A DNA stretch of 64,000 bases, taken from contig NZ_CP133779.1 of assembly GCF_034347425.1 (NCBI RefSeq), positions 372,001-436,000 on the forward strand, given 5' to 3'. This DNA is from Undibacterium sp. CCC3.4 (GTDB taxonomy: Bacteria > Pseudomonadota > Gammaproteobacteria > Burkholderiales > Burkholderiaceae_D). The translations under genes were made by a program, and so were the position numbers. Below, one piece after another: positions 1 to 64,000 of this stretch. A model generated the notes under the pieces. That model was not told the DNA's origin. It saw only the letters and a list, made by a program, of their open reading frames with translations, and did not search any database. Numbering within the stretch: the first letter of the stretch is position 1; the number at the start of each line of letters is the position of its first letter.

Positions 1-925
1 CCCCATTCGACTGCACTTCTATCCAATTCTCGCCACGTGTCACCGTCGCCCCCATTTGCTCCAGCGCTTCGGCAAAGCGCACATCGCCTTGAATACTATC
101 GCGCCCAACCCCCTCCACCCGCACCGGCCCACCGGCAATCGCACCGGCCGCCAAAAAATACGAAGCCGACGAGGCATCGCCTTCGACATGAATACTGCCG
201 GGCGAACGATAGTGTTGGCCTGATGCAATTGTAAACGTTTGCCAGCCATCGCGCTGCACCGTCACGCCAAAGCGCTGCATCAGGTTAAGCGTGATTTCTA
301 TATAGGGCTTGGAAATCAAGTCCCCCACCACCTCGATCACCACTTCATGTTGTTTTGCCATCAGTGGTGCGGCCATCAAGAGCGCGGTCAGGAATTGACT
401 GGAAACACTTCCTTTGACTTGCAAGCGAGCGGCATGCAAATGACCGCGGCGGATATGCAAAGGAGGAAAACCAGGCGTGCCCGTGTAGGCAATTTGCGCA
501 CCAGCATGATTCAAGGCATCAACCAAATCACCGATAGGCCGCTCATGCATACGAGCAACCCCATGCACCGTATAGTCGCCACCCAACACCGCCAGCGCCG
601 CGACCAGTGGGCGTATCGCCGTACCGGCATTGCCCATGAACAAATCTGCCTGATGCTGAGGAAAATTCCCAGCGGCACCGATGACTTGATAATCATGGCT
701 ATCGCCATGTTGTTGCCAGCGCACGCCGAGTTTTTGCAAGGCAGACAACATCACCATGGTGTCATCCGAAGCCAACAAATCCTTGATCTCGGTAGTCCCT
801 TCAGACAAGGCTGCCAGCAGCAAAGTACGATTCGAAATACTCTTGGAACCCGGCAAGCGCACCGTGCCCTGCACACGCATCACTGGTGCCAAGTCAATAT
901 AAGGGGGGAAATGTTTTTGATTCAT
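1..925 (-). CDS. aroA: 3-phosphoshikimate 1-carboxyvinyltransferase (EPSP synthase), C-terminus cut by window edge
   Basis: This enzyme transfers the enolpyruvyl group of PEP to shikimate-3-phosphate, the sixth step of the shikimate pathway, in the cytoplasm. About 308 residues are visible of a family length near 430. They start with [12 protein letters not shown] and carry the family signatures [17 protein letters not shown] near residue 24 and [13 protein letters not shown] near residue 95. The ATG at 923-925 lies 42 bases downstream of the tyrA stop on the same strand, so the gene is probably cotranscribed with tyrA, pheA and serC. The reading frame runs open to base 1, so the C-terminal part lies outside the window. 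I am sure of the family. Confidence 0.95.
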
Positions 926-967
926 GGCTCTTCTGCTTTCATTGCTCAGTTCAAACTCGCGGCGACC

Positions 968-1876
968 TCAGTCACCGCCTCCGGCGCGCTGTTGTTCGGC
1001 CGCTTCAATTGCGCTAATCCAGTTATGCCGCGCGCTTTGCGCATTGGCATACACCGCGTTAATGGCCGCACCATCGGCCTGCAGCAAATGCCCACGCAAG
1101 GCCTGCAGATTACTCATATAGGAATCCAATTCAGCCAGCAAGGCACTGCGATTGGCCAAACTGATATCGCGCCACATTTCCGGCGACGAACCGGCAATGC
1201 GTGTGAAATCTCGAAAACCGCTGGCCGCATACTGGAACAAGGTATCGGCATGCGGCTTTTTCGCAATATCATCGACTAAGGCATACGCCAGCAAATGCGG
1301 CAAATGACTAACCGCAGCAAACACGGTGTCGTGCGTGCTCGGATCGAGATAATGAATAATCGCACCGCACTGCTGCCACGCAGCGGCAACCCGGGCGACA
1401 TCGGCCGGGCGATTTTCCGCCAAGGCGGTGATCACTGCTTTTTTGCCGCGATACAAATCGCTCAAGGCCGCTTGCGGTCCATTGAGTTCACGCCCGGCAA
1501 TCGGATGGGCTGGCACAAACTGGCCGATACGCTCGCCCAGTGCAGCACGCGCGGCGGCTACGACATCCGACTTGGTGCTGCCGGCATCGGTAACGATGGT
1601 GGTCGGTGCTAAAAATGGCGCAATGCTCGCTAAAATGGCCTCGGTCTGTGCCACCGGTGCGGCAATCAATACCAAGTCGGCATCGCGCACCGCCTGCGCC
1701 GGTGAATCGGCAATACTGTCGATGATGCCAAGTTCCAATGCCGTCTGCAAGGAAGCGCGGCTGCGTCCGGCCCCAACGATGTGGGCAACGGCACCGGCTT
1801 GTTTCAACGCCAGCGCAAACGAGCCACCTATCAGTCCGACGCCGAAGATGGCGATTTTCTGAAACCCTGTCTGCAT
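968..1876 (-). CDS. tyrA: Prephenate dehydrogenase
   Basis: This protein oxidatively decarboxylates prephenate to 4-hydroxyphenylpyruvate, the tyrosine branch of aromatic amino acid synthesis. With the ATG at 1876 it has 302 residues, the usual length for a monofunctional TyrA. The N-terminus carries an NAD(P)-binding Rossmann glycine motif, GVGLIGGSF. The middle has the characteristic AHPIAGRE segment. An in-frame extension further upstream overlaps pheA and has no family similarity, so I reject that longer start. The gene begins 7 bases after the pheA stop, which suggests one transcript. In Burkholderia relatives hisC normally sits between pheA and tyrA, and it is absent here. Confidence 0.93.
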   Translation of the reverse strand: MQTGFQKIAIFGVGLIGGSFALALKQAGAVAHIVGAGRSRASLQTALELGIIDSIADSPAQAVRDADLVLIAAPVAQTEAILASIAPFLAPTTIVTDAGSTKSDVVAAARAALGERIGQFVPAHPIAGRELNGPQAALSDLYRGKKAVITALAENRPADVARVAAAWQQCGAIIHYLDPSTHDTVFAAVSHLPHLLAYALVDDIAKKPHADTLFQYAASGFRDFTRIAGSSPEMWRDISLANRSALLAELDSYMSNLQALRGHLLQADGAAINAVYANAQSARHNWISAIEAAEQQRAGGGD

Positions 1877-1883
1877 CACTGCC

Positions 1884-2957
1884 TCACAAGGTGCAAGGAT
1901 AGGAACCGAGCACCTTGAAGAAGGCGGCTTGATCCTTGAGCTCGGCCATGGCCGCAGCGACCTTGGCCTCTTGCACATGCCCTTCGACATCGACATAGAA
2001 ATAATATTCCCAATTGCCGGTACGAGCAGGACGCGACTCGAAGCGCGTCATCGACACCCCATGCACCTCTAAAGGTGCGAGCAACTTGTATACGGCACCA
2101 GCCTTGTTGGGCGTGGCCAGCACGATCGAGGTTTGATCTTTCCCGCTCGGCGTGGTCTGCAAGCGACCAATCACGGCAAAACGGGTGCGGTTATGTGGAT
2201 CATCTTGAATATGGGTACTGACAATGCCGAGCGCATATTGTTGGCCGGCGATTTCACCGGCAATCGCCGCCACACCAGCGTCTCCGCTGGCCATACGCGC
2301 CGCTTCGGCATTCGAGGCCACCGCTTGCCGCTCGATTTGCGGATAATGCTGATTGAGCCAAGTTTGACATTGCGCCAGCGCTTGCGAATGGGCGCAAATG
2401 CGCGTCACCCCAGCCATGCCGCCCGACTTACTCATCAAACTGTGCTGCACCGGAATGGCCAACTCGCCGCTGATAATCAAACTGGTTTGCAACAGTAAAT
2501 CGAGGGTACGATTCACCGCCCCTTCGGTCGAATTTTCTATCGGCACCACGCCAAAATCAGCCGTACCCGCTTCGGTAGCGCGAAACACTTCATCAATCGA
2601 CACACATGGCAAGGCTTCGATGGCGTGGCCGAATTGTTGATACACCGCTTGTTCGCTGAAGGTACCGATCGGGCCCAAAAAGGCCACGACCACACGCCGC
2701 TCCAAGGCCCGGCAAGCCGACATGATTTCGCGGAAAATCAATTGAATATCGGCACTCAGCAAAGGCCCCGGGTTACGTTCGGCCACGCTGCGCAAAACCT
2801 GCGCTTCGCGCTCCGGGCGAAACACCGGTGCATTGGTTTCTGCTTTGACGTGACCAACCTGCTCGGCTACGCGCGCACGGGCATTGAGTAAATCGAGAAT
2901 TTGTGTATCGATGGCGTCAATTTGATGACGCAAAGGGAGTAATTTATTGTCGCTCAT
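1884..2957 (-). CDS. pheA: Bifunctional chorismate mutase / prephenate dehydratase (P-protein)
   Basis: This bifunctional enzyme converts chorismate to prephenate and then to phenylpyruvate for phenylalanine synthesis. The 357-residue protein has three domains in order. The chorismate mutase is at about 5-90 (helical, with the segment RHQIDAIDTQILDLLNARA). The prephenate dehydratase is at about 95-275 and includes the TRF motif in NRTRFAVI. A C-terminal ACT regulatory domain carries the ESRP motif (FESRPARTGNWEYYF) that binds phenylalanine for feedback inhibition. The start at MSDNKLLPL (ATG at 2957) fits the family. The longer open frame upstream is unrelated sequence. It lies between serC and tyrA on the same strand. 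Confidence 0.95.
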   Translation of the reverse strand: MSDNKLLPLRHQIDAIDTQILDLLNARARVAEQVGHVKAETNAPVFRPEREAQVLRSVAERNPGPLLSADIQLIFREIMSACRALERRVVVAFLGPIGTFSEQAVYQQFGHAIEALPCVSIDEVFRATEAGTADFGVVPIENSTEGAVNRTLDLLLQTSLIISGELAIPVQHSLMSKSGGMAGVTRICAHSQALAQCQTWLNQHYPQIERQAVASNAEAARMASGDAGVAAIAGEIAGQQYALGIVSTHIQDDPHNRTRFAVIGRLQTTPSGKDQTSIVLATPNKAGAVYKLLAPLEVHGVSMTRFESRPARTGNWEYYFYVDVEGHVQEAKVAAAMAELKDQAAFFKVLGSYPCTL

Positions 2958-3135
2958 GGAATACCTGAAAACCGTGTTGAATAATGATGACAGTGCGCCG
3001 GCAGCGCACTGCGGAGAATAAGACTGTCCGCTCACCAGACTTGTGGTCGGGTCCGGCAACACCACACGGTCCAGAACCAAGCTGGCAATGGGTTGCCGCA
3101 GGCGTCGATCAACGCCGGGCACATCCTTGGACTAC

Positions 3136-4239
3136 TCAGGCAGGCGTCAGTGCAAAATCATGCATAAAACTAAGCAGCGCCTGTACGCCAGCCAGTGGCA
3201 TGGCGTTATAAATCGAGGCGCGCATGCCGCCTACCGATTTATGTCCCTTCAATTGCAGCAAACCGCGCTCTTTGGCCGCGGCCAAGAAGGCCGCATTCAA
3301 ACTTTCATCTTTAAGAAAGAAGGGCACATTCATGCGCGAGCGGCAATCGGGTGCGATGCGGTTTTCATAAAAATCACTCTGGTCGAGATAATCATACAAG
3401 AGCTTGGCCTTGGCAATATTCTGTTGCTCCATCGCCGCCACACCGCCCTGCCGCTTAAGCCACTGGAATACCAAGCCGGCAATATAGATCGCATAGGTCG
3501 GCGGGGTGTTGTACATGGAATCATTATCGGCGATCAGCTTCCAGTCAAATGCCGAGGGGCAACACGGCAAAGCATGACCGAGCAAATCTTCGCGCACAAT
3601 GACAATAGTCAAACCGGCCGGACCGATATTTTTTTGCGCCCCACCATAAATGACACCATACGCCGAGACATCGATGACGCGCGACAAAATATGTGACGAC
3701 ATATCGGCCACCAGCGGCGCGCCATGAGTGGCGGCGGCAACCTCAGGGGCGAACTGGTATTCCACCCCATCGATGGTTTCATTGCTGCAGATATGCACGT
3801 AAGCCGCATCAGCGCTAAGCTGCCAGTCGGCACGCGGCGGAATGCTGGAAAACTGCTGCGCCGCAGACGAAGCCGCCACATTGACCTGACAATATTTGGC
3901 CGCTTCCTTGATCGACTTGCTCGACCAAGAACCGGTATTGATATAGTCAACTGTGGCCGGCTGTGCTTTGCGTCCGACTAAATTCATCGGAATGATCGCA
4001 TTTTCTGCGATCGCGCCGCCTTGCAAGAACAAGACTTTATAATTATCGGGAATCGCCAGCAAATCGCGTAAATCGCGCTGTGCTGCTGCCAGAATCGACA
4101 TGAACTCGCTACCACGATGACTCATCTCCATGACCGACATACCGCTGCCATGCCAATCGAGCATTTCGGCCGCAGCCTGTTGCAATACCGCTTGCGGCAA
4201 CACGGCCGGACCTGCTGAAAAATTATAAATCGTCGTCAT
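3136..4239 (-). CDS. serC: Phosphoserine aminotransferase
   Basis: SerC is the PLP-dependent aminotransferase that converts 3-phosphohydroxypyruvate to phosphoserine, and also acts in pyridoxine synthesis. The protein has about 367 residues and opens with the family hallmark [13 protein letters not shown]. It includes the segment [31 protein letters not shown], which contains the PLP-lysine. Two starts are possible, ATG at 4248 (MSAMTT) or ATG at 4239 (MTTIYNF). The AAGGG run upstream is placed better for 4239. It sits between gyrA and pheA, the classic Burkholderiales order, all on the minus strand. Confidence 0.94.
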
Positions 4240-4281
4240 CGCGCTCATCCCTTACTTGCCTCGTTCTTACTTACCTCGTGA

Positions 4282-6924
4282 TTACTCGCTGGCCGCTTCC
4301 GCGCCGTCGTCCGCCTCACCGATCGCTTCCACGGCATCGGTATCGGCATCGGTTTCAACAATGCGCTGCAAGCCGGAAAGCTTGGTGCCATCTTCCACAG
4401 CGATCAAAGTCACACCTTGTGTGGCGCGGCCCATTTCGCGAATTTCCGCTACCCGTGTGCGTATCAGTACGCCGCCCGTAGTGATGAGCATGATTTCATC
4501 CGCCGCTTCCACCAGCGTCGCAGCGACGACCTTGCCGTTACGCTCGGACGTTTGAATCGCAATCATGCCCTTGGTACCACGACCGTGGCGCGTATACTCA
4601 AGAATCGGCGTGCGTTTGCCGTAACCATTTTCGGTTGCCGTCAGTACCGATTGCTGTTCGTTTTCTGCGACCAACAAGGCAATAACCTGCTGCGCTTCAT
4701 CAAGATTCATACCGCGTACACCACGCGCCGTACGGCCCATAGGACGCACATCATTTTCATCGAAGCGCACCGCTTTGCCGGAATCAGAAAACAGCATCAC
4801 ATCATGCTTGCCATCAGTCAGCGCGGCACCGATGAGGAAATCACCGTCATCGAGATCGACGGCGATGATGCCGGCTTTACGCGGATTACTGAAATCCTTC
4901 AGTGGTGTTTTCTTGACCGTACCAAGACTAGTCGCCATAAAGACATAATGGTCTTCCGGGAAGCTGCGATTCACGCCCGACAAAGGCAGAATCACGGTGA
5001 TTTTTTCACCATCTTGCAAGGGGAACATATTGACGATAGGCTTGCCGCGCGAAGTACGCGAACCCTGCGGCACTTCCCACACTTTGAGCCAATACAAACG
5101 GCCACGATTACTGAAACACAAGATGTAATCATGAGTATTAGCAACAAATAGTTGTTCGATCCAGTCATCATCTTTGGTAGCAGTAGCTTGCTTGCCACGG
5201 CCGCCGCGTTTTTGTGCACGGTATTCCGACAAGGGCTGCGACTTCATGTAACCGGTATGCGACAAGGTTACGACCATATCTTGCGGCGTGATCAAATCTT
5301 CGGTTTCGAGATCGGTAGCGTTGTGCGTAATTTCAGAACGACGTACATCCTTGTTGCCTTCGCCGTATTCGTTTTTAGCCAAGGTCAACTCATCGGTGAT
5401 GATCACGGTGACACGTTCAGGCTTAGACAAAATATCGAGTAAATCAGCGATTTCTGCCATCACGTCTTTATACTCGTTGACGATCTTATCCTGCTCCAGA
5501 CCAGTCAAGCGTTGCAAACGCATCTGCAGAATTTCTTGCGCCTGATCATCCGACAATTTATACAGACCGTCGGTTTGTATGCCGTAATGTACCGGTAAAT
5601 TTTCCGGACGGAAGGCAGCGATACCGGCCGGATTATCGGCAGCGGTACGAGTCAACATTTCACGCACCATGGAACTGTCCCAGGCCCGCGTCATCAATTC
5701 TTGCTTGGCGATAGGTGGCGTCGGTGCCGCTTTGATGATGGCGATGAAATCATCGATATTCGCCAAGGCGACCGCCAAACCTTCGAGCACATGACCGCGA
5801 TCGCGCGCTTTGCGCAATTCGAACACGGTACGACGCGTCACCACTTCACGCCTATGCGACAGGAAACACTCGAGCATTTGCTTGAGATTAAGCAGCTTAG
5901 GCTGGCCATTGACCAGCGCTACCATATTCATGCCGAAGGTATCTTGCAACTGCGTTTGCTTGTACAGATTATTCAAGACCACGTCCGGCACTTCGCCACG
6001 CTTGAGCTCAATCACAACACGCATGCCCGACTTATCCGATTCATCGCGAATATCGGAAATGCCTTCAAGCTTTTTATCACGCACCAGCTCGGCGATGCGC
6101 TCAAGCAGCGATTTTTTATTCACTTGGTAAGGCAATTCGTCAACGATCAAGGCCGTGCGATTTTCTTTCCCATACTCTTCGAAATGCGTTTTAGCGCGCA
6201 TGACTACTCGGCCGCGCCCGGTACGATAACCATCACGCACACCGGAGACGCCATAAATAATACCGGCGGTAGGAAAATCCGGTGCCGGAATGATTTCGAT
6301 CAAATCATCGATGCTGCAATCGGCATTACGCAATACATGCAAGGCACCGTTGATGACCTCAGTAATATTATGCGGCGGAATATTCGTCGCCATACCAACC
6401 GCAATACCGGAAGCACCGTTGATGAGCAGATTCGGGATCCGCGTCGGCAGCACCGATGGTTCTCTTTCCTTGCCATCATAGTTAGGCACGAAATCGACGG
6501 TTTCTTTTTCGATGTCAGCCAGAATTTCATTAGCGATTTTATCGAGTCGGCACTCGGTGTAGCGCATCGCCGCCGCATTATCGCCATCGACCGAACCGAA
6601 GTTCCCCTGACCATCGACTAATGTATACCGCAAAGAAAAATCTTGCGCCATGCGCACCAGCGTATCGTAAATCGAGGCGTCACCATGCGGGTGATACTTA
6701 CCCATCACTTCACCGACAACGCGCGCGCATTTGACGAAAGGACGGTTATACACATTATTCATTTCATGCATCGCGAAGAGCACGCGACGATGCACAGGCT
6801 TCAAGCCATCACGCACATCCGGCAAGGCACGACCGACGATCACGCTCATGGCGTAATCGAGGTAGCTCTTGCGCATTTCTTCTTCAAGGGAAATCGGGAG
6901 TGTTTCTTTTGCGAATTGATCCAT
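4282..6924 (-). CDS. gyrA: DNA gyrase subunit A
   Basis: GyrA is the breakage-reunion subunit of DNA gyrase, which introduces negative supercoils together with GyrB. The protein has 880 residues. The N-terminal domain contains the catalytic tyrosine at residue 122 (AAAMRYTE). The C-terminal beta-pinwheel domain carries a GyrA-box variant, QKRGGRGKQ, near residue 560. Residue numbering matches E. coli through the quinolone-resistance-determining region, which reads [10 protein letters not shown]. Position 83 is therefore alanine, not serine or threonine, while Asp87 is kept. Mycobacterial GyrA also has alanine there, so this may be the natural state in this lineage. The tail ends in an acidic, alanine-rich stretch. 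Confidence 0.98.
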
Positions 6925-7560
6925 TGGCAGGCCGGCAAGTTAAAGCTTGGTTAATTGATGACATCAATGACAATCCGTAGCGGGCTTTGTGAGCTGGGTA
7001 AAAATTTCAGCCGACCCGAATTGACCTGAGGTTTAACTCTTGATTCTAACATGCCTGCAGGGCCATCAGCGCCATTTCTAGCAAATTGGACCACGCCAAA
7101 CCATGGGCACTACCACGGCAGCGAGCACTAAGCAGCCAGAAGAACAAGCGCGGCCACTCAGAACAGCGCGTATAAACACCGTGGATGAGCGCATGAATTT
7201 GCCGCAAAGCACAAACATTAGAGCGCCGGCGCAATTAACTTCGCCAGCTACGCGCGATTGCACATGATACAGATCAATTTCTCTGCAGAAAAATAATTAT
7301 AATAAAATGACATCAATCGGCTTACTACCGAGAAACTGCCTGCATTATGTTGCCAAATCACGACATATTTAACCATGCCTTACTTTACCGACATAGCGAC
7401 AGCAGTTACAAAGCCATGAAATATGGCAGAATATCGAAGATTGACGAAAAGCCTGTTTAGTGAAATAGTATTGTGATCAAGCACGTGGTATTATCTGGTT
7501 TTTATGCAGTAATTTGCGCAGTGTATCTGCGGTAATTCAATCTCACTCGAGAGGAGAAAT
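6925..7560. other. Intergenic region between divergent gyrA and ompA
   Basis: This 636-base stretch separates the divergent gyrA and ompA genes and must hold both promoters. Short open frames inside it show no protein-like features. Toward ompA there is a TTGACG at 7441-7446 with AATAGT 17 bases later, which could be the ompA promoter. An AT-rich block lies at about 7290-7310. A strong ribosome site (GAGAGGAG) precedes the ompA ATG. I see nothing else in it. Confidence 0.5.
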
Positions 7561-8223
7561 ATGAAAATTTTAGTTAAGCTCGTTATCGCAGCGTCCGCAG
7601 TGGCATCCTTTTCTGCTTCCGCACAACAACAAGACATCAAAGCAAGCACACCAACAAGTGCTTACGTCCAAGACAGCCGTGGTGTTGTTGCACGTGATCC
7701 GTTCGGTCTGTGCTGGCGCACTGGCTTCTGGACACCAGCTGATGCATTGCCAGGTTGCGATGCACCATTGGTAGCCGAAGCCGCTCCTGCTCCAGCTCCT
7801 GCCCCAGCTCCTGTTGTCACTCCTGCACCAGCTCCGAAAGTGATCGTTCCTGTTGTTACTTCGGAAAAAGTCAGTTTTGCTGCCAGCGCACTGTTTGATT
7901 TCGATAAAGCTGTACTGAAATCAGAAGGCAAAAAACAACTGGACGACATGGCTTCGAAATTGCAAGCTATCAACCTGGAAGTAGTTGTTGCTGTTGGTCA
8001 CACTGACTCCGTCGGTTCCGCTGCTTATAACCAAAAATTGTCTATCCGTCGTGCTGAAGCAGTCAAAGCATATCTGGTAAGCAAAGGTATCGCAGCCAAC
8101 CGTGTTTACACTGAAGGCAAAGGCGAAAAACAACCTGTTGCTGACAATAAAACAGCCGATGGCCGCAGCAAAAACCGTCGCGTGGAAATCGAAGTTGTTG
8201 GTACCCGCAGCGTAAGCAAATAA
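7561..8223 (+). CDS. ompA: OmpA-family outer membrane protein with peptidoglycan-binding domain
   Basis: This is an outer-membrane or periplasmic protein that ties the envelope to peptidoglycan. The 220-residue protein has an N-terminal signal peptide (MKILVKLVIAASAVASFSASAQ). It has a short middle part rich in aromatic residues and two cysteines, then an Ala-Pro hinge at about 75-100. The C-terminal OmpA domain (about 105-215) carries FDFDKAVLKSEG and the GHTDSVGSAAYNQKLS...RA...YL signature. It has no full eight-stranded barrel: only about 75 residues precede the hinge, so it resembles the short OmpA variants of Burkholderiales. The ribosome site is GAGGAGAAAT. A strong terminator follows 37 bases after the stop. 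Codons are clean and uniform, as in a highly expressed gene. Confidence 0.93.
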   Translation: MKILVKLVIAASAVASFSASAQQQDIKASTPTSAYVQDSRGVVARDPFGLCWRTGFWTPADALPGCDAPLVAEAAPAPAPAPAPVVTPAPAPKVIVPVVTSEKVSFAASALFDFDKAVLKSEGKKQLDDMASKLQAINLEVVVAVGHTDSVGSAAYNQKLSIRRAEAVKAYLVSKGIAANRVYTEGKGEKQPVADNKTADGRSKNRRVEIEVVGTRSVSK

Positions 8224-8260
8224 GCATTAAGTTCTGACAAAACCTGGTTTTGTTTCAGGA

Positions 8261-8287
8261 AAAAACCCCGCCACGGCGGGGTTTTTT
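8261..8287 (+). terminator. Rho-independent terminator of ompA
   Basis: CCCCGCC and GGCGGGG arms with a very short loop sit between an A run and a T run, 38 bases past the ompA stop. This is a textbook intrinsic terminator, and the flanking A and T runs could let it work from both strands. Confidence 0.9.
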
Positions 8288-8412
8288 ATTGCCCGATAAC
8301 TACATACAAACTACCCATCCCGCTCAACGACACACGTCAACAATGCGGCCGACGCGAGTATGGCCTACAATACGGTCTTTGCCCTTCGCACCACGGTGCA
8401 CAGCGATCACTC

Positions 8413-9116
8413 ATGTCTACTCTCAACGCCGACCCAGCAGAAATTCAAAAATTCAGTGACCTCGCCCATCGTTGGTGGGATCCGAGCTCAGAATTCCGTC
8501 CGCTCCATGACATCAACCCGCTGCGTCTGGAATGGATCAACCACCTCGCGCCACTGGCAGGCAAGCAAGTTATTGATATTGGCTGCGGTGGCGGTATTCT
8601 GGCCGAATCCATGGCCAACAAAGGCGCACTCGTGACTGGCATCGACCTGTCCGAGAAAGCCCTCAAGGTAGCCGATCTGCACGGCTTGGAATCCGGCGTC
8701 AAGGTGCGCTACCAAAAAATCGCCGCCGAAGAAATGGCCGAAGCCGAAACGGCTCAGTACGACATCGTCACTTGCATGGAAATGCTGGAACACGTGCCCG
8801 ATCCCGCCTCAGTGATCCGCGCTTGCGCGCGCTTAGTCAAACCAGGTGGGCGGGTGTTTTTTCCACCCTCAACCGTAACGTCAAATCGTACTTGTTCGCT
8901 ATCATCGGTGCCGAATACCTGCTGCAACTACTACCCAAGGGCACCCATGATTACGCAAAATTCATCACCCCGGCCGAACTGATACAAGACGTACGTAACG
9001 CCGGCCTGGAATTACAGGCCATCAAAGGCATGAGCTACAATCCGCTGAGTAAGATCTACAGCCTCAACCAAGATACCAGCGTCAATTACATGATTGCCTG
9101 CACTCGCCCGCTCTGA
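8413..9116 (+). pseudogene. ubiG: Ubiquinone biosynthesis O-methyltransferase, split by a one-base frameshift
   Basis: UbiG is the SAM-dependent methyltransferase that performs both O-methylations in ubiquinone synthesis. The first frame (from ATG 8413) gives [24 protein letters not shown], the SAM motif [13 protein letters not shown] and the segment [10 protein letters not shown]. The homologous continuation [19 protein letters not shown] up to CTRPL* (stop at 9116) is in the next frame. The switch falls at a run of six T at 8857-8862. Seven T would restore one frame of about 235 residues. Everything else in the gene is intact, so this is either a homopolymer sequencing error or a very recent mutation. 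If it is real, ubiquinone synthesis would need another enzyme. Confidence 0.9.
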
Positions 9117-9163
9117 GTCCACCCGCACGGGCTGCTACAGCCCGTGCCTACCACCAAGGCCCA

Positions 9164-9877
9164 ATGCATAATCCCCAAGCCATACTATTCGATCTCGACG
9201 GCACCCTTGCCGATACCGCGCCCGACCTGGCCGCCGCCATCAACGTCATGCGCGAACGCCGCGATCTGCCTCCCGCCCATTACCAAAGCCTGCGCCCGCA
9301 CGCTTCAGCCGGTGCACGCGGCCTGCTCGCGGCCGGTTTCCAACTCACCCCCGACGACCCAACGTATGAAGCGATGCGCATGGAATTTCTCGATCAATAC
9401 GCCGCCTCCATTGCCGAGCACAGCCAATTGTTTGAGCACATCCCGGCACTCTTGCACGGTCTCGACTCGCTCGGCATTGCCTGGGGCATCGTCACCAACA
9501 AAGCCATGCGCTTCACCCAGCCGCTCATTCCCCTGCTTGAGCTTGAACAAGCACGCTGTGTGATTTCCGGTGACACGACGGCACACCCGAAACCGCATCC
9601 CGCACCTTTATTCGAAGCTGCGCGACAGCTTGGCATTGCCGCCAAGGATTGTTGGTACGTCGGCGATGACCTGCGCGACATCGAAGCCGCCGCAGCCGCC
9701 GAGATGACCAGCATCGCCGCCGCCTGGGGCTATTGTGGCGCGACCACACCACGACAATGGAATGCCGACGCCATCGTCGATAGCCCGCTGGAATTGCTGG
9801 AACTGATACGCGCCAAGCATGAACAAGCTTGTGAAGCTGAAAGCAACAACACGGTTGACAAAATTGCGCTATACTAG
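9164..9877 (+). CDS. gph: Phosphoglycolate phosphatase (HAD superfamily)
   Basis: This HAD hydrolase dephosphorylates 2-phosphoglycolate arising from DNA repair or oxidative metabolism. The 237-residue protein has motif I DLDGTLADT at residues 10-18, the motif II segment GIVTNKA near 110, a motif III lysine in HPKPHPAPLF, and motif IV VGDDLRDIEAAAAA. It follows ubiG by 47 bases on the same strand. The ubiG-gph pair next to ompA and gyrA is a conserved betaproteobacterial arrangement. The stop lies only nine bases before the mature tmRNA. The product name comes from family and context. Other HAD phosphatases look similar. Confidence 0.88.
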   Translation: MHNPQAILFDLDGTLADTAPDLAAAINVMRERRDLPPAHYQSLRPHASAGARGLLAAGFQLTPDDPTYEAMRMEFLDQYAASIAEHSQLFEHIPALLHGLDSLGIAWGIVTNKAMRFTQPLIPLLELEQARCVISGDTTAHPKPHPAPLFEAARQLGIAAKDCWYVGDDLRDIEAAAAAEMTSIAAAWGYCGATTPRQWNADAIVDSPLELLELIRAKHEQACEAESNNTVDKIALY

Positions 9878-9886
9878 CAGAGCTTA

Positions 9887-10247
9887 GGGGTCGACCAGGT
9901 TTCGACAGGGGTTGCAAAGCAGCGCAGGGCATACCGAGGCCAGACTACCTCGTAAATACAATCTGAACATTTACAACTGCAAACGATAATTCGTACGCAT
10001 TAGCCGCGTAATACCGGCTAACCTTACACCACCTCGTCCATAGGGTGGGCTGGCAACAGCAGTAAGGACATTCATATGGAATCGTCTCAGGCCGGGTAAC
10101 TTGGTCAGGGCTTAAATAATAGGTTACTCGTCTGTCCCAAGCGCGTGCGTCCGCGTGGTACGGGTTAAATCAAATGGCAGCACTAAGTATGTAGAACTGT
10201 CTGTAGAGTGCTTCTGGACGCGGGTTCGATTCCCGCCGACTCCACCA
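9887..10247 (+). ncRNA. ssrA: Transfer-messenger RNA (tmRNA)
   Basis: tmRNA rescues stalled ribosomes by adding a degradation tag. The acceptor arm is formed by GGGGTC at the 5' end and GACTCC before the encoded ACCA at the 3' end. The T-arm GGGTTCGATTCCCG is plain. The resume codon GCA at 9979 opens a tag frame reading ANDNSYALAA followed by TAA (9979-10011), with the usual LAA-type end. The total length of 361 fits a one-piece tmRNA. The 3' end is directly followed by an integrase gene, so this locus is probably the attachment site of the accessory region that follows. Confidence 0.96.
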
Positions 10248-10258
10248 ATTTTCACCGT

Positions 10259-10306
10259 AACCCATTGATTTATATAGACTAGAGCTATGTAAATTGATGG
10301 GTTTTT
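10259..10306 (+). terminator. Stem-loop with T run just after tmRNA
   Basis: Arms at 10259-10277 and 10285-10304 pair over 19 positions, three of them G-U wobbles, around a 7-base loop. A GTTTTT run follows. It is well placed to terminate ssrA. Because it lies beyond the CCA end, it may belong to the integrated element and not to the original chromosome. Confidence 0.65.
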
Positions 10307-10338
10307 ACCCTTCAAGTGAGACGGTCAGTGAGACCGTC

Positions 10339-11829
10339 ATGCTCAAAATAAACCACTTATGTGTGTCACGCCACGGCGTGTTCTATCTCCGCGTCTACCA
10401 TCAAGGTAAGTCGCAAAAATTTTCTTTGCGCACAAAAGACCCAACTAGAGCTAGAATTATTGCTCTGACATTTAATCTAAAAAAACATATGGCAATACAA
10501 TCGGCATCATCCAAACCTGACTTGTCTGACTTGAATATCGATATTGATAACATCAAGCAATGGAAGGAAAAGACACATTCCGATGGTACGGTCGAGGTCG
10601 AAACGACCAGTTCAGCCGATGCCGCCGAGTACAGAGCCTATCGCAAAGAAGAACGCGACCACGAAATTGCTCTGAAGCTTTTAGAACAGGAAAATCTAAA
10701 AATAGAAGCTGCTGAACGAGCCATGCGAGAAACACGGATTCAGACAGAACAAAACATCATCACAAAAATCCTCAACCAACCAGCACCCGCACAGACTGAG
10801 TTACCCCTGCTTTCGGCGATGATTGATGCCTATATTGACGAAGAAATAACCGATCAGACGATAAAATCACGGCGAAACAAGCGTTCTCAGTTTCATCACT
10901 TCATGAAATTTGCTGGTGATCGACGTGTTAACAAATTTGAAGATCAAGACGTAATGGCGTACCGCAAGCACCTGCAAGCTACACAAATTCAGAAAAAAAC
11001 CATCAACAAAAAAATCGGTGCTCTGACGGAGTTATTCAGAACAGCACAAGGCTGGAATCAGCGCATCGAATTTTATAATCCATTTGAGGGCAAGCTATTT
11101 CCCAAAGTCGAAAAAGAAGTATCTTACCTGGCATTCAACTCCGAGCAAATTGATCAGATATTTTCAAAAGAGACATATTGCAATTTTAACAATCTAAAGC
11201 CGAACTACTACTGGCTACCATTTCTTGCCCTTTATACAGGTGCACGACTTGAAGAGCTTGCTTCGCTAGAAATCAAGAATATAAAACAGGAGGACGGAAT
11301 CTGGTATTTTGATATTCCTCGCATGAAAAACGATAACTCGGAACGTAAAGTGCCGTTGCACAAGGAAATTATTAACAGTGGATTTCTGGACTACGTGGAA
11401 ACTGTGCGCAAACGCAACGAACAATTGCTATTTCCAGAACTGAAAAAGGAACCAAAATATGACGCTAAGACCGGCGAACTTATTCCACCTTCCAATTATG
11501 GAAAGAATCCATCTCGGCGATTTGGGGAGTATATGGACTCGATCAATTTATCTGATCCGCAACTTGTATTCCATTCGTTCAGGCATACATTTATTTCATC
11601 GATATCAACGACCAGCAACAACATTATCTTGAACATGGCGTTGGTCGGACATATTGATGCCAACATTTTGACCGCCATTGGTGTCAGCAGAAAGATTGTC
11701 GAGTCTGCACATGCTGAAAACTACCAGCACCAAAAACCGTTAAAAGTACTCAAAGCCGCGATCGATGAATTTGATTTTAAGTTAAAAGTACCGTTTGCCT
11801 TTGGATTGTACGGCAACCGTCGAAAGTAA
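10339..11829 (+). CDS. Tyrosine recombinase / phage-type integrase
   Basis: A site-specific recombinase, probably the enzyme that integrated this region into ssrA. With the ATG at 10339 (MLKINHLCVSRHGVFYLRVYHQ, resembling the DUF6538-type N-terminus) it has 496 residues. The open frame reaches upstream to 10294, but that start lies inside the tmRNA terminator. A coiled, charged region at about 110-160 precedes a SAM-like core-binding domain. The catalytic domain shows Arg303 (TGARLEEL), His412 and Arg415 (HSFRHTF), His438 (VGHID) and the nucleophile Tyr462 (ENYQ), so all visible catalytic residues are present. The gene is AT-richer than its neighbours, consistent with transfer. Confidence 0.9.
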   Translation: MLKINHLCVSRHGVFYLRVYHQGKSQKFSLRTKDPTRARIIALTFNLKKHMAIQSASSKPDLSDLNIDIDNIKQWKEKTHSDGTVEVETTSSADAAEYRAYRKEERDHEIALKLLEQENLKIEAAERAMRETRIQTEQNIITKILNQPAPAQTELPLLSAMIDAYIDEEITDQTIKSRRNKRSQFHHFMKFAGDRRVNKFEDQDVMAYRKHLQATQIQKKTINKKIGALTELFRTAQGWNQRIEFYNPFEGKLFPKVEKEVSYLAFNSEQIDQIFSKETYCNFNNLKPNYYWLPFLALYTGARLEELASLEIKNIKQEDGIWYFDIPRMKNDNSERKVPLHKEIINSGFLDYVETVRKRNEQLLFPELKKEPKYDAKTGELIPPSNYGKNPSRRFGEYMDSINLSDPQLVFHSFRHTFISSISTTSNNIILNMALVGHIDANILTAIGVSRKIVESAHAENYQHQKPLKVLKAAIDEFDFKLKVPFAFGLYGNRRK

Positions 11830-12043
11830 TATTACAGAAAATATGCAGTTGCAGGTCACGGGCACTGAAGAACAACCTTAAAATAAATTGAAAGGCTCCC
11901 GCCACAGCGGCAGGCACATTTGGCACGCTCATGACCCCTGTTGCCGCCGACCGAAAATTGACCCACTAACAGGAGTTATGCCGACTCAAAATTGACCCAG
12001 GTGTTCTACTTACCCTGCCTAATAGTTAGGCAGGGAGAAAAAG

Positions 12044-13570
12044 GTGATCACTATGGACATGTTAGGCAAGATACGGCGGATGTTTTTACGCGACAAACTG
12101 TCGCTGCATGAAATTTCCAGGCGCACAGGTCTGTCGCGCAATACGATACGCACCTGGCTCAGGAAACCAGAAGGTGAATTATCAGTTCCATCCTACCGGC
12201 GCGGACTTGGGCCGCTGAAACTCAGTCCTTATCATGCCGAATTGGAGCAAGCTCTCAAAGCGGATGCACATCGCCTCAAACAAGACCGGCGAACCGCCAA
12301 AGCTCTGTTTACTCAAATCAAGGGCCAAGGTTACGACGGTAGTTATAGTGGCGTCACCGATTTCATCCGTGACTGGCGCGGCCGTGAAGGCAAAGCACCT
12401 CATGCCTTTGTGCCATTAAAATTTGAACTGGGTGAAGCCTTTCAGTTCGACTGGAGCGAAGAAGGTTTAGTCATCGGCGGCGTATATCGGCGCATGCAGG
12501 TGTCCCATCTCAAACTGTGCGCCAGCCGTGCGTTCTGGTTGGTTGCGTATCCCAGCCAGGGCCATGAAATGCTGTTTGATGCCCACACCCGGTCCTTCAC
12601 GGCGCTGGGTGGCATTCCCCGGCGCGGCATTTACGACAACATGAAGACGGCCGTCGACAAGGTCAACAAAAGCAAAGGCCGCACGGTCAATGCTCGCTTT
12701 GCCGTGATGTGCGCCCACTATTTGTTTGATTCCGATTTCTGCAATGTGGCGTCAGGTTGGGAGAAAGGCATCGTCGAAAAGAACGTGCAAGACAGCCGAC
12801 GGCGAATCTGGATCGAGGCGCAGCAACGTCAATTCTCATCCTTTGCCGAGCTCAATGTCTGGCTGGGCGAACGCTGCCGTGCTCTCTGGAGTGAGTTGCG
12901 ACACCCAGAGCATGATGCGTTTAGTGTGGCAGAAATGCTGGAACATGAGCGCGCTGAAATGATGCCGATGCCAGCACCATTTGACGGTTACGTTGAGAAA
13001 CTGGCGCGTGTATCATCAACCTGCTTGATCAGCGCGCACCGCAATCGATACTCCGTCCCCTGCGAATTGGCCGGTCAACTGGTCAGCACGCGTCTCTATC
13101 CCAACCACGTCAGCGTCATCGCCAATGATGTCATCGTTGCCCGTCATCTCCGGTTAACGGAACGTGCGCTGATTTGCTATGACTGGCAACACTACATCCC
13201 TCTAATCCAGCGTAAGCCCGGCGCACTTCGAAACGGCGCACCCTTTGCAGACATGCCAGCGCCTTTGATGCGATTGAAACAAGGGTTGATGCGTCATGCA
13301 GGCGGTGACCGGATTATGGCGCAAGTATTGGCCACCGTGCCGACTGTAGGGTTGGATGTCGTGCTGGTTGCGGTTGAGTTGGTCAACGAATCCGGCGCGC
13401 TCAGTGCTGAACACATTCTGAATGTATTGGCCAGATTAGATGGAAGCCCAGTATCAGAGACTGTCGAAACCAGTCTGGAATTAAAAGAAGCGCCAGTAGC
13501 AAATACTGAGCGCTATGACAGCTTACGAGAGCTGGATGACGTCACAACCAGCACACAGGGAGAGCAATAA
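12044..13570 (+). CDS. istA: IS21-family transposase IstA
   Basis: IstA is the DDE transposase of the element. The 508-residue protein has an N-terminal helix-turn-helix ([21 protein letters not shown]). A retroviral-type integrase core follows with the catalytic Asp in FQFDWSEEG, the second Asp in IYDNMKTAV and the Glu in [11 protein letters not shown]. The start is GTG at 12044 behind GGGAGAAAAAG. ATG at 12053 is an alternative. Its stop overlaps the istB start by one base, so the two are translationally coupled. It looks intact. Confidence 0.9.
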
Positions 13571-14376
13571 TGAACAACATCACAGCAGAATTAAATTCCT
13601 TACGCCTGCACGGCATGTCCAGCGCCTGGGCAGAATTGGTAACGCAGGGCACCACACCCACAGAGCCGCTCCAATGGATTATTGAACATCTTCTAAAGGC
13701 TGAATTTACAGAGCGCGGCATGAAATCAATACGTCATCAAATGGCCATGGCCAAGTTTCCGGTACATCGTGATCTGGCCGGATTTGACTTTAGCTCATCC
13801 AGTGTCGATCAGGTGCTGGTCAAACAACTGGCCACATTGGCGTTTACGGACACAGCACAGAACGCGGTATTTATTGGTGGGCCAGGTACAGGCAAGACCC
13901 ACATTGCTACGGCCATTGCTGTCTCTGGCATTACCACAAAAGGAAAACGGGTTCGTTTTTATTCGACCGTGGATCTAGTCAATCTACTGGAAAAGGAAAA
14001 ACGGGACGGCAAGGCAGGACGACTTGCGCTGCAGATGAGTCGTTTGGACCTCGTCATTCTGGATGAACTAGGTTACCTCCCATTCAGCCAGGTTGGTGGT
14101 GCGTTACTGTTCCACCTGCTCTCTAAATTGTACGAACATACCAGCGTGATCATCACGACCAACCTCAGCTTCTCGGAATGGTCTAGTGTATTTGGTGATG
14201 CCAAGATGACGACAGCGTTGTTGGATCGACTGACGCATCACTGCCATATCGTCGAAACGGGTAACGAATCCTACCGTTTCCATCACAGCAGTTCGGCAGC
14301 CAAAGTCAGAATTCAATCGCGTGAACAAGGGCGCAAGGGAGGAGGAAAAGCAGAAAAGGAAGAAGAGGCACGTTAA
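13570..14376 (+). CDS. istB: IS21-family helper ATPase IstB
   Basis: IstB is the AAA+ ATPase (DnaC-like) that helps IstA choose and capture the target. The 268-residue protein has Walker [10 protein letters not shown] near residue 99 and Walker [13 protein letters not shown] near residue 160. A basic, lysine- and glycine-rich tail lies at the C-terminus. It starts on an ATG overlapping the istA stop by one base. It looks intact and fits the family length closely. Confidence 0.9.
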
Positions 14377-14384
14377 GTTTGCGC

Positions 14385-14427
14385 GCGGGGTAGTCACTTC
14401 GGGCTACGCCCGAAGTGACTACCCCGC
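14385..14427. terminator. Perfect 20-bp hairpin inside IS21 copy 1
   Basis: Arms 14385-14404 and 14408-14427 are perfect complements around a TAC loop, 9 bases after istB. There is no T run, so it may be a factor-assisted terminator or a block against transcription into or out of the element. Confidence 0.5.
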
Positions 14428-14577
14428 AACTACTTAACCTGGGTAACACGACAAATGAATAGGTTAAAAACCAACTGTTTGTTAGACTTATCCACAATTG
14501 CTGGTTCACAAAACAGCAACTCGCCCTGGGTCAATATTCAATCGGCAGGGTGGGTCAATATTCAGTCGGCGCCAACA

Positions 14578-15183
14578 GTGCGGCGCAACGTTGAGCAGAT
14601 TATCCAATCCCCGCAGGTGATGCGGCTGTAGCGGCTCCAGTAATGCCCGATAGATGCGGCGGTTGGCGCGCGTCACGGCTTCCGCGCAGGCCCGCTCAAT
14701 CACCGCCAGAGTCGGTAGAATGATATTACGCTGCCGTAATGTCTCCAAGGCTTGGGCTGCGAGCACCAACCCTTTATCGGTCTGCATGGCGAGATCTGCA
14801 AGGCTATGCGCCAGCTTGCGAAAATCCGGCAGGCCGAACGCGGACAGGCTAAGGTAGGCGCGCAATTCCTGAAAGTGTTCGCGTCGGGTCTGATCGCGCA
14901 CGCCATACTGCGACCAAGCGGCGGCATCGCTTTGTATCTGGCGGGATATCCACTGGATGATCGGGGCCGGCACCGGCATGTCGACCGCCAGCGCATAGCC
15001 CGGATAGCGCAGCAGGCACAACTGAACGGCGAAGCCGAGCCGGTTGGCGTCGCCTCGACGCTGCCGAATCAAGGACAAATCGGACTCAGTGAAGCTGTAA
15101 TGCTGAATTAGGTCGTCCTGGCTTTCCGGGAGTGCCAGCAGGCTGTCCCGCTCCGTCGCGGAAAGTATGGATCGGCGCGGCAT
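14578..15183 (-). pseudogene. tnpA: Tn3-family transposase TnpA, N-terminal fragment
   Basis: About 200 residues remain of a family length near 990. The fragment begins [20 protein letters not shown], and its region [32 protein letters not shown] is the typical N-terminal DNA-binding domain (DUF4158) of Tn3 transposases. The frame is cut at the IS21 right end at 14577 and then reads 24 foreign codons to a stop inside the IS. The DDE catalytic domain is absent, so it cannot transpose. It begins 3 bases after the resolvase stop, the normal tnpR-tnpA order. Confidence 0.88.
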
Positions 15184-15186
15184 GCG

Positions 15187-15765
15187 TTACGTTTTCCCGG
15201 TTCCGCCGATTCGTGCGATCGTTTCAATCAGCGTGGTGCGCTTGACTCCGAAGGTTCGACATACAGCAGCCTTGGACATGCCACCGTTCAGGGCGGCAAC
15301 AATGGAGTCCAGCTTCTCACCGGTGATCGCTGGCGGACGGCCACCTACACGGCCGCGCCGGCGCGCGGCTGCGAGCCCGGCGGTCACGCGCTCCTTGGTC
15401 AAGCCGCGTTCGTACTGGGCGAGCGCGCCGAACACATGGAACAGCAATTCGCCTGACGCTGTCGTGGTGTCCATGCCTTCGGTGAGGGAACGAAAAGCAA
15501 CCTGTGTGTCTTTCAGCGTGTTCACGATGGTGAGCAAGTTCGGCAGCGAACGTCCAAGCCGGTCTAGCTTCCAGACAACGAGCACGTCACCAGGCCGCAC
15601 GAATTCAAGCGCCTGGACCAAGCCGGGCCGATCATCCTTGGCACCGGAAGCGCGATCTTCATACAGGTGCCGGGCATCGACACCCGCCGCCAGCAGCGCG
15701 TCGCGCTGCAAATCGGTGTTTTGACGGTCCGACTCGGACGAAACTCGCATGTACCCGATAAGCAT
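15187..15765 (-). CDS. tnpR: Serine recombinase (Tn3-family resolvase TnpR)
   Basis: TnpR resolves transposition cointegrates at a res site. The 192-residue protein opens MLIGYMRVSSESDRQNTDLQ, with the catalytic serine in the RVSS motif (Ser9). It carries the conserved VWKLDRLGRS and GELLFHVFGALAQYERGLTKERV segments, and a C-terminal Hin-type helix-turn-helix ending GVKRTTLIETIARIG. The length is typical. It looks intact although its transposase partner is truncated. Confidence 0.92.
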   Translation of the reverse strand: MLIGYMRVSSESDRQNTDLQRDALLAAGVDARHLYEDRASGAKDDRPGLVQALEFVRPGDVLVVWKLDRLGRSLPNLLTIVNTLKDTQVAFRSLTEGMDTTTASGELLFHVFGALAQYERGLTKERVTAGLAAARRRGRVGGRPPAITGEKLDSIVAALNGGMSKAAVCRTFGVKRTTLIETIARIGGTGKT

Positions 15766-15829
15766 ATACGGAAAACCTATGCAGTGTGGTTGGCGTATGC
15801 TAACTCATGACGACATAGTTTTCCGCATA
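15765..15829. promoter_or_regulatory. Candidate res/crossover site upstream of tnpR
   Basis: TATACGGAAAACCTATG at 15765-15781 and CATAGTTTTCCGCATA at 15814-15829 form an imperfect dyad directly upstream of tnpR. This is where Tn3-type res sites lie and where the resolvase represses its own gene. Confidence 0.5.
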
Positions 15830-16108
15830 TTTTTTACGCCTTCACACGCCTTCACGTGTAAGCTTCCGGTGTCGCCTGTCGATCTGTCGCCAAACACTTG
15901 TTTTCCGACTGGTTGTATTCCGCACTGAGCGGACTTGACTAAGATTTCTCGGCCTCGCCTTCACTTATCTTGGTTAATCCGGTCAAGTGGCTAAAATAAT
16001 AAAAATCAATGATTATGGCATCCTTTTAACGTTTTTTCGTGTGTTAACGATTATCGATATATGCCAAAGGTGGCAACTGCAAAGTTAGGGGTTTCTATAG
16101 GTAATTAA
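15830..16108. other. Non-coding stretch between the tnpR promoter side and the MFS gene
   Basis: About 280 bases with no protein-like frame. A small repeat (CGCCTTCACACGCCTTCACG) lies near 15838, and an AT-rich tail follows from 15990. No transposon end was recognised. Confidence 0.4.
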
Positions 16109-17335
16109 TTATTGCGTCGCTAACGGCCAGACCCTATTAATGATAAACCCCACCATGAATAGTGTTGCACATGCTGAAATAGCAAAAAGGGAATATGCCC
16201 AGCCAGCGTACCATCCTCGATTTATTGCGACACCGGCAATGAGAGGGCCTAAAACGTTAAACATGGCCATAATTGAAGTGTTTAGCCCCATAATTGCTCC
16301 CTGCTGGCTGCGCGGCACTAAATTTGTTAGAGCCGCGGTGAGTGTAGGTCGGATTACCGATCCACCTAGACTGATTAAAATGATTGACGTCGCAAGTGTG
16401 ACTAGAGTTTGCGCTGTACCGAGGATAATAAATCCCGACCCTAAAAATACAAAGCCCCAGACGCTGATCATTTTATCGTTAATAATTCTTCCGATTTTTT
16501 TTATTGCTACTAACTGAACGAATATATTGATTGCACCAGAACAAGCAAAGACGATTCCTATTTCCTTAGGACCGAAGGGCTGGCTGTGAAAGGAAAATCG
16601 TGAACTCAAGAACAGCGCGGCCTGTGAAATGTACATCGCCATAACCAGATAAAACGCCGCCAGTATTGCTAACACTTGCGGCAACCCGGCAATATCTCTG
16701 AACTTCCAAATAGAAATTTCTGCCTTTGTAACCGTAACGTTTGAGGGACGGGAAGTATTTTTGTTCAGCATCAGCCAAGTTGTAAAAAAACTCAACGCTG
16801 AAAGACAGGCAGCGCCCCAGATTGGAGCGGTTATTGAGTAACGCACCAAAACGCTGGAGAGTGATGGCCCGATCACCATTCCAACGCCAATCGCCGCACT
16901 GATAACCCCAATGGCCTGCTTCCGCGTTCGCTGCGTGCTATGATCTATTGCTAGTGCGGCAGCAACAGAAATATTTCCAGATGTAATTCCATCAATTATG
17001 CGTGCTATAAATAAGAGCCAAAGATTGTTAGCACATGCTAAAAGTATGAGGCTTAAAAATGTGCCGCATTGACTAACAAGCAGTATTGGCTTACGACCAT
17101 GCTGATCGGATAACTGCCCAATCCAAGGTGCCGCGATAAATTGACTTAACGCGAATGATGCCACCAAGATACCTAATACGATGGGCGTGCATCCGAAATG
17201 AAGAGCATAGAAGGGAAGCAACGGCAATATAACTCCAGCTCCTATAGCGTCCACTGCCACAATAGCGAACAGCGGAATCATGATCTTGGAGTCGAGCTTT
17301 TCGACAATGGAAGTATCCACCTTCCAGGCTACCAT
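16109..17335 (-). CDS. MFS efflux transporter (DHA1/TetA-like)
   Basis: A 408-residue inner-membrane protein with twelve predicted hydrophobic segments. The MFS motif A is GQLSDQHGRKPILL after TM2. The N-terminal TM1 reads IPLFAIVAVDAIGAGVILPLLPFY, as in TetA-type drug:proton antiporters. The start ATG at 17335 overlaps the stop of the upstream cupin gene (ATGGTAG), so the two are translationally coupled. Substrate is unknown. With a MarR regulator divergent and a cupin enzyme-like partner, export of a small aromatic or drug-like molecule is plausible. The gene is AT-richer than the core genes. Confidence 0.85.
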   Translation of the reverse strand: MVAWKVDTSIVEKLDSKIMIPLFAIVAVDAIGAGVILPLLPFYALHFGCTPIVLGILVASFALSQFIAAPWIGQLSDQHGRKPILLVSQCGTFLSLILLACANNLWLLFIARIIDGITSGNISVAAALAIDHSTQRTRKQAIGVISAAIGVGMVIGPSLSSVLVRYSITAPIWGAACLSALSFFTTWLMLNKNTSRPSNVTVTKAEISIWKFRDIAGLPQVLAILAAFYLVMAMYISQAALFLSSRFSFHSQPFGPKEIGIVFACSGAINIFVQLVAIKKIGRIINDKMISVWGFVFLGSGFIILGTAQTLVTLATSIILISLGGSVIRPTLTAALTNLVPRSQQGAIMGLNTSIMAMFNVLGPLIAGVAINRGWYAGWAYSLFAISACATLFMVGFIINRVWPLATQ

Positions 17336-17988
17336 GTCTTTGCATCGTCGAGGGTAATAAATCCATCTCCGTCGGTATCATACCTTTCAAAGGAATCTCG
17401 TAACATGATCGGCGCCTCGTCTTTCGAAAGCTTTCCATCCCGGTCGGCATCAAAATCAGCAAGAATTTTCTTAAAATTGTCGATCATGGCATTTCGCTCA
17501 TTTCCTCCAGTTTTAATGTATTCGAAGGGATCAAGCATGTCACTAGGAGCGCCGCCAGAATGATTAGTCGGAAAAAAATCGACCATTTTCATCCGACCCG
17601 TGCCCAGCGAGACGATCGCGTGAGGAGTATTAGGTGGAACTCGGACGACACATGGTGCTTTGATTGGGAAAGTTTTACCATCGATTACGATAGCGCCTTC
17701 CCCCTCGACTAGTACGAAAATTTCTTCTACGCTATGCATGTGCGAAGGTGCACCATAACCACAGCCGACTTCAGATATCTGAACTGTAGCGTTATCCCAA
17801 CCATAGTATCGACCTTCCATCTCAATGAAGTAGTCGCCGGTTTTTACGTCCCAAAAGTTGAACCCGGATTGGTTCTGCAGAACAAAAGGAAGCCCAAGGT
17901 TGTGGAAATTTCCCGGCGTCGTTTCTACAGGACGGTCTACTTGCGTAGCGGACGGGCTGGCATCCGCGTTAACGATCATTGCGTTCAT
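17329..17988 (-). CDS. Cupin domain protein fused to a C-terminal EF-hand pair
   Basis: A 219-residue protein, apparently without a signal peptide. A cupin (about 60-140) has the metal motif with His83, His85 and Glu89 followed by Gly96, and the second-motif histidine His123 (VPPNTPH). The C-terminus has two canonical calcium loops: Asp180-Glu191 (D-A-D-R-D-G) and Asp204-Asp215 (D-T-D-G-D-G), each with acidic residues at positions 1, 3, 5 and 12. I know of no named protein with this fusion. The stop overlaps the MFS start, and MarR is divergent. It may be a dioxygenase, isomerase or binding protein whose activity depends on calcium. The reaction is unknown. Confidence 0.8.
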   Translation of the reverse strand: MNAMIVNADASPSATQVDRPVETTPGNFHNLGLPFVLQNQSGFNFWDVKTGDYFIEMEGRYYGWDNATVQISEVGCGYGAPSHMHSVEEIFVLVEGEGAIVIDGKTFPIKAPCVVRVPPNTPHAIVSLGTGRMKMVDFFPTNHSGGAPSDMLDPFEYIKTGGNERNAMIDNFKKILADFDADRDGKLSKDEAPIMLRDSFERYDTDGDGFITLDDAKTW

Positions 17989-18004
17989 AATGAAACCCTA
18001 TATA

Positions 18005-18052
18005 ATGTTGACGTATCTACACAATGCCTAAATTCTGTAGACATGTCAACAT
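18005..18052. promoter_or_regulatory. Inverted-repeat operator between cupin and marR genes
   Basis: Two 17-base arms, ATGTTGACGTATCTACA (18005-18021) and TGTAGACATGTCAACAT (18036-18052), are inverted copies with two mismatches and a 14-base spacer. The site lies in the middle of the divergent gap, the expected place for a MarR-type autorepressor to control both promoters. Confidence 0.7.
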
Positions 18053-18067
18053 AAATTATAGGGGCAT

Positions 18068-18511
18068 ATGAAAAGTTCAGCTACAGCAGACCGGGATCTT
18101 TGGCGCAGCTTTCGCCAGACGTATGAAAAAATCAACTTCGTTATAGAACGCGAGTTGGTGCATTTAACCCAACTTTCTGGGGCAGATCACGGCATACTTT
18201 CTCGTCTTGCTGAGTCACCTGGCGCATCGTGCCGACAACAGGATTTGGCCAACTCGATGCGATGGGATAGGACGAGACTTTCCCACCACCTCCACCGAAT
18301 GGAAGAAAGAGGTTTGGTTGAGCGTGAAAAGGTCACGTCAGCTGGGACGATTGTCAAGATTACAAACTATGGTGACGTGCTTCGGTTGGAGGCAGATCCT
18401 ATACATGCAGCCATAGTGGCGAAGCATTTCACTTCAAAATTGTCTGCGGTACAGCGTGAAGCGTTTAGTAGGTTAAGCACAATCGTAGACAATGCAGAAC
18501 AATGTCCCTAG
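18068..18511 (+). CDS. MarR-family transcriptional regulator
   Basis: A 147-residue winged-helix regulator. The DNA-binding part covers GADHGILSRLAESPGASCRQQDLANSMRWDRTRLSHHLHRMEERGLVERE, followed by a beta-wing (KVTSAGTIVKITNYG). It is divergent from the cupin-MFS operon with a strong inverted repeat between them, so it most likely represses that operon and itself until a ligand binds. The ligand is not known. The start ATG at 18068 follows an AGGGGCAT ribosome-site-like run. Confidence 0.88.
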   Translation: MKSSATADRDLWRSFRQTYEKINFVIERELVHLTQLSGADHGILSRLAESPGASCRQQDLANSMRWDRTRLSHHLHRMEERGLVEREKVTSAGTIVKITNYGDVLRLEADPIHAAIVAKHFTSKLSAVQREAFSRLSTIVDNAEQCP

Positions 18512-18522
18512 GGAACCGCTGA

Positions 18523-18723
18523 TTAATTACGCCTCGCGCTGCCCAGCGCGGCTGCCAGGCAGGTCGCGGCGAAGACGGCCGCTTTGGGCATGCCGGCACC
18601 GCCGAGGACGGTCGGATTGACGAAGGTGATGTAGGCCTTTGTCAGGAAAGTGGTCAGACCCGCGACCAGAGCGGTACGCACGTCGGTGAAGTGGGCATCG
18701 AGCTTGAAATATCGGTTCGGCAT
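18523..18723 (-). pseudogene. NCS2 guanine/hypoxanthine permease, N-terminal fragment
   Basis: The 66 residues MPNRYFKLDAHFTDVRTALVAGLTTFLTKAYITFVNPTVLGGAGMP and on match the N-terminus and first transmembrane segments of AzgA-type purine permeases (family length near 430). The frame then ends at a stop a few codons after ALGSARRN, so nearly all of the transporter is missing. It is a relic, in opposite orientation to its neighbours. Confidence 0.75.
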
Positions 18724-18849
18724 GGCAAACATTATGCACATGTCTCGGGCTCCGGCGTGTTGCCAGCGGTGCCAGCAACGTTTTCCCGTTATACTTGCTG
18801 ATTTTCAATACTTTTATAGCCCCTCGGTTCCAACTTCCGAGTATTTTGG

Positions 18850-19065
18850 ATGCACATTCGCGCTTACCTTTTAATGATGGCCACCGGGATTTTAGTTCCC
18901 GTCATCCTGGCTTCGGGAATGGCGCTGAACTTGCTGCAGAATGCCGAACGTGATGCCGCCCTTGGATCGCTGGGCGAAACCGCCAACAGCGTGGCCTTGC
19001 GGGTAGAGCGCGAGCTGTACAGCGCCGAGGCTGCCTTGAAGGTGCTGGCCGTATCGCCGAGCTAA
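18850..19065 (+). pseudogene. Membrane sensor protein, N-terminal fragment
   Basis: The 71-residue frame reads MHIRAYLLMMATGILVPVILASGMALNLLQNAERDAALGSL and on, i.e. a transmembrane helix followed by the start of an extracytoplasmic sensor domain. This is common in hybrid histidine kinases and diguanylate cyclases. It ends where an NTF2-like reading frame in another phase begins. Only the first part of the original gene remains, so its output domain cannot be told. Confidence 0.6.
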
Positions 19066-19472
19066 CTGCACAATATGCCCTTGGAGTCAACCAGGGCTGG
19101 GAGGGCGCCGCAGTGGATATCAACGCGCTTTCTGACATTTTCGCGCCCGATGCCGTTTGGCAAAGCCGGATGATGGGAGTTCGCGCCGCAGGTTTGGAGG
19201 CCATTGTCGTAGGCGTAGAAGAGGGAACCCGTGCAACCGACTTCGCGATGCACAGCTATACCAATCCCGTGATCCAGATCGATGGCGAAAGAGCGCATGC
19301 GCGTTGGCTACTATTCATCGCAAGCCGTCGTCATGCCGGGCCGCCCAATATGGTCTATCTAGAAGACGTTATCGGTTATGTGCGAACCGAGTCAGGCTGG
19401 CGTATCCAGTCAGTAGAACGTCGTTTCGGAATGGAACTGGTAGAAGACGCATCCTCGCATCGTAATGGCTGA
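19056..19472 (+). pseudogene. SnoaL/NTF2-like protein lacking its normal start
   Basis: From about 19056 the third frame reads AELTAQYALGVNQGWEG and then a SnoaL-type fold: DIFAPDAVWQS, a middle with HARWLLFIASRR, and YLEDVIGYVRTESGWRIQSVERRF. The only in-frame start inside is GTG at 19113, which would delete the first helix. The gene seems to have been joined to the sensor fragment by a deletion that removed its start. Small proteins of this fold act as cyclases, isomerases or dehydratases. The role here is unknown and expression is doubtful. Confidence 0.65.
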
Positions 19473-19494
19473 TGTTGCTGAAATCCTGTTTCAG

Positions 19495-19518
19495 AACCCC
19501 GCTTTGGCGGGGTTTTTG
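19495..19518 (+). terminator. Rho-independent terminator after the NTF2-like gene
   Basis: AACCCCGC and GCGGGGTT arms around a TTTG loop are followed by a T run, 22 bases after the stop. Classic intrinsic terminator. Confidence 0.88.
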
Positions 19519-20058
19519 TTAATGCCCCAGACATGGCCCGCAGTGCTGCCAGACAGGGTGAAATGGTCAACGTCATCCACATAGGCCTGAACCAGATGGT
19601 GAGCTCCGAACCATTAGGATTCGGTCTTTTCAGCGAAGCACAAACGGACTCCTAACGCAATAGAAGGGTTCCAAGCACTAATCCATGAAAATTTCAGAAC
19701 AGACTTGAAACCGAATATTGGTGCATTTTTTTCAAAGAAAATATCTTTTCGCGGACCCACAGTTACTAACTATAAATTTTCGCTGTTTTTAGTTACGAAT
19801 ATGCGCGAAAAACACTGTTGGTTTGCAATCTCATACGAAAACCTTCTAATCTTGGTTGCCCGATAGCAGTTTCTAAAAAATCCGTAGATTAGGGATTTGA
19901 ACCCCGATCAGCAGTCCAAAATCTTCGCACGTGTGATTGGCGGACCAAATATGACGCGATATGTATGTGGATTGGCATCATTTGCCAGTTATCAGATATA
20001 AATAGTATTCTAAAATTCAGTTCGCCGTTAACACGCGGTTTTTTTGGAGAAGACTGAG
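19519..20058. other. Non-coding stretch upstream of the first SDR gene
   Basis: About 540 bases. A 41-codon frame starting at the ATG near 19532 (MARSAARQGEMVNVIHIGLNQMVSS) has no recognisable family. The remainder, from 19660, is AT-rich with no coding signal and probably holds the SDR promoter. Nothing else was recognised. Confidence 0.4.
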
Positions 20059-20874
20059 ATGAACAAAACCATTTTGATTACCGGTGCGAGCAGTGGCATT
20101 GGTAAAGCGACCGCTAAACATTTTTGTGCCCAAGGCTGGAACGTCGTCGCGACCATGCGCAATCCTGATCGGGAGAAGGAACTTAGTGCCCTCGAGAACA
20201 CACTTGTCACGCGCCTTGACGTACTCGACAAGGAGTCAATCGATCAAGCGATGACCCGCGGTATCGAACGCTTTGGACGGATCGATGCATTGTTGAACAA
20301 TGCCGGGTACGGTGCCTACGGGCCGCTCGAAGCGTTCGACATGGACAGAATTCGGCGTCAGTTCGACACCAATGTCATTGGTCTTCTTGCGGTTACCAAA
20401 GCGGTACTGCCTCACATGCGTAGTCACCGATCGGGCACGATTGTCAACATTTCGTCCATCGGTGGCAAGATGGCATTTCCATTGGGCGCGCTTTACCACG
20501 GTACAAAATTCGCCGTCGAAGGGCTGTCTGAAGCCCTCTACTACGAACTCGAAGCCATCGGTGTCAAAATGAAAATTGTTGAACCAGGCTTGATTCATAC
20601 CGATTTTGGCGGTCGTTCCTTCGACTTCCGCAATGACGAGTCGATTGTTGAATATCAGCCTACGGTGCAACATCTGTTTTCCGCGTTTGGCTTCATGGCC
20701 CGGCAGGCATCGGCACCAGAGCTCGTGGCTGATGTGATCTTTGGCGCAGTAACCGACGGAACGAAGCAGCTTCGTTACACCGCTGGTGAGGACGCGCGGC
20801 AGTTTATCGCGAATCGCAAGTCTCAGGACGACGACACTTTCATCGGTGGGCTCAAGGCGCAGATGGGGCTCTGA
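20059..20874 (+). CDS. Short-chain dehydrogenase/reductase (classical SDR)
   Basis: A 271-residue NAD(P)-dependent oxidoreductase with the Rossmann motif TGASSGIG at residues 8-15, NNAGYG, the catalytic serine in NISSIGG, and the YxxxK pair in YHGTKF. The start at ATG 20059 is behind GGAGAAGACTGAG. A TTG at 20044 is less likely. It precedes a fragment of an AraC-type regulator, a common pairing for inducible SDRs. The sequence resembles the second SDR at 29.3-30.1 kb (same subfamily look: YH-TK, GEDA near the C-terminus). The substrate is unknown. Confidence 0.88.
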   Translation: MNKTILITGASSGIGKATAKHFCAQGWNVVATMRNPDREKELSALENTLVTRLDVLDKESIDQAMTRGIERFGRIDALLNNAGYGAYGPLEAFDMDRIRRQFDTNVIGLLAVTKAVLPHMRSHRSGTIVNISSIGGKMAFPLGALYHGTKFAVEGLSEALYYELEAIGVKMKIVEPGLIHTDFGGRSFDFRNDESIVEYQPTVQHLFSAFGFMARQASAPELVADVIFGAVTDGTKQLRYTAGEDARQFIANRKSQDDDTFIGGLKAQMGL

Positions 20875-20877
20875 TAG

Positions 20878-21006
20878 GTGAAATACGCCACTGAGTTTCT
20901 CGTCCAGCCTGGCTGGAAACTAATGATTGCCGATATGGGGCTCAATCTAGCCGAGGTCCTTCGACGCGCCGATTTGCCGGGGAATTTATTTGCCCGTAAG
21001 GATTCC
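20878..21006 (+). pseudogene. AraC-family regulator, N-terminal fragment
   Basis: The 43 codons KYATEFLVQPGWKLMIADMG...LNLAEVLRRADLPGNLFARKD match the beginning of AraC-type regulators with an arabinose-binding-like N-terminal domain (family length near 330). A GTG start follows the SDR stop by 3 bases. The gene is cut at 21007 by the left end of the second IS21 element. The rest of the gene is not found on the other side of that element, so a deletion has occurred. Confidence 0.65.
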
Positions 21007-21240
21007 TGGGTATTCCGGAGGAACGTGACCAGTGATTCCGGCATCGTGACCAGTCATTCCATTTTAACGTGACCGCCCATTCCGGGCGAACGTGACCGAT
21101 TTCATGCCTTTTGCGGAATCAGCGGTCACGATACCGGAATCAACGGTCACGATGCCGGAATGGCGTTGTACTGCCCAATAATAGTGTTACGCATTTTGCA
21201 ATCTACCGGGTACGCTTCTAGCCTTTTGACTGGAGAAAGT

Positions 21241-22764
21241 GTGCCCGCACCAAGGATCAATATGCGTAAAATCAAGGATGTATTACGGCTTAAGCTTGAC
21301 GCCAAACTGTCGCACCAACAGATCGCCGATGCGTTGGGGCTATCCAAGGGTGTCGTTACCAAGTACGTAGGCCTAGCTGCTGCCGCCGCTCTGGACTGGG
21401 CCGCAGTACAGAGCCTCGATGAGGCCGCGCTGGAGCGACGCCTGTTGGTTGGCTCCCAAAAAACACGCGATTATGTACAACCCGATTACGGTCGCATACA
21501 CCACGAGTTGCGGCGCAAAGGCATGACATTAATGCTGCTCTGGGAGGAACACCGCGCCGACTATGCGGACCAGCAGACCTATGCCTACTCACAATTTTGC
21601 GATAACTACCGGCGCTTCGCAAAGCAACTTAAACGCTCAATGCGCCAAGTCCACCGTGCTGGCGAGAAGCTGTTTATCGATTATGCTGGCCCCACCATCG
21701 CTCTCACCGATGGTGGCCGAGCGCACATCTTCGTGGCCTCGATGGGAGCCTCCAGCTACACCTACGCATGTGCCACACCGCATGAAACAATGGCCGACTG
21801 GCTCGAATCGACGGCGCGTGCGCTGGCATTTTATGGTGGCGTCACTCAGCTCATCGTGCCGGATAATCCGAAGGCAATGATCGCCGACGCCAACCGCTAC
21901 GAACCGCGCAGCAACGACACTGTGCTCGACTTTGCGCGTCACTATGGCACCTCCATTTTACCGGCACGCCCTTACCATCCGCAGGACAAGGCCAAGGCAG
22001 AATCAGCGGTGCAAATCGTCGAACGCTGGATCATGGCCCGTCTGCGCCACCAGCAGTTTAGTAGTGTGCACGAGGTCAATCAGGCGATGATGCCCTTGCT
22101 GACACAGCTTAACGATAAGCCATTCCAGAAGCTCCCTGGTAGCCGCGCCAGCACCTTCGCCGAGATTGATGCGCCAGCCTTGCTGTCGTTGCCGCTACAA
22201 CGCTACGAAATGGCCCACTTCAAAACTGTCAAGGTTCATATTGACTACCACGTCGAAGTCGAGCGCCATCGCTATAGTGTGCCGCAAACTCTAGTGGGTC
22301 AGGAACTCGAAGCGCGCATCACCACAACTGCGGTGGAGTTACTGCATCGCGGCCAACGTGTCGCCAGTCACATTCGTAACGCCCGTGTCGGGGGCTTTAC
22401 CACCATTGCCACACACATGCCAGCGGCGCACCGTGCCCAGATGGAGTGGACGCCGCAGCGCTTGATCCACTGGGGCGAGAGCATTGGTCCTGCGTGCGCC
22501 GAGGCGGTCACGCGTTTGATGGCAGAAAACCGACATCCTGAGCATGGCTACCGCGCTTGTCTGGGTCTGCTGTCGCTGGCCAAGCGTTACGGTAAGGGAC
22601 GACTTGAGGCGGCTTGCATGCTGGCCCTGCAGATCGGCGCGTGCCAGTATCGCCACGTGAATGACATTCTGAAGAACAACCGCGACCAGAGTGTTCCAGT
22701 GGCTGCCGATGAATGGATTAGCCCAGAGCATGCCCACTTGCGTGGCCCTGGTTACTATCAATAA
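21241..22764 (+). CDS. istA: IS21-family transposase IstA (IS408-like group)
   Basis: The DDE transposase of the second IS21 element. The start is GTG at 21241 (PAPRINMRKIKDVLRLKLDA) behind GGAGAAA. An upstream extension to 21160 lies in the terminal repeat zone and is rejected. The 507-residue protein has an N-terminal helix-turn-helix (LSHQQIADALGLSKGVVTKYV) and the catalytic core with Asp in LFIDYAGPT, Asp in IVPDNPKAM and Glu in DKAKAESAVQ. It looks intact. It is only distantly like the IstA at 12-13.6 kb. Confidence 0.9.
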   Translation: MPAPRINMRKIKDVLRLKLDAKLSHQQIADALGLSKGVVTKYVGLAAAAALDWAAVQSLDEAALERRLLVGSQKTRDYVQPDYGRIHHELRRKGMTLMLLWEEHRADYADQQTYAYSQFCDNYRRFAKQLKRSMRQVHRAGEKLFIDYAGPTIALTDGGRAHIFVASMGASSYTYACATPHETMADWLESTARALAFYGGVTQLIVPDNPKAMIADANRYEPRSNDTVLDFARHYGTSILPARPYHPQDKAKAESAVQIVERWIMARLRHQQFSSVHEVNQAMMPLLTQLNDKPFQKLPGSRASTFAEIDAPALLSLPLQRYEMAHFKTVKVHIDYHVEVERHRYSVPQTLVGQELEARITTTAVELLHRGQRVASHIRNARVGGFTTIATHMPAAHRAQMEWTPQRLIHWGESIGPACAEAVTRLMAENRHPEHGYRACLGLLSLAKRYGKGRLEAACMLALQIGACQYRHVNDILKNNRDQSVPVAADEWISPEHAHLRGPGYYQ

Positions 22765-22775
22765 GGAATAAGACG

Positions 22776-23543
22776 ATGATGATGCACACCACACTGGCGC
22801 AACTGCGCACCTTGAAACTGGACGGCCTGGCGGCAGGCCTTGAAGAACAAATGGCACAGCCCGGCGTGACCGCCTTGAGCTTCGAGGAACGCATCGCGCT
22901 ACTGATTGATCGCGAAGTCCATGCTCGCAATGACCGCAAGTTGTTGCGCCTGCTAAAAAATGCGCATTTAAAATATGGGCAGGCGGCGATTGAGGATATT
23001 GACGTTCGCGCTGGTCGCGGAATTGACCGGCGCGAGGTAATGAGTCTGGCTTTGGGCGACTGGGTCAGCGCCGGGCACAGTGTATTGGTGACGGGGCCAA
23101 CGGGGGCTGGAAAATCATGGCTGGCGTGCGCACTGGCGCAATACGCATGCCGGCGGGGTTACTCAGCAATTTACCAACGCGTCCCGCGCTTGCAGGAAGA
23201 ACTACGCATCCGGCACGGCAGTGGCGTCTTCGGCAAATGGTTACTGCAGTTGGCAAAAACCGACGTATTGGTGCTTGATGACTGGGGGATGGGTAGCATC
23301 GATGGCATGACACGTTCGGACTTGCTTGAGATTATTGATGACCGAGCGGGCCACAAGGCCACTATCATCACCAGCCAATTGCCAGTCGAGCACTGGCATG
23401 CGTGGATCGGTGACGCCACCATTGCCGATGCCATTCTGGACCGCATCATGCAGCGCAACCACCGTTTTACGCTGACCGGCGATTCGCTGCGCACGGAGCG
23501 CCCTAAAATCATCAAAAAGGAGAAAAACATCGACCTATCGTGA
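22776..23543 (+). CDS. istB: IS21-family helper ATPase IstB
   Basis: A 255-residue AAA+ ATPase partner of the preceding IstA, 11 bases downstream. Walker A is GPTGAGKSW near residue 110 and Walker B is VLVLDDWGM near residue 165. The sensor region IITSQLPVEHWHAWIGD is typical. The protein is complete and ends before the right terminal repeats. Confidence 0.9.
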   Translation: MMMHTTLAQLRTLKLDGLAAGLEEQMAQPGVTALSFEERIALLIDREVHARNDRKLLRLLKNAHLKYGQAAIEDIDVRAGRGIDRREVMSLALGDWVSAGHSVLVTGPTGAGKSWLACALAQYACRRGYSAIYQRVPRLQEELRIRHGSGVFGKWLLQLAKTDVLVLDDWGMGSIDGMTRSDLLEIIDDRAGHKATIITSQLPVEHWHAWIGDATIADAILDRIMQRNHRFTLTGDSLRTERPKIIKKEKNIDLS

Positions 23544-23634
23544 CCGTAGAGGTTAAAATTTGACCGCGTAACGCCATCTTATGCGCAGCGGTCACGTTCA
23601 CCAGAATGAGCGGTCACGTTCGCCGGAATACCCA

Positions 23635-24120
23635 GTTGACTGGTACAGCCGGAAGCTGCTGTCTTGGCGGTTGTCGAACACGATGGATGCGGGGTTTTGC
23701 GTGGACTGCTTGGAAGAAGCCATAAAATGGCATGGAACGCCGGAGATTTTTAATACCGATCAGGGTGCGCAGTTTACCAGCCAGGCCTTTACTGGGCTGC
23801 TGCTTAGAAACGGCATCAAAATCAGTATGGACGGTTGCGGTCGGGCGCTGGATAATATTTTTGTTGAGCGCTTATGGCGCAGTGTGAAATATGAAGAAGT
23901 GTATTTGAAAAAGCATGAAAGTATGCCGGAATTGGTGATCGGCTTGGCGAACTATTTTATGTTCTACAACGCTGAGCGTAAACATCAATCATTGGGTTAT
24001 CAAACACCGGAAACGGTGTATAGCTCAGGCGTGGGCGGTGGTGCCAAGATCGTGAATAAATTTGGTGCTGAACTGCCTGATTCAAAAATGCAGGAAAAGA
24101 AAAGCACGGTAGTGATGTAG
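23635..24120 (+). pseudogene. IS3-family transposase OrfB, C-terminal fragment
   Basis: About 160 residues of the integrase core: VDWYSRKLLSWRLSNTMDAGFCVDCLEEAI, then the second catalytic Asp in NTDQGAQFTS and the Glu in VERLWRSVKYEEVYLK, and the typical C-terminal HQSLGYQTPETVY. The first catalytic Asp lies upstream and is lost, cut at 23634 by IS21 copy 2. It cannot be functional. Confidence 0.88.
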
Positions 24121-24207
24121 TGCGAATAACGGGGCAGCGCCGTGCAGCTGTGGCAGAAACAGGCACTATCTTAAACTCTTTGAATAATTGTCTGGACTTA
24201 GGGGGCA
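23635..24207 (+). mobile_element. IS3-family remnant (right half only)
   Basis: The 3' half of an IS3-type orfB and the right terminal repeat (ending GGGGGCA at 24207, preceded by TTGTCTGGACTTA) remain. The left half, orfA and the left repeat are missing, removed at the junction with IS21 copy 2. Confidence 0.8.
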
Positions 24208-25012
24208 ACTTTAGTTCTGCCCCTTTAATATGGGCCGCCGTGTCCTTCCCAGCTTCTGGGGGAACCAGTGGATCGTCTGACCCATGCAACACAAGCGTTG
24301 GAGCACTTATGTTGGCTAGCCGTGATCTTAAGTCACCGGTTGCTGCGATGGCCGCGATGTGCCGCCAAAACCCGCTTGGGTTGTATGCACGTTTGACTTC
24401 GGCCAAGGCTTGCTCACGTTGTGCGGATTCCTCAAACGGATAGCCTCGCCCGGCAATCAATTGAGAAAAGGCAACGCAATGTGCGAGGTAGGCCTGTTCA
24501 TCTTTCAACGGATGTGGCGCGGGCGATGTCATCGCCGCCATCACTGCAGGGCTGGCCTGCGGTAGATCACGATTGCCAGTACTCGACATCATGGAAACCA
24601 GAGATAAAACGCGTTCAGCATGCTCGCTGGCCAACAGTTGTGCAATCATGCCGCCCATTGATCTCCCAACCACGTGCGCTCGTTTGATCATCAACGAATT
24701 GAGAAGTTCTACAGCGTCGTTCGCCATATCGAACAGCGTATAAGGCATATTGGGCGTTTCGCCGCGAGAGATTGCATCGGCAATTGCAGCCAGATTTGGC
24801 ATCGACGCGCTATGGAAGTGGGTTGAAAGGCCAGCGTCGCGATTGTCAAAGCGGATCACGCGGTAGCCTTGATTGGCCAGTAGCTGGCAAAACGATTCGC
24901 TCCAACGAATCATCTGCGTACCCAGACCGGAAATCAGCAGAACAGCTTCCGCCTCGTGATTACCAAAACAATCGTATTCAATTTCAATTCCGTTCGCTTT
25001 AATCTTGGGCAT
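24208..25012 (-). pseudogene. Alpha/beta hydrolase truncated at the C-terminus by an IS3 element
   Basis: The start at ATG 25012 (MPKIKANGIEIEYDCFG) gives about 268 genuine residues with an HG-like LLISGLGTQ, the nucleophile elbow GRSMGG (Ser118), and the acid in LHGSDDPLVP. The frame then runs into the IS3 right end and reads foreign codons (LPPKSRQLF and on) to 23957. The usual catalytic histidine near the C-terminus lies beyond the cut and is not present, so the enzyme is probably inactive. It lies downstream of a MarR-type gene on the same strand. Confidence 0.82.
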
Positions 25013-25159
25013 GATGTGTGGCAATTAAATGTTTTTGTGTTGCGCGCCTTTTGGGAGCGCTCCGGTATCTCGTTTGGTCGGCGTCACTACAGCACCACGG
25101 TTGCACCACCAGACTGTGCAAGTAGCCCCGTACCCAGCAAATCATCGCGATAGCCTTGC

Positions 25160-25591
25160 TCATGAGATTGCTAAGTTTGGAGTGTGTGCAAGCGTTACCA
25201 GTGCTGCGGAAACCATCTCAAGCGCTGCGGGGGCGATTGATGCAACGGCTTCGGTGCAAATGCTATCGGCAGTCTCGCGTGCGGCGCTTACCAGCGCACG
25301 CCCGGCTGGGCGAAGCACGGCCTGACGAAATCCATTCGCACCGTCGCGCACCACGAGGCCGATCTTCTCGAGCACGATCAACTGACGCAGCACAGCCGAT
25401 TGAGGCTGCCCCATCGGACGCACGAGTGCCGGAATGCTTACCCGACCACCGTCCGCTTGCGCAAGCAAATTCAGCAGCGCAAAGTCGTTGAAACTGATGC
25501 CATGGTAAATGCCCAACTCGTCGTCAAGCTTGAGTTGCAGGCTGGCGTGGGCACTGTGTAGCGCCAAACAGAAGCCGAGATTCGTGTGCAT
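25160..25591 (-). CDS. MarR-like winged-helix regulator
   Basis: A 143-residue protein starting at MHTNLGFCLALHSAHASLQLKLDDELGIYHGISFNDFALLNLLAQA, a typical MarR N-terminal helix pair. A winged helix-turn-helix follows (VSIPALVRPMGQPQSAVLRQLIVLEKIGLVVRD). The ATG overlaps the stop of the upstream GIY-YIG gene by one base (TGATG), so the two are coupled. A candidate target is the doubled CCCGGG site upstream of the first gene of this operon. The longer upstream start lies within the GIY-YIG frame and is rejected. Confidence 0.8.
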   Translation of the reverse strand: MHTNLGFCLALHSAHASLQLKLDDELGIYHGISFNDFALLNLLAQADGGRVSIPALVRPMGQPQSAVLRQLIVLEKIGLVVRDGANGFRQAVLRPAGRALVSAARETADSICTEAVASIAPAALEMVSAALVTLAHTPNLAIS

Positions 25592-25956
25592 CAAGGTTGA
25601 CTCCTCGGTTCGTGGTAGCCGAGTTCGCCGACACAAGGGATTTCCTGGCACCACAGGCTAACCAGCATTTCCAATTCTTGTGCGGCATTGAACGCTGGAT
25701 CTTCGCCTGGTTTGACCATGTCGATTACTTCGAAGATAAAATTGGTCTCGCCATACGCGAGCCAGTCCTGCGCAAGCCTCGCATTGCGATGCAGTCCATG
25801 CTGCAGCTCAAAACGATGCCGGTTGAGTGTGCCCTGAACGTTCGTACTTCCGGCAACCAACGCTCGACCCGTGATCTGGTTACGGATAGCATATACGCCG
25901 GCTCGGGTTTTCGTCTCCAGATACTGTCGTTTCAGGGTTTTTCTGTTTGTCATCAT
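25591..25956 (-). CDS. GIY-YIG nuclease-fold protein
   Basis: A 121-residue protein beginning MMTNRKTLKRQYLETKTRAGVYAIRN. The GVYAI and ALVAGSTNV segments match the GIY and YIG strands with substitution, and the following helix has NRHRFEL where the family arginine sits. A glutamate in NAAQELEML could be the metal ligand. The YIG tyrosine position reads VAG, so the canonical motif is altered and nuclease activity is uncertain. ATG 25956 or 25953 both follow AAGGATTG. It is coupled to the MarR gene downstream and adjoins DUF2239 upstream. Confidence 0.75.
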   Translation of the reverse strand: MMTNRKTLKRQYLETKTRAGVYAIRNQITGRALVAGSTNVQGTLNRHRFELQHGLHRNARLAQDWLAYGETNFIFEVIDMVKPGEDPAFNAAQELEMLVSLWCQEIPCVGELGYHEPRSQP

Positions 25957-25979
25957 CAATCCTTGGTGTTCCAAATGAG

Positions 25980-26618
25980 TCACGGTGCAAGCGATGGCAC
26001 TTCTGTCAGCGGCAGTTGATCAGCCAGGTACCTGAGGTAATCGCGAACGTCGACCGGCCAAGCTTCGGTTTGTTGGCGAAACTTGGCCGCATCGTTTGCG
26101 AACAGCGCACGCGAGGCCTCTTCAAAGCCAGCCATATCACCTGCGATGGCTGACATGAAGTGGTAAGCACGTTCATTCGCCCGGCGCTGCCGGTCTCGGT
26201 CCCCGTTGGCCCGGCGTGCCTCATCAACCAGTTTCCGCAAAGTCACCGATGCACCGCCTGGCTGTGCAGCCAACCAATCCCAGTGGCGCGGCAGCAGCGT
26301 GACTTCTCGCGCGACAACCCCAAGCTTTGGTCGACCACGGCCACGTGGCTCACCCGGTTCCTCGGAATTGATTAGTGCCGATTCGTTTCCTTGAAGCTGA
26401 CAGCCCTCTGGAGGCAGACGTGCCAACATATCGGCATCGCTTCCTCGAATGTCAATTTCGACCACTTGGCCAGTCTGGTCGCAGAATGTCAGCAGTGGAC
26501 TGGATGCGTCAGACGCCAGAGCGTGTTTCACAGCCAATGCATTGACCGTCAAGCTGCCATAGGCGATGCGCTGGTGGCCATTGAAGCTGGTATAGGAAGG
26601 TGTAGCGGTATCAATCAT
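25980..26618 (-). CDS. DUF2239 family protein
   Basis: A 212-residue protein of unknown function. The N-terminal part TSFNGHQRIAYGSLTVNALAVKHAL and the basic core RGRGRPKLGVVAREVTLLPRHWDWLAAQPGGASVTLRKLVDEARR are the marks of the family. The second half is helical and charged. The RGRGRPK stretch looks like an AT-hook-type DNA contact. It is the first gene of an apparent operon DUF2239 - GIY-YIG - MarR, with a twin CCCGGG site upstream. No enzymatic motif is visible. I cannot assign a role. Confidence 0.8.
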   Translation of the reverse strand: MIDTATPSYTSFNGHQRIAYGSLTVNALAVKHALASDASSPLLTFCDQTGQVVEIDIRGSDADMLARLPPEGCQLQGNESALINSEEPGEPRGRGRPKLGVVAREVTLLPRHWDWLAAQPGGASVTLRKLVDEARRANGDRDRQRRANERAYHFMSAIAGDMAGFEEASRALFANDAAKFRQQTEAWPVDVRDYLRYLADQLPLTEVPSLAP

Positions 26619-26646
26619 GGGAATATTTAGCTTGAATTGGATCAGT

Positions 26647-26694
26647 AATAATACCCGGGTTAAATTACCGTGTCAATAATACCCGGGTTAAATT
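26647..26694. promoter_or_regulatory. Twin 20-bp direct repeat with CCCGGG core upstream of the DUF2239 operon
   Basis: AATAATACCCGGGTTAAATT occurs twice, at 26647-26666 and 26675-26694, in identical form and 28 bases apart. Each copy is centred on an ACCCGGGT palindrome. It lies 29 bases upstream of the DUF2239 start codon, where a repressor or activator would act. Confidence 0.7.
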
Positions 26695-26866
26695 TGAGGC
26701 ATGCTGCTTCTGTGACTGACGCATCGGCACTGCCATGATTCCCCTCGGTTGCCCGACCAGCGCGTTCATACGAACCCCTATCAACTAAGGAGTTCCAAAT
26801 CACCACTTCAGTGCCATGGTCAGGGCCACTGTTTTTTGGCTTGAAGACCAACAGCGAGGAGGCAGC

Positions 26867-27031
26867 ATGAACACGAGTAGGCAAATTACATCGCCCAAAC
26901 CGCGTAAACGGTGCGCTGTGTACTGCCGAGTATTAAGTGACGAGCGGCTGGAACAGGAATTCAAGTCCATCGATGCCCAAAAAAAGCCTGGCCAATCGTA
27001 TGTTGCCGGCCAACGAACTAAAGCTTGGATA
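26867..27031 (+). pseudogene. Large serine recombinase, N-terminal fragment
   Basis: After a strong GAGGAGG ribosome site, ATG 26867 opens a frame with PRKRCAVYCRVLSDERLEQEFKSIDAQKKPGQSYVAGQR, matching the catalytic N-terminus of long serine recombinases (usually 500 or more residues). Cys20 and Arg21 then Val-Leu-Ser occupy the place of the YxRxS motif. Homology stops at about 27031, just before a palindromic repeat begins. The rest of the recombinase is absent. Confidence 0.72.
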
Positions 27032-27070
27032 AATGCCGTATACCTCGTCGTTCCTGCATGCCGCAGCCTC

Positions 27071-27193
27071 GTCATTCCCGCATGCTTTTGGCGGGAACCC
27101 AGTGTCGTTTTCAGCACTGAAAACACCATCATTTCTGGCATTTTCAGTTAACCACGAACGCCGCTGGATTCCTGCCAAAAGCGCGCAGGAATG
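27071..27193 (-). repeat. Palindromic repeat, copy A
   Basis: This 123-base unit has outer arms GTCATTCCCGCATGCTTTTG... and ...GCGCGCAGGAATG around an inner ACTGAAAA/ATTTTCAGT hairpin. It is an inverted near-copy of the unit at 28921-29045. It separates the broken serine recombinase from the broken PrlF gene. Confidence 0.75.
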
Positions 27194-27378
27194 GGCAATC
27201 GCTGCCAGTCGCTTGGTGGCATTTTTCTTGGTGAGGAGAGCACGACTTCGCCGCTAGGACGGATAGGGTAGTGAATCTTGTCCCGCTTGCTCAGCCTCAA
27301 GGCACGGCGAACTATTTCCGGCACCCTGGTCTGGTAACGGTCGGTTAGAGTGGATTCAACTTCAAAGATGGCAGCCAT
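27148..27378 (-). pseudogene. PrlF/SohA-type antitoxin, C-terminally truncated
   Basis: The frame MAAIFEVESTLTDRYQTRVPEIVRRALRLSKRDKIHYPIRPSGEVVLS matches the AbrB-like N-terminal domain of PrlF (SohA), the antitoxin of the YhaV ribonuclease toxin. After about 61 genuine residues the frame enters palindromic repeat copy A and ends with unrelated codons. The normal protein has about 110 residues. No YhaV toxin gene is visible nearby, so this is the relic of a toxin-antitoxin pair. Confidence 0.7.
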
Positions 27379-27632
27379 AGCGCACTCCGATTAAAAGGAT
27401 GTACAGCACATGGTGATGGCATTACCCAAAAGGCAAATTTCTGCACAAAGAGCTAGTGTGGATGTCCACATCAGTGAAACTCCTCACTCTGTGGCATCAA
27501 GTTTAGTGAGATATTCCATTCACCAAATTTTACGTAGAAATACCGGTAACGACGAAGTGCAACTGAAGGTGTATCACGGTTGGTGGGAAGCACTGGCTTT
27601 GTCGAATAAAATAAAATGACAGGAGACAAGCT

Positions 27633-28766
27633 GTGAAAAAAAATATCTTGCTGATCGGCGCTATGCTGGCCGTCTTGGCTGCGTCCGCTTTGGCATCGGC
27701 GGAAGAGGGCATTAGCGATAAGTTGATCCTGATCGGGCAAACGGTCGGTTTAACCGGTACCGTCGCTGGACCGGTGCAGGAAATGAATGCGGGGGCCAAC
27801 GCGTATTTTAACTTGGTCAATAAAAAGGGCGGTGTGTTCGGTCGCAAAATAGAATTGCTGACAATGGACGATCAGTTCGACCCAGCCTTAGCGGCAGCCA
27901 ATGCAGAAAATTTAATCAGAAAACGGCATGTATTCGCACTGTTCCAAGGACGGGGAACACCGCATACCCTGGCGATTTTGCCGCTTCTGGCGACTTACAA
28001 AGTACCACTCATCGCGCCGAGCACCGGCGCGTTGGCACTGCGGCAACCGGTCAACCATTGGGTTTTCCATATCCGCGCCGATTACAAGGATGAAGTGAGC
28101 AAGATCATCGAACAATTTACCACCATCGGCATCAAGGCTATCGGCATTGTGCATGTGGATGACAGCTTTGGTCAGGATGGCCTGGCCGGATTCAATCAGG
28201 CACTTGCTTTACATAAATTGACACCGGCCGTGGTGGCGCAATTTTCCCGGGCGAAGCCGGACTATGCTGCTGCGGTCAACACGATCATGCAAGCCAATCC
28301 ACAAGGTTTAATTATTGTGAGCTCTTCCAATCAAACGATTGAGCTGATCAAAGCCTTGCGTGCCGCCGGTAGTCGCACTCAAATCATGACGCTCTCGAAC
28401 AACTCATCAGAGTCATTTATTCGGGATTTGGGCGTCGCGAGCAAAGGTGTCATCATTTCTCAAGTGATGCCTTCACCCAATTTGGTGACGACCGGACTTG
28501 GTGATGAATTCATGAAAGTGGCCAAAGCAAGTGGCACCACAGTTTCGTATGCGGCAATGGAGGGCTACGTCAATGCCAAGGTTTTGGTGGAGGGCTTACG
28601 GCGCGCCGGCCCGAATCCAACTCGCGAAGGCTTGGTAACGGCCCTGGAATCGATCAAGCATCTTGATCTCGGTGGCATCGTCATCACTTACGATGAAAAA
28701 GATCATAGTGCAAATAAATTTGTTGAGCTGACCATTATTGGACAAGGTGGGCGGTTTATTAAATAA
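27633..28766 (+). CDS. Periplasmic branched-chain amino acid-type (LivK-like) binding protein
   Basis: A 377-residue type I periplasmic binding protein with a signal peptide (MKKNILLIGAMLAVLAASALASAEE). The mature part has ILIGQTVGLTGTVAGPVQEMNAGANAYFNLVNKKGGVFGRKIELLTMDD, the classic start of the Peripla_BP_6 family. The start is GTG at 27633 behind AGGAGACAAGCT. No permease or ATPase gene is adjacent, so it is an orphan that either works with a distant transporter or serves as a receptor partner. The ligand is not predictable from sequence. It is flanked by repeats within the accessory region. Confidence 0.88.
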   Translation: MKKNILLIGAMLAVLAASALASAEEGISDKLILIGQTVGLTGTVAGPVQEMNAGANAYFNLVNKKGGVFGRKIELLTMDDQFDPALAAANAENLIRKRHVFALFQGRGTPHTLAILPLLATYKVPLIAPSTGALALRQPVNHWVFHIRADYKDEVSKIIEQFTTIGIKAIGIVHVDDSFGQDGLAGFNQALALHKLTPAVVAQFSRAKPDYAAAVNTIMQANPQGLIIVSSSNQTIELIKALRAAGSRTQIMTLSNNSSESFIRDLGVASKGVIISQVMPSPNLVTTGLGDEFMKVAKASGTTVSYAAMEGYVNAKVLVEGLRRAGPNPTREGLVTALESIKHLDLGGIVITYDEKDHSANKFVELTIIGQGGRFIK

Positions 28767-29257
28767 AACAACTTAATGGATCGTCGCAAGCGACGATGGA
28801 AAAGACTCTGGAAGGGGTTTGCATCCCCTCCCATCGCGTCGCTCCTTCGTCGCTCACCGGCCAAAAGAGGCTGTCGCAAAAGGGTATTGAGTCGGTATCA
28901 TTACCCTAACTGGTGGCCACGTCATTCCTGCGAGCTTTTGGCAGGAACCCAGCGGCGTTCGTGGTTAACTGAAAATGCCAGAAATTGTGGCATTTTCAGT
29001 GTAAAAAACGACGCTGGGTTCCCGCCAAAAGCATGCGGGAATGACGAGGTATGCGGTGTTTCAGGTTTAAAAAACGTCCATCAGGCTTTTGCGACAGCCT
29101 CTGAAGGCCGGGGTTTCAAACCCTAGTCAGATTTTTGATGATCGTGGGAAAAAGACATAAAACGGCAAGTAGCGTCCACCACGAGCGGCACCGATGACAT
29201 CCGCCATAGCCTGCCATCGGCGCTCCCTGCTTGCCGTATATCGGTAAAAATCCCGGC
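28767..29257. other. Non-coding, repeat-filled stretch between the binding protein and SDR genes
   Basis: It holds a short perfect hairpin ATCGTCGC-AA-GCGACGAT (28780-28797), the MITE-like element described separately (28857-29107), and a spacer with no coding signal up to the SDR stop. No terminator with a T run was seen. Confidence 0.5.
28857..29107. repeat. MITE-like element with nested palindrome (copy B inside)
   Basis: The ends are inverted repeats: AGAGGCTGTCGCAAAAG at 28866-28882 and CTTTTGCGACAGCCTCT at 29086-29102, extending with mismatches to CCGGCC at both outsides. Inside, 28921-29045 is a long imperfect palindrome with outer arms of about 39 bases and an inner perfect 12-base hairpin. 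There is no coding capacity. The structure fits a small non-autonomous mobile repeat. Confidence 0.72.
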
Positions 29258-30070
29258 TCAACTTGGTAAAAACTTCTTCCTGATGCTGGCACGAAAAGGA
29301 TCAATTCCCATCTCGAGTCGACTGGCGTAGTTTGCCTGGGCATCTTCACCGGCCACGAAGGTAACACGATCGCTGGTGTCATTGACAGCATCCCACACCA
29401 CTTGCGCGATTTGTTCCGGCGTGGAGCCGCTGACTGAATCATTTGTCGAGGTAAACCCGGCCATGGTTTTGTTGATTGCCTCCATGTATGCGGGATGCGG
29501 GGTAAACACCAGCGAGCGGCCGGCGAAATCGCTGGAGATGCGTCCTGGTGCGATGGTTCGTACGCGGATGCCAAACGGCGCCAGCTCGAACGCCAGACTC
29601 TCGTTCCACCCTTCCAAGCCCCATTTTGTCGCGTGGTAGACGGCATTAAACGGGAAAGTCAGCAACCCACCGATTGAGGTGGTGGTGATAATCGTGCCGC
29701 TACGCTGCTCGCGCATGGCCGGTAAGAATGCCTGCGTGACGCGCATCGGCCCTAACAGGTTGGTATCGATCTCATCGACCAGTTGTTCATCGCTGGCCGC
29801 TTCAAATGCGCCGGCCAGCCCATATCCGGCATTATTGAACAGTACATCGATCGGCCCTGCCGCCAGCGCTGCCGCCGCTGCTGCCTTGATCTGGTCGATG
29901 TTTGTCACGTCCAGCGCTGACAACGTGATGCCTGGAACTTGCCCAAGTTCAAGCTCTTTCTGCGGCGTGCGCATGGTCGCGATGACTTTCCATCCCTTGC
30001 TGGCAAATAATAAGGCCGTGGCGCGCCCCAGCCCGGCAGAAGCGCCTGTAATGAAAATAGTTTTGCTCAT
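29258..30070 (-). CDS. Short-chain dehydrogenase/reductase (classical SDR), second copy
   Basis: A 270-residue NAD(P)-dependent oxidoreductase with TGASAGLG at residues 8-15, NNAGYG, the catalytic serine in TTTSIGG, and YHATKWG for the YxxxK pair. An AGGAG ribosome site lies before ATG 30070. It closely resembles the SDR at 20.1-20.9 kb in layout (both end with GEDA and a region of SIRKKF- or GGLKAQ-type), so the two may be diverged paralogs flanking the accessory region. The substrate is unknown. Confidence 0.88.
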   Translation of the reverse strand: MSKTIFITGASAGLGRATALLFASKGWKVIATMRTPQKELELGQVPGITLSALDVTNIDQIKAAAAAALAAGPIDVLFNNAGYGLAGAFEAASDEQLVDEIDTNLLGPMRVTQAFLPAMREQRSGTIITTTSIGGLLTFPFNAVYHATKWGLEGWNESLAFELAPFGIRVRTIAPGRISSDFAGRSLVFTPHPAYMEAINKTMAGFTSTNDSVSGSTPEQIAQVVWDAVNDTSDRVTFVAGEDAQANYASRLEMGIDPFRASIRKKFLPS

Positions 30071-30084
30071 TGGAAAACTCCTGA

Positions 30085-30143
30085 CTGAATAAGAATTTAT
30101 TTAATACCCACCATAGAACCTGAAATGGTGAATTCTTAATCAG
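30085..30143. promoter_or_regulatory. Nested inverted repeats upstream of the second SDR gene
   Basis: CTGAATAAGAATT (30085-30097) pairs with AATTCTTAATCAG (30131-30143) with one mismatch. Inside it CACCAT pairs with ATGGTG. It lies directly upstream of the SDR gene and could be an operator. It also lies past the stop of the SWIM gene. Confidence 0.4.
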
Positions 30144-30164
30144 ACCGCCATCACTACCAAGAGT

Positions 30165-31169
30165 TCAGGACAGCACCCGCGTCAGTCCTGTCGCGCGGCG
30201 ATATTGTTCGATGTACGGCTCAGTTTTTTTCGTCACCCCATATACCCCGCGCTGTTCGGTCCGCAGTAAGACACCGGATTCGAGCCAGCGATACCGGATG
30301 TGTGGCGCGATGCCGCGCGCCTCAAGTTGTTTGGCTGTAATCGTTTTGGCGCGCACCGCACCAGCTGCGCCAGTTTTCTTTGCGGGCGGTTTCTGGCTTG
30401 AACCAGACGCAGCTTGCGATGGCGTAGGTGCAGCCGCAGTCGTGAGCGGCGATGGCTCCAGATCAATCCCAAACAAAGCCGACAAATCTGCACTGTCCAG
30501 GCTCTGCTTTCCGCCAGGCATGCTCGTCGACAGCGCGGATAAACTACCGGCTTGCTGGATCAACTCACTCGGGTCAACATGACGCAAACGAAACAATAGT
30601 TCCGGCTGGCTATCGAAGCGAGTGCCGACGCCATACAACACCGCCGCGATATGTTTGCACATCGACGCCGAGTCGGGACAACTGCAGCGTAAGCTGATCT
30701 GCTTGGGTGCCGGGAACAGGCCGCTCTGGGGACGGCTAACCAACTCCATGACCTCTTCCGATATGCGGCCCTGCAATAGTTCCAGCAAGGACGCCAGCTT
30801 GCCTGCGCATTGTTCAAGCACCGCTTTCCAGCGCGTTTTCTCAAGCGGCTGGACGCTGATGCTGACTTCATACACATGCGCACCGGAAACGAGCGCGCTG
30901 ATTTTTCCTTCCACAATCTGCAGGTCGAGCACCGAACCGTTGCGGACATAGCTACGTCCGCGCGGCAAACGATTCGCATAATCGCTATATGCTTCCAAGT
31001 TCTCGCACCATTTTTTACCCCAAAAGCTGCGAGCGATGGCGCGCCCCTCCACCACCACTGGCTGACAGTTGCGCCCTTTTTTTCTCAACGATGCCAGCAC
31101 GCGCTCGGCCTGACGCCGTCTTTCTGCAACCGAGATATAAGGCCCCCAAGCGCCATAACGCTGTCCCAT
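30165..31169 (-). CDS. SWIM zinc finger domain protein
   Basis: A 334-residue protein with the SWIM motif C162-S-C164 ... C171-K-H173 (CSCPDSASMCKH), a zinc ligand set linked to DNA or protein binding. The N-terminal part has the segment IARSFWGKKWCENLEAY, common to bacterial SWIM proteins. A Pro/Ala-rich, low-complexity linker lies at about 235-275. ATG 31169 follows AAAGGAGCGAAG. It starts 21 bases after the SNF2 gene stop on the same strand, so they form an operon. SWIM-SNF2 gene pairs recur in bacteria, but their job is not established. A DNA-metabolism role is inferred. Confidence 0.88.
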   Translation of the reverse strand: MGQRYGAWGPYISVAERRRQAERVLASLRKKGRNCQPVVVEGRAIARSFWGKKWCENLEAYSDYANRLPRGRSYVRNGSVLDLQIVEGKISALVSGAHVYEVSISVQPLEKTRWKAVLEQCAGKLASLLELLQGRISEEVMELVSRPQSGLFPAPKQISLRCSCPDSASMCKHIAAVLYGVGTRFDSQPELLFRLRHVDPSELIQQAGSLSALSTSMPGGKQSLDSADLSALFGIDLEPSPLTTAAAPTPSQAASGSSQKPPAKKTGAAGAVRAKTITAKQLEARGIAPHIRYRWLESGVLLRTEQRGVYGVTKKTEPYIEQYRRATGLTRVLS

Positions 31170-31190
31170 CTTCGCTCCTTTATCGATTTT

Positions 31191-33947
31191 TTAGTCGTCC
31201 ATCGCACTCTTGATATCCAAGGCGACCAGACGCAGCAATTCCTCATTGCTGATTTCGGTAAGCAACATTTCTCCCCCGCCCTCAAGCAGCTCTTTCGATA
31301 AGCCTGACTTGGCTTCGATCAGTGCATCAATTTTTTCTTCCACTGTGCCGCGACAAATAAATTTATGCACCAGCACATTTTTTTTCTGGCCAATCCGGTA
31401 AGCTCGGTCAGTCGCTTGATTTTCGACCGCCGGATTCCACCAGCGATCGAAATGAATCACGTGGGACGCCGCCGTCAGATTCAGTCCGGTACCGCCAGCC
31501 TTGATCGAGAGCACGAAAAACGGCGGTCCCAATTCTTGCTGAAACTTTTCTACCAATGATTTGCGCGACTTAACGGGCGTCGCGCCGTGCAGCACCAATC
31601 CAGCTTGTCCAAACACATTCTGCAAGAACTCGGCCAAGGGTCCGGTCATTTCCTGAAATTGGGTAAATATTATAAGTTTTTCCTGACGCCCAGCAATCTG
31701 TTCGGCAATCTCGCGCAAGCGCGCAAACTTACCGCTGTCTGCCGCTGCATAAGTAGCATCGCCCAGCCATTGCGATGGATGGTTGCAAATTTGTTTCAAG
31801 CGCATCAGGAAAGCCAGCACGATACCGCGTCGGGCAATGCCGTTGACATGTGTAATTTGACTGGCGAGCGCATCTACCGCATCTTGATATAAGCTCAACT
31901 GCAATTTTGAAAGAGCGCAGTAGGCTTTGACTTCGGTCTTATCAGGCAAATCGGCAATGATGCGCTTGTCACTTTTCAAGCGTCGTAAAATATAGGGCTG
32001 AACGAGCTTACGTAAGGGCGCATAGTTTGGCGCATGATCACCCTCATTTTGTTCCAGCCGACGCACAAAACGCGCAAAGGCTTTGTCAGTCCCCAACAGA
32101 CCGGGACAAATAAAATCAAACAGCGACCATAAATCGCCTATGCGGTTTTCCACCGGTGTGCCGGTGAGAGCGAAGCGCACCCGGCTGTTTAAGGCTTTTA
32201 CCGTCAGCGTCTGTCTGGCTGCAGGGTTTTTGATCGCCTGCGCTTCATCGAGCACGACCACAGCCCAAGGTGTTTCGATTAGCCATGCCAGACGAATCAG
32301 CGTACCGTAGCTGGTAATGACGACATCGACCGAAGTCAGTTGCTCTGCGCCCAGCGTCGTGAGGGTTTTGCTTGGTATTGCCGACGGATGCGCAATGAAG
32401 ATGCGCAAGCTGGGTGCGAAGCGATCAAGTTCAGATTGCCAGTTGGCAATCAGCGAGGCCGGCACGACCAATAAATGCGGGCCGGGATCGCCTCCTTGCT
32501 TGGCTAGAAGCAAAAGGGAAATCACTTGTATGGTTTTACCGAGCCCCATATCGTCGGCCAAGCAACCGCCCAGACCCAGGCAATTTAACCACCATAGCCA
32601 ACGCATACCGTCTTGCTGGTAGGATCGTAGTTGCGCCTTCAGATCGGTGCCGGGATGCGCCTCACCGCGCGGATGACGCAAGCCGTCGAGCACGTCGCCC
32701 AACCACTCCCCGGCAACAACGTCAGACCATGCCGCCGTTGATGCTGCTAAGCCGGCTTGGGCATCGCCAGCCACTGCAGCACCGGCCAAGAGTCGCATGC
32801 CCTCAAGAAAAGAAACGCCTTGCCCTCCATGGTCCACACTAGCTTGCACTTTTTTCCAATGTGCCAGCACGCTATCGAGTTGCGCCAAGTCTAGCTCGAC
32901 CCAGTGCCCTTTCATACGCACAAGGCCGGAGCCTGCGGCTCGTAATTGCTGCCATTCTTGGCTTGAGATTTCTTCTCCATCTAGCGATAAAGCAATATCG
33001 AAGTCCATCATGGCATCCAGCCCCAAGCCGACCGCGCGCTGTCCGATACTGACCTTCACTTGCGCACGTGGAGGATTGCGCGGCTTCCACCAATCGGGGA
33101 TGCGCGCCACGATGCCGTGGGCCTCAAAGAGTGGAATATTTTGTAAAAATTGATGGGCGTCGTGCGGTGTCCATGCGATCGGATGAAATATCGCGCCGGA
33201 ATCGACCAAGGATTTCAACCATGGGCTGGCTTCCGAAGCCCTATGCACCGGCGTCAACAAGCGCAACAGCGCATCGCGATTTTCGTTGCCGGCATATTCT
33301 TGCAGTGCGCGCCCGAGCGGCAAATGCCGGATTTGCGCTTGTTGTGACACCCCCGTCGCATAGGTGGCAAGAAAAGCGAACGGCATGTCTTCACTGTTCT
33401 TATTTTCAGCAAGGTGAAAACATACCCTGCCGACGATGTTCCAACTTGTGTGCTTTTGGCTCAGCCATTGCTGGACGTTGCCATGCTCGGCAGCAATTTC
33501 ATCCCTTGCCACGCCATGTAATTTCGCCCAGAACAGCGCCAGACGGTCGAGATCCAAGTATTCGGCCCCCAGCATGGGTGGCATGCCGGATAGCAGCTGT
33601 TCAAATTCAGGAGACGGTACGGCCAACTCCACGCTCGCCCATTGCTCAGTCAAATCGGGAACCAGGCACAGCCGCGTCATAAACAGATGCGCAAATTCAC
33701 GCCAGAAGGCAAGCGACGGCGGCAAGGGACTCGTTAATTCGCTTGCTCCCAAGTGCAACAAACCGCTAGCGCCGCTGCGTTCAAACGCTTGATGAATTCG
33801 GGTCATGGCGACCGGGGAAAGAAGTGCGGTGTCAGTCGCCAGCACTTCCAGATACAGGCGTCCCGTCGCCGAGATGCCAAGCTCTAGCCTCGCTCGAGCA
33901 AAGTTTTGCGGCGGTGGCGACTGCATATCAATCTCAAATTGCGGCAT
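31191..33947 (-). CDS. SNF2-family DEAD/DEAH-box helicase
   Basis: A 918-residue Swi2/Snf2 ATPase. The second half holds the motor: motif I LADDMGLGKTIQV, motif II VVLDEAQAIKN, motif III FALTGTPVENR, motif V AGGTGLNLTAASHVIHFD and motif VI QATDRAYRIGQ. The first 450 residues are a bacterial N-terminal extension of unclear role. It is the first gene of the operon with the SWIM protein. SNF2 proteins remodel protein-DNA complexes. Here a DNA repair or nucleoid role is plausible. The start ATG 33947 follows GGGAAG. No restriction or defence genes are next to it. Confidence 0.93.
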   Translation of the reverse strand: MPQFEIDMQSPPPQNFARARLELGISATGRLYLEVLATDTALLSPVAMTRIHQAFERSGASGLLHLGASELTSPLPPSLAFWREFAHLFMTRLCLVPDLTEQWASVELAVPSPEFEQLLSGMPPMLGAEYLDLDRLALFWAKLHGVARDEIAAEHGNVQQWLSQKHTSWNIVGRVCFHLAENKNSEDMPFAFLATYATGVSQQAQIRHLPLGRALQEYAGNENRDALLRLLTPVHRASEASPWLKSLVDSGAIFHPIAWTPHDAHQFLQNIPLFEAHGIVARIPDWWKPRNPPRAQVKVSIGQRAVGLGLDAMMDFDIALSLDGEEISSQEWQQLRAAGSGLVRMKGHWVELDLAQLDSVLAHWKKVQASVDHGGQGVSFLEGMRLLAGAAVAGDAQAGLAASTAAWSDVVAGEWLGDVLDGLRHPRGEAHPGTDLKAQLRSYQQDGMRWLWWLNCLGLGGCLADDMGLGKTIQVISLLLLAKQGGDPGPHLLVVPASLIANWQSELDRFAPSLRIFIAHPSAIPSKTLTTLGAEQLTSVDVVITSYGTLIRLAWLIETPWAVVVLDEAQAIKNPAARQTLTVKALNSRVRFALTGTPVENRIGDLWSLFDFICPGLLGTDKAFARFVRRLEQNEGDHAPNYAPLRKLVQPYILRRLKSDKRIIADLPDKTEVKAYCALSKLQLSLYQDAVDALASQITHVNGIARRGIVLAFLMRLKQICNHPSQWLGDATYAAADSGKFARLREIAEQIAGRQEKLIIFTQFQEMTGPLAEFLQNVFGQAGLVLHGATPVKSRKSLVEKFQQELGPPFFVLSIKAGGTGLNLTAASHVIHFDRWWNPAVENQATDRAYRIGQKKNVLVHKFICRGTVEEKIDALIEAKSGLSKELLEGGGEMLLTEISNEELLRLVALDIKSAMDD

Positions 33948-34131
33948 CGGCGGCTTCCCTGTTGACGGGTGTGTGAGGGTAGAATCGATTCTGCCAAATT
34001 ATAGCAAACGAATGGTTTTGCCAGTCGGTCTAGGGAAGCATATGTATATGTCAAAACTATTCTATATCTTTCGAGCAAATCACATATAGTGTGAACCAGG
34101 AAACCGACTGATTTTTTTAACTTACTCGCCC

Positions 34132-35049
34132 ATGAAAATTACCAAAAAAATAGTTTTATTCGCTGCGTTGGCAGCCACGTGTGCTTTCGCACAAGCACGC
34201 ACACCACTGGTCTTGTTGACTGATTTTGGACAAGCCGATGGTGCCGTGTCTGCCATGCGCGGGGTGGCATTTGGCGTTGATCCGCAATTAAATATTTCCG
34301 ATCTCAGCCATCAGATACCGACCTACGATATCTGGACCGCCGGCTATCGCTTATATCAGACCGCCAACTACTGGCCAGAGGGCACGGTTTTCGTTACCGT
34401 GGTCGATCCAGGCGTGGGTACGGAGCGCAAATCTATCGTCTTGAAAACCAAGAACGGTCGCTACTTTGTCGGCCCGAACAATGGTCTATATACCTTGATC
34501 GCCGAGCGTGATGGCATTGCCGAGATACGGGAAATCGATGAAAAAATCAATCGCTTGCCGGGTTCCGCAGACAGCTATACCTTCCATGGTCGCGACGTTT
34601 ACGCCTATACCGGTGCCAGACTGGCGGGCGAGATCATCAAGTTTGATCAGCTCGGTCCCTTACTTGATCCAACAACATTAGTCACAATCAATTACCAACA
34701 AGCCGACCGCTCAGGCAATACCTTGCGTGGCAATATACCTGTGTTGGACGTCAATTATGGCAATGTCTGGACCAATATTCCGAAGTCATTGTTAGATCAA
34801 TTGTCTATCCACGCAGGAGATAAAATCAGTCTGACTATCTTCCGTAAAGATAATCAAATCGCCAGCTTAACTGTTCCGTTTGAAAATTCTTTTGGCGGCG
34901 TAAAAACTGGTAAGCCAGTCGCTTACATCAACAGTTTATTAAATTTTTCTTTAGCCATTAATCAGGGCGACTTTGCTCGGAAATACCATATTCAATCCGG
35001 GGCAGAATGGCGCATCGAAATTGAAAAATCCGCCACGTCAAAAAAATAG
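34132..35049 (+). CDS. Exported SAM hydroxide adenosyltransferase-like protein (DUF62)
   Basis: A 305-residue protein of the SAM-hydrolysing family that splits S-adenosyl-L-methionine into adenosine and methionine. The family marks are TDFGQADGAV at residues 30-39, a DPGVGTER motif at 92-99 and FHGRDVYA at 151-158, which hold the Asp, Arg and His of the known active site. Unusually, it begins with a clear signal peptide (MKITKKIVLFAALAATCAFAQA), so the enzyme would act in the periplasm. It is convergent with the ABC ATPase of the adjacent methyl-compound operon. The substrate in the periplasm is unknown. Confidence 0.85.
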   Translation: MKITKKIVLFAALAATCAFAQARTPLVLLTDFGQADGAVSAMRGVAFGVDPQLNISDLSHQIPTYDIWTAGYRLYQTANYWPEGTVFVTVVDPGVGTERKSIVLKTKNGRYFVGPNNGLYTLIAERDGIAEIREIDEKINRLPGSADSYTFHGRDVYAYTGARLAGEIIKFDQLGPLLDPTTLVTINYQQADRSGNTLRGNIPVLDVNYGNVWTNIPKSLLDQLSIHAGDKISLTIFRKDNQIASLTVPFENSFGGVKTGKPVAYINSLLNFSLAINQGDFARKYHIQSGAEWRIEIEKSATSKK

Positions 35050-35101
35050 CAGCTTGTTGGGTATCAGCGATGCGCGGAATACATCCGAGCATCGCTTGGC
35101 A

Positions 35102-36706
35102 TCAAACCAGCTCAGAAGAGTTGCGTGCTACCCATTGATCAAGCCAGCCGATTTTCATTTCCGGCACTGCGGATAAAAGTTGATCTGTGACGCGGTCAAA
35201 CGGCGGCGACAAGACTATCTCCGGAGCGCCGTATCGGATGATTTTTCCTTCATGCAGCACCGCTATCGTATGCGCGATGGCGCGCCCGATCGCGATGTCA
35301 TGGGTAATGAAGAGCAAAGACACGCCGGTTTCACGCTGCAAACGCGCGAGCAACTTCAGCACGCCTTGAGCCACGAGTGGATCGAGTGCCGAGGTCGGCT
35401 CATCACAGACAATCACTTCCGGCTCAGCCGCCAAGGCGCGGGCGATGCAAATTCTTTGTTTTTGGCCGCCCGATAACATGGCCGGATAATGATTGCGCAA
35501 GCCAGGATCAAGATCGACTTGGCACAACAGTTCATCCACCCTATCCGCTCTCTGCGTGCGGCTGTTCGCCCAGTACAAGGATAGAGGACGTCCGATGATT
35601 TCGGCGACCGTATGACGCGGGTTCAAGGCCAGATCAGGCAATTGATGAATCAACTGTATCCGGCGCAAATCATCCTGACTACGGTCTTGAATCAAAGGCG
35701 CTAAAGCTTGCTGGTGAAATACGATGTCGCCATGCGTGGCCGCATTCAGCCCGCACAGCACCCGACCTAGCGTCGACTTCCCTGAGCCGGACTGGCCAAC
35801 CAGCACCAGAGTATGCGCGGCCGGCAATTCCAGCGACACCTCCGAGAGTACCGTCGCACCGGTCGCATAGCGCATACTGAGCGCACGCATGGATAGGAGA
35901 GGTGCACTGGCTTTGGTCGCTACTGCGGCTGTTCTGGCATGCACTTGTACCAATTGGCGCGTGTAGTCGTGTCTCGGACGGTTGATGATTTGGGCCAGCG
36001 AGCCATATTCCAGCGCCTTACCATTCCGCAGCACCAAGATGTCATCGACAATTTGTGTCACGACTGCCAGATCGTGACTGATATATAAAGCAGCCACACC
36101 GGTAGCAGCGATGGCATTACGCATTGCCAGCAACACCCCGATTTGGGTTGTCACATCTAAGGCTGTGGTCGGCTCATCAAAGACGATCAAATCAGGTTGC
36201 GGACACAAGGCCATGGCGATCATTGCCCGTTGTAACTGACCTCCCGAGGCTTGATGCGGGTAACGCTGTAAAAACTGGCGTGGTTGCGGCAGACCGAGCA
36301 GAGCAAACAGTTGTTCGGCTCTCTCCAAGGCTTGCGCACGGCTTAAGATGCCATGCTGCACCACGGTTTCAATGACCTGCTCACCGAGTGTGAAACTGGG
36401 ATTAAAAGCGCTGGAAGCAGATTGCGCAACATACGCAATTCGGCTTCCACGCAATTGCGTCAATTCTGCTTCGGGCAAGGAAGAAATCGTGCGCCCGTCG
36501 AAGACAATTTCTCCCGCAGATAATTTCAGCCCCTCGCGGAAGTAGCCCAACGCCGCCATGCCTAGAGTCGATTTACCAGCGCCGGATTCGCCTATCAATC
36601 CCAGCACTTTGGCTTTTGGCAAAACAAAGGAAACCTGATCGACTAAGGTTTTTCCTTGCGTCGTGACAATCGATACATTGTTAAATGCTAATAAGGTGTC
36701 AGACAT
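35102..36706 (-). CDS. Fused double ATPase of a dipeptide/nickel-type ABC importer
   Basis: A 534-residue protein with two complete ABC domains. Domain 1 has Walker A GESGAGKST, signature SGGQLQR and Walker B LIVFDEPT. Domain 2 (from about 280) has GQSGSGKST, signature LSGGQKQR and VIVCDEPTS. Usually DppD and DppF are separate, so this is a DppD-DppF fusion. Its start overlaps the stop of the permease gene by 8 bases. It completes an importer with the upstream binding protein and two permeases. Both sites look catalytically intact. Confidence 0.9.
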   Translation of the reverse strand: MSDTLLAFNNVSIVTTQGKTLVDQVSFVLPKAKVLGLIGESGAGKSTLGMAALGYFREGLKLSAGEIVFDGRTISSLPEAELTQLRGSRIAYVAQSASSAFNPSFTLGEQVIETVVQHGILSRAQALERAEQLFALLGLPQPRQFLQRYPHQASGGQLQRAMIAMALCPQPDLIVFDEPTTALDVTTQIGVLLAMRNAIAATGVAALYISHDLAVVTQIVDDILVLRNGKALEYGSLAQIINRPRHDYTRQLVQVHARTAAVATKASAPLLSMRALSMRYATGATVLSEVSLELPAAHTLVLVGQSGSGKSTLGRVLCGLNAATHGDIVFHQQALAPLIQDRSQDDLRRIQLIHQLPDLALNPRHTVAEIIGRPLSLYWANSRTQRADRVDELLCQVDLDPGLRNHYPAMLSGGQKQRICIARALAAEPEVIVCDEPTSALDPLVAQGVLKLLARLQRETGVSLLFITHDIAIGRAIAHTIAVLHEGKIIRYGAPEIVLSPPFDRVTDQLLSAVPEMKIGWLDQWVARNSSELV

Positions 36707-37526
36707 CCTGGCCCCCTCTGCTACTGCGCTGCGTCCAGTCTAGCCACCAGTCGACCACGATATTAATCGAAATAGCCAGAACAGCAATTGCAATCCCCGG
36801 ACTCAAGGCGGCCCACACACCGAACACGATGCCGTCCTTATTTTCTTTCAGTAAGCCGCCCCAATCGCTCGATGGCGGTTGTACGCCCAAACCTAAGAAA
36901 GAGAGCGTCGACAAAAACAAAATGGCAAATACGAGACGCAGACCGAATTCGGCCAACAAGGGCGCAAATACATTCGGCAGCACCTCGCGCCATAAAATCG
37001 ACGCACTGCCCTCACCACGCAGCTTGGCAGCTTCGACGTAATCCATCGCCGTCACATCGAGCACCAGAGAGCGACTGATCCGAAATACCCGCGTCGAATC
37101 CAACACCGCCATGACGGTGATGATCAAGGTAAGGCTGCTGGGAAAGATGGTCAACACCACCAAGGCGACAATCAGGGAAGGGATTGCCATCAGCAAATCA
37201 TTGACTTGATTCAAAACCACATCAATTTTTCCGCGATACAGCCCGGCGACAAACCCGCTCACTCCGCCGATCAGAAATGCCAGCGCCGTGGCAACAAAGG
37301 CGATCAGCAGGGTCACTCTTGCGCCCCAAATCAAGCGAGACAGCAAGTCGCGCCCAAGGTTATCGGTACCCAGCAAAGCCTCCGCAGAAGGAGGATCCCA
37401 ACTCGTGCCTATCACTTCATTGAGCGCATAGGGTGCCAGCAAAGGCGCAAACAATGCGCTTGCCAGCACGGCCCCTAAGATGCTCAAAGCAAGAGCTGCG
37501 GCAATGGTCAGACGGGGTAGCTTCAT
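36699..37526 (-). CDS. DppC-type ABC permease
   Basis: A 275-residue inner-membrane permease with six hydrophobic segments and the DppC hallmark LLGTDNLGRDLLSRLIWGAR near the first third, plus the EAA loop MDYVEAAKLRGEGSASILWREVLPN. It overlaps the previous permease gene stop by one base. It belongs to the six-gene operon led by the TonB-dependent receptor. The substrate is set by the binding protein. Confidence 0.9.
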   Translation of the reverse strand: MKLPRLTIAAALALSILGAVLASALFAPLLAPYALNEVIGTSWDPPSAEALLGTDNLGRDLLSRLIWGARVTLLIAFVATALAFLIGGVSGFVAGLYRGKIDVVLNQVNDLLMAIPSLIVALVVLTIFPSSLTLIITVMAVLDSTRVFRISRSLVLDVTAMDYVEAAKLRGEGSASILWREVLPNVFAPLLAEFGLRLVFAILFLSTLSFLGLGVQPPSSDWGGLLKENKDGIVFGVWAALSPGIAIAVLAISINIVVDWWLDWTQRSSRGGQDV

Positions 37527-38482
37527 CAGCGTGGATACCTCAAGCGCGGGTTATTCAACAGTATCGCGATATCGGCGCAACGGTTCAAACCAATGTAGAT
37601 GGCAGCAAAAATCAGCGCAGTGGCCTGCACCACCGGGATATCACGTTTGATCACACTGTCGACCATATACTGCCCCATTCCCGGATAAACAAACACCACT
37701 TCCACCACCACCACGCCCACCAACAAATAGGCCAAGTTAATAGCGATGACATTCATGATCGGTGCCAAGGCATTGGGTAAAGTGTGATGCCAGACTATGC
37801 GCGCACGGCTCAATCCCTTCAAACGGGCCATTTCGATATACGGTGCCGACAAGATATTGAGCAAGGCGGCGCGGATCATATTGATCATATGACCGAGAAC
37901 CGCCAACACCAGCGTGATCGTTGGCAACAAAATGGCCTCCAGACGTTGCATCAGCGACATACCTGGGAAAACTGTCGCGCTGCTGTCGAACCAGCCTAAT
38001 TGCACCGAAAAAAACATGATGAGCAGATAGCCGACAAAGAATTCAGGCAGGGCAACCGTGCCGCGGGTGACGGTGGTGATCAGACGATCTGCAATACCAT
38101 TTTTATTCAAAACGGAAATTGCCCCCAACACCAGTGCCAGCGGAATCGCCAGTAGCGCAGTCATGCCCGCCAGGAATACCGTATTGCCGAGTCGCAGTCC
38201 TATGCTGCTGGCAATATCCTGGTGGCTGGCATAACTGACACCAAAGTTACCATGCATCAATCCGCTCAACCACAGCGCATAGCGTAACAATGCCGGCTCA
38301 TTGAGTCCGAGTTCGGCACGAATCGCGGCAATGGCCGAAGGTGTGGCAGATTGCCCCAACATTGCCGTCGCCACATCCCCTGGCAGCATTTGCGTGCCAG
38401 CAAAAATCAGTACTGAAACAAGCAGCAACAGCAGCACTGCAGACAAGATGTGACGTGCTATCAGAGCAGCGATGGTTTTCAT
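37526..38482 (-). CDS. DppB-type ABC permease
   Basis: A 318-residue inner-membrane permease of the peptide/nickel importer family: MLPGDVATAMLG, RAELGLNEPALLRYALWLSGLMHGNFG and the EAA loop PYIEMARLKGLSRARIVWHHTLPNAL. The start MKTIAALIARH (ATG 38482) lies 8 bases after the binding-protein stop. The longer frame to 38506 overlaps that gene and is less likely. It pairs with the next permease gene. Confidence 0.9.
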   Translation of the reverse strand: MKTIAALIARHILSAVLLLLLVSVLIFAGTQMLPGDVATAMLGQSATPSAIAAIRAELGLNEPALLRYALWLSGLMHGNFGVSYASHQDIASSIGLRLGNTVFLAGMTALLAIPLALVLGAISVLNKNGIADRLITTVTRGTVALPEFFVGYLLIMFFSVQLGWFDSSATVFPGMSLMQRLEAILLPTITLVLAVLGHMINMIRAALLNILSAPYIEMARLKGLSRARIVWHHTLPNALAPIMNVIAINLAYLLVGVVVVEVVFVYPGMGQYMVDSVIKRDIPVVQATALIFAAIYIGLNRCADIAILLNNPRLRYPR

Positions 38483-38490
38483 TTTGAAAT

Positions 38491-40065
38491 CTAACTCTCT
38501 AACCAAACTTTTTCGGCAACTTTCAAACCACTCATGGCTAAACCCGGAACAACGGTAAATCCGCCGACGTTCGCTCTGCTGGCGTCGAGGCCATCGGAAC
38601 GGACCGGCACAATTTCACTGCCTTGCCCGGCAATCAGAAATTGAATATCATGATACATCTGCGTGCGTTTTGCTTCATTCAACTCCGCTCTGGCTGCGCG
38701 CAGCAGCGACTCGAAGCCCTCGTTGTTCCATGCCGTTTCATTCCAGGCCGCCCCTGCGGCAAAGAATAAAGACAGGGTCGCATCGGCGGTCGAGCGCGTG
38801 CTGATGTTCGATGCTACAAAGGATTTTTTCAGCCAAATATTTTCCCAGTAACCATCGGCGGGAACGCGTTCCAGCTCCAAGGGTATACCGGCTTTTTGTG
38901 CGCTGGCCTGAAACAATTGCGCCGCATCGACCGCACCGGAAAAACCGGCATCAGAAACCGACAGCAGCAACTTGCCGCTGTATCCCGATTTTTTCCAATG
39001 AAAGGCCGCTTTCTCCGGATCATAGGGAGTGGCCGCAAGATCAGCTGCGAAATAACGGTTAGACGGCACAATCGGCTGATCGTTACCGATGGAGCCGATG
39101 TTAGCAAGAACAGACTTCAGTATTTGCGGTCGGTTCAGCGCATACTTCAGCGCCAATCGTACATCCTGATTATTAAACGGTGCGCGGTCAGACAAGCCTG
39201 GGAATGTAAAGATTTCCGAATCCTTGGAGCGATGCACATTGATCTTATTCGATGCCGAAACCCGTTTAAACAAACGCGGCTCGATGCGGTTGACGACATG
39301 AATTCTACCGCTCAACAGCGCGGCGATACGAGCCGTACTATCGTTGTAAGCAATCGTCTCTACCGAATCCACATGAGCGCGTTCGGCATCCCAATAATTG
39401 GCATTGCGACGGGTTAAGGTGCGCACTCCCGGTTGGAAATTTTCCAACACATAAGCACCGGTACCGATGCCTTTATCAAAATTACTGCCATCCGGGCCTA
39501 TACCAAAATGCACATCGGTGAGCAGATAAGGGAGATCGGCATTGCCCTGCTTAAGCATAATCGTCAGTTCATCGATTGCCGTCGCTTTGAGCGTGAGTAC
39601 TGAATCCAAATACACTTTGGCGGCCGAAGCAGAATTGGCACCGCGATGATGATTGAGCGAATAAATGACATCTTGTACCGTCAACGGCTTACCGTTATGA
39701 AACTCGACGCCCTTGCGCAGCTTGATGATCCATTCCTTCGCGCCTTTTCGCGCTTCCCAGCTCAGCGCCAGTGAAGGACGCAAACCGCCGGACTCATTGA
39801 GTTCGATCAAGGTATTAAATAATTGCGCACCAACGACAAATCCATACATTTCCACATAGCTGGCTGGATCAAGACGATCAGTGCTGGAAGCATTATCGAT
39901 TCCCAGGCGTAGATGCCCACCCTTTTTAGGGGTATTGGCAGCATTCGTACCATTCGCGGCCTGCTCCAGCATGGGTGCAAGACCAGAAACAGCGAGGCTA
40001 GTCAAACCTTTGAGCAGGGTTCGGCGCTCATGATTTGACCTCGCTTCTGAAGCAAAAAAAGTCAC
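38491..40065 (-). CDS. Family 5 extracellular solute-binding protein with Tat-type signal
   Basis: A 524-residue periplasmic binding protein of the peptide/nickel family (SBP_bac_5). It has the segment GGHLRLGIDNASSTDRLDPASYVEMYGFVVGAQLFNTLIELNESGGLRPSLALSWEARKGAKEWIIKLRKGVEFHNGKPLTVQDV. The N-terminus has twin arginines (NHERRTLLKGLTSLAVSGL), so export may be by the Tat system. The GTG start overlaps the homocysteine methyltransferase stop (GTGA), so they are coupled. Binding the same substrate as that enzyme acts on is plausible, for example a methylated sulfonium compound. Confidence 0.88.
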   Translation of the reverse strand: MTFFASEARSNHERRTLLKGLTSLAVSGLAPMLEQAANGTNAANTPKKGGHLRLGIDNASSTDRLDPASYVEMYGFVVGAQLFNTLIELNESGGLRPSLALSWEARKGAKEWIIKLRKGVEFHNGKPLTVQDVIYSLNHHRGANSASAAKVYLDSVLTLKATAIDELTIMLKQGNADLPYLLTDVHFGIGPDGSNFDKGIGTGAYVLENFQPGVRTLTRRNANYWDAERAHVDSVETIAYNDSTARIAALLSGRIHVVNRIEPRLFKRVSASNKINVHRSKDSEIFTFPGLSDRAPFNNQDVRLALKYALNRPQILKSVLANIGSIGNDQPIVPSNRYFAADLAATPYDPEKAAFHWKKSGYSGKLLLSVSDAGFSGAVDAAQLFQASAQKAGIPLELERVPADGYWENIWLKKSFVASNISTRSTADATLSLFFAAGAAWNETAWNNEGFESLLRAARAELNEAKRTQMYHDIQFLIAGQGSEIVPVRSDGLDASRANVGGFTVVPGLAMSGLKVAEKVWLES

Positions 40066-41024
40066 TGCTTGCCCGGTAACGAGGACGCCAGCGCTGCAAT
40101 GTGATCAGGCCCAATGCCACAGCAACCACCGACGATCGTTGCACCGGCATCACGCCATTGCTGCGCAAACTTCAGGTACTCCGATGGGTCCAAGTCATCA
40201 CGTAATTCGCTCAAACCATCGTTGGCATCCTCAGCATGATAATGCGGAGCAAAGGCGTTGGCGTACACACCAATTTGCGGTCTATGCTCAGCACTGACTT
40301 CGGCAAATACCGCAGCAGCATCGCGCACTGCCGCAGCCATCACGCCGACATGGCTGCAATTAAACAGCAAAGCTTTGACGCCCAGCGCCAGCGCGGTACG
40401 CGCCGCCTCTGTCACCGACTCACCCGAGCGGATAGTCGGTGCCAGTGTTCCTTCTGTAACCGCATGGTGCTCGCTATCTTCGAGCGTAAACGACAACCAG
40501 AATGGCCGCGCCGATACTTGATCGATCGCCGCTTTGATCGCCCAGGCTTCCTGAGTCGATCCCTGCGTCTCCGCCAACCACACATCGACAAATGGTGCCA
40601 GCCCTGCGACTAAAGGATTGAGAATGCGCGCCGCATCAGTTGGGTTAAACAAATCTGGCCGATACGAGCCGAATGGTGGCGGCAAGGAGCCAGCGAGTTG
40701 AATCGTTCCAGCCGCATTGGCCGCCGCATTGGCCGCACCAATGGCCGCACCAATGGCCTCGCGCCCGATACGACCCGCCAAGCTGGCCAGCTCGCCCGCT
40801 CGCGCAGTAAACACCTCTTCACCCAAATGGAAGGGTACCAGGGCGTAGCTATTCGTGGTAATGAGTGCTGCGCCCGCCGCAATATACGCATCATGGACTT
40901 GCCGAACATACTGCGGCCCTTCCATCAAAGCCAAGGCCGACCACTCTGGCTGGCGAAACGGCGCGCCGATTTTTAACAGCTCGCGCCCCATTCCACCGTC
41001 TAATATAGTTATTTTTGGCAGCAT
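40062..41024 (-). CDS. mmuM: Homocysteine S-methyltransferase
   Basis: A 320-residue zinc-dependent methyltransferase that makes methionine from homocysteine with S-methylmethionine or SAM as donor. The start reads ILDGGMGRELLKIG and the mid part ITTNSYAL. The zinc cysteines are in LLFNCSHV and in GGCCGIG near the C-terminus. A 12-base tandem repeat codes for AAIGAANAAANAAG at about 95-110, a low-complexity insert. It is coupled downstream to a solute-binding protein and lies 39 bases after the TonB receptor gene. The context points to use of an imported methyl donor. Confidence 0.9.
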   Translation of the reverse strand: MLPKITILDGGMGRELLKIGAPFRQPEWSALALMEGPQYVRQVHDAYIAAGAALITTNSYALVPFHLGEEVFTARAGELASLAGRIGREAIGAAIGAANAAANAAGTIQLAGSLPPPFGSYRPDLFNPTDAARILNPLVAGLAPFVDVWLAETQGSTQEAWAIKAAIDQVSARPFWLSFTLEDSEHHAVTEGTLAPTIRSGESVTEAARTALALGVKALLFNCSHVGVMAAAVRDAAAVFAEVSAEHRPQIGVYANAFAPHYHAEDANDGLSELRDDLDPSEYLKFAQQWRDAGATIVGGCCGIGPDHIAALASSLPGKQ

Positions 41025-41063
41025 AAATTGACATCCTTCACGATTCTTGAATAACTTTTAAGC

Positions 41064-43436
41064 TCAAAAAGCATAACTGACTCTGGCATAGTAATACGCA
41101 CCGTTCACGCCAAACGGGGAAACGTGGGAATACTGATCGTAGTTAAGACTTTGGTACACCGAAGCCGGCATTTTTGTTGGATACTTATTCAACAGATTAT
41201 CTGCACCGAAATTGACTTTCAAGTGATCTGAAAAACTATAGCCAAGGTCTACCGCGGTGATATAAGTGACATCGGTATTATAAGTAAAATATGGCCCAGG
41301 AGCATATCCTTGTACTTGGCTGGTTTTGCCATACACCGTTTCGCGCAGCGTCAGTTCCCAGTCATTTTTAGTATAAATGGCGGCGATGGAAGCCTTGCCA
41401 CGAGGTGTAGCGGTAGTCAGATTCGATCTCTGCACCGGATCAACCAGAGAAAGTCCCGCCGCTTGCAGTGCTGCGGGTGCTGCCGATATATGTTCAATCG
41501 TGGTCTTGTTGTAGCCACCGTTGACTATCCACTTAATGCTGCCGAGCGCGCCGAAACGACTGATTGTGTCTATGCTGACATCAATACCCTGCGTTTTGGT
41601 ATCCACACCATTGGTAAAAAAGGCCGCGGAAACACTGCCACTTGGTACGCCAGCCGGAATCGCTGCACCATTTGCGGCTACCGCTGCTGCCGCTAATTGT
41701 CCGGAGATGGAGGCTGACTCGATGATGCGGTTATTGATATTAATTTGATAGGCATCAATCGTGGCATGGACGCCTTTTACCGGCTCTACAACCAGCCCGA
41801 CACTGATGTTCTTTGAGGTTTCCGGTTTCAAATTGGGCGCCCCAAGCACGTTCGCACCAGCCGAACCGAGCGGCAATTGAACTTGTGCAAAACCTGTCGT
41901 CACCGTCGTTGCTGAGTAATATTGCTGCGCCAATGTTGGTGCATGAAAGCCATTGCTCAAGGTCGCGCGCAATGCCACGGCAGGACTGAAATCATACCGT
42001 GTCGACAATTTCCCCGTCACCTTATTGCCAACCTGTTGGTAATGCTCGGCGCGCGTCGCAAAACCCAATTCCCATTGCGAAGTAATATGCGCGGTCAGAT
42101 CCACATAGGCAGCAAGGCTATTACGTGTTGCATCCACTTGGTCAGTTTTTTGAAAGCCCGGAAAAGCCGATGAGCCGCCTAAGTAGTAAGAATTGGCTTC
42201 GCCAGCCCCAATCCGGAAGGTTTCGTAGCGGTTCTCCAATCCTAAAGCCAACAGCAAAGGGCCTGACAGACCATCGAGTGTAAATGGTCGGCGAACATCA
42301 ACATTCGTGGTCAGCTCCGAGGAAGTAAACGAGCCAACACGAAACTTACTTTGTGCATTGCCAAAATCATTGAGCAGATCAGGATTGACGGTACGAATAT
42401 TCTCTAACTTGGCCTGATCCCGACCATAGGTAGTGCTGACGTCCCAATTCCATTTGTCGCTGGTGATACCTTTCAATCCGGCTGTCAGCCCGAAGTCATT
42501 CTCGCTGACTTTTTCTTGCGGGGTAAAACCATTCGGATACAGCAGATTGACGGCTGGACTGATGGCGTCTGGTTGACGGGGATTTTCATTGGCTTGGGCA
42601 TCTCGGTGCGCTACGGTAGCAAAACTGTAGAACGTCAGATCCGGCGTGATCGGCTTTTCAAAGTTATACGCACCGGTAAGCACCGAGCTTTTCGGATCGC
42701 CTTGTACCAAGGCCGCTTGCACGCCACCACTATCGCCGCTGCGATTCGAGTAACCATGGTAGTGCGCAGAAAAACTCAGGTTAAGTATGCCATCGTCAGC
42801 GACGATAAAGCCTTTATTCGCCTCAAATTGTTGCGTCTGCCCGCCACCATCAATGTATCCACCACCCAGCAATGACACGCTGGTACCGGTAGGAGATTTT
42901 TTTAAGATGATATTAATGACACCCGCAATCGCGTCGGAGCCATACTGTGCCGCAGCACCATCTTGCAAAATTTCAATGTGATCGATCGCCGCTAAGGGAA
43001 TGAAATCCAGATCGACTGCATTCGAACCTTGTGCAGGATCGGAATCGGCATACAAACTGGCGGAGACATGTCGACGCTTACCATTAATGAGCACCAAAGT
43101 ATTACCGGGGCTTAAGCCACGCAGTTGAAAAGTGCGCGCCAGCGCGCCGACGTCATAGCCAACCGCTGGGGTAGTTAACGATGGCACTAAGCTTTTTAAG
43201 GCATCCAATACATTGGTTTTCCCGGTACTGGCAAGATCTTCGGCACCGATGACGATCACTGGCGTCATGCTGTCGCGCACTTTTTTTCCACTATCACGCG
43301 TCCCGGTGACAATCACGGTACCGGCGGCAAGATCCTCATTACGGTTATCTGCATCGGCAGCCTGTGCCACGCTGGCCGAAGCGTTGGCAATTAAGGCACA
43401 AACGCCAACGAGGCGAAAATAAGCGCGAGTTTCCAT
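41064..43436 (-). CDS. TonB-dependent outer membrane receptor
   Basis: A 790-residue receptor starting METRAYFRLVGVCALIANASASVAQA (signal peptide) behind AGAGGAACAG. A plug domain follows with VIVIGAEDLASTGKTNVLDALKSLVPSL and RGLSPGNTLVLINGKRRHVS. The barrel has many aromatic-ended strands and a C-terminal YARVSYAF phenylalanine. It is the first gene of the operon with mmuM and the ABC importer, so it probably moves the same compound across the outer membrane. Energy would come from a TonB/ExbBD system such as that at 60.3-62.9 kb. Upstream of the start I saw no riboswitch. Confidence 0.93.
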   Translation of the reverse strand: METRAYFRLVGVCALIANASASVAQAADADNRNEDLAAGTVIVTGTRDSGKKVRDSMTPVIVIGAEDLASTGKTNVLDALKSLVPSLTTPAVGYDVGALARTFQLRGLSPGNTLVLINGKRRHVSASLYADSDPAQGSNAVDLDFIPLAAIDHIEILQDGAAAQYGSDAIAGVINIILKKSPTGTSVSLLGGGYIDGGGQTQQFEANKGFIVADDGILNLSFSAHYHGYSNRSGDSGGVQAALVQGDPKSSVLTGAYNFEKPITPDLTFYSFATVAHRDAQANENPRQPDAISPAVNLLYPNGFTPQEKVSENDFGLTAGLKGITSDKWNWDVSTTYGRDQAKLENIRTVNPDLLNDFGNAQSKFRVGSFTSSELTTNVDVRRPFTLDGLSGPLLLALGLENRYETFRIGAGEANSYYLGGSSAFPGFQKTDQVDATRNSLAAYVDLTAHITSQWELGFATRAEHYQQVGNKVTGKLSTRYDFSPAVALRATLSNGFHAPTLAQQYYSATTVTTGFAQVQLPLGSAGANVLGAPNLKPETSKNISVGLVVEPVKGVHATIDAYQININNRIIESASISGQLAAAAVAANGAAIPAGVPSGSVSAAFFTNGVDTKTQGIDVSIDTISRFGALGSIKWIVNGGYNKTTIEHISAAPAALQAAGLSLVDPVQRSNLTTATPRGKASIAAIYTKNDWELTLRETVYGKTSQVQGYAPGPYFTYNTDVTYITAVDLGYSFSDHLKVNFGADNLLNKYPTKMPASVYQSLNYDQYSHVSPFGVNGAYYYARVSYAF

Positions 43437-43818
43437 CTGTTCCTCTTTTTTATCAATTTTTATGAACTTGTCTTGCAAAATCATTTGCACTTTTACAAAA
43501 AGCAAAACGAGTGACTCGCAGCAAAAAATAAGCAGGAGAGAATTAAATCAAATTAGTTCAACGCTATAAACGATTTTTTTTGCATTTGCTTATTTTGGGG
43601 CGCACATCGACGCCCCGCTTGAATCTGCCGAACAAAAAGCTTGACCGTTGCCGATTGCTCGCTGCGATTAATTTAGGTCTGCGCATGATTGCAAATTTGT
43701 TAATTTATGTTAAAAAAATTAACACTCCCTACTGTTTGTCCTTGCGAATCGCCTTACGCACACCTAAACTTAATAAATAAGCATGTCTTATGGGCAATTA
43801 TTTTTCAAGGAGAACGGT
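43437..43818. other. Divergent intergenic region between the TonB receptor and chemoreceptor genes
   Basis: About 380 bases, AT-rich, with a hairpin GGGGCG...CGCCCC near 43597-43617 that lacks a T run. Both promoters must lie here. No SAM, cobalamin or other riboswitch fold was recognised. Confidence 0.4.
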
Positions 43819-45477
43819 ATGGATATCAAAAATATGCGCATAGGAACGCGCCTTGCCATGGGCTTTGCTGCGGTGATTGGCATCTTCCTGTTAGTCTGCG
43901 GGTGTGCACTCTACACTGCGGCCAATTTGGCCAAGGCCGAGAAGTGGAACACCCATACTTACGCCGTACTGGAAACGGGTACCAGCATGCTCGCAGCGAT
44001 GATCAACATGGAAACGGGTGCCCGTGGTTATTTACTGTCTGGTGAAAGCCGCTTTCTCGAACCATGGAATGCTGGCCTGAAAAATTTCGACCAAGCCTGG
44101 ACCGAAGCAAAAGACTTGACTGCCGACAATCCGAGTCAACAACGACGTTTAAGTGATATGAAGGCACGCCATCAGGAATTCAGAGGCGTCGCCGAATCCC
44201 TGTTTGCCTATCGTAAAACGATCGCTAGCGGCGAGCACACGGTGGCCGAATTGGTGAGCGAATTTGCCAAGGGGCGCGACAAAGCAGCAATGGATGGATT
44301 TCGCTTACTGCATGCCGATTTTGATAAAGCGGAGCGAGATTTACTGGTGATCCGCTCTGCCGAGGCGGAGTCACAGCGGGCACTCAACCAAGACAGCATC
44401 ATCGGTGGCAGCATTCTGGCCTTGATTGTGGCCGCACTCATGGGCACTTGGGTAACGCGCTCAATCACTGCACCGATTCAGATCGCCTTAAGCTTGGCAG
44501 AAGCAGTTGCCAAGGGTGATCTGAGCGTGAACATTCAGGTTCAAGGCAAGGATGAAACCGGGCGCTTATTGCAAGCCTTGAAGAATATGAGCGACAGTCT
44601 GGTCAACATCGTGACGGAAGTGCGTTCCGGCACCGAGAGTCTTGCCACCGCTTCGACCGAAATTGCGCAAGGAAATATGGACCTGTCTGCGCGCACCGAA
44701 TCACAGGCCAGTTCACTCGAAGAAACCGCTTCATCGATGGAGGAGCTGACCAGCACCGTGCGCCAAAATGCAGACAATGCACGGCAGGCTAACCAACTGG
44801 CGCAAAGCTCGTCTGAGCTGGCCTTGAAGGGTGGCCAAGTGGTTGCGGAAGTGGTCAACACCATGGGTGCGATTAATACTTCGTCGCGCAAAATCGTCAA
44901 CATTATCAGCGTGATTGATGGCATTGCTTTTCAAACGAATATCTTGGCGCTCAACGCTGCGGTCGAAGCAGCCCGTGCGGGCGAACAAGGCCGCGGCTTT
45001 GCCGTAGTGGCGACGGAAGTACGCAATTTGGCACAGCGTAGCGCGGCCGCCGCGAGAGAAATCAAAACCCTGATCGACGACTCGGTAGAAAAAGTTGATG
45101 TCGGCAGCAAACTGGTCAATCAAGCTGGCTCAACCATGACCGAGGTGGTGGACAGCATCAAACGGCTGAGCGACATTATGGCCGAGATCAGCGCCGCCAG
45201 TATCGAGCAATCTGCCGGTATCGAACAGGTCAATGAAGCCGTCATCGATATGGATGATATCACCCAACAAAATGCCGCCTTGGTGGAACAAGCGGCGGCG
45301 GCGGCTGGCGCAATGCAAGAACAAACGAGGAATTTGAATCAAGTCGTCAGCGTCTTCAAAATGGCGAATGATTCCACGCTTATGCATACTGCAACGCACA
45401 TGACTGCCAAGCCGCTGACTGATTTTACACGGAGCAAAACTGCTGCCAAGAAGAACATACCGAGATTAGTCAGATAG
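43819..45477 (+). CDS. Methyl-accepting chemotaxis protein with CHASE3-type sensor
   Basis: A 552-residue transmembrane chemoreceptor. MDIKNMRIGTRLAMGFAAVIGIFLLVCGCAL is the first TM, followed by a periplasmic helical domain (CHASE3-like, including ETGARGYLLSGESRFLEPWNAG). Next come a second TM (SILALIVAALMGTWV), HAMP, and the cytoplasmic signalling helix with the hairpin tip IDGIAFQTNILALNAAVEAARAGEQGRGFAVVATEVRNLAQRS. An AGGAG site lies before ATG 43819. It is divergent from the receptor operon and overlaps the APH gene end. A link to that operon's ligand is speculative. Confidence 0.92.
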   Translation: MDIKNMRIGTRLAMGFAAVIGIFLLVCGCALYTAANLAKAEKWNTHTYAVLETGTSMLAAMINMETGARGYLLSGESRFLEPWNAGLKNFDQAWTEAKDLTADNPSQQRRLSDMKARHQEFRGVAESLFAYRKTIASGEHTVAELVSEFAKGRDKAAMDGFRLLHADFDKAERDLLVIRSAEAESQRALNQDSIIGGSILALIVAALMGTWVTRSITAPIQIALSLAEAVAKGDLSVNIQVQGKDETGRLLQALKNMSDSLVNIVTEVRSGTESLATASTEIAQGNMDLSARTESQASSLEETASSMEELTSTVRQNADNARQANQLAQSSSELALKGGQVVAEVVNTMGAINTSSRKIVNIISVIDGIAFQTNILALNAAVEAARAGEQGRGFAVVATEVRNLAQRSAAAAREIKTLIDDSVEKVDVGSKLVNQAGSTMTEVVDSIKRLSDIMAEISAASIEQSAGIEQVNEAVIDMDDITQQNAALVEQAAAAAGAMQEQTRNLNQVVSVFKMANDSTLMHTATHMTAKPLTDFTRSKTAAKKNIPRLVR

Positions 45478-46438
45478 GAAACACTTGCGCAGCGATTTGC
45501 TCCCACGTGTCACGCGCCGCGCTGGCCGGAACTTGCTGCAGGCAAAACATGACATCACAATCGGGCCGGATCAACATGTATGCCGTCAACTGACGCTGCA
45601 ACTCCGGCACGCTGAGCGCGCCCAGACCACCGTAAGCCTCAATCAGCGTCTTGAGCAGCAATCGATTACCTTGCGCCATGAAAATCATCGGCGTCAACAA
45701 CTCAAAGCGGTCTGTGTTGCCGATGATAGAATCACCGAAATCAAGCAAGCCATCGAGCCGCCAGCGCCCGTCTTCTGGTTTAGCCATCAAGTTCCCTGGA
45801 TGGATATCCATATGAATCAAGCGCAAGGCACCGGCTTGGCCAAACCCACCGCTACGCTCAATATACGGCAGTACTTGGGCCAGCAAGCCGGCCGGCATTT
45901 TATTGCGGCGATGCCGTGCCAAGCAGCTCGCAAGCAGATCATCAAGATACGCCGGCCACGCTGGCTTGATCGCACTGTTTTCATCGACCGGCAGCGCGCG
46001 CAATTCGCGCATAACTTGTCCGGTCTGCTGCATGATCAAGCGCTTCTGTTCCAGTTCCATAGTTGGCCATACATCGGCCAGTAACACGCCCTCCAAGCGA
46101 GGCGAAATCACGCATAGCCAGTTATCAATTTCGGCACTGCCGATCAAACTGGGCGTGCGCAAGGACAACTTGCCTTCAAGCATAGGCGCGAACAGTATTT
46201 CCTTCTCGCCTTGGCGACGCCAATTGGGCGGCACGAGTTTGATGATCACGTCATCGTTCAAGCAAAACAAGGCATTGCTGGCTTGCGCGATTTTTTCCCA
46301 CTGGCCCTGAGGCAATTGAAATTGCTGTTGTACGTAGCTAAGCACAGGCAGCCAAGCTGGCAACGGTGTCCGGGCGATGAAATCGCTGCAGGCAGCGTTG
46401 TCCAAGCCTTGCGGCAGGCAGTTGAGAGAGATGTTCAT
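45470..46438 (-). CDS. APH/ChoK-type phosphotransferase
   Basis: A 322-residue protein kinase-fold enzyme: the catalytic loop reads LIHMDIHPGNLMAKPED and the metal loop LDFGDSIIGNTDRFELLTP. The start at MNISLNCLPQGL (ATG 46438) is chosen because the upstream extension is not protein-like. Family members phosphorylate antibiotics or small amines such as choline. The substrate cannot be told here, and it is not diagnostic of drug resistance. The stop overlaps the end of the chemoreceptor gene by 8 bases, tail to tail. Confidence 0.85.
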   Translation of the reverse strand: MNISLNCLPQGLDNAACSDFIARTPLPAWLPVLSYVQQQFQLPQGQWEKIAQASNALFCLNDDVIIKLVPPNWRRQGEKEILFAPMLEGKLSLRTPSLIGSAEIDNWLCVISPRLEGVLLADVWPTMELEQKRLIMQQTGQVMRELRALPVDENSAIKPAWPAYLDDLLASCLARHRRNKMPAGLLAQVLPYIERSGGFGQAGALRLIHMDIHPGNLMAKPEDGRWRLDGLLDFGDSIIGNTDRFELLTPMIFMAQGNRLLLKTLIEAYGGLGALSVPELQRQLTAYMLIRPDCDVMFCLQQVPASAARDTWEQIAAQVFPI

Positions 46439-47189
46439 AATTTCTGGTCTGGTCAGGAATAAAAACGGCGCGTTGCCGAATACGCATTCTACGATACCAA
46501 GAGGCGTGGACGCGCCCACCCATTCGCCCAATTCGTCATTGCCGCGCAGGCGGCAATCCAGTGGCGCGTACGCGCCCTTTATATCTGTGCTGCTCAGGCG
46601 CAGCAGAACGTGTTCATTTCACAGAAAAAAGTGCCCTTGATCGACCCTCTCACCCTGAAGGCACTGACGTGCCACTCGATTCCTGCCTACGCAGGAATGA
46701 TGAGGCGAGAGCACGGGGGAATGACATGTCTGCCAGTTAGATTAAGGATGCCGACTGAAAACCCTTTTGCGACAGCCTCTGAAGGCCGAGGTTTCATGCG
46801 CAAAATCTGATGAAGCAAAATATGCGCTCAGGCCGGCAGGCGTCGCCGCAGCGTAGCATTTTGACACATAATTCCAGTCAAGCTCAACATCTGAAATAAC
46901 TCTATAGATCACGAAAACGCGCACGTTTATTGATTTGGCGCAAACTTGAATCGATCAGTAAGCCTACACTGAGACATTCCTGCACACACAGGCGAGGATT
47001 CGAATACCGGATCATCCTGCCGACTGCACTTAGCCCCCCGACAAGTATTTTTTCTTTCCAGCTGACTTCAAGCTGACTTCAAGCTAACGCGTCTCATTAA
47101 AGCCACGGCGCAACTTTCCGGCATCGACAAATTTTTATGAAAAAATTTGTCGCTTTTACGCAAAAACTAAAGCCTGATACTGATCCTGA
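46439..47189. other. Long intergenic region upstream of the XRE gene
   Basis: About 750 bases with no convincing gene. It contains a perfect hairpin ATTCCTGC-CTAC-GCAGGAAT at 46679-46698, the repeat noted at 46764-46796, and an AT-rich tail from 46850. The four-copy operator array begins at its end. Confidence 0.5.
46764..46796 (+). repeat. Solo copy of the MITE end repeat
   Basis: CTTTTGCGACAGCCTCT followed by GAAGGCCGAGGTTTCA (46764-46796) matches the right end of the element at 28857-29107 plus 16 bases outside it, with one mismatch. Only one end is present, so it is a solo or decayed copy. A GGGGAATGAC block lies about 45 bases before it, as in the full element. Confidence 0.65.
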
Positions 47190-47290
47190 TGTGACGATCG
47201 ATCTTCATTTAAAATCATTTAATGTGACGATAAAACATCATAAGATCATTTATGTTACGATTAATCTTCATCAAAAACCTTTGTGACGAT
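47190..47290 (+). promoter_or_regulatory. Four spaced TGTGACGAT repeats upstream of the XRE gene
   Basis: TGTGACGAT begins at 47190, 47223 and 47282 exactly, and as TGTTACGAT at 47253. Spacings are 33, 30 and 29 bases, close to three helix turns, so all sites lie on one face of the DNA. The array ends 42 bases before the GTG start of the XRE gene, so it is a likely autoregulatory operator. Confidence 0.65.
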
Positions 47291-47332
47291 TAGTACCTGT
47301 ACGCTAAGGCCACAAAATGAGTTAATGAATGT

Positions 47333-47548
47333 GTGAAAAAAATACCTTTATCCATCACGTTCGGAATCCGTATCAGGGCTTTAAGAAAAGCAGCTGGACT
47401 GTCACAAGAAACCTTTGCCGACAGTTGTGGATTCGACAGAACCTATATCAGCGGGATTGAGCGCGGCAAGCGTAATCCTTCGTTATCGGCCATAGAAATT
47501 CTGGCTGAGGCACTCAATGTCACGGTCGTCAAACTCTTCGATGAGTAG
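47333..47548 (+). CDS. Small XRE-family helix-turn-helix regulator
   Basis: A 71-residue protein that is all DNA-binding domain: IRALRKAAGLSQETFADSCGFDRTYISGIERGKRNPSLSAIEILAEAL. It resembles controller proteins of restriction-modification systems in size and look, but no restriction or methylase gene is nearby. Start GTG 47333. A four-copy direct repeat array lies just upstream. It probably acts as a dimer on its own promoter. Other targets cannot be told. Confidence 0.85.
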   Translation: MKKIPLSITFGIRIRALRKAAGLSQETFADSCGFDRTYISGIERGKRNPSLSAIEILAEALNVTVVKLFDE

Positions 47549-47549
47549 A

Positions 47550-47586
47550 CCGAGGGGCTAAACTAGCGCGGCCGCTTCCCCCTCGG
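47550..47586. terminator. Candidate bidirectional terminator between convergent genes
   Basis: CCGAGGGG (47550-47557) and CCCCTCGG (47579-47586) pair across a 21-base loop, between the XRE stop and the MFS stop. The loop itself contains GCGGCCGC. A short CATTTTC follows. Confidence 0.4.
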
Positions 47587-47594
47587 CATTTTCG

Positions 47595-48791
47595 TCACAC
47601 TGACCCAAGCTGCTGCGTGCGCCGCTCATGCAGCTCCACATATTTGAGCAAAACCAAGAGCATCGCCCCAAGTAGCATCACGGCTGCGGCCAAATACAAG
47701 CCGACGTTGTAGTTGCCCAATTCGGCCGCCAAGGCACCGGTCATTGCCGGGCCGATGATTTGCGCGCTGCCGTAAGATAAAGTCATTTTTCCCATCATCT
47801 TGGCAGGCCGAGTAGGATAATAACGGCCGGCCATGGTCAACACCAAGCTGACCATGCCAATGAAGGTGCCACCGAATAACAAGGCACCGATCAGCGCGGC
47901 GAGCAAGCCGCCAACCATGACCGGCAGCAAGATTCCCAACACTTGCAGCAGCGCGGCCAAAATCAATGCATTGAGTTCGCCGGTACGTCGCGCGATGAAA
48001 TCCCAATTGATGCAAGCCGGTGCTGCACCAAGGCCAATGGCCAGAAATACCCAATTACCCTGCCCGGCTAAACCTGGCAAGTGGTTGACGATGGTGACGA
48101 TGAAGGTAGCGCTGACCACGTAGCCAATGCCGGCGCAAAAATACGCGGCCATGAAAATGCGCAGGTACCAAGGTCCCGGTACTTGATCGAGCATTTTTTC
48201 GCCGCTGGTGGTGGTGTCACTGCGATCCGGCGGTGGCAACCAGCGCCACGCCGGTATCAGTAACAGGCAGCCGAGCGCGCTGAAGGCAAACCATTGTTCG
48301 CGCCAATCAAACCACGGGCTCATCAGCGCCACGACCGCGGCACTCAAAGCAATGCCGATGCCGATGCCGGCGAAATGAATGCCGAGTTCACTGCGATGAT
48401 TATGCCGTATCAACCAATTGAGAATCAGGCCGGTGCCGAACAGCATGCCAGCGGCACTGCTGAGGCCAGCCAAGTAACGCGATACACCCCACACCAGCAG
48501 ATTCGTGCTCACGCCCATCATCACCGTACTCAGCACCGCCAGCACCAAACCAATGCGGTACAAGCGGTCTTTGAGCACCAAGTCGCTGACGAACATCGCC
48601 AGCACTGCGCCACTCAGGTAGCCGGCATAATTATAGGCAGCCAGCCAACCGGCAGCAGCCACGCCGAGTCCGGCCTGCTGTTGCATCAGTGGCAGCAGCG
48701 GCGTGTACGAGAAGCGCGCGACCCCGAGCACCAGTACCAGACTGAAAATACCGGCACAAAGAACCTTGAAACGTTGTTGCGCCGGATGCAT
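47595..48791 (-). CDS. YbfB/YjiJ-family MFS transporter
   Basis: A 398-residue inner-membrane protein with twelve hydrophobic segments. The N-terminus MHPAQQRFKVLCAGIFSLVLVLGVARFSYTPLLPLMQQQAGL is the family hallmark. An AAAGGAG site lies 7 bases before ATG 48791, which decides the start over the longer frame. Substrate is unknown. It is on the same strand and 25 bases downstream of the diguanylate cyclase stop, so the two may share a transcript. Confidence 0.87.
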   Translation of the reverse strand: MHPAQQRFKVLCAGIFSLVLVLGVARFSYTPLLPLMQQQAGLGVAAAGWLAAYNYAGYLSGAVLAMFVSDLVLKDRLYRIGLVLAVLSTVMMGVSTNLLVWGVSRYLAGLSSAAGMLFGTGLILNWLIRHNHRSELGIHFAGIGIGIALSAAVVALMSPWFDWREQWFAFSALGCLLLIPAWRWLPPPDRSDTTTSGEKMLDQVPGPWYLRIFMAAYFCAGIGYVVSATFIVTIVNHLPGLAGQGNWVFLAIGLGAAPACINWDFIARRTGELNALILAALLQVLGILLPVMVGGLLAALIGALLFGGTFIGMVSLVLTMAGRYYPTRPAKMMGKMTLSYGSAQIIGPAMTGALAAELGNYNVGLYLAAAVMLLGAMLLVLLKYVELHERRTQQLGSV

Positions 48792-48816
48792 GGGCGCTCC
48801 TTTCGGGGTAGACGGT

Positions 48817-50445
48817 TTAGCTGGCCGCCGGCGTACTTTCGCCAGTAGCAAATTCATAGCAGTTGCGACCACGGCGTTTCGCGGCGTACATGGCGGCATC
48901 GGCTTGCATCATTAAAGCATCGATTTCATTCGCTTGCTCGGGAAACATGGCAATGCCTATGCTGGCACCGACCACCACGAACACTTGATCAAGCACGAAA
49001 GGGCGCGACAATTCGGCAATCAGTTTTTCGGCGATCAAGACGGCCTTGGCGCGTTCATCACAATCACTCATGAGCAAGACGAACTCATCACCACCAATCC
49101 GGCCAATCTGGTCGGCTTCGCGCACCAGATGCTTGAGACGTTGCGCAACTTGGATGAGAAAATTGTCGCCAAGCGCATGGCCATACTGGTCATTGACCGC
49201 TTTGAAGCCATCAAGATCGACATACAACAGGGCCAGTTGGCGGTTTTGTCGAAGCGCCAAGGCTATGCTCTGGCGCAACCCATGCATGAAAGCACGCCGA
49301 TTCGGCAAACCGGTCAGGCTGTCATGATGGGCGAGGTAATGCATCTGCTCTTCAGTTTTGAGTAATTTTGCTGCCAGCAAATTGAAACTCGTTACCATTT
49401 CACCTACTTCGTCGTGCCGCCTGACCGGCAAACTCGACAGCGCTCTGCTGCCATCGGCCATGGCGCGCATCTGCCGCGCCGCCGCGCGTAGCGGCGCGAA
49501 GGAATAGCCGAGTACCAGAATGAGCGCGATGATGAGAAAAACCGCCGAGACGATGCTGTTGCGTGCGAATACATGCCAAACTCGATCAGAGGCGCTGAGC
49601 ACTTCGGCGCTCGGCATCTGCGCCACCACCACCCAGCCGGCACTTGGCACAGACACGACGTTTGCCAGCGTTTCTACTCCGTAGGCATTAATGGTCACAC
49701 CTGCCCCGCGCCAGCCTTGCATTACCTTATCGTGCAACAGATTGCGTCCGTGTAGGGGCAAGGGCTGCAGCCGCAATGCCGGATCACTGGCGGTGACAAA
49801 GACTTGATCGCGCGGCGAAATCAGTAAGAAACTACCGGTCTTGCCGATGCCACGCTTGCCGATCAGATCAAGAAAGCCGGGACTATCGATTTCGCTTGCC
49901 CCCATCAGCACAGCAATGATATCGCCGCTGCGATTACGCAAGGGCGTACTGAAATTGACCACAGCGCGGTGGACGGTACGGCTGATAGCTGGTTTGCCGA
50001 TATAAAAAAGGCTACCCGCACGCGCCGCGATAAACCAATCACGCTGACGAAAATCGAGCTCGCGACGTCCGCGAATTTGTGGATAGTCGGATAGCGCACC
50101 GACTCCACTCAAGGGCAAAATGACCAAGCCGAGTGAAAACAGGGGTGAAATATCGTGACGCACGGCCAGCCACTGTTCCAATTGCTGCGGATGTTGCAGC
50201 AAGGCTGATGGAAAATCAGTCGCCAGCTTGAGCAGCAATTGCCTGCGCACATCGATATTGCCGTTTATATCGTCAGCAACATAGCTGGCCAGCGATAATT
50301 GCTGACCAGAAACCACGTCGACCGTACCATCTCTCAGAACTTTAGCGGCCATTTGATAGCGCATGACACTACCAACGACAATGAACAAGATGCCCATCGC
50401 AATGAGCCGAAAAGTAATGCCGCGGGTAAGGTGCAGCAGGCGCAT
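48817..50445 (-). CDS. Membrane diguanylate cyclase with extracytoplasmic sensor, HAMP and GGDEF
   Basis: A 542-residue protein: an N-terminal TM, a periplasmic Cache-like domain (about 40-300) with RDWFIAARAGSLFYIGKPAISRTV, a second TM near 310, HAMP, and a C-terminal GGDEF domain. The active site is GGDEF at 451-455. An inhibitory-site RxxD (Arg442-Asp445) lies five residues before it, so product feedback by cyclic di-GMP is likely. No EAL domain is present. The ligand is unknown. Confidence 0.92.
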   Translation of the reverse strand: MRLLHLTRGITFRLIAMGILFIVVGSVMRYQMAAKVLRDGTVDVVSGQQLSLASYVADDINGNIDVRRQLLLKLATDFPSALLQHPQQLEQWLAVRHDISPLFSLGLVILPLSGVGALSDYPQIRGRRELDFRQRDWFIAARAGSLFYIGKPAISRTVHRAVVNFSTPLRNRSGDIIAVLMGASEIDSPGFLDLIGKRGIGKTGSFLLISPRDQVFVTASDPALRLQPLPLHGRNLLHDKVMQGWRGAGVTINAYGVETLANVVSVPSAGWVVVAQMPSAEVLSASDRVWHVFARNSIVSAVFLIIALILVLGYSFAPLRAAARQMRAMADGSRALSSLPVRRHDEVGEMVTSFNLLAAKLLKTEEQMHYLAHHDSLTGLPNRRAFMHGLRQSIALALRQNRQLALLYVDLDGFKAVNDQYGHALGDNFLIQVAQRLKHLVREADQIGRIGGDEFVLLMSDCDERAKAVLIAEKLIAELSRPFVLDQVFVVVGASIGIAMFPEQANEIDALMMQADAAMYAAKRRGRNCYEFATGESTPAAS

Positions 50446-50605
50446 GGGTCGCTTACATCATCAGTGGTCAGAGGTGGAGGCAGAACTGAAAAATTGTTGC
50501 CGAGAAATAAATTAATTATACTAGCCTGAATTTAACAGAGAATCATCGGCAACAGGAGATTTTGCAAAGAAATAGCTGCAGAACAAGGAACTGCAGCTGT
50601 GTCTT

Positions 50606-51844
50606 TTAAGCACCGATAGGAAACGATGCCGCGTAGGCAGCCGGGTTACTGCCATCCCACACAAGCCCATCAATCAAACGACTGCTGCGCATACTGCTGG
50701 CCGGGAGTGCAACCTTGGCCAGACTGGCTGCCTCGCGGTAGAGATCGATGCGATTGACTGTGCTGGCGACATCCAGATAAGCCGGATCGGTCTTGAGCAA
50801 ACCCCAGCGCTTATGCTGGGTCAGGAACCACATGCCATCCGATAGATAAGGAAAATTGACGGCACCATCGTTGAAAAACTTCATCTCGTTGCGCGCATGG
50901 TGAGCGCTATCCGCAGCGCTGGAATTCGGCCCAAGCAGCGCGGCATCGATGACATCGACCGAGGTGTTGAGATAGTCGCTGCCAGCCAAGATCTTGGCCA
51001 TACGACTGCGATTGGCCGGCGCGGCATCGAGCCAGCGGCTGGCGTCCAGAATCGCGGCGCTCAAGGCGCGCGCCGTATGCGGGCAACGGTCGGCAAACTC
51101 TGCGCTGGCACCGAGTACTTTTTCCGGATGATCGGGCCAAATTTGCGCGCTGGTGGCGGCGGTCACACCGATGCCATCGGCGACGGCACGCTGATTCCAG
51201 GGCGCGCCGGCACAGTAGCCATCGATCTGGCCCAGTCGTAAATTGGCCACCATTTGTGGCGGAGGTACGGTAATCACCTTGGCATCGGTCTGTGGGTTGA
51301 CGCCATGGGCGGCCATCCAGTAATGTAGCCACATGGCATGGGTACCACCGGGGAAAGTCTGGGCGAACGTGTAGAGCCGCGGCTCCTGCGCCATGCACTT
51401 GGCCAGCCCAGCACCATCTCTGGCACCTTTGGCGGCCAAGCTACTCGATACCGTGATGGCTTGACCATTGTGGTTGAGCGTCATCAGCACGGCCATATCT
51501 TTCTGCTGGCCACTGATACCCATGTGTACGCCATACAGCAAACCGTATAAAACCTGCGCGGCGTCGAGTTCACCATTGCACAGTTTGTCGCGCACCGCGG
51601 CCCACGACGCTTCGCGGCTGACGACGATCTCAATACCGTATTTTTTATCAAAGCCTAACAAAGAGGCCATCACTACAGAGGCACAATCGGTCAACGGCAT
51701 GAAGCCGACCCGCACCGTGCGTTGTTCCGGGCGATCCGATCCGGCGACCCAGATACCGGCCCGTGTCGCTGCCTCAGCGGCAGCGCTGACGCCGGTCAAC
51801 TCGACCACACTATCTTCTGCCGGCGTTTGCGCGGAATTCATCAT
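50606..51844 (-). CDS. nasS: Nitrate/nitrite-binding regulatory protein NasS-like
   Basis: A 412-residue protein of the NrtA/CmpA binding fold (VRVGFMPLTDCASVVMASLLGFDKKYGIEIVVSREASWAAVRDKLCNGELDAAQVLYGLLYG), but without a signal peptide, so it stays in the cytoplasm. That is the mark of NasS, which binds nitrate and controls the antiterminator NasT. It lies 95 bases downstream of an ANTAR protein gene on the same strand, as in nasT-nasS loci. No nitrate reductase genes are in the window. NrtA-type import is the alternative, but there is no permease here. Confidence 0.87.
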   Translation of the reverse strand: MMNSAQTPAEDSVVELTGVSAAAEAATRAGIWVAGSDRPEQRTVRVGFMPLTDCASVVMASLLGFDKKYGIEIVVSREASWAAVRDKLCNGELDAAQVLYGLLYGVHMGISGQQKDMAVLMTLNHNGQAITVSSSLAAKGARDGAGLAKCMAQEPRLYTFAQTFPGGTHAMWLHYWMAAHGVNPQTDAKVITVPPPQMVANLRLGQIDGYCAGAPWNQRAVADGIGVTAATSAQIWPDHPEKVLGASAEFADRCPHTARALSAAILDASRWLDAAPANRSRMAKILAGSDYLNTSVDVIDAALLGPNSSAADSAHHARNEMKFFNDGAVNFPYLSDGMWFLTQHKRWGLLKTDPAYLDVASTVNRIDLYREAASLAKVALPASSMRSSRLIDGLVWDGSNPAAYAASFPIGA

Positions 51845-51939
51845 GTTACTGCTCCAACAAAAAAGTACTGAAAATGCAAGGACTCAGAATAATTCGCACC
51901 ACTTTAGTGCTGCGCACCAACTCAGTGCAATCAATCCAC

Positions 51940-52608
51940 TCAGCCGAGTAAGTCAGACACATCGAGAATGCGCTGGGCTAATTCGGCCAGTTTCATATTT
52001 TTTTCCATCGCTTGGCGGCGCAAGCGCTCAAATGCCTGCTGCTCACTGAGACCGTGGCGTTGCATCAAATAGCCTTTGGCACGTTCGATGGTTTTACGTT
52101 CGGCCAATTTGGTTTTGGTATCGGATAATTCATTGCGCAGTTTTTGGTCGGCCACAAAACGTGCCATCGCCACCTCCAGCACCGGCTTCACGCGCGCGCT
52201 TTGTAAGCCGGCCACCACATAGGCCGATACCCCGGCCGCCATCGCCGCTGCCAGCTCGGAGGCTTCACCGGCTTCGGTGAATAACACCAGCGGTCGCGGC
52301 GCATCGCGCGTGGCCAATACCAAGTCTTCCAGCACATCGCGGGCATCCGATTGGGCATCGATGATGATCATGTCGGGCTGCAGCATGGCAATGCGATCGA
52401 TCAAATGCATATCGCCGGGAATCGCCGCAAGAATATCGTAACCGGCTTCCAGTAAGCCGCTGCGCAAGGCCTCTGCGCGTGCACGTTGTGCCTCGACGGC
52501 GGCACCATCAAGCGGGCGACCATCCGACTGCGCCAGCTCGAGCGTAGTGACGACGACAATTTTCAAGCTCTGCCTGGGTGAGTCGGAATCAGAGGTGGGC
52601 GATTTCAT
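51940..52608 (-). CDS. nasT: ANTAR-domain antiterminator NasT-like
   Basis: A 222-residue protein with a receiver-like N-terminal domain (LKIVVVTTLELAQSDG...IIIDAQSDARDVLEDLVLATRDAPRPLVLFTEAG) and a C-terminal ANTAR RNA-binding domain (AERKTIERAKGYLMQRHGLSEQQAFERLRRQAM). The start is ATG 52608. The longer frame is not supported. NasT binds leader RNA of nitrate-assimilation operons and prevents termination, and NasS holds it back when nitrate is absent. Its RNA targets are outside the window. Confidence 0.87.
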   Translation of the reverse strand: MKSPTSDSDSPRQSLKIVVVTTLELAQSDGRPLDGAAVEAQRARAEALRSGLLEAGYDILAAIPGDMHLIDRIAMLQPDMIIIDAQSDARDVLEDLVLATRDAPRPLVLFTEAGEASELAAAMAAGVSAYVVAGLQSARVKPVLEVAMARFVADQKLRNELSDTKTKLAERKTIERAKGYLMQRHGLSEQQAFERLRRQAMEKNMKLAELAQRILDVSDLLG

Positions 52609-52756
52609 GATGGACTCAATGCCGAAAAAAATAAAGGAAATGCAAACTTGCAGTTTTGTAAATTTATCAATGCAAGAATCGATCCAACTTACGCTACGCG
52701 TAACAGTGCGACAATTTACCGTATCATGAGGCGCATCTACAGACCCTCGTCTTTCT

Positions 52757-53554
52757 ATGCCAAACCACAGCAGCACACTGCCTCAGCACCGTATCGGTGC
52801 GGCCATTCTTGTCACTGGCCTGATTCTGTTCTTGGATGGCAGCGTACTGCTGGCAAACGGCACCCGCCACCTCGGCGTTTGGCTGCCGTTCTGGGGTGGA
52901 CTGGCGCTCTGCCTGGGATACTGGCAACGGCAGCGTTTAGCGACATGGCGCGCCGCGCGGCGCTGGCATCGTCGCTTGTGGAACTGGGGGGCAGCCGGCC
53001 TCATCGCTTGGCTCATCAGTGTCTTGTTATTTTTTATATTCATACAGGGCGCGCATGATCGCACTGAGCACAGCGCGCCGCGCGCCTTGATTGTACTCGG
53101 CAGCGGCAGCCCAGAATGCCGCCCATCGGCAACGCTGGCGGCACGTCTGGAATTAGCGCGCCAGCAGGCTATACGCTGGCCACAGGCATGGATCATAGTC
53201 AGTGGCGGCCGCGACGATGGTTTGGCCTGCAGTGAGGCCGAAGTGATGGCCGACAGCTTGCGCGCCGCCGGCGTGGCGACTGCGCGGATTATCCTTGAAA
53301 CCGCGAGCCGCAACACCGCCGAAAACCTCGCTTACAGCAGCCGTTTGCTAGGCGCACGCGGCATCGTCGCGAGCGACACAATCATGTTGGTCAGCAGTGA
53401 TTTTCATTTGCCGCGCGCCTACTGGATTGCCCAGCAAGCGGGCTGGCACAGCGTCGCAACAGCCGGCGCGCCAACGCCACCAAGCGTGCGCCTCAACGCT
53501 TGGCTGCGCGAATACTTCTCTTTCGTCAAAGCCTGTTATTACCACGGCAAATAA
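52757..53554 (+). CDS. YdcF/ElyC-family (DUF218) membrane protein
   Basis: A 265-residue protein with two or three N-terminal TM segments (ILVTGLILFLDGSVLLANG, LPFWGGLALCLGYW, LIAWLISVLLFFIFI) and a C-terminal DUF218 domain. That domain has IVLGSGS, WIIVSGGRDDG, ETASRNTAENLAYS and LVSSDFHLPRA. This family is linked to envelope carbohydrate or vancomycin phenotypes. The exact reaction is unknown. It is divergent from nasT. Confidence 0.85.
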   Translation: MPNHSSTLPQHRIGAAILVTGLILFLDGSVLLANGTRHLGVWLPFWGGLALCLGYWQRQRLATWRAARRWHRRLWNWGAAGLIAWLISVLLFFIFIQGAHDRTEHSAPRALIVLGSGSPECRPSATLAARLELARQQAIRWPQAWIIVSGGRDDGLACSEAEVMADSLRAAGVATARIILETASRNTAENLAYSSRLLGARGIVASDTIMLVSSDFHLPRAYWIAQQAGWHSVATAGAPTPPSVRLNAWLREYFSFVKACYYHGK

Positions 53555-53574
53555 GCCGACTGAGCGGCATGGTT

Positions 53575-55548
53575 TTATGCGGCCGGTCGGCTCTTGTGAA
53601 ACACCACGGGCGCATACGGCACCGATGAAGGCGGCGCAGCCTGCAGGATGTGCGGCTTCATGGCACCGATGATATGCATTTCGCAGGGCTTGCAATCGAA
53701 TTTCAAGGTATAGCTTTCCTCACCAGTGACTAAAGTCATCGGTTCAGCCTTGACCTGCCCCTGCACCCCGGTCACACCCTTGGCTTGCTTAGGGCACAGA
53801 TTGAAAGAAAAACGCAGACAATGCTTGGTGATCATCAGCGACACTTCACCGGCCTCTTCATGCGCCTCATACGCAGCGGCGATCAATTGCACGCCATGTT
53901 TTTCATAAAAACTGCGCGCTTTGCTGTTATACACATTGGCCAGATAACTCAAGGTGGTTTCCGGATAAGCGGCCAGTGGCTGCTGCGCCGGCGTGCGCGG
54001 CGGCCGTTGCCAAGCCGCTGCGCGGGCAGCTTCATGTGCCGCCACGGCATCGCGACGTAAGGCATTAATCGCTGCGGCCGGCACAAACCATGGCTGACGC
54101 AATGACAGGTTGACTTGCACTGCTTCAAACATGGTATTGCCTAGCTTAGCCAAGCTATCACGCAAAGCGGCTTCGGCTTTATCGGCTTGCTGCGCCGGTA
54201 GCAAAGTGAGCAGGCTGTGAACTTGTGAAGTGACGCCGTCTTCATCATGCATCGTCAATTGTAAGCCGCTGCCATCGGTATCGCTGAGGGTAAGCCAAAC
54301 TGGCACCCGTCGTTCCGCCGATTTTTTCGTCAAGCCCTGTTCCCAGCGTTGATCGCGATTGCGATTGATCGACAAGCCGACTTGCAAACCGCTCAGGTCG
54401 GCGATTTTTTCATCCGGCGAAATCCGCCAGGTAGTGCCGTTTTCGTTGCTCGACATGCGTTCGACGGTATTGGCATGGATCCCCATGACCTCGCGTTTTT
54501 TCATGTAATTAAGCCCATCGCCATTGGCCATGGCTTCATTGGCTTCAATTTCAAACCAATTTGTGGCGATGCGCGTGACATAGCCAAGATGCAGACCGAC
54601 ATATTTCGGCGAATCAAAAGCGCCGATATCTTCCAGCCGGCCATTGGCAAAATAATCGGTATGTCCACGATGGAAATTCTTATCGACATCGGGCGTGAAT
54701 GCGATGCGACTGACACCGCTGGAAGCACGCGAAAACTCGGGGCGACGGGTGAGAATTTCATCGAGCAAAAGGCGGTAATGCGCCGTGATGTTTTTGACAT
54801 AGCCCATGTCTTTGTAGCGTCCCTCGATTTTCAAGGACTGCACACCGGCATCGAGCAAGGCTTCCAGATTGCGGCTCTGATCATTATCTTTCATCGACAG
54901 CAAATGCTTTTCATACGCCACCACTCTACCGGCACCATCACTGAGGGTATAGGGCAAGCGGCATGCTTGCGAACAATCTCCGCGATTGGCGCTGCGGCCA
55001 TTATCGGCATGCGAGATATAGCACTGACCGGAAAACGCCACACACAAGGCACCGTGAACGAAATACTCGAGCGGCGTGGCGACGGCGGCATGGATGGCGG
55101 CAATCTGTTCTATCGTCAGTTCACGCGCCAACACCAACTGAGAGAAACCGACGGCACCGAGAAATTGCGCCTTATCCACACCGCGGATGTCGCACTGGGT
55201 GCTGGCATGTAATTGGATGGGGGGAATATCGAGTTCGAGTATGCCCATATCTTGCACAATTAAGGCATCGACTCCGGCATCGTAAAGCTGATGTATTTGG
55301 CGGCGCGCCGGTTCCAATTCCGACTCATGCAAAATGGTATTCATGGTCACAAAGATACGTGCATGATACCGATGCGCGAACTCGACCAAGCCGGCGATAT
55401 CGCCGAGCTCGTTGCTGGCATTATGCCGCGCACCGAATGATGGCCCGCCGATATACACGGCGTCGGCCCCGTGTAGTATCGCTTCGCGCCCGATTTCGGC
55501 ATTCTTGGCGGGGGATAAGAGTTCAGTTTGATTGACGAGCAAGCCCAT
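53575..55548 (-). CDS. rlhA: U32-family 23S rRNA 5-hydroxycytidine synthase RlhA
   Basis: A 657-residue U32 protein close to E. coli YdcP/RlhA (653 residues). It opens ELLSPAKNAEIGREAILHGADAVYIGGPSFGARHNASN, and has the family cysteines in CYISHADNGRSANRGDCSQACRLPYTL. The C-terminal part has VNLSLRQPWFVPAAAINALRR and HCLRFSFNLCPKQAKG, with a further cysteine pair in KFDCKPCEMHIIG. The enzyme hydroxylates a cytidine of 23S rRNA. The start ATG 55548 gives the family N-terminus. It looks intact and stands alone. Confidence 0.9.
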   Translation of the reverse strand: MGLLVNQTELLSPAKNAEIGREAILHGADAVYIGGPSFGARHNASNELGDIAGLVEFAHRYHARIFVTMNTILHESELEPARRQIHQLYDAGVDALIVQDMGILELDIPPIQLHASTQCDIRGVDKAQFLGAVGFSQLVLARELTIEQIAAIHAAVATPLEYFVHGALCVAFSGQCYISHADNGRSANRGDCSQACRLPYTLSDGAGRVVAYEKHLLSMKDNDQSRNLEALLDAGVQSLKIEGRYKDMGYVKNITAHYRLLLDEILTRRPEFSRASSGVSRIAFTPDVDKNFHRGHTDYFANGRLEDIGAFDSPKYVGLHLGYVTRIATNWFEIEANEAMANGDGLNYMKKREVMGIHANTVERMSSNENGTTWRISPDEKIADLSGLQVGLSINRNRDQRWEQGLTKKSAERRVPVWLTLSDTDGSGLQLTMHDEDGVTSQVHSLLTLLPAQQADKAEAALRDSLAKLGNTMFEAVQVNLSLRQPWFVPAAAINALRRDAVAAHEAARAAAWQRPPRTPAQQPLAAYPETTLSYLANVYNSKARSFYEKHGVQLIAAAYEAHEEAGEVSLMITKHCLRFSFNLCPKQAKGVTGVQGQVKAEPMTLVTGEESYTLKFDCKPCEMHIIGAMKPHILQAAPPSSVPYAPVVFHKSRPAA

Positions 55549-55779
55549 GGCGACTACCGGTGACGAAGTGAGGCGAAATTATAACGAAATCAAAGGCTTA
55601 TGTCCTGATTGTGCGCCGATTTCTCAGGTTAATGTCGTTCCGGCAACGACATCAGCGTGTTTCCAGCCTTCTCTGCCAGCGATTACGCCCATCGCCTGAG
55701 TCTATCAACACAATTGAGCTTGATGAGTAAAATTTTTCTGCTAGACTAGTCAGGTAACTGGTTATTTGAGAAAGCGCAG

Positions 55780-56043
55780 ATGAAAATGATGAATACATGG
55801 CCGGTACAAGATGCAAAAGCGCGTTTCAGCGAGCTGCTCGATGTTTGCATTAAAGATGGACCACAAATGGTTTCTCGCCGCGGCATAGAGGCCGCCGTGC
55901 TGGTGCCGCTGGCGGAATGGCAGCGTCTGCATCAGGCCGCGCGCCCATCGCTGAAAACACTACTACTGTCGGATATCGATCGTAGCGACTTGCTCATACC
56001 AGAGCGTGGTGCCGCGCGCCGTCGCGCCGCCGTTTTACCCTGA
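55780..56043 (+). CDS. Phd/YefM-type antitoxin
   Basis: An 87-residue antitoxin: WPVQDAKARFSELLDVCIKDGPQMVSRRGIEAAVLVPLAEWQRL is the Phd DNA-binding domain. The C-terminal tail is basic and likely wraps the toxin. It is 8 bases upstream of a PIN-domain toxin gene. Start ATG 55780 is taken for the GAGAAAG site. In-frame ATGs also lie at 55786 and 55789. Probably autorepresses with its toxin. Confidence 0.88.
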   Translation: MKMMNTWPVQDAKARFSELLDVCIKDGPQMVSRRGIEAAVLVPLAEWQRLHQAARPSLKTLLLSDIDRSDLLIPERGAARRRAAVLP

Positions 56044-56051
56044 GATCAGCC

Positions 56052-56468
56052 ATGTACTTGCTCGACACAAATGTTGTCTCGGAACTGCGCAAACCGAAGC
56101 CGCACGGCGCGGTGCTTGCATGGATCAACGGCGTTGCAGAATCCGATTTGTTTCTGTGTGCGATCACCCTGGCGGAAATCCAAGCCGGCATCGAAATAAC
56201 ACGCCAGCAAGATAAGGCTAAGGCGCAAGCCATCGAACACTGGCTTGATCAAGTTGCGTCTGCCTATAATATTCTCCCGCTTGATGGCGAGGTATTGCGA
56301 GTATGGGCAAAAATGATGCACCAGCAATCAGACACGCGCTACGAAGACGGCATGATTGCTGCCTGCGCGCGGGTAAACAAATTGACTGTCGTCACGAGAA
56401 ATATCAGCGATTTCAAAAGTTTTGACGTGGCACTTTCCAATCCTTTTTTGCACCGAAGCGCAGATTAA
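56052..56468 (+). CDS. PIN-domain (VapC-type) toxin
   Basis: A 138-residue ribonuclease toxin. Its acidic residues fit the PIN fold: Asp5 (LLDTNV), Glu42 (LAEIQAG), Asp99 (RYEDGMIAA) and Asp120 (NISDF). It follows the Phd-type antitoxin by 8 bases and is likely cotranslated. The Phd partner with a PIN toxin is a well-known but less usual pairing than VapB-VapC. Looks intact. Confidence 0.9.
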   Translation: MYLLDTNVVSELRKPKPHGAVLAWINGVAESDLFLCAITLAEIQAGIEITRQQDKAKAQAIEHWLDQVASAYNILPLDGEVLRVWAKMMHQQSDTRYEDGMIAACARVNKLTVVTRNISDFKSFDVALSNPFLHRSAD

Positions 56469-56610
56469 ATCGCAGCGATTTTCCACCTGCCTTTGGCTGA
56501 TCTCAGTCCTCGCGTGCGAGTCAACTGTCACAACTCAGAACACATTTTTTTCGTACTAAACAGATTTTCTCACCTCCCCGTGAAAAATAGCATGCGGCCT
56601 TTACAATGCC

Positions 56611-58056
56611 GTGTCCCCGATACCGAAAGCCACCATGTTACCCGCTTGTATTTTCGCCCTCACCCTGAGCGCATCGTCGCTTGCCGCGGCCGCCCTGCCG
56701 GCCGCCATGCTCGATATTTTGAACCAACAAAACGTGCCGCCCTCATCAGTGGCGGTCGTCGTCATGCGTCCCGGTGCAACTGCACTGATCAGCCAGAATG
56801 CCACGCTGAGCATGAGCCCGGCCTCAACCATGAAACTGGTAACGAGTCTGGTCGCGCTGGAACAACTGGGGCCGGCATTTCGCTGGAAGACGCGCATTTT
56901 GGCCGATGCTGCGCCACAGAAAGAAATTTTAAAGGGTAATCTGTATCTGCGCGGTGGTGGCGACCCCAATTTGACCGCAGAAAATTTCGCTTCCATGTTG
57001 CGCGCGCTGCGCGCTCAGGGTATTCGTAAGATCAGCGGCGATGTCATCCTCGATCGCAGCTATTTCTCACCACAACGCGCCGACCTCAACGCGCCGCAAT
57101 TTGACCAAAATCCGAATGCTTACTACAACGTCATTCCGGATGCACTGTTAATCAACAGTAATATCAGCGCCATCACGCTCTCGTCGGGCAGCGATAAAAT
57201 CGACGCCCGCATGCAAACGCCGCTGGATAAAATCCAATTCGACAACCACCTGCATTTCAACGACAAGCCCTGCAGCACGTGGGAAAGCGAATTGCAACCA
57301 GCCGTGGCAGACTTACAGCGCAAAGAGCAAATCGCGATCAGCTTGAGCGGTGGCTTTCCACGCCATTGCCAAGTCACCGCCTACTTGAATTTGATCGATA
57401 GAAACCAATACATCGCCCACTTGTTGCGCGGCCTGTGGACGGAAATGGGCGGCAGTTGGCAAGGCCGTGTGCGCGACGGTATCACGCCGGACCAGGCCGT
57501 GTTGTTACACGAACGCATTTCCGACAGCTTGGCCGACACGGTTCGTATCATCAATAAAAGTTCAGACAATGCCATGGCGCGCATGGTTTATCTCACTCTG
57601 GGTGCCGAAAGCTTGTCAAAAATCAGTACAGACAGCGCCGCGGAGGCGGCACTGCGTATCCGTGCTTGGTTTGCTGCGCATCAGATCGATGCCACCGGCT
57701 TGGTGCTCGATAATGGTTCCGGGCTCTCGCGCAGTGAGCGCATCAGCGCCACACAATTGGCCGCGCTGCTCGGTGTTGCTGCCGACAGTGATTGGAGTGC
57801 CGAATTTGTCAGCAGCCTGCCCATCGTCGCGCTCGATGGCACCATGCGCAAACGCCTCACCGGCAGCGCCGCCGCACAGCGCGGCCGAATTAAAACCGGC
57901 ACACTCAAAGACAGCACCGCCATCGCTGGCTATGTGCGCGACCAAGACAATCAGACTTGGGTCGTAGTTGCCTTCATCAATCATGACAAGGCCATGGCCG
58001 CCAGAGCAGCACTGGACGCGCTGATCGCAGCCGTCGTCGAAGGGAAAACGAATTAA
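56611..58056 (+). CDS. dacB: D-alanyl-D-alanine carboxypeptidase/endopeptidase (PBP4)
   Basis: A 481-residue class C penicillin-binding protein of the periplasm. A signal peptide (MSPIPKATMLPACIFALTLSASSLAAA) fits the GTG start at 56611. ATG 56635 would give a signal without positive charge. The three active-site motifs are STMK (Ser72-Lys75), SSDN in the middle and KTGTL near the C-terminus, all intact. It trims peptidoglycan peptides. Not in an operon with its neighbours. Confidence 0.9.
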   Translation: MSPIPKATMLPACIFALTLSASSLAAAALPAAMLDILNQQNVPPSSVAVVVMRPGATALISQNATLSMSPASTMKLVTSLVALEQLGPAFRWKTRILADAAPQKEILKGNLYLRGGGDPNLTAENFASMLRALRAQGIRKISGDVILDRSYFSPQRADLNAPQFDQNPNAYYNVIPDALLINSNISAITLSSGSDKIDARMQTPLDKIQFDNHLHFNDKPCSTWESELQPAVADLQRKEQIAISLSGGFPRHCQVTAYLNLIDRNQYIAHLLRGLWTEMGGSWQGRVRDGITPDQAVLLHERISDSLADTVRIINKSSDNAMARMVYLTLGAESLSKISTDSAAEAALRIRAWFAAHQIDATGLVLDNGSGLSRSERISATQLAALLGVAADSDWSAEFVSSLPIVALDGTMRKRLTGSAAAQRGRIKTGTLKDSTAIAGYVRDQDNQTWVVVAFINHDKAMAARAALDALIAAVVEGKTN

Positions 58057-58280
58057 TTCTTAAACACTTGTGACGAAAAGTTATCATCCATATCAATTAA
58101 TTGGCATGCATCAGCAGGCAAACCCAAGCTTTATCGAGTTAAGTGTTGCATTCCGGATGTGCCGCAGGTTTTTCGCCGAAAACCGCGGTACCATCAATTA
58201 GCATTGCGCCATAAGAACTATGCGATAAGTTTGCGACCACGGGGACAAGCTCGCGGTCAGATCGTTTACGAGAGACTGAG

Positions 58281-58670
58281 ATGAATGGATTTTTCAAAAG
58301 CTGGATCAACAGCATAGTCAGATCGGTCCGTGACAAGTACTTCCTGACCTGGTTTATTCCTTTACTGACCATCGCGCTGGTGTTGACCGCCATCCTGATG
58401 GGTATGCTCGGTTATGACAATACTTTTCAAATCGCCCATTTGTATTCTGAAAATTGCCGCAAGCTCAGTGACCTGGAAGCACTGTGCATGCTGCTGGCCA
58501 TCTTTGTATCCGGATTAAGCTGCATTCTGGCTATCGGCGAACTGATCATTTTTGCCGACAATCGCCGCCATGGTCGCGTGATTTCTTACCTGAGCTTTAT
58601 CACCACGGTCTGCGCGGCCGTCATTTCACTGACCCTGACTTTCTTGCTGTCGCATGCATGGTGCCGCTGA
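58281..58670 (+). CDS. Small membrane protein of unknown function
   Basis: A 129-residue protein with three hydrophobic helices (WFIPLLTIALVLTAILMGML, ALCMLLAIFVSGLSCILAIGELIIF, ISYLSFITTVCAAVISLTLTFLL). It starts at ATG 58281 behind GAGAGACTGAG. No domain is recognised. It is convergent to the first glucokinase gene, 21 bases from its stop. Coding is supported by hydrophobic pattern only. Confidence 0.6.
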   Translation: MNGFFKSWINSIVRSVRDKYFLTWFIPLLTIALVLTAILMGMLGYDNTFQIAHLYSENCRKLSDLEALCMLLAIFVSGLSCILAIGELIIFADNRRHGRVISYLSFITTVCAAVISLTLTFLLSHAWCR

Positions 58671-58691
58671 CAGGAGGAAGCAAAGCAGCAA

Positions 58692-59711
58692 TTAAAACGC
58701 GGACTCAGCTGCACCCAACTTATCGGCAAGCACGGCAGAGACGCCAAGAAATGCCGGATACTCAGCCATAATGAGAAAGGTCGGAATCTCCCTGAGATAG
58801 CTGGCAAAACGCCCTTTTTCCTCAAAGCGCTGGCGAAATGCCGACTCGACAAACAAATGTCCGAGTCGCGCTACGATACCACCACCGATATACACGCCGC
58901 CCTTGGCACCGAGTGTCAGCGCCAAGTTGCCAGCCACCGTGCCGAGCATGGCGCAAAAATGTGCCACCGCCTGTGTTGAAAAGAGACAACTGTCATTCAA
59001 GGCGTGGCTACTGATCGCTGCCGCCGACAAGGCCTGTGGTGCCGGACTACCGGCAAGCGCCGCAACGGCCTGATACAGCAAGGGCAAGCCTTGGCCGGAA
59101 ATCAAACGTTCCGCTGAAACATGCGGATGGTAACGCCAAATCCAGCGCAATAAGGCGAGTTCCTCAGCATTGCTGGGCGCAAAGCTGACATGCCCTCCCT
59201 CGCTCGCCAGCGGCACCCAATGTTTTCCATAAGGAATAATGCCCGATACGCCGAGGCCAGTACCCGGCCCAAGCAAAGCGATGGCTTTGCCGGCTTGCTC
59301 AAGCCCGCCACCTATCTGTACGCGCTCGCTCGCTTGCAGGAATGGCAAAGCCATCGCCAAGGCGGTGAAATCATTCATGAGCAACAGCGTATCGAGCTGC
59401 AGACTCAAGCGTAATTGCTCGATCGAAAAAGTCCAGTGATGATTAGTCATGCGGATCAAGTCACCATCGACTGGATTGGCAATCGCGATGGCCGCATGAC
59501 GTAGCGGCGCGAGGCCAAGTCCACGCACGCTGTCACTGGCCAAATAAGCGGCGATGGCCAAGTGCAGCTCGGCGTAATCGTTGCAAGCGACCACACTGAT
59601 GGCCGTAAATTGGAAGGGCGCTAACTCCAAGGCGAAACGCGCATTGGTGCCGCCAATATCGGCCAGCAGCCGGGGAGCGAAGGGAGCGTGTGAGCTTAAG
59701 TCTGGCAGCAA
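58692..59711 (-). CDS. glk: Glucokinase
   Basis: A 339-residue cytosolic ATP-dependent glucokinase (bacterial glk group): LLADIGGTNARFALE near the start, LMNDFTALAMALPFL, LLGPGTGLGVSGIIPYG, SEGGHVSFAPSNAEELALLRWI and GAKGGVYIGGGIVARLG. The start is TTG at 59711 behind AAGGTGACAAG. The gene next to the TonB operon has a paralog fused to HexR at 62.9 kb, so the cell has two glucokinase units. Role: entry of glucose into the Entner-Doudoroff path. Confidence 0.92.
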   Translation of the reverse strand: MLPDLSSHAPFAPRLLADIGGTNARFALELAPFQFTAISVVACNDYAELHLAIAAYLASDSVRGLGLAPLRHAAIAIANPVDGDLIRMTNHHWTFSIEQLRLSLQLDTLLLMNDFTALAMALPFLQASERVQIGGGLEQAGKAIALLGPGTGLGVSGIIPYGKHWVPLASEGGHVSFAPSNAEELALLRWIWRYHPHVSAERLISGQGLPLLYQAVAALAGSPAPQALSAAAISSHALNDSCLFSTQAVAHFCAMLGTVAGNLALTLGAKGGVYIGGGIVARLGHLFVESAFRQRFEEKGRFASYLREIPTFLIMAEYPAFLGVSAVLADKLGAAESAF

Positions 59712-60259
59712 CTTGTCACCTTGGTGGTCGGTTTATGGAAGAACAATGGCTGGGAAGACAGTGCTCGAATATTTTATGTAATAATACTACATCGCTTAAT
59801 TAAAAAGTCGACCAAGCCTGTGTTTTATGCGCTAAAATTCGGATGAATCAAATATTTCAACGGAAATAACTATATTTTCGTAGAAAATAAAAATATACTG
59901 CATGTAGTTGAGCTACTTAAAACATGGATCAACAGATGAATCAGGAAACGACCGTGACGACAAGGCACTTCTCGCAGCGCGATATCCTATGCAGCACGCC
60001 CCCGCCTTCGCTACTCTGCAATATGGGAAAAATTTGGCGTTGCGCAGGAAGGGCATTATCTTCAGGAGGATCGCGGCCCGAATATTTTTAACAGAAAAAT
60101 ATGAATTCCTGATGAAATCAGCGCAGATGAAAACTGTACAAAAACAGGCTATCGTTATTACAAAATATATGCGAAATTTTCACTGAAAAAATTGAGTTTT
60201 CGCAACAACAGCGGTTATGATAAGCGCCTTCGTATTCTTAGATTGAGGAGACAAACGGA
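59712..60259. other. Divergent promoter region between glk and tonB
   Basis: About 550 bases. A frame at 59908-60186 has no family similarity or ribosome site and I do not call it. AT-rich DNA from 59770 to 59930 is the likely glk and tonB promoter zone. No convincing Fur box was recognised. Confidence 0.4.
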
Positions 60260-60928
60260 ATGGATTTTTCAGATCGCCAGCAAGAGCCGGGCAAGAAGTT
60301 TCTTGGCTTGGGGCTGGTTATAGTTTTTCACATCGTGTTGGTGTATGCGCTCGTCAATGGCTTGGGTACCAAGCTCGTCGAGATCATCCAAAAACCATTG
60401 GAAGCCAAGTTGGTGGAGGAAATAAAACCACCACCGCCGCCGCCCGATGTGCCGCCGCCGCCGCCGCCGAAACTGTTGGCACCGCCACCACCGTTCATTC
60501 CGCCACCGGAAGTGCAGGTGCAGCCGCAAGTTCAGCCGCAAAATACGATTGCTGCGGTATCGAATGTCAAACCGGAACCGCAAGTGTTTGCCAAAACACC
60601 GGCAGTCCCAGTGGAAGCACCGAAAGCCGCAGCCGGACCGAGCACGATTGCGGCCGTCATAGACTTCAATGTGGCCGGTTGCAAGCCTGAGTATCCGCGT
60701 GCATCTTTGCGCAATGAAGAAACCGGGACCGTGTTGTTATCGGTCTTGATTGGTGCCGATGGTGCGGTGACTGAAGTCAAGGTCGACAAGTCCAGCGGTT
60801 TCCGTGGTTTGGATAATGCCGTGCGCTTGCAGTTGATGTCGGGCGCTTGCAAAAACAAACCGGGTACCGTCGATGGCAAACCGCAAGCGACCTGGACCAA
60901 AGTGCAGTACGTGTGGCGCCTCGATTGA
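60260..60928 (+). CDS. tonB: TonB energy-transducing protein
   Basis: A 222-residue periplasm-spanning protein anchored by one N-terminal helix (FLGLGLVIVFHIVLVYALVNG). A long Pro-rich region spans about 55-100 (runs of PPPPPP), and the C-terminal TonB domain has PEYPRASLRNEETGTVLLSVLIGADGAVTEVKVDKSSGF. It links the ExbB/ExbD motor to outer-membrane receptors. It starts the operon with exbB and two exbD genes. Ribosome site GAGGAG. Confidence 0.92.
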   Translation: MDFSDRQQEPGKKFLGLGLVIVFHIVLVYALVNGLGTKLVEIIQKPLEAKLVEEIKPPPPPPDVPPPPPPKLLAPPPPFIPPPEVQVQPQVQPQNTIAAVSNVKPEPQVFAKTPAVPVEAPKAAAGPSTIAAVIDFNVAGCKPEYPRASLRNEETGTVLLSVLIGADGAVTEVKVDKSSGFRGLDNAVRLQLMSGACKNKPGTVDGKPQATWTKVQYVWRLD

Positions 60929-61050
60929 TTGCTACTTTTTGACACGGCATCGTGCAAGGTTTTGCACTATGCTTCGCACAGCAAACAGGGAATGATTCAG
61001 CCGCAGTTGAAGTCCCGCTTATTTATCTGATCTTAGTTAAAGGAAACACC

Positions 61051-61920
61051 ATGACTATTCGTTTCTCCGCCTTGTTCGCCGCCGCTGTGCTGGCGATTTC
61101 CGCCACCGTCTCGGTTGCACCTGTTTACGCCGCTGATGCAGCCGCTGCTCCGGCCGCCTCTGCTGCTGCCCCTGCCGCCGCTGAGGTAGCTGCACCGGCT
61201 GCCGCACCGATGGACGCCGCTGCACCGGTTAAAGAAGTGATCGACAACCCATACGGTCTCGATGCACTCTGGAAAACCGGCGATTTCGTCGCCAAAGGCA
61301 CGCTGATCATCATGTTCATCATGTCTATGGGTAGCTGGTACATCCTCATCACGAAAATCGTCGACCAGTTCAAACTGGCCGGTCAAGCTTCGGAAGCCCG
61401 CACTAAATTTTGGAAAGCCGCTTCGGTTCAAGCCGGTGCTGCTGCCCTGAAAGAAGGCAGCCCATTCCGTTTCATCGCCGATTCCGGTATCAAAGCTACT
61501 GAGCACCATGAAGGCTTGTTGCTGGAGCAAATAGATTTCAATACTTGGGTGTCGATGTCGATACACCGCGCCGTCGAAAAAGTACAAAGTCGCTTGCAAG
61601 ATGGCTTGGCGTTCTTGGCTACCGTTGGTTCGACTGCACCGTTCGTCGGTTTGTTCGGTACCGTCTGGGGTATTTACCATGCTTTGACAGCCATCGGTAT
61701 GTCCGGTCAAGCATCGATCGATAAAGTCGCCGGCCCAGTTGGTGAAGCGCTGATCATGACCGCCATCGGTTTGGCCGTCGCGGTTCCGGCTGTACTCGGT
61801 TACAACTTCCTGGTACGTCGCAACAAGAGCTCGATGGAAGAAGTGCGCGCCTTCTCGGCCGATCTGCACTCGGTGGTCTTGTCGGGTAACATGCATAAAG
61901 TCGCTAAAAAAGCTGCTTAA
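61051..61920 (+). CDS. exbB: ExbB proton channel protein with N-terminal signal
   Basis: A 289-residue MotA/TolQ/ExbB protein. A signal peptide (MTIRFSALFAAAVLAISATVSVAPVYA) and an Ala/Pro-rich spacer of about 35 residues precede TM1 (GTLIIMFIMSMGSWYILIT). TM2 and TM3 carry FLATVGSTAPFVGLFGTVWGIYHA and GEALIMTAIGLAVAVPAVLGYNF. Works with ExbD in using the proton force. Start ATG 61051 behind AAAGGAAACACC. A longer frame from 60952 has no matching N-terminus. Confidence 0.92.
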   Translation: MTIRFSALFAAAVLAISATVSVAPVYAADAAAAPAASAAAPAAAEVAAPAAAPMDAAAPVKEVIDNPYGLDALWKTGDFVAKGTLIIMFIMSMGSWYILITKIVDQFKLAGQASEARTKFWKAASVQAGAAALKEGSPFRFIADSGIKATEHHEGLLLEQIDFNTWVSMSIHRAVEKVQSRLQDGLAFLATVGSTAPFVGLFGTVWGIYHALTAIGMSGQASIDKVAGPVGEALIMTAIGLAVAVPAVLGYNFLVRRNKSSMEEVRAFSADLHSVVLSGNMHKVAKKAA

Positions 61921-62006
61921 CAGCGGACTGACAGGTCGACTTTGACTACTGGTACGACTGCCCGCCGCTGTCAAGCGTGGGCAGTGTAATGTGAAAGAGT
62001 ATAATT

Positions 62007-62444
62007 ATGGCAATGGCAATGGGCAACGATGGTGATGGCGAAGACGAAGTCAACAGCACCATCAACACCACACCGCTGGTCGATATCATGCTGGTCTTGC
62101 TGATCATTTTCCTTATCACCACGCCGGTGATCACGGATACGGTCAAACTCAAGCTGCCGGCAGAGCGTAACCAGATTTACAAAACCAAGCCGGAAAATAT
62201 CACCATCTCGATCAGCAAAGAGGGCGATATTTACTGGAATGGCGGCATGAAACCACTGCCCGGTGGCACCGAAGATTTATTCGACAGATTGAAAGTCGAA
62301 GCCGTCAAGGTACCGCAACCGGAAGTGCATATTCGCGGCGATCAAAACGTGCGCTACGAATTTGTCGGCAAGACTATCCTCAACGCCCAGCGCGCCGGGA
62401 TTACCAAGGTTGGGTTCGTGATCGAACCACCGCCTAAAAACTGA
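62007..62444 (+). CDS. exbD: ExbD biopolymer transport protein (first copy)
   Basis: A 145-residue protein with one TM (DIMLVLLIIFLITTPVITDTVKLKLP) and the proton-path Asp in STINTTPLVDIMLV. A periplasmic domain follows. It is 86 bases downstream of exbB and 10 bases before the second exbD, so part of the tonB operon. Confidence 0.92.
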   Translation: MAMAMGNDGDGEDEVNSTINTTPLVDIMLVLLIIFLITTPVITDTVKLKLPAERNQIYKTKPENITISISKEGDIYWNGGMKPLPGGTEDLFDRLKVEAVKVPQPEVHIRGDQNVRYEFVGKTILNAQRAGITKVGFVIEPPPKN

Positions 62445-62454
62445 GGAACAGACT

Positions 62455-62883
62455 ATGGCAATGCAAATGGGTTCCGGCGGCTCAGGCGAACCGGAAGTAA
62501 TGATAGAAATGAACATGACGCCCCTGATCGACGTCATGCTGGTGTTGATCATCATGCTGATCATCACGATTCCTATCCAGAATCATTCGGTCAATCTGAA
62601 TATGCCGACCAATCAACCGTCGAAACCGACGGAGCCACCGGTGGTGGTCAATCTCGATGTCGACTTTGACGGCACGGTCTTGTGGAATGGCGTGGCAGTA
62701 GCAAACCGCGCTGAACTCGAAGCCAAGCTCACTGAAGTGGCGAGCAACCCGAATCAGCCGGAAGTACATCTGCGACCGAACGCGGTCGTACCGTATAAAT
62801 CGGTGGCGGCAGTGATGGCTTCGGCTCAGCGACTTGGCGTGACCAAGATCGGTATGGTTGGGAACGAGCAGTTCTTGAAGTAA
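62455..62883 (+). CDS. exbD: ExbD biopolymer transport protein (second copy)
   Basis: A 142-residue protein, paralog of the previous gene, with the TM IDVMLVLIIMLIITIPIQN, the proton-path Asp in MNMTPLIDVMLV and a periplasmic domain DGTVLWNGVAVANRAEL. Two ExbD copies per TonB system are common in this order and may form heteromers. A strong terminator follows 14 bases downstream. Confidence 0.92.
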   Translation: MAMQMGSGGSGEPEVMIEMNMTPLIDVMLVLIIMLIITIPIQNHSVNLNMPTNQPSKPTEPPVVVNLDVDFDGTVLWNGVAVANRAELEAKLTEVASNPNQPEVHLRPNAVVPYKSVAAVMASAQRLGVTKIGMVGNEQFLK

Positions 62884-62897
62884 GCAGCAGTCAATAC

Positions 62898-62934
62898 AAA
62901 AAAAGCGCCGAAGGTTTTTCCCGGCGCTTTTTTT
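62898..62934. terminator. Rho-independent terminator after the tonB operon
   Basis: An AAAAAAAGCGCCG arm pairs with CGGCGCTTTTTTT around an 11-base loop, with A and T runs on both sides. Bidirectional: it also serves the convergent glk-hexR gene. Confidence 0.9.
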
Positions 62935-62945
62935 CTTTTGCGGAC

Positions 62946-64000
62946 TCAACTGTCGAGATGCGAAATAAAGCGCGTATAACTGCTTTCTTTGATCAAGCCA
63001 GTCTCACCACGCGGCGCTTCGAGTGACAAACCGACCGTCAATATATCGATCAGCAAGAGCTGTAAAATACGTGAAACCATCGCCAGAAAGCTGGCATTGT
63101 CTTCGGTGTGATTGACTGCCAAGCACACCGTCGCCTTCTTCGCCAGCGGCGACTGATGCGGTGCCAGTACGATGACGGCCGCGCCGGCGAATAAAGCCGC
63201 ATCAACGGCGTGCAACAGTTCCGGCAATTTTCCTGAGTTCGAGATGACGATGACGACATCGCCAGGTTTCAGCAATTCGGCCGCCAGCAAAAACAAATGC
63301 GCATCGCCATAAATGGCAGTCGGAATGCGGAAGCGGAAAAACTTATGCTGAGCGTCAAGCGCAACGGCGCGCGAATTTCCCATCGCATACAATTCGAGTT
63401 TATTGGCTTTATGCAAAAATGCAATGGCCCGCTCAATCGCATGAACATCGAGTTGATCGCGAAATTGTAGAATTGCCGACACGGTATTGTCGATCACTTT
63501 CGCGCTTAAATCGTGGGTACTGTCATTGCGCCTTACCTGACTATGTCGTACCGGAATGGTGCCGTTGAGACTGCTGGCAAACTTGAGTTTGAAGTCGGCC
63601 AAACCGGTGAAGCCGAGCGAACGACAAAAGCGGATGACGGTAGGCTGACTGACATCGGCTTGCCTGGCGATTTCCACAATCGCTTCATTGAGCACGCTGC
63701 GCGGATTGGCTAAAATCAGTGTTGCCACACGCCGTTCAGCCGGCGTCAGCGTCGCTTGGATTTGCTGTATGCGGTCAAGCAGTGAACTGTCGGCACTGCG
63801 GCCGCGCAAGTGCTCAGACAAAATCGCCGAGACGCCATAAAACGCCGGGTTCGGCGTCGTGATCACATAGGTGGGAATCTGCGCCAAGTAGCCGCGAAAA
63901 CGGCCCTTGGCTTCGAAGCGCGCGCGAAATGGTGAAGTCGTGAACCATTCCCCCATCAGCGGAATAATGCCGCCACCAATATACATACCGCCGCAAGCGC
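62946..64000 (-). CDS. Glucokinase - HexR (RpiR family) fusion protein, N-terminus cut by window edge
   Basis: The frame is open to the right edge, so the N-terminal glucokinase part is mostly outside. What is seen is its last stretch (MYIGGGIIPLMGEWFTTSPFRARFEAKGRFRGYLAQIP), then an RpiR-type helix-turn-helix (RRVATLILANPRSVLNEAIVEIARQADVSQPTVIRFCRSLGFTG) and a SIS sugar-phosphate binding domain to the C-terminus (VVIVISNSGKLPELLHAVDAALFAGAAVIVLAP). This Glk-HexR fusion is known in Burkholderiales. It would both phosphorylate glucose and repress Entner-Doudoroff genes. Confidence 0.92.
   Translation of the reverse strand, partial: ACGGMYIGGGIIPLMGEWFTTSPFRARFEAKGRFRGYLAQIPTYVITTPNPAFYGVSAILSEHLRGRSADSSLLDRIQQIQATLTPAERRVATLILANPRSVLNEAIVEIARQADVSQPTVIRFCRSLGFTGLADFKLKFASSLNGTIPVRHSQVRRNDSTHDLSAKVIDNTVSAILQFRDQLDVHAIERAIAFLHKANKLELYAMGNSRAVALDAQHKFFRFRIPTAIYGDAHLFLLAAELLKPGDVVIVISNSGKLPELLHAVDAALFAGAAVIVLAPHQSPLAKKATVCLAVNHTEDNASFLAMVSRILQLLLIDILTVGLSLEAPRGETGLIKESSYTRFISHLDS

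Follow-up and report, generated by a model that had tools for sequence, protein, structure and literature searches.

A predicted S-methylmethionine scavenging operon in Undibacterium sp. CCC3.4: a known transporter-methyltransferase cassette with an added TonB-dependent receptor

A tight operon of six genes in Undibacterium sp. CCC3.4 is predicted to be an acquired system for scavenging S-methylmethionine (SMM), in which a receptor and an ABC importer would deliver SMM to a methyltransferase of the MmuM/Msh type that yields methionine. The probability of this reading is put at roughly 70%. By sequence comparison, the five-gene transporter-enzyme core is an already known cassette, and the TonB-dependent receptor (TBDR) is a new addition to it. 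In plants, reduced sulfur is transported to a large extent as SMM, and the operon would supply sulfur or methionine from plant material.

The operon occupies positions 43436-35102 on the minus strand of the window, the whole stretch of 64,000 nucleotides that was analysed. Its first gene encodes the TBDR (41064..43436, within an open reading frame beginning at 43505), for which the ATG at 43436, preceded by GAGGAACAG, was chosen as the start from the sequence. The genes that follow on the same strand encode a homocysteine S-methyltransferase (mmuM; 40062..41024), a family-5 solute-binding protein (SBP5; 38491..40065, PF00496, with a GTG start as listed that is approximate), ABC permease B (37526..38506, PF00528 and PF19300), ABC permease C (36699..37526, PF00528), and a fused double ABC ATPase (35102..36706, PF00005 in two stretches). 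A gap of 39 bp separates the TBDR gene from mmuM and the successive downstream junctions overlap by 4, 16, 1, and 8 bases, which bears out the single operon proposed in the sequence-only reading. No minus-strand terminator-like site is listed between the TBDR gene and mmuM; such sites mean little here because the region holds 15 against 11.8 in shuffles. A relative of mmuM is missing from 42 of 42 congeners (E 1e-40). In the search for an empty site, which was run without a positive control, the flanking helicase was not found in 10 congeners at E 1e-200, and a 20 kb DNA search located no such site in congeners, with only the MCP and MFS genes matching among the matches listed.

The methyltransferase matches PF02574 with 174 bits against a gathering score of 22 (E 8e-51). 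Four of its residues, E152, C223, C301, and C302, are all kept in 80 of 80 relatives; from their roles in the family, we take the cysteines to be zinc ligands and E152 to be the active-site Glu. Given this family and these residues, the enzyme would move the S-methyl group of SMM to homocysteine, producing two molecules of methionine. Its score falls below the cut-off of the E. coli-type MmuM equivalog NF007020 (111.5 against 215 bits). The mmuPM system of E. coli likewise combines SMM import with MmuM, but it has a single permease where the window has an ABC system and a receptor. No mmuM relative was found in viral contigs.

The core recurs in other bacteria. Among the best 80 methyltransferase relatives kept from named genomes, 24 stand in a cassette with genes for SBP5, two permeases, and an ATPase, and because the same genes occur together at these loci the five-gene arrangement of the window is not due to chance. 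Each cassette protein is 50-65% identical to its counterpart in the window (54-65% for permease B, 52-64% for permease C, and 50-59% for the fused ATPase across the 24 homologues), and the gene order is that of the window in 19 loci, with mmuM last in the other five. Cassettes are held by Enterobacterales, Rhizobiales, Novispirillum, and Zobellella; the genera include Dickeya, Brenneria, Erwinia, Lonsdalea, Agrobacterium, and Rhizobium, which are plant-associated. In Shinella, the cassette adjoins genes for SfnB and LLM proteins, which annotation or earlier knowledge links to sulfur acquisition. The search of relatives that was initially proposed, for all six genes with a neighbouring gene for a SAM-splitting enzyme (SAM_HAT), recovered the core only: no receptor related to the window TBDR was found in the other 24 cassette genomes (E 1e-60), and none of the 80 mmuM loci has a SAM_HAT gene within the flanks examined (matches of at least 100 aa, E 1e-8).

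Elsewhere, mmuM also stands beside less related dpp-type ABC genes, in the genome G373 (28-39%) and in Psychrobacter, and the ABC pairing is therefore not unique to the cassette. A tally of 54 non-cassette mmuM loci gave a family-3 type binding protein as a neighbour common to 15 loci and an amino-acid permease as one common to six (one profile-scanned in each case), a hint only because ORFs were chosen wrongly where the DNA is rich in G+C, and 13 loci yielded no neighbours. An MCP gene adjoins the operon of the window, and MCP genes are also downstream of two Rahnella cassettes and that of Erwinia rhapontici; the match at locus L087 to the window MCP is limited to the later part of the protein.

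Msh of octopine plasmids reportedly makes methionine from SMM, SMM-dependent activity having been reported for the Ti-plasmid enzyme, and A. tumefaciens is said, by the title of Flores-Mireles 2012, to obtain sulphur from an opine made from SMM. On Agrobacterium plasmids, the cassette forms part of octopine-type occ operons, with ocd on one side and traR on the other, and its genes there are named msh and oph. Two such clusters (L148 and L080) contain the same five genes in the same order as the window, with 50-59% identity per protein and 55% for the methyltransferase. The occ cassette, however, is part of an opine operon and has no receptor, whereas the window operon has a TonB receptor and no opine genes. 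An excerpt of PMC4575208 describes msh as the methionine synthase of the octopine occ operon, and an excerpt of PMC3907764 places this operon under opine control.

MetJ-like boxes, with 12-13 of 16 positions matching, precede the cassette in 13 of 13 Enterobacterales loci, about 71-106 bp upstream, and in none of 13 others. These Enterobacterales loci appear to be the MHT1 group of PMC3228920, an excerpt of which lists, in 2011, MHT1 genes accompanied by dppABCD and metboxes and proposes that enzyme and transporter form pairs. Like the window, that group has a homocysteine S-methyltransferase beside a dpp-like ABC importer, but it is MetJ-regulated, the pairing is a proposal there, and the excerpt does not mention a receptor, whereas the window operon has a receptor and no MetJ box was found upstream of it. 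In the operon leader and promoter region of the window (43437..43782, minus strand), no MetJ-type site, riboswitch, or other known RNA control was detected. Upstream of the non-enterobacterial cassettes, no SAM riboswitch scored above the gathering score at the 13 loci scanned (Zobellella left out). The presence of Msh in occ cassettes, the MetJ-like boxes, and the MHT1-dppABCD precedent make SMM a well supported candidate substrate, and on the same grounds the earlier suggestion that a sulfonium methyl donor is taken up and turned into methionine is supported. These data connect SMM use with a widespread ABC cassette for which the records examined give only a generic ABC transporter annotation, and they link chromosomal loci, MetJ-type MHT1-dpp genes, and octopine-plasmid msh-oph genes into one family.

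Sequence comparison also supports placing the window ABC system with the mmuM-linked kind rather than with plain peptide or nickel importers; the binding protein thus escapes the refutation first set out, a grouping with systems that lack mmuM. In a quick tree of binding proteins, a single branch (SH-aLRT 85) has all 30 rows labelled mmuM-linked, including that of the window, on the same side, and the window protein pairs with that of Novispirillum (support 98). For one row labelled mmuM (L198), the two stretches read run to the start of the record and carry no annotated mmuM, with a gap of roughly 1.6 kb at that point that has room for the gene; the requested row L053 gave no usable match and is excluded. 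Some more distant relatives adjoin carnitine catabolism genes: five rows were named for carnitine before the tree was built, of which three (L194, L195, and L203) have annotated carnitine genes and two have a CocE/NonD hydrolase instead. Carnitine, like SMM, is a methyl-onium zwitterion. Because of the mmuM-linked group and these partly carnitine-associated relatives, the binding protein and the importer, with its two permeases and fused ATPase, are predicted to bring SMM into the cytoplasm.

It is very improbable that the importer instead serves a nickel/cobalt-metallophore or ordinary peptides and lies near the methyltransferase by chance. The ATPase does exceed the cut-offs for NikD (TIGR02770, 357 against 318.7 bits) and NikE (TIGR02769, 347 against 332.6 bits), which discriminate poorly because the double ATPase is matched in two stretches that both enter the whole-protein score. 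NikZ and NikA are also among the structural neighbours of an AlphaFold model of the binding protein, a mediocre model (mean pLDDT 68.7, with residues 1-52, 58-78, and 195-241 below 50) that therefore permits comparison at the fold level only. Nonetheless, the binding protein stays far below every listed Nik, Opp, and Dpp equivalog cut-off (best NF045468, 129 against 600 bits), the mmuM-linked binding proteins form one group, and MetJ-like boxes accompany the Enterobacterales cassettes. It is likewise unlikely that the cargo is an SMM-containing conjugate, such as the opine sulfonopine or a dipeptide, rather than free SMM: opine oxidase and peptidase genes are absent from the window operon, and the Rahnella and Shinella cassettes in annotated records have no adjoining opine genes.

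In the proposed SMM pathway, the weakest step is the first, in which the receptor may carry SMM or a small SMM conjugate across the outer membrane. The protein contains the plug PF07715 and the barrel PF00593 of TonB-dependent receptors. SMM, at about 164 Da, has no obvious need for such a receptor. A TBDR whose dedicated cargo is SMM, a small sulfonium amino acid, or a simple conjugate of it, pumped through the outer membrane by energy-coupled transport, is suggested tentatively, at somewhat under even odds; the arrangement would have arisen at least twice, in the window and in bee Acetobacteraceae, from receptors of a family that elsewhere often goes with periplasmic amine oxidation. In two genera of these bee bacteria (Saccharibacter L075 and Bombella L114), mmuM is next to a TBDR of the same broad family (38% identical to the window receptor) and an inner-membrane permease, which is of the NCS1 type instead of an ABC system. 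The bee receptors are not the nearest relatives of the window's in the TBDR tree, from which the requested row L135 is excluded. If true, the receptor step extends TonB-dependent uptake to a small sulfonium amino acid. The bee loci also hold two SAM_alpha riboswitch matches, located before a nearby downstream gene for a Cys/Met PLP enzyme.

A competing explanation, possible but somewhat doubtful, accepts the core as an SMM cassette and has the receptor carry another cargo, such as a ferric siderophore or an amine, having merely become the first gene of the operon. The lack of a related TBDR in the other cassette genomes fits this, as do the receptor's own-family relatives, which in 7 of 10 places read are beside genes for a Tat-type flavin amine oxidase, cytochrome c, and RidA. 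No mmuM was seen near them in the stretches read, and the expectation that the receptor would group with mmuM-bearing systems accordingly failed. Second TBDR copies in the bee genomes are beside a PiuC-like gene (by eye), which makes iron possible. In Rahnella, a different receptor gene, annotated FhuE and with no BLAST similarity to the window receptor, is divergent to mmuM; receptors can thus stand near mmuM for other reasons. The 39 bp gap and the independent pairing of mmuM with a TBDR in two bee genera weigh against this explanation, and the amine oxidase and RidA neighbours suggest amino acids or amines instead of iron. Two other receptor candidates were set aside: an ORF convergent to mmuM at L047 has a weak receptor profile match (6.7e-7) and is of another type by eye, and a receptor fragment at L079 is more than 8 kb from mmuM.

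The SAM_HAT (DUF62) gene is on the plus strand (34132..35049), convergent to the operon and 52 bp from its end, as was first described. Its product contains PF01887 and PF20257, with D92, R99, and H152 in the expected motifs, as in the Asp-Arg-His triad known from work on PH0463, and scores below the NCBIfam (R)-SAM hydrolase equivalog cut-off (143 against 350 bits). Inspection by eye shows a clear signal peptide at the N-terminus, MKITKKIVLFAALAATCAFAQA|RTP. The gene is most likely independent of the SMM system, judging from its distribution. A system in which SAM or its hydrolysis products are imported and the exported enzyme splits periplasmic SAM into adenosine and methionine is quite improbable, and is kept as a rival because SAM_HAT adjoins the cassette here and because of an arrangement in the genome G282. 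There, two SAM_HAT genes lie back to back and one of them overlaps the gene for a TBDR, after which comes an amino-acid permease gene; this SAM_HAT copy, however, has no signal peptide as read, and only the other one does. SAM_HAT, like mmuM, is missing from 42 of 42 congeners (E 1e-40). The absence of SAM_HAT from the flanks examined at the 80 mmuM loci weighs against a joint system and, with the distribution of its relatives, led to its rejection as an operon-system member in the main reading, contrary to the role initially suggested for it. The PF01887 family occurs in two of 27 mmuM genomes (one of the 24 cassette genomes), as a short form that lacks a signal peptide, and the 14 kb read there contains no mmuM. 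In E. coli, Aeromonas, and the same-order genome G518, exported relatives stand alone, apart from mmuM. The E. coli protein, encoded in the yigE-uvrD interval, is 57.6% identical to that of the window and has a signal peptide by eye but, unlike the latter, is not beside mmuM. With DNA matches in 2374 of 5426 E. coli genomes, exported SAM_HAT is a common stand-alone protein, found at one site in many genomes of this species.

The window (372001-436000) sits within a single 4.59 Mb contig, and gene order, junctions and Pfam domains confirm the six-gene operon and convergent SAM-splitting gene described by the sequence-only reading. Minus-strand open reading frames between 43436 and 35102, with unambiguous Pfam assignments, encode a TonB-dependent receptor (TBDR), the methyltransferase MmuM, a family-5 binding protein, permeases B and C, and a fused ATPase. 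The TBDR gene is separated from mmuM by 39 bp, while later junctions overlap by 4, 16, 1 and 8 bases. The convergent DUF62 gene (SAM_HAT, 34132-35049) ends 52 bp from the ATPase and retains the expected residues and signal peptide. A methyl-accepting chemotaxis gene (43783-45477) adjoins the operon; such a gene is also found downstream of three enterobacterial copies (L087, L106, L149) of the five-gene core mmuM-binding protein-permease-permease-ATPase, hereafter the cassette. IstA/IstB-like and integrase-fragment reading frames at 21160-24120, judged by eye, indicate mobile elements in that part of the chromosome, and a tmRNA gene lies at 9887-10247.

We infer that the operon was acquired and is lineage-specific. 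A strong MmuM relative was found in none of the 115 other family genomes sampled (106 have matches at only 22-34% identity, mostly in MetH-sized reading frames, and nine have none), and none of 42 congeneric genomes has one at E 1e-40. Class-wide, 15 of 368 other genomes encode an MmuM relative at E < 1e-30, none with cassette ABC genes nearby at >40% identity; one genome of this sample, G373, has a dpp-type ABC set by mmuM at 28-39% identity. Cassette counts rest on loci of named genomes, the best 80 of 559 MmuM relatives. Among these 80, the complete set is present at 24 loci, with 50-65% identity per protein. The methyltransferase gene comes first in 19 of the 24 and last in five, all of Hyphomicrobiales type (Rhizobium, Falsochrobactrum and two further Rhizobiales). 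At two of the 80, mmuM is followed by a TBDR gene, both in bee-associated Acetobacteraceae. Neither cassette nor TBDR was seen at 54 of the 80; some of the 80 loci are cut by contig ends, where absence is uncertain. The closest cassette among the 80 is that of Novispirillum itersonii (63, 61, 65, 60 and 59% identity).

The binding protein has relatives in 637 plasmid records, and the best 40 come from Shinella, Agrobacterium, Rhizobium, Rahnella and Ochrobactrum. In plasmid pAtAG67 (L148), all five cassette genes lie between ocd and traR in an octopine-type operon. The Ti record NC_002377 likewise has ABC genes between ocd and traR, but with two ATPase genes, and its annotation table has no entry for the mmuM region preceding them. 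Flores-Mireles, Eberhard and Winans reportedly found that purified Msh, the MmuM-type enzyme of octopine occ operons, turns S-methylmethionine (SMM) and homocysteine into methionine. PMC4575208 includes the methionine synthase gene msh in occ operons and cites Flores-Mireles, Eberhard and Winans (2012), a paper that by its title has A. tumefaciens gain sulfur from an SMM-derived opine. The window and L148 methyltransferases share 55% identity, and this link to octopine-plasmid msh is the strongest single pointer to SMM as substrate. The proposal that a methylated sulfonium donor is converted to methionine is well supported.

The SMM reading of the ABC cassette was for the most part on record before, in two bodies of literature that are joined here. 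The core cassette is prior art because PMC3228920 already described MHT1 beside dppABCD with metboxes, with transporter-enzyme pairing as a suggestion of that paper. In all 13 Enterobacterales cassettes, the best tandem MetJ-type box in the 350 bp upstream has a score of 12 or 13 of 16 and lies with its first base some 71 to 106 bases ahead of the start; boxes as good arise in 0 to 1.5% of 200 shuffles and in 1.8 to 3.6% of the other stretches of that locus. At 13 other loci (11 of them cassettes, the remaining two from the bee genomes) the best box scores at most 10 of 16, and the DNA upstream of the window operon shows no MetJ box and no known RNA element.

The receptor is the new part of the system and distinguishes the window operon from the known cassette. 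At E 1e-60, a related receptor is present in five of 30 genomes: the window's, the two bee genomes, and Nitrospirillum and Novosphingobium, which have it without the cassette; it is found in none of the 24 other cassette genomes. Relatives at E < 1e-120 occur in 26 of 115 other genomes of the window's own family. Among 10 neighborhoods read, of 31 listed places in that family, seven (L183-L189) have a flavin amine oxidase, cytochrome c and RidA-type protein adjoining the receptor, with twin-arginine and signal sequences discerned by eye in L183 and L184; the set is missing from L182 (a short contig), L190 and L191. L184 additionally encodes a luciferase-type monooxygenase, an acyl-CoA dehydrogenase-like protein and an NMT1-type binding protein, which looks like sulfur scavenging. 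These neighbors suggest amines or amino acids as ligands of the receptor family, and the L183-L189 cluster itself resembles a system that oxidizes amines or amino acids in the periplasm and has a receptor of its own. After mmuM, the two bee genomes encode a receptor 38% identical to the window's and an NCS1 permease; these bee receptors pair in the tree with second copies that adjoin a PiuC-like gene. The window receptor pairs with L182 and does not group with the bee receptors, so mmuM and this receptor family seem to have been joined twice, independently. Receptor-mediated SMM uptake has moderate support. Passages from three papers that mention SMM and TonB (PMC9409073, PMC3228920, PMC3792023) describe no SMM receptor, a weak negative with subscription literature mostly outside its scope.

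In a quick tree of binding proteins, with long branches flagged, a branch with SH-aLRT 85 separates 30 sequences labelled mmuM-linked from the rest, although for one of the 30 (L198) the stretches read show no mmuM; the window protein pairs with Novispirillum (support 98). Among plasmid binding proteins (the best 40 and 60 spread rows of 637), identities drop across a gap from at least 53% to at most 43%. In 11 contexts below it, mmuM is found in none of the annotated flanks. Three contain a carnitine 3-dehydrogenase (L194, L195, L203), two a CocE/NonD hydrolase alone, four aminotransferase or dehydrogenase/oxidoreductase clusters and one oxidoreductases, while one has no annotated transporter genes. 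Carnitine is a trimethylammonium zwitterion and a chemical analogue of SMM. Judging from these neighbors, the substrates of the importer's relatives seem to be small amines, not peptides. Against this, the fused ATPase exceeds the NikD/NikE cut-offs, and the predicted fold of the binding protein is about as close to nickel binders as to opine and dipeptide binders. The PepT-type importer in the carnitine catabolism clusters L194, L195 and L203, on Rhizobium and Paracoccus plasmids, has a 40-43% identical binding protein and is a candidate (acyl)carnitine importer.

The suggestion that SAM_HAT is a periplasmic partner of the operon is not supported: the gene is at none of the 80 mmuM loci (best 80 of 559 relatives) within the flanks covered, and exported relatives lie apart from mmuM (L215 7149-8051, L216, L213). 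None of 42 congeners has it at E 1e-40. The family occurs in two of 27 mmuM genomes, both Novispirillum and one a cassette genome; these proteins have 251 residues, lack a signal peptide by eye and have no mmuM within the 14 kb read. Exported forms are found beside a clpB-like gene in G518 (63-65% identity) and, with signal peptides judged by eye, in Aeromonas (59%), in viral-collection contig L213 (55%) and between yigE and uvrD in Escherichia coli (57.6%), where DNA matches occur in 2374 of 5426 genomes and strain KE47 has an annotated pseudogene. Genome G282 (L212, G282:C35:41000-56462, about 6.7-12.2 kb) carries two SAM_HAT genes back to back, with TGA flagged in both matched frames. The N-terminus of one copy is signal-like. 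Its partner shows no signal peptide as read and overlaps the 5' end of a TBDR gene (31% identity to the window receptor), after which comes an amino-acid permease gene. The G282 locus is possibly a SAM/methionine scavenging operon, and together with the exported relatives this arrangement makes it possible that such proteins serve more generally to break down SAM outside the cytoplasm and to recover amino acids. On an Enterococcus faecium plasmid (L218, NZ_CP064407.1), mmuM and an amino-acid permease gene lie between IS6 elements, some 5 kb from a SAM_HAT gene that has ECF-type transporter genes after it.
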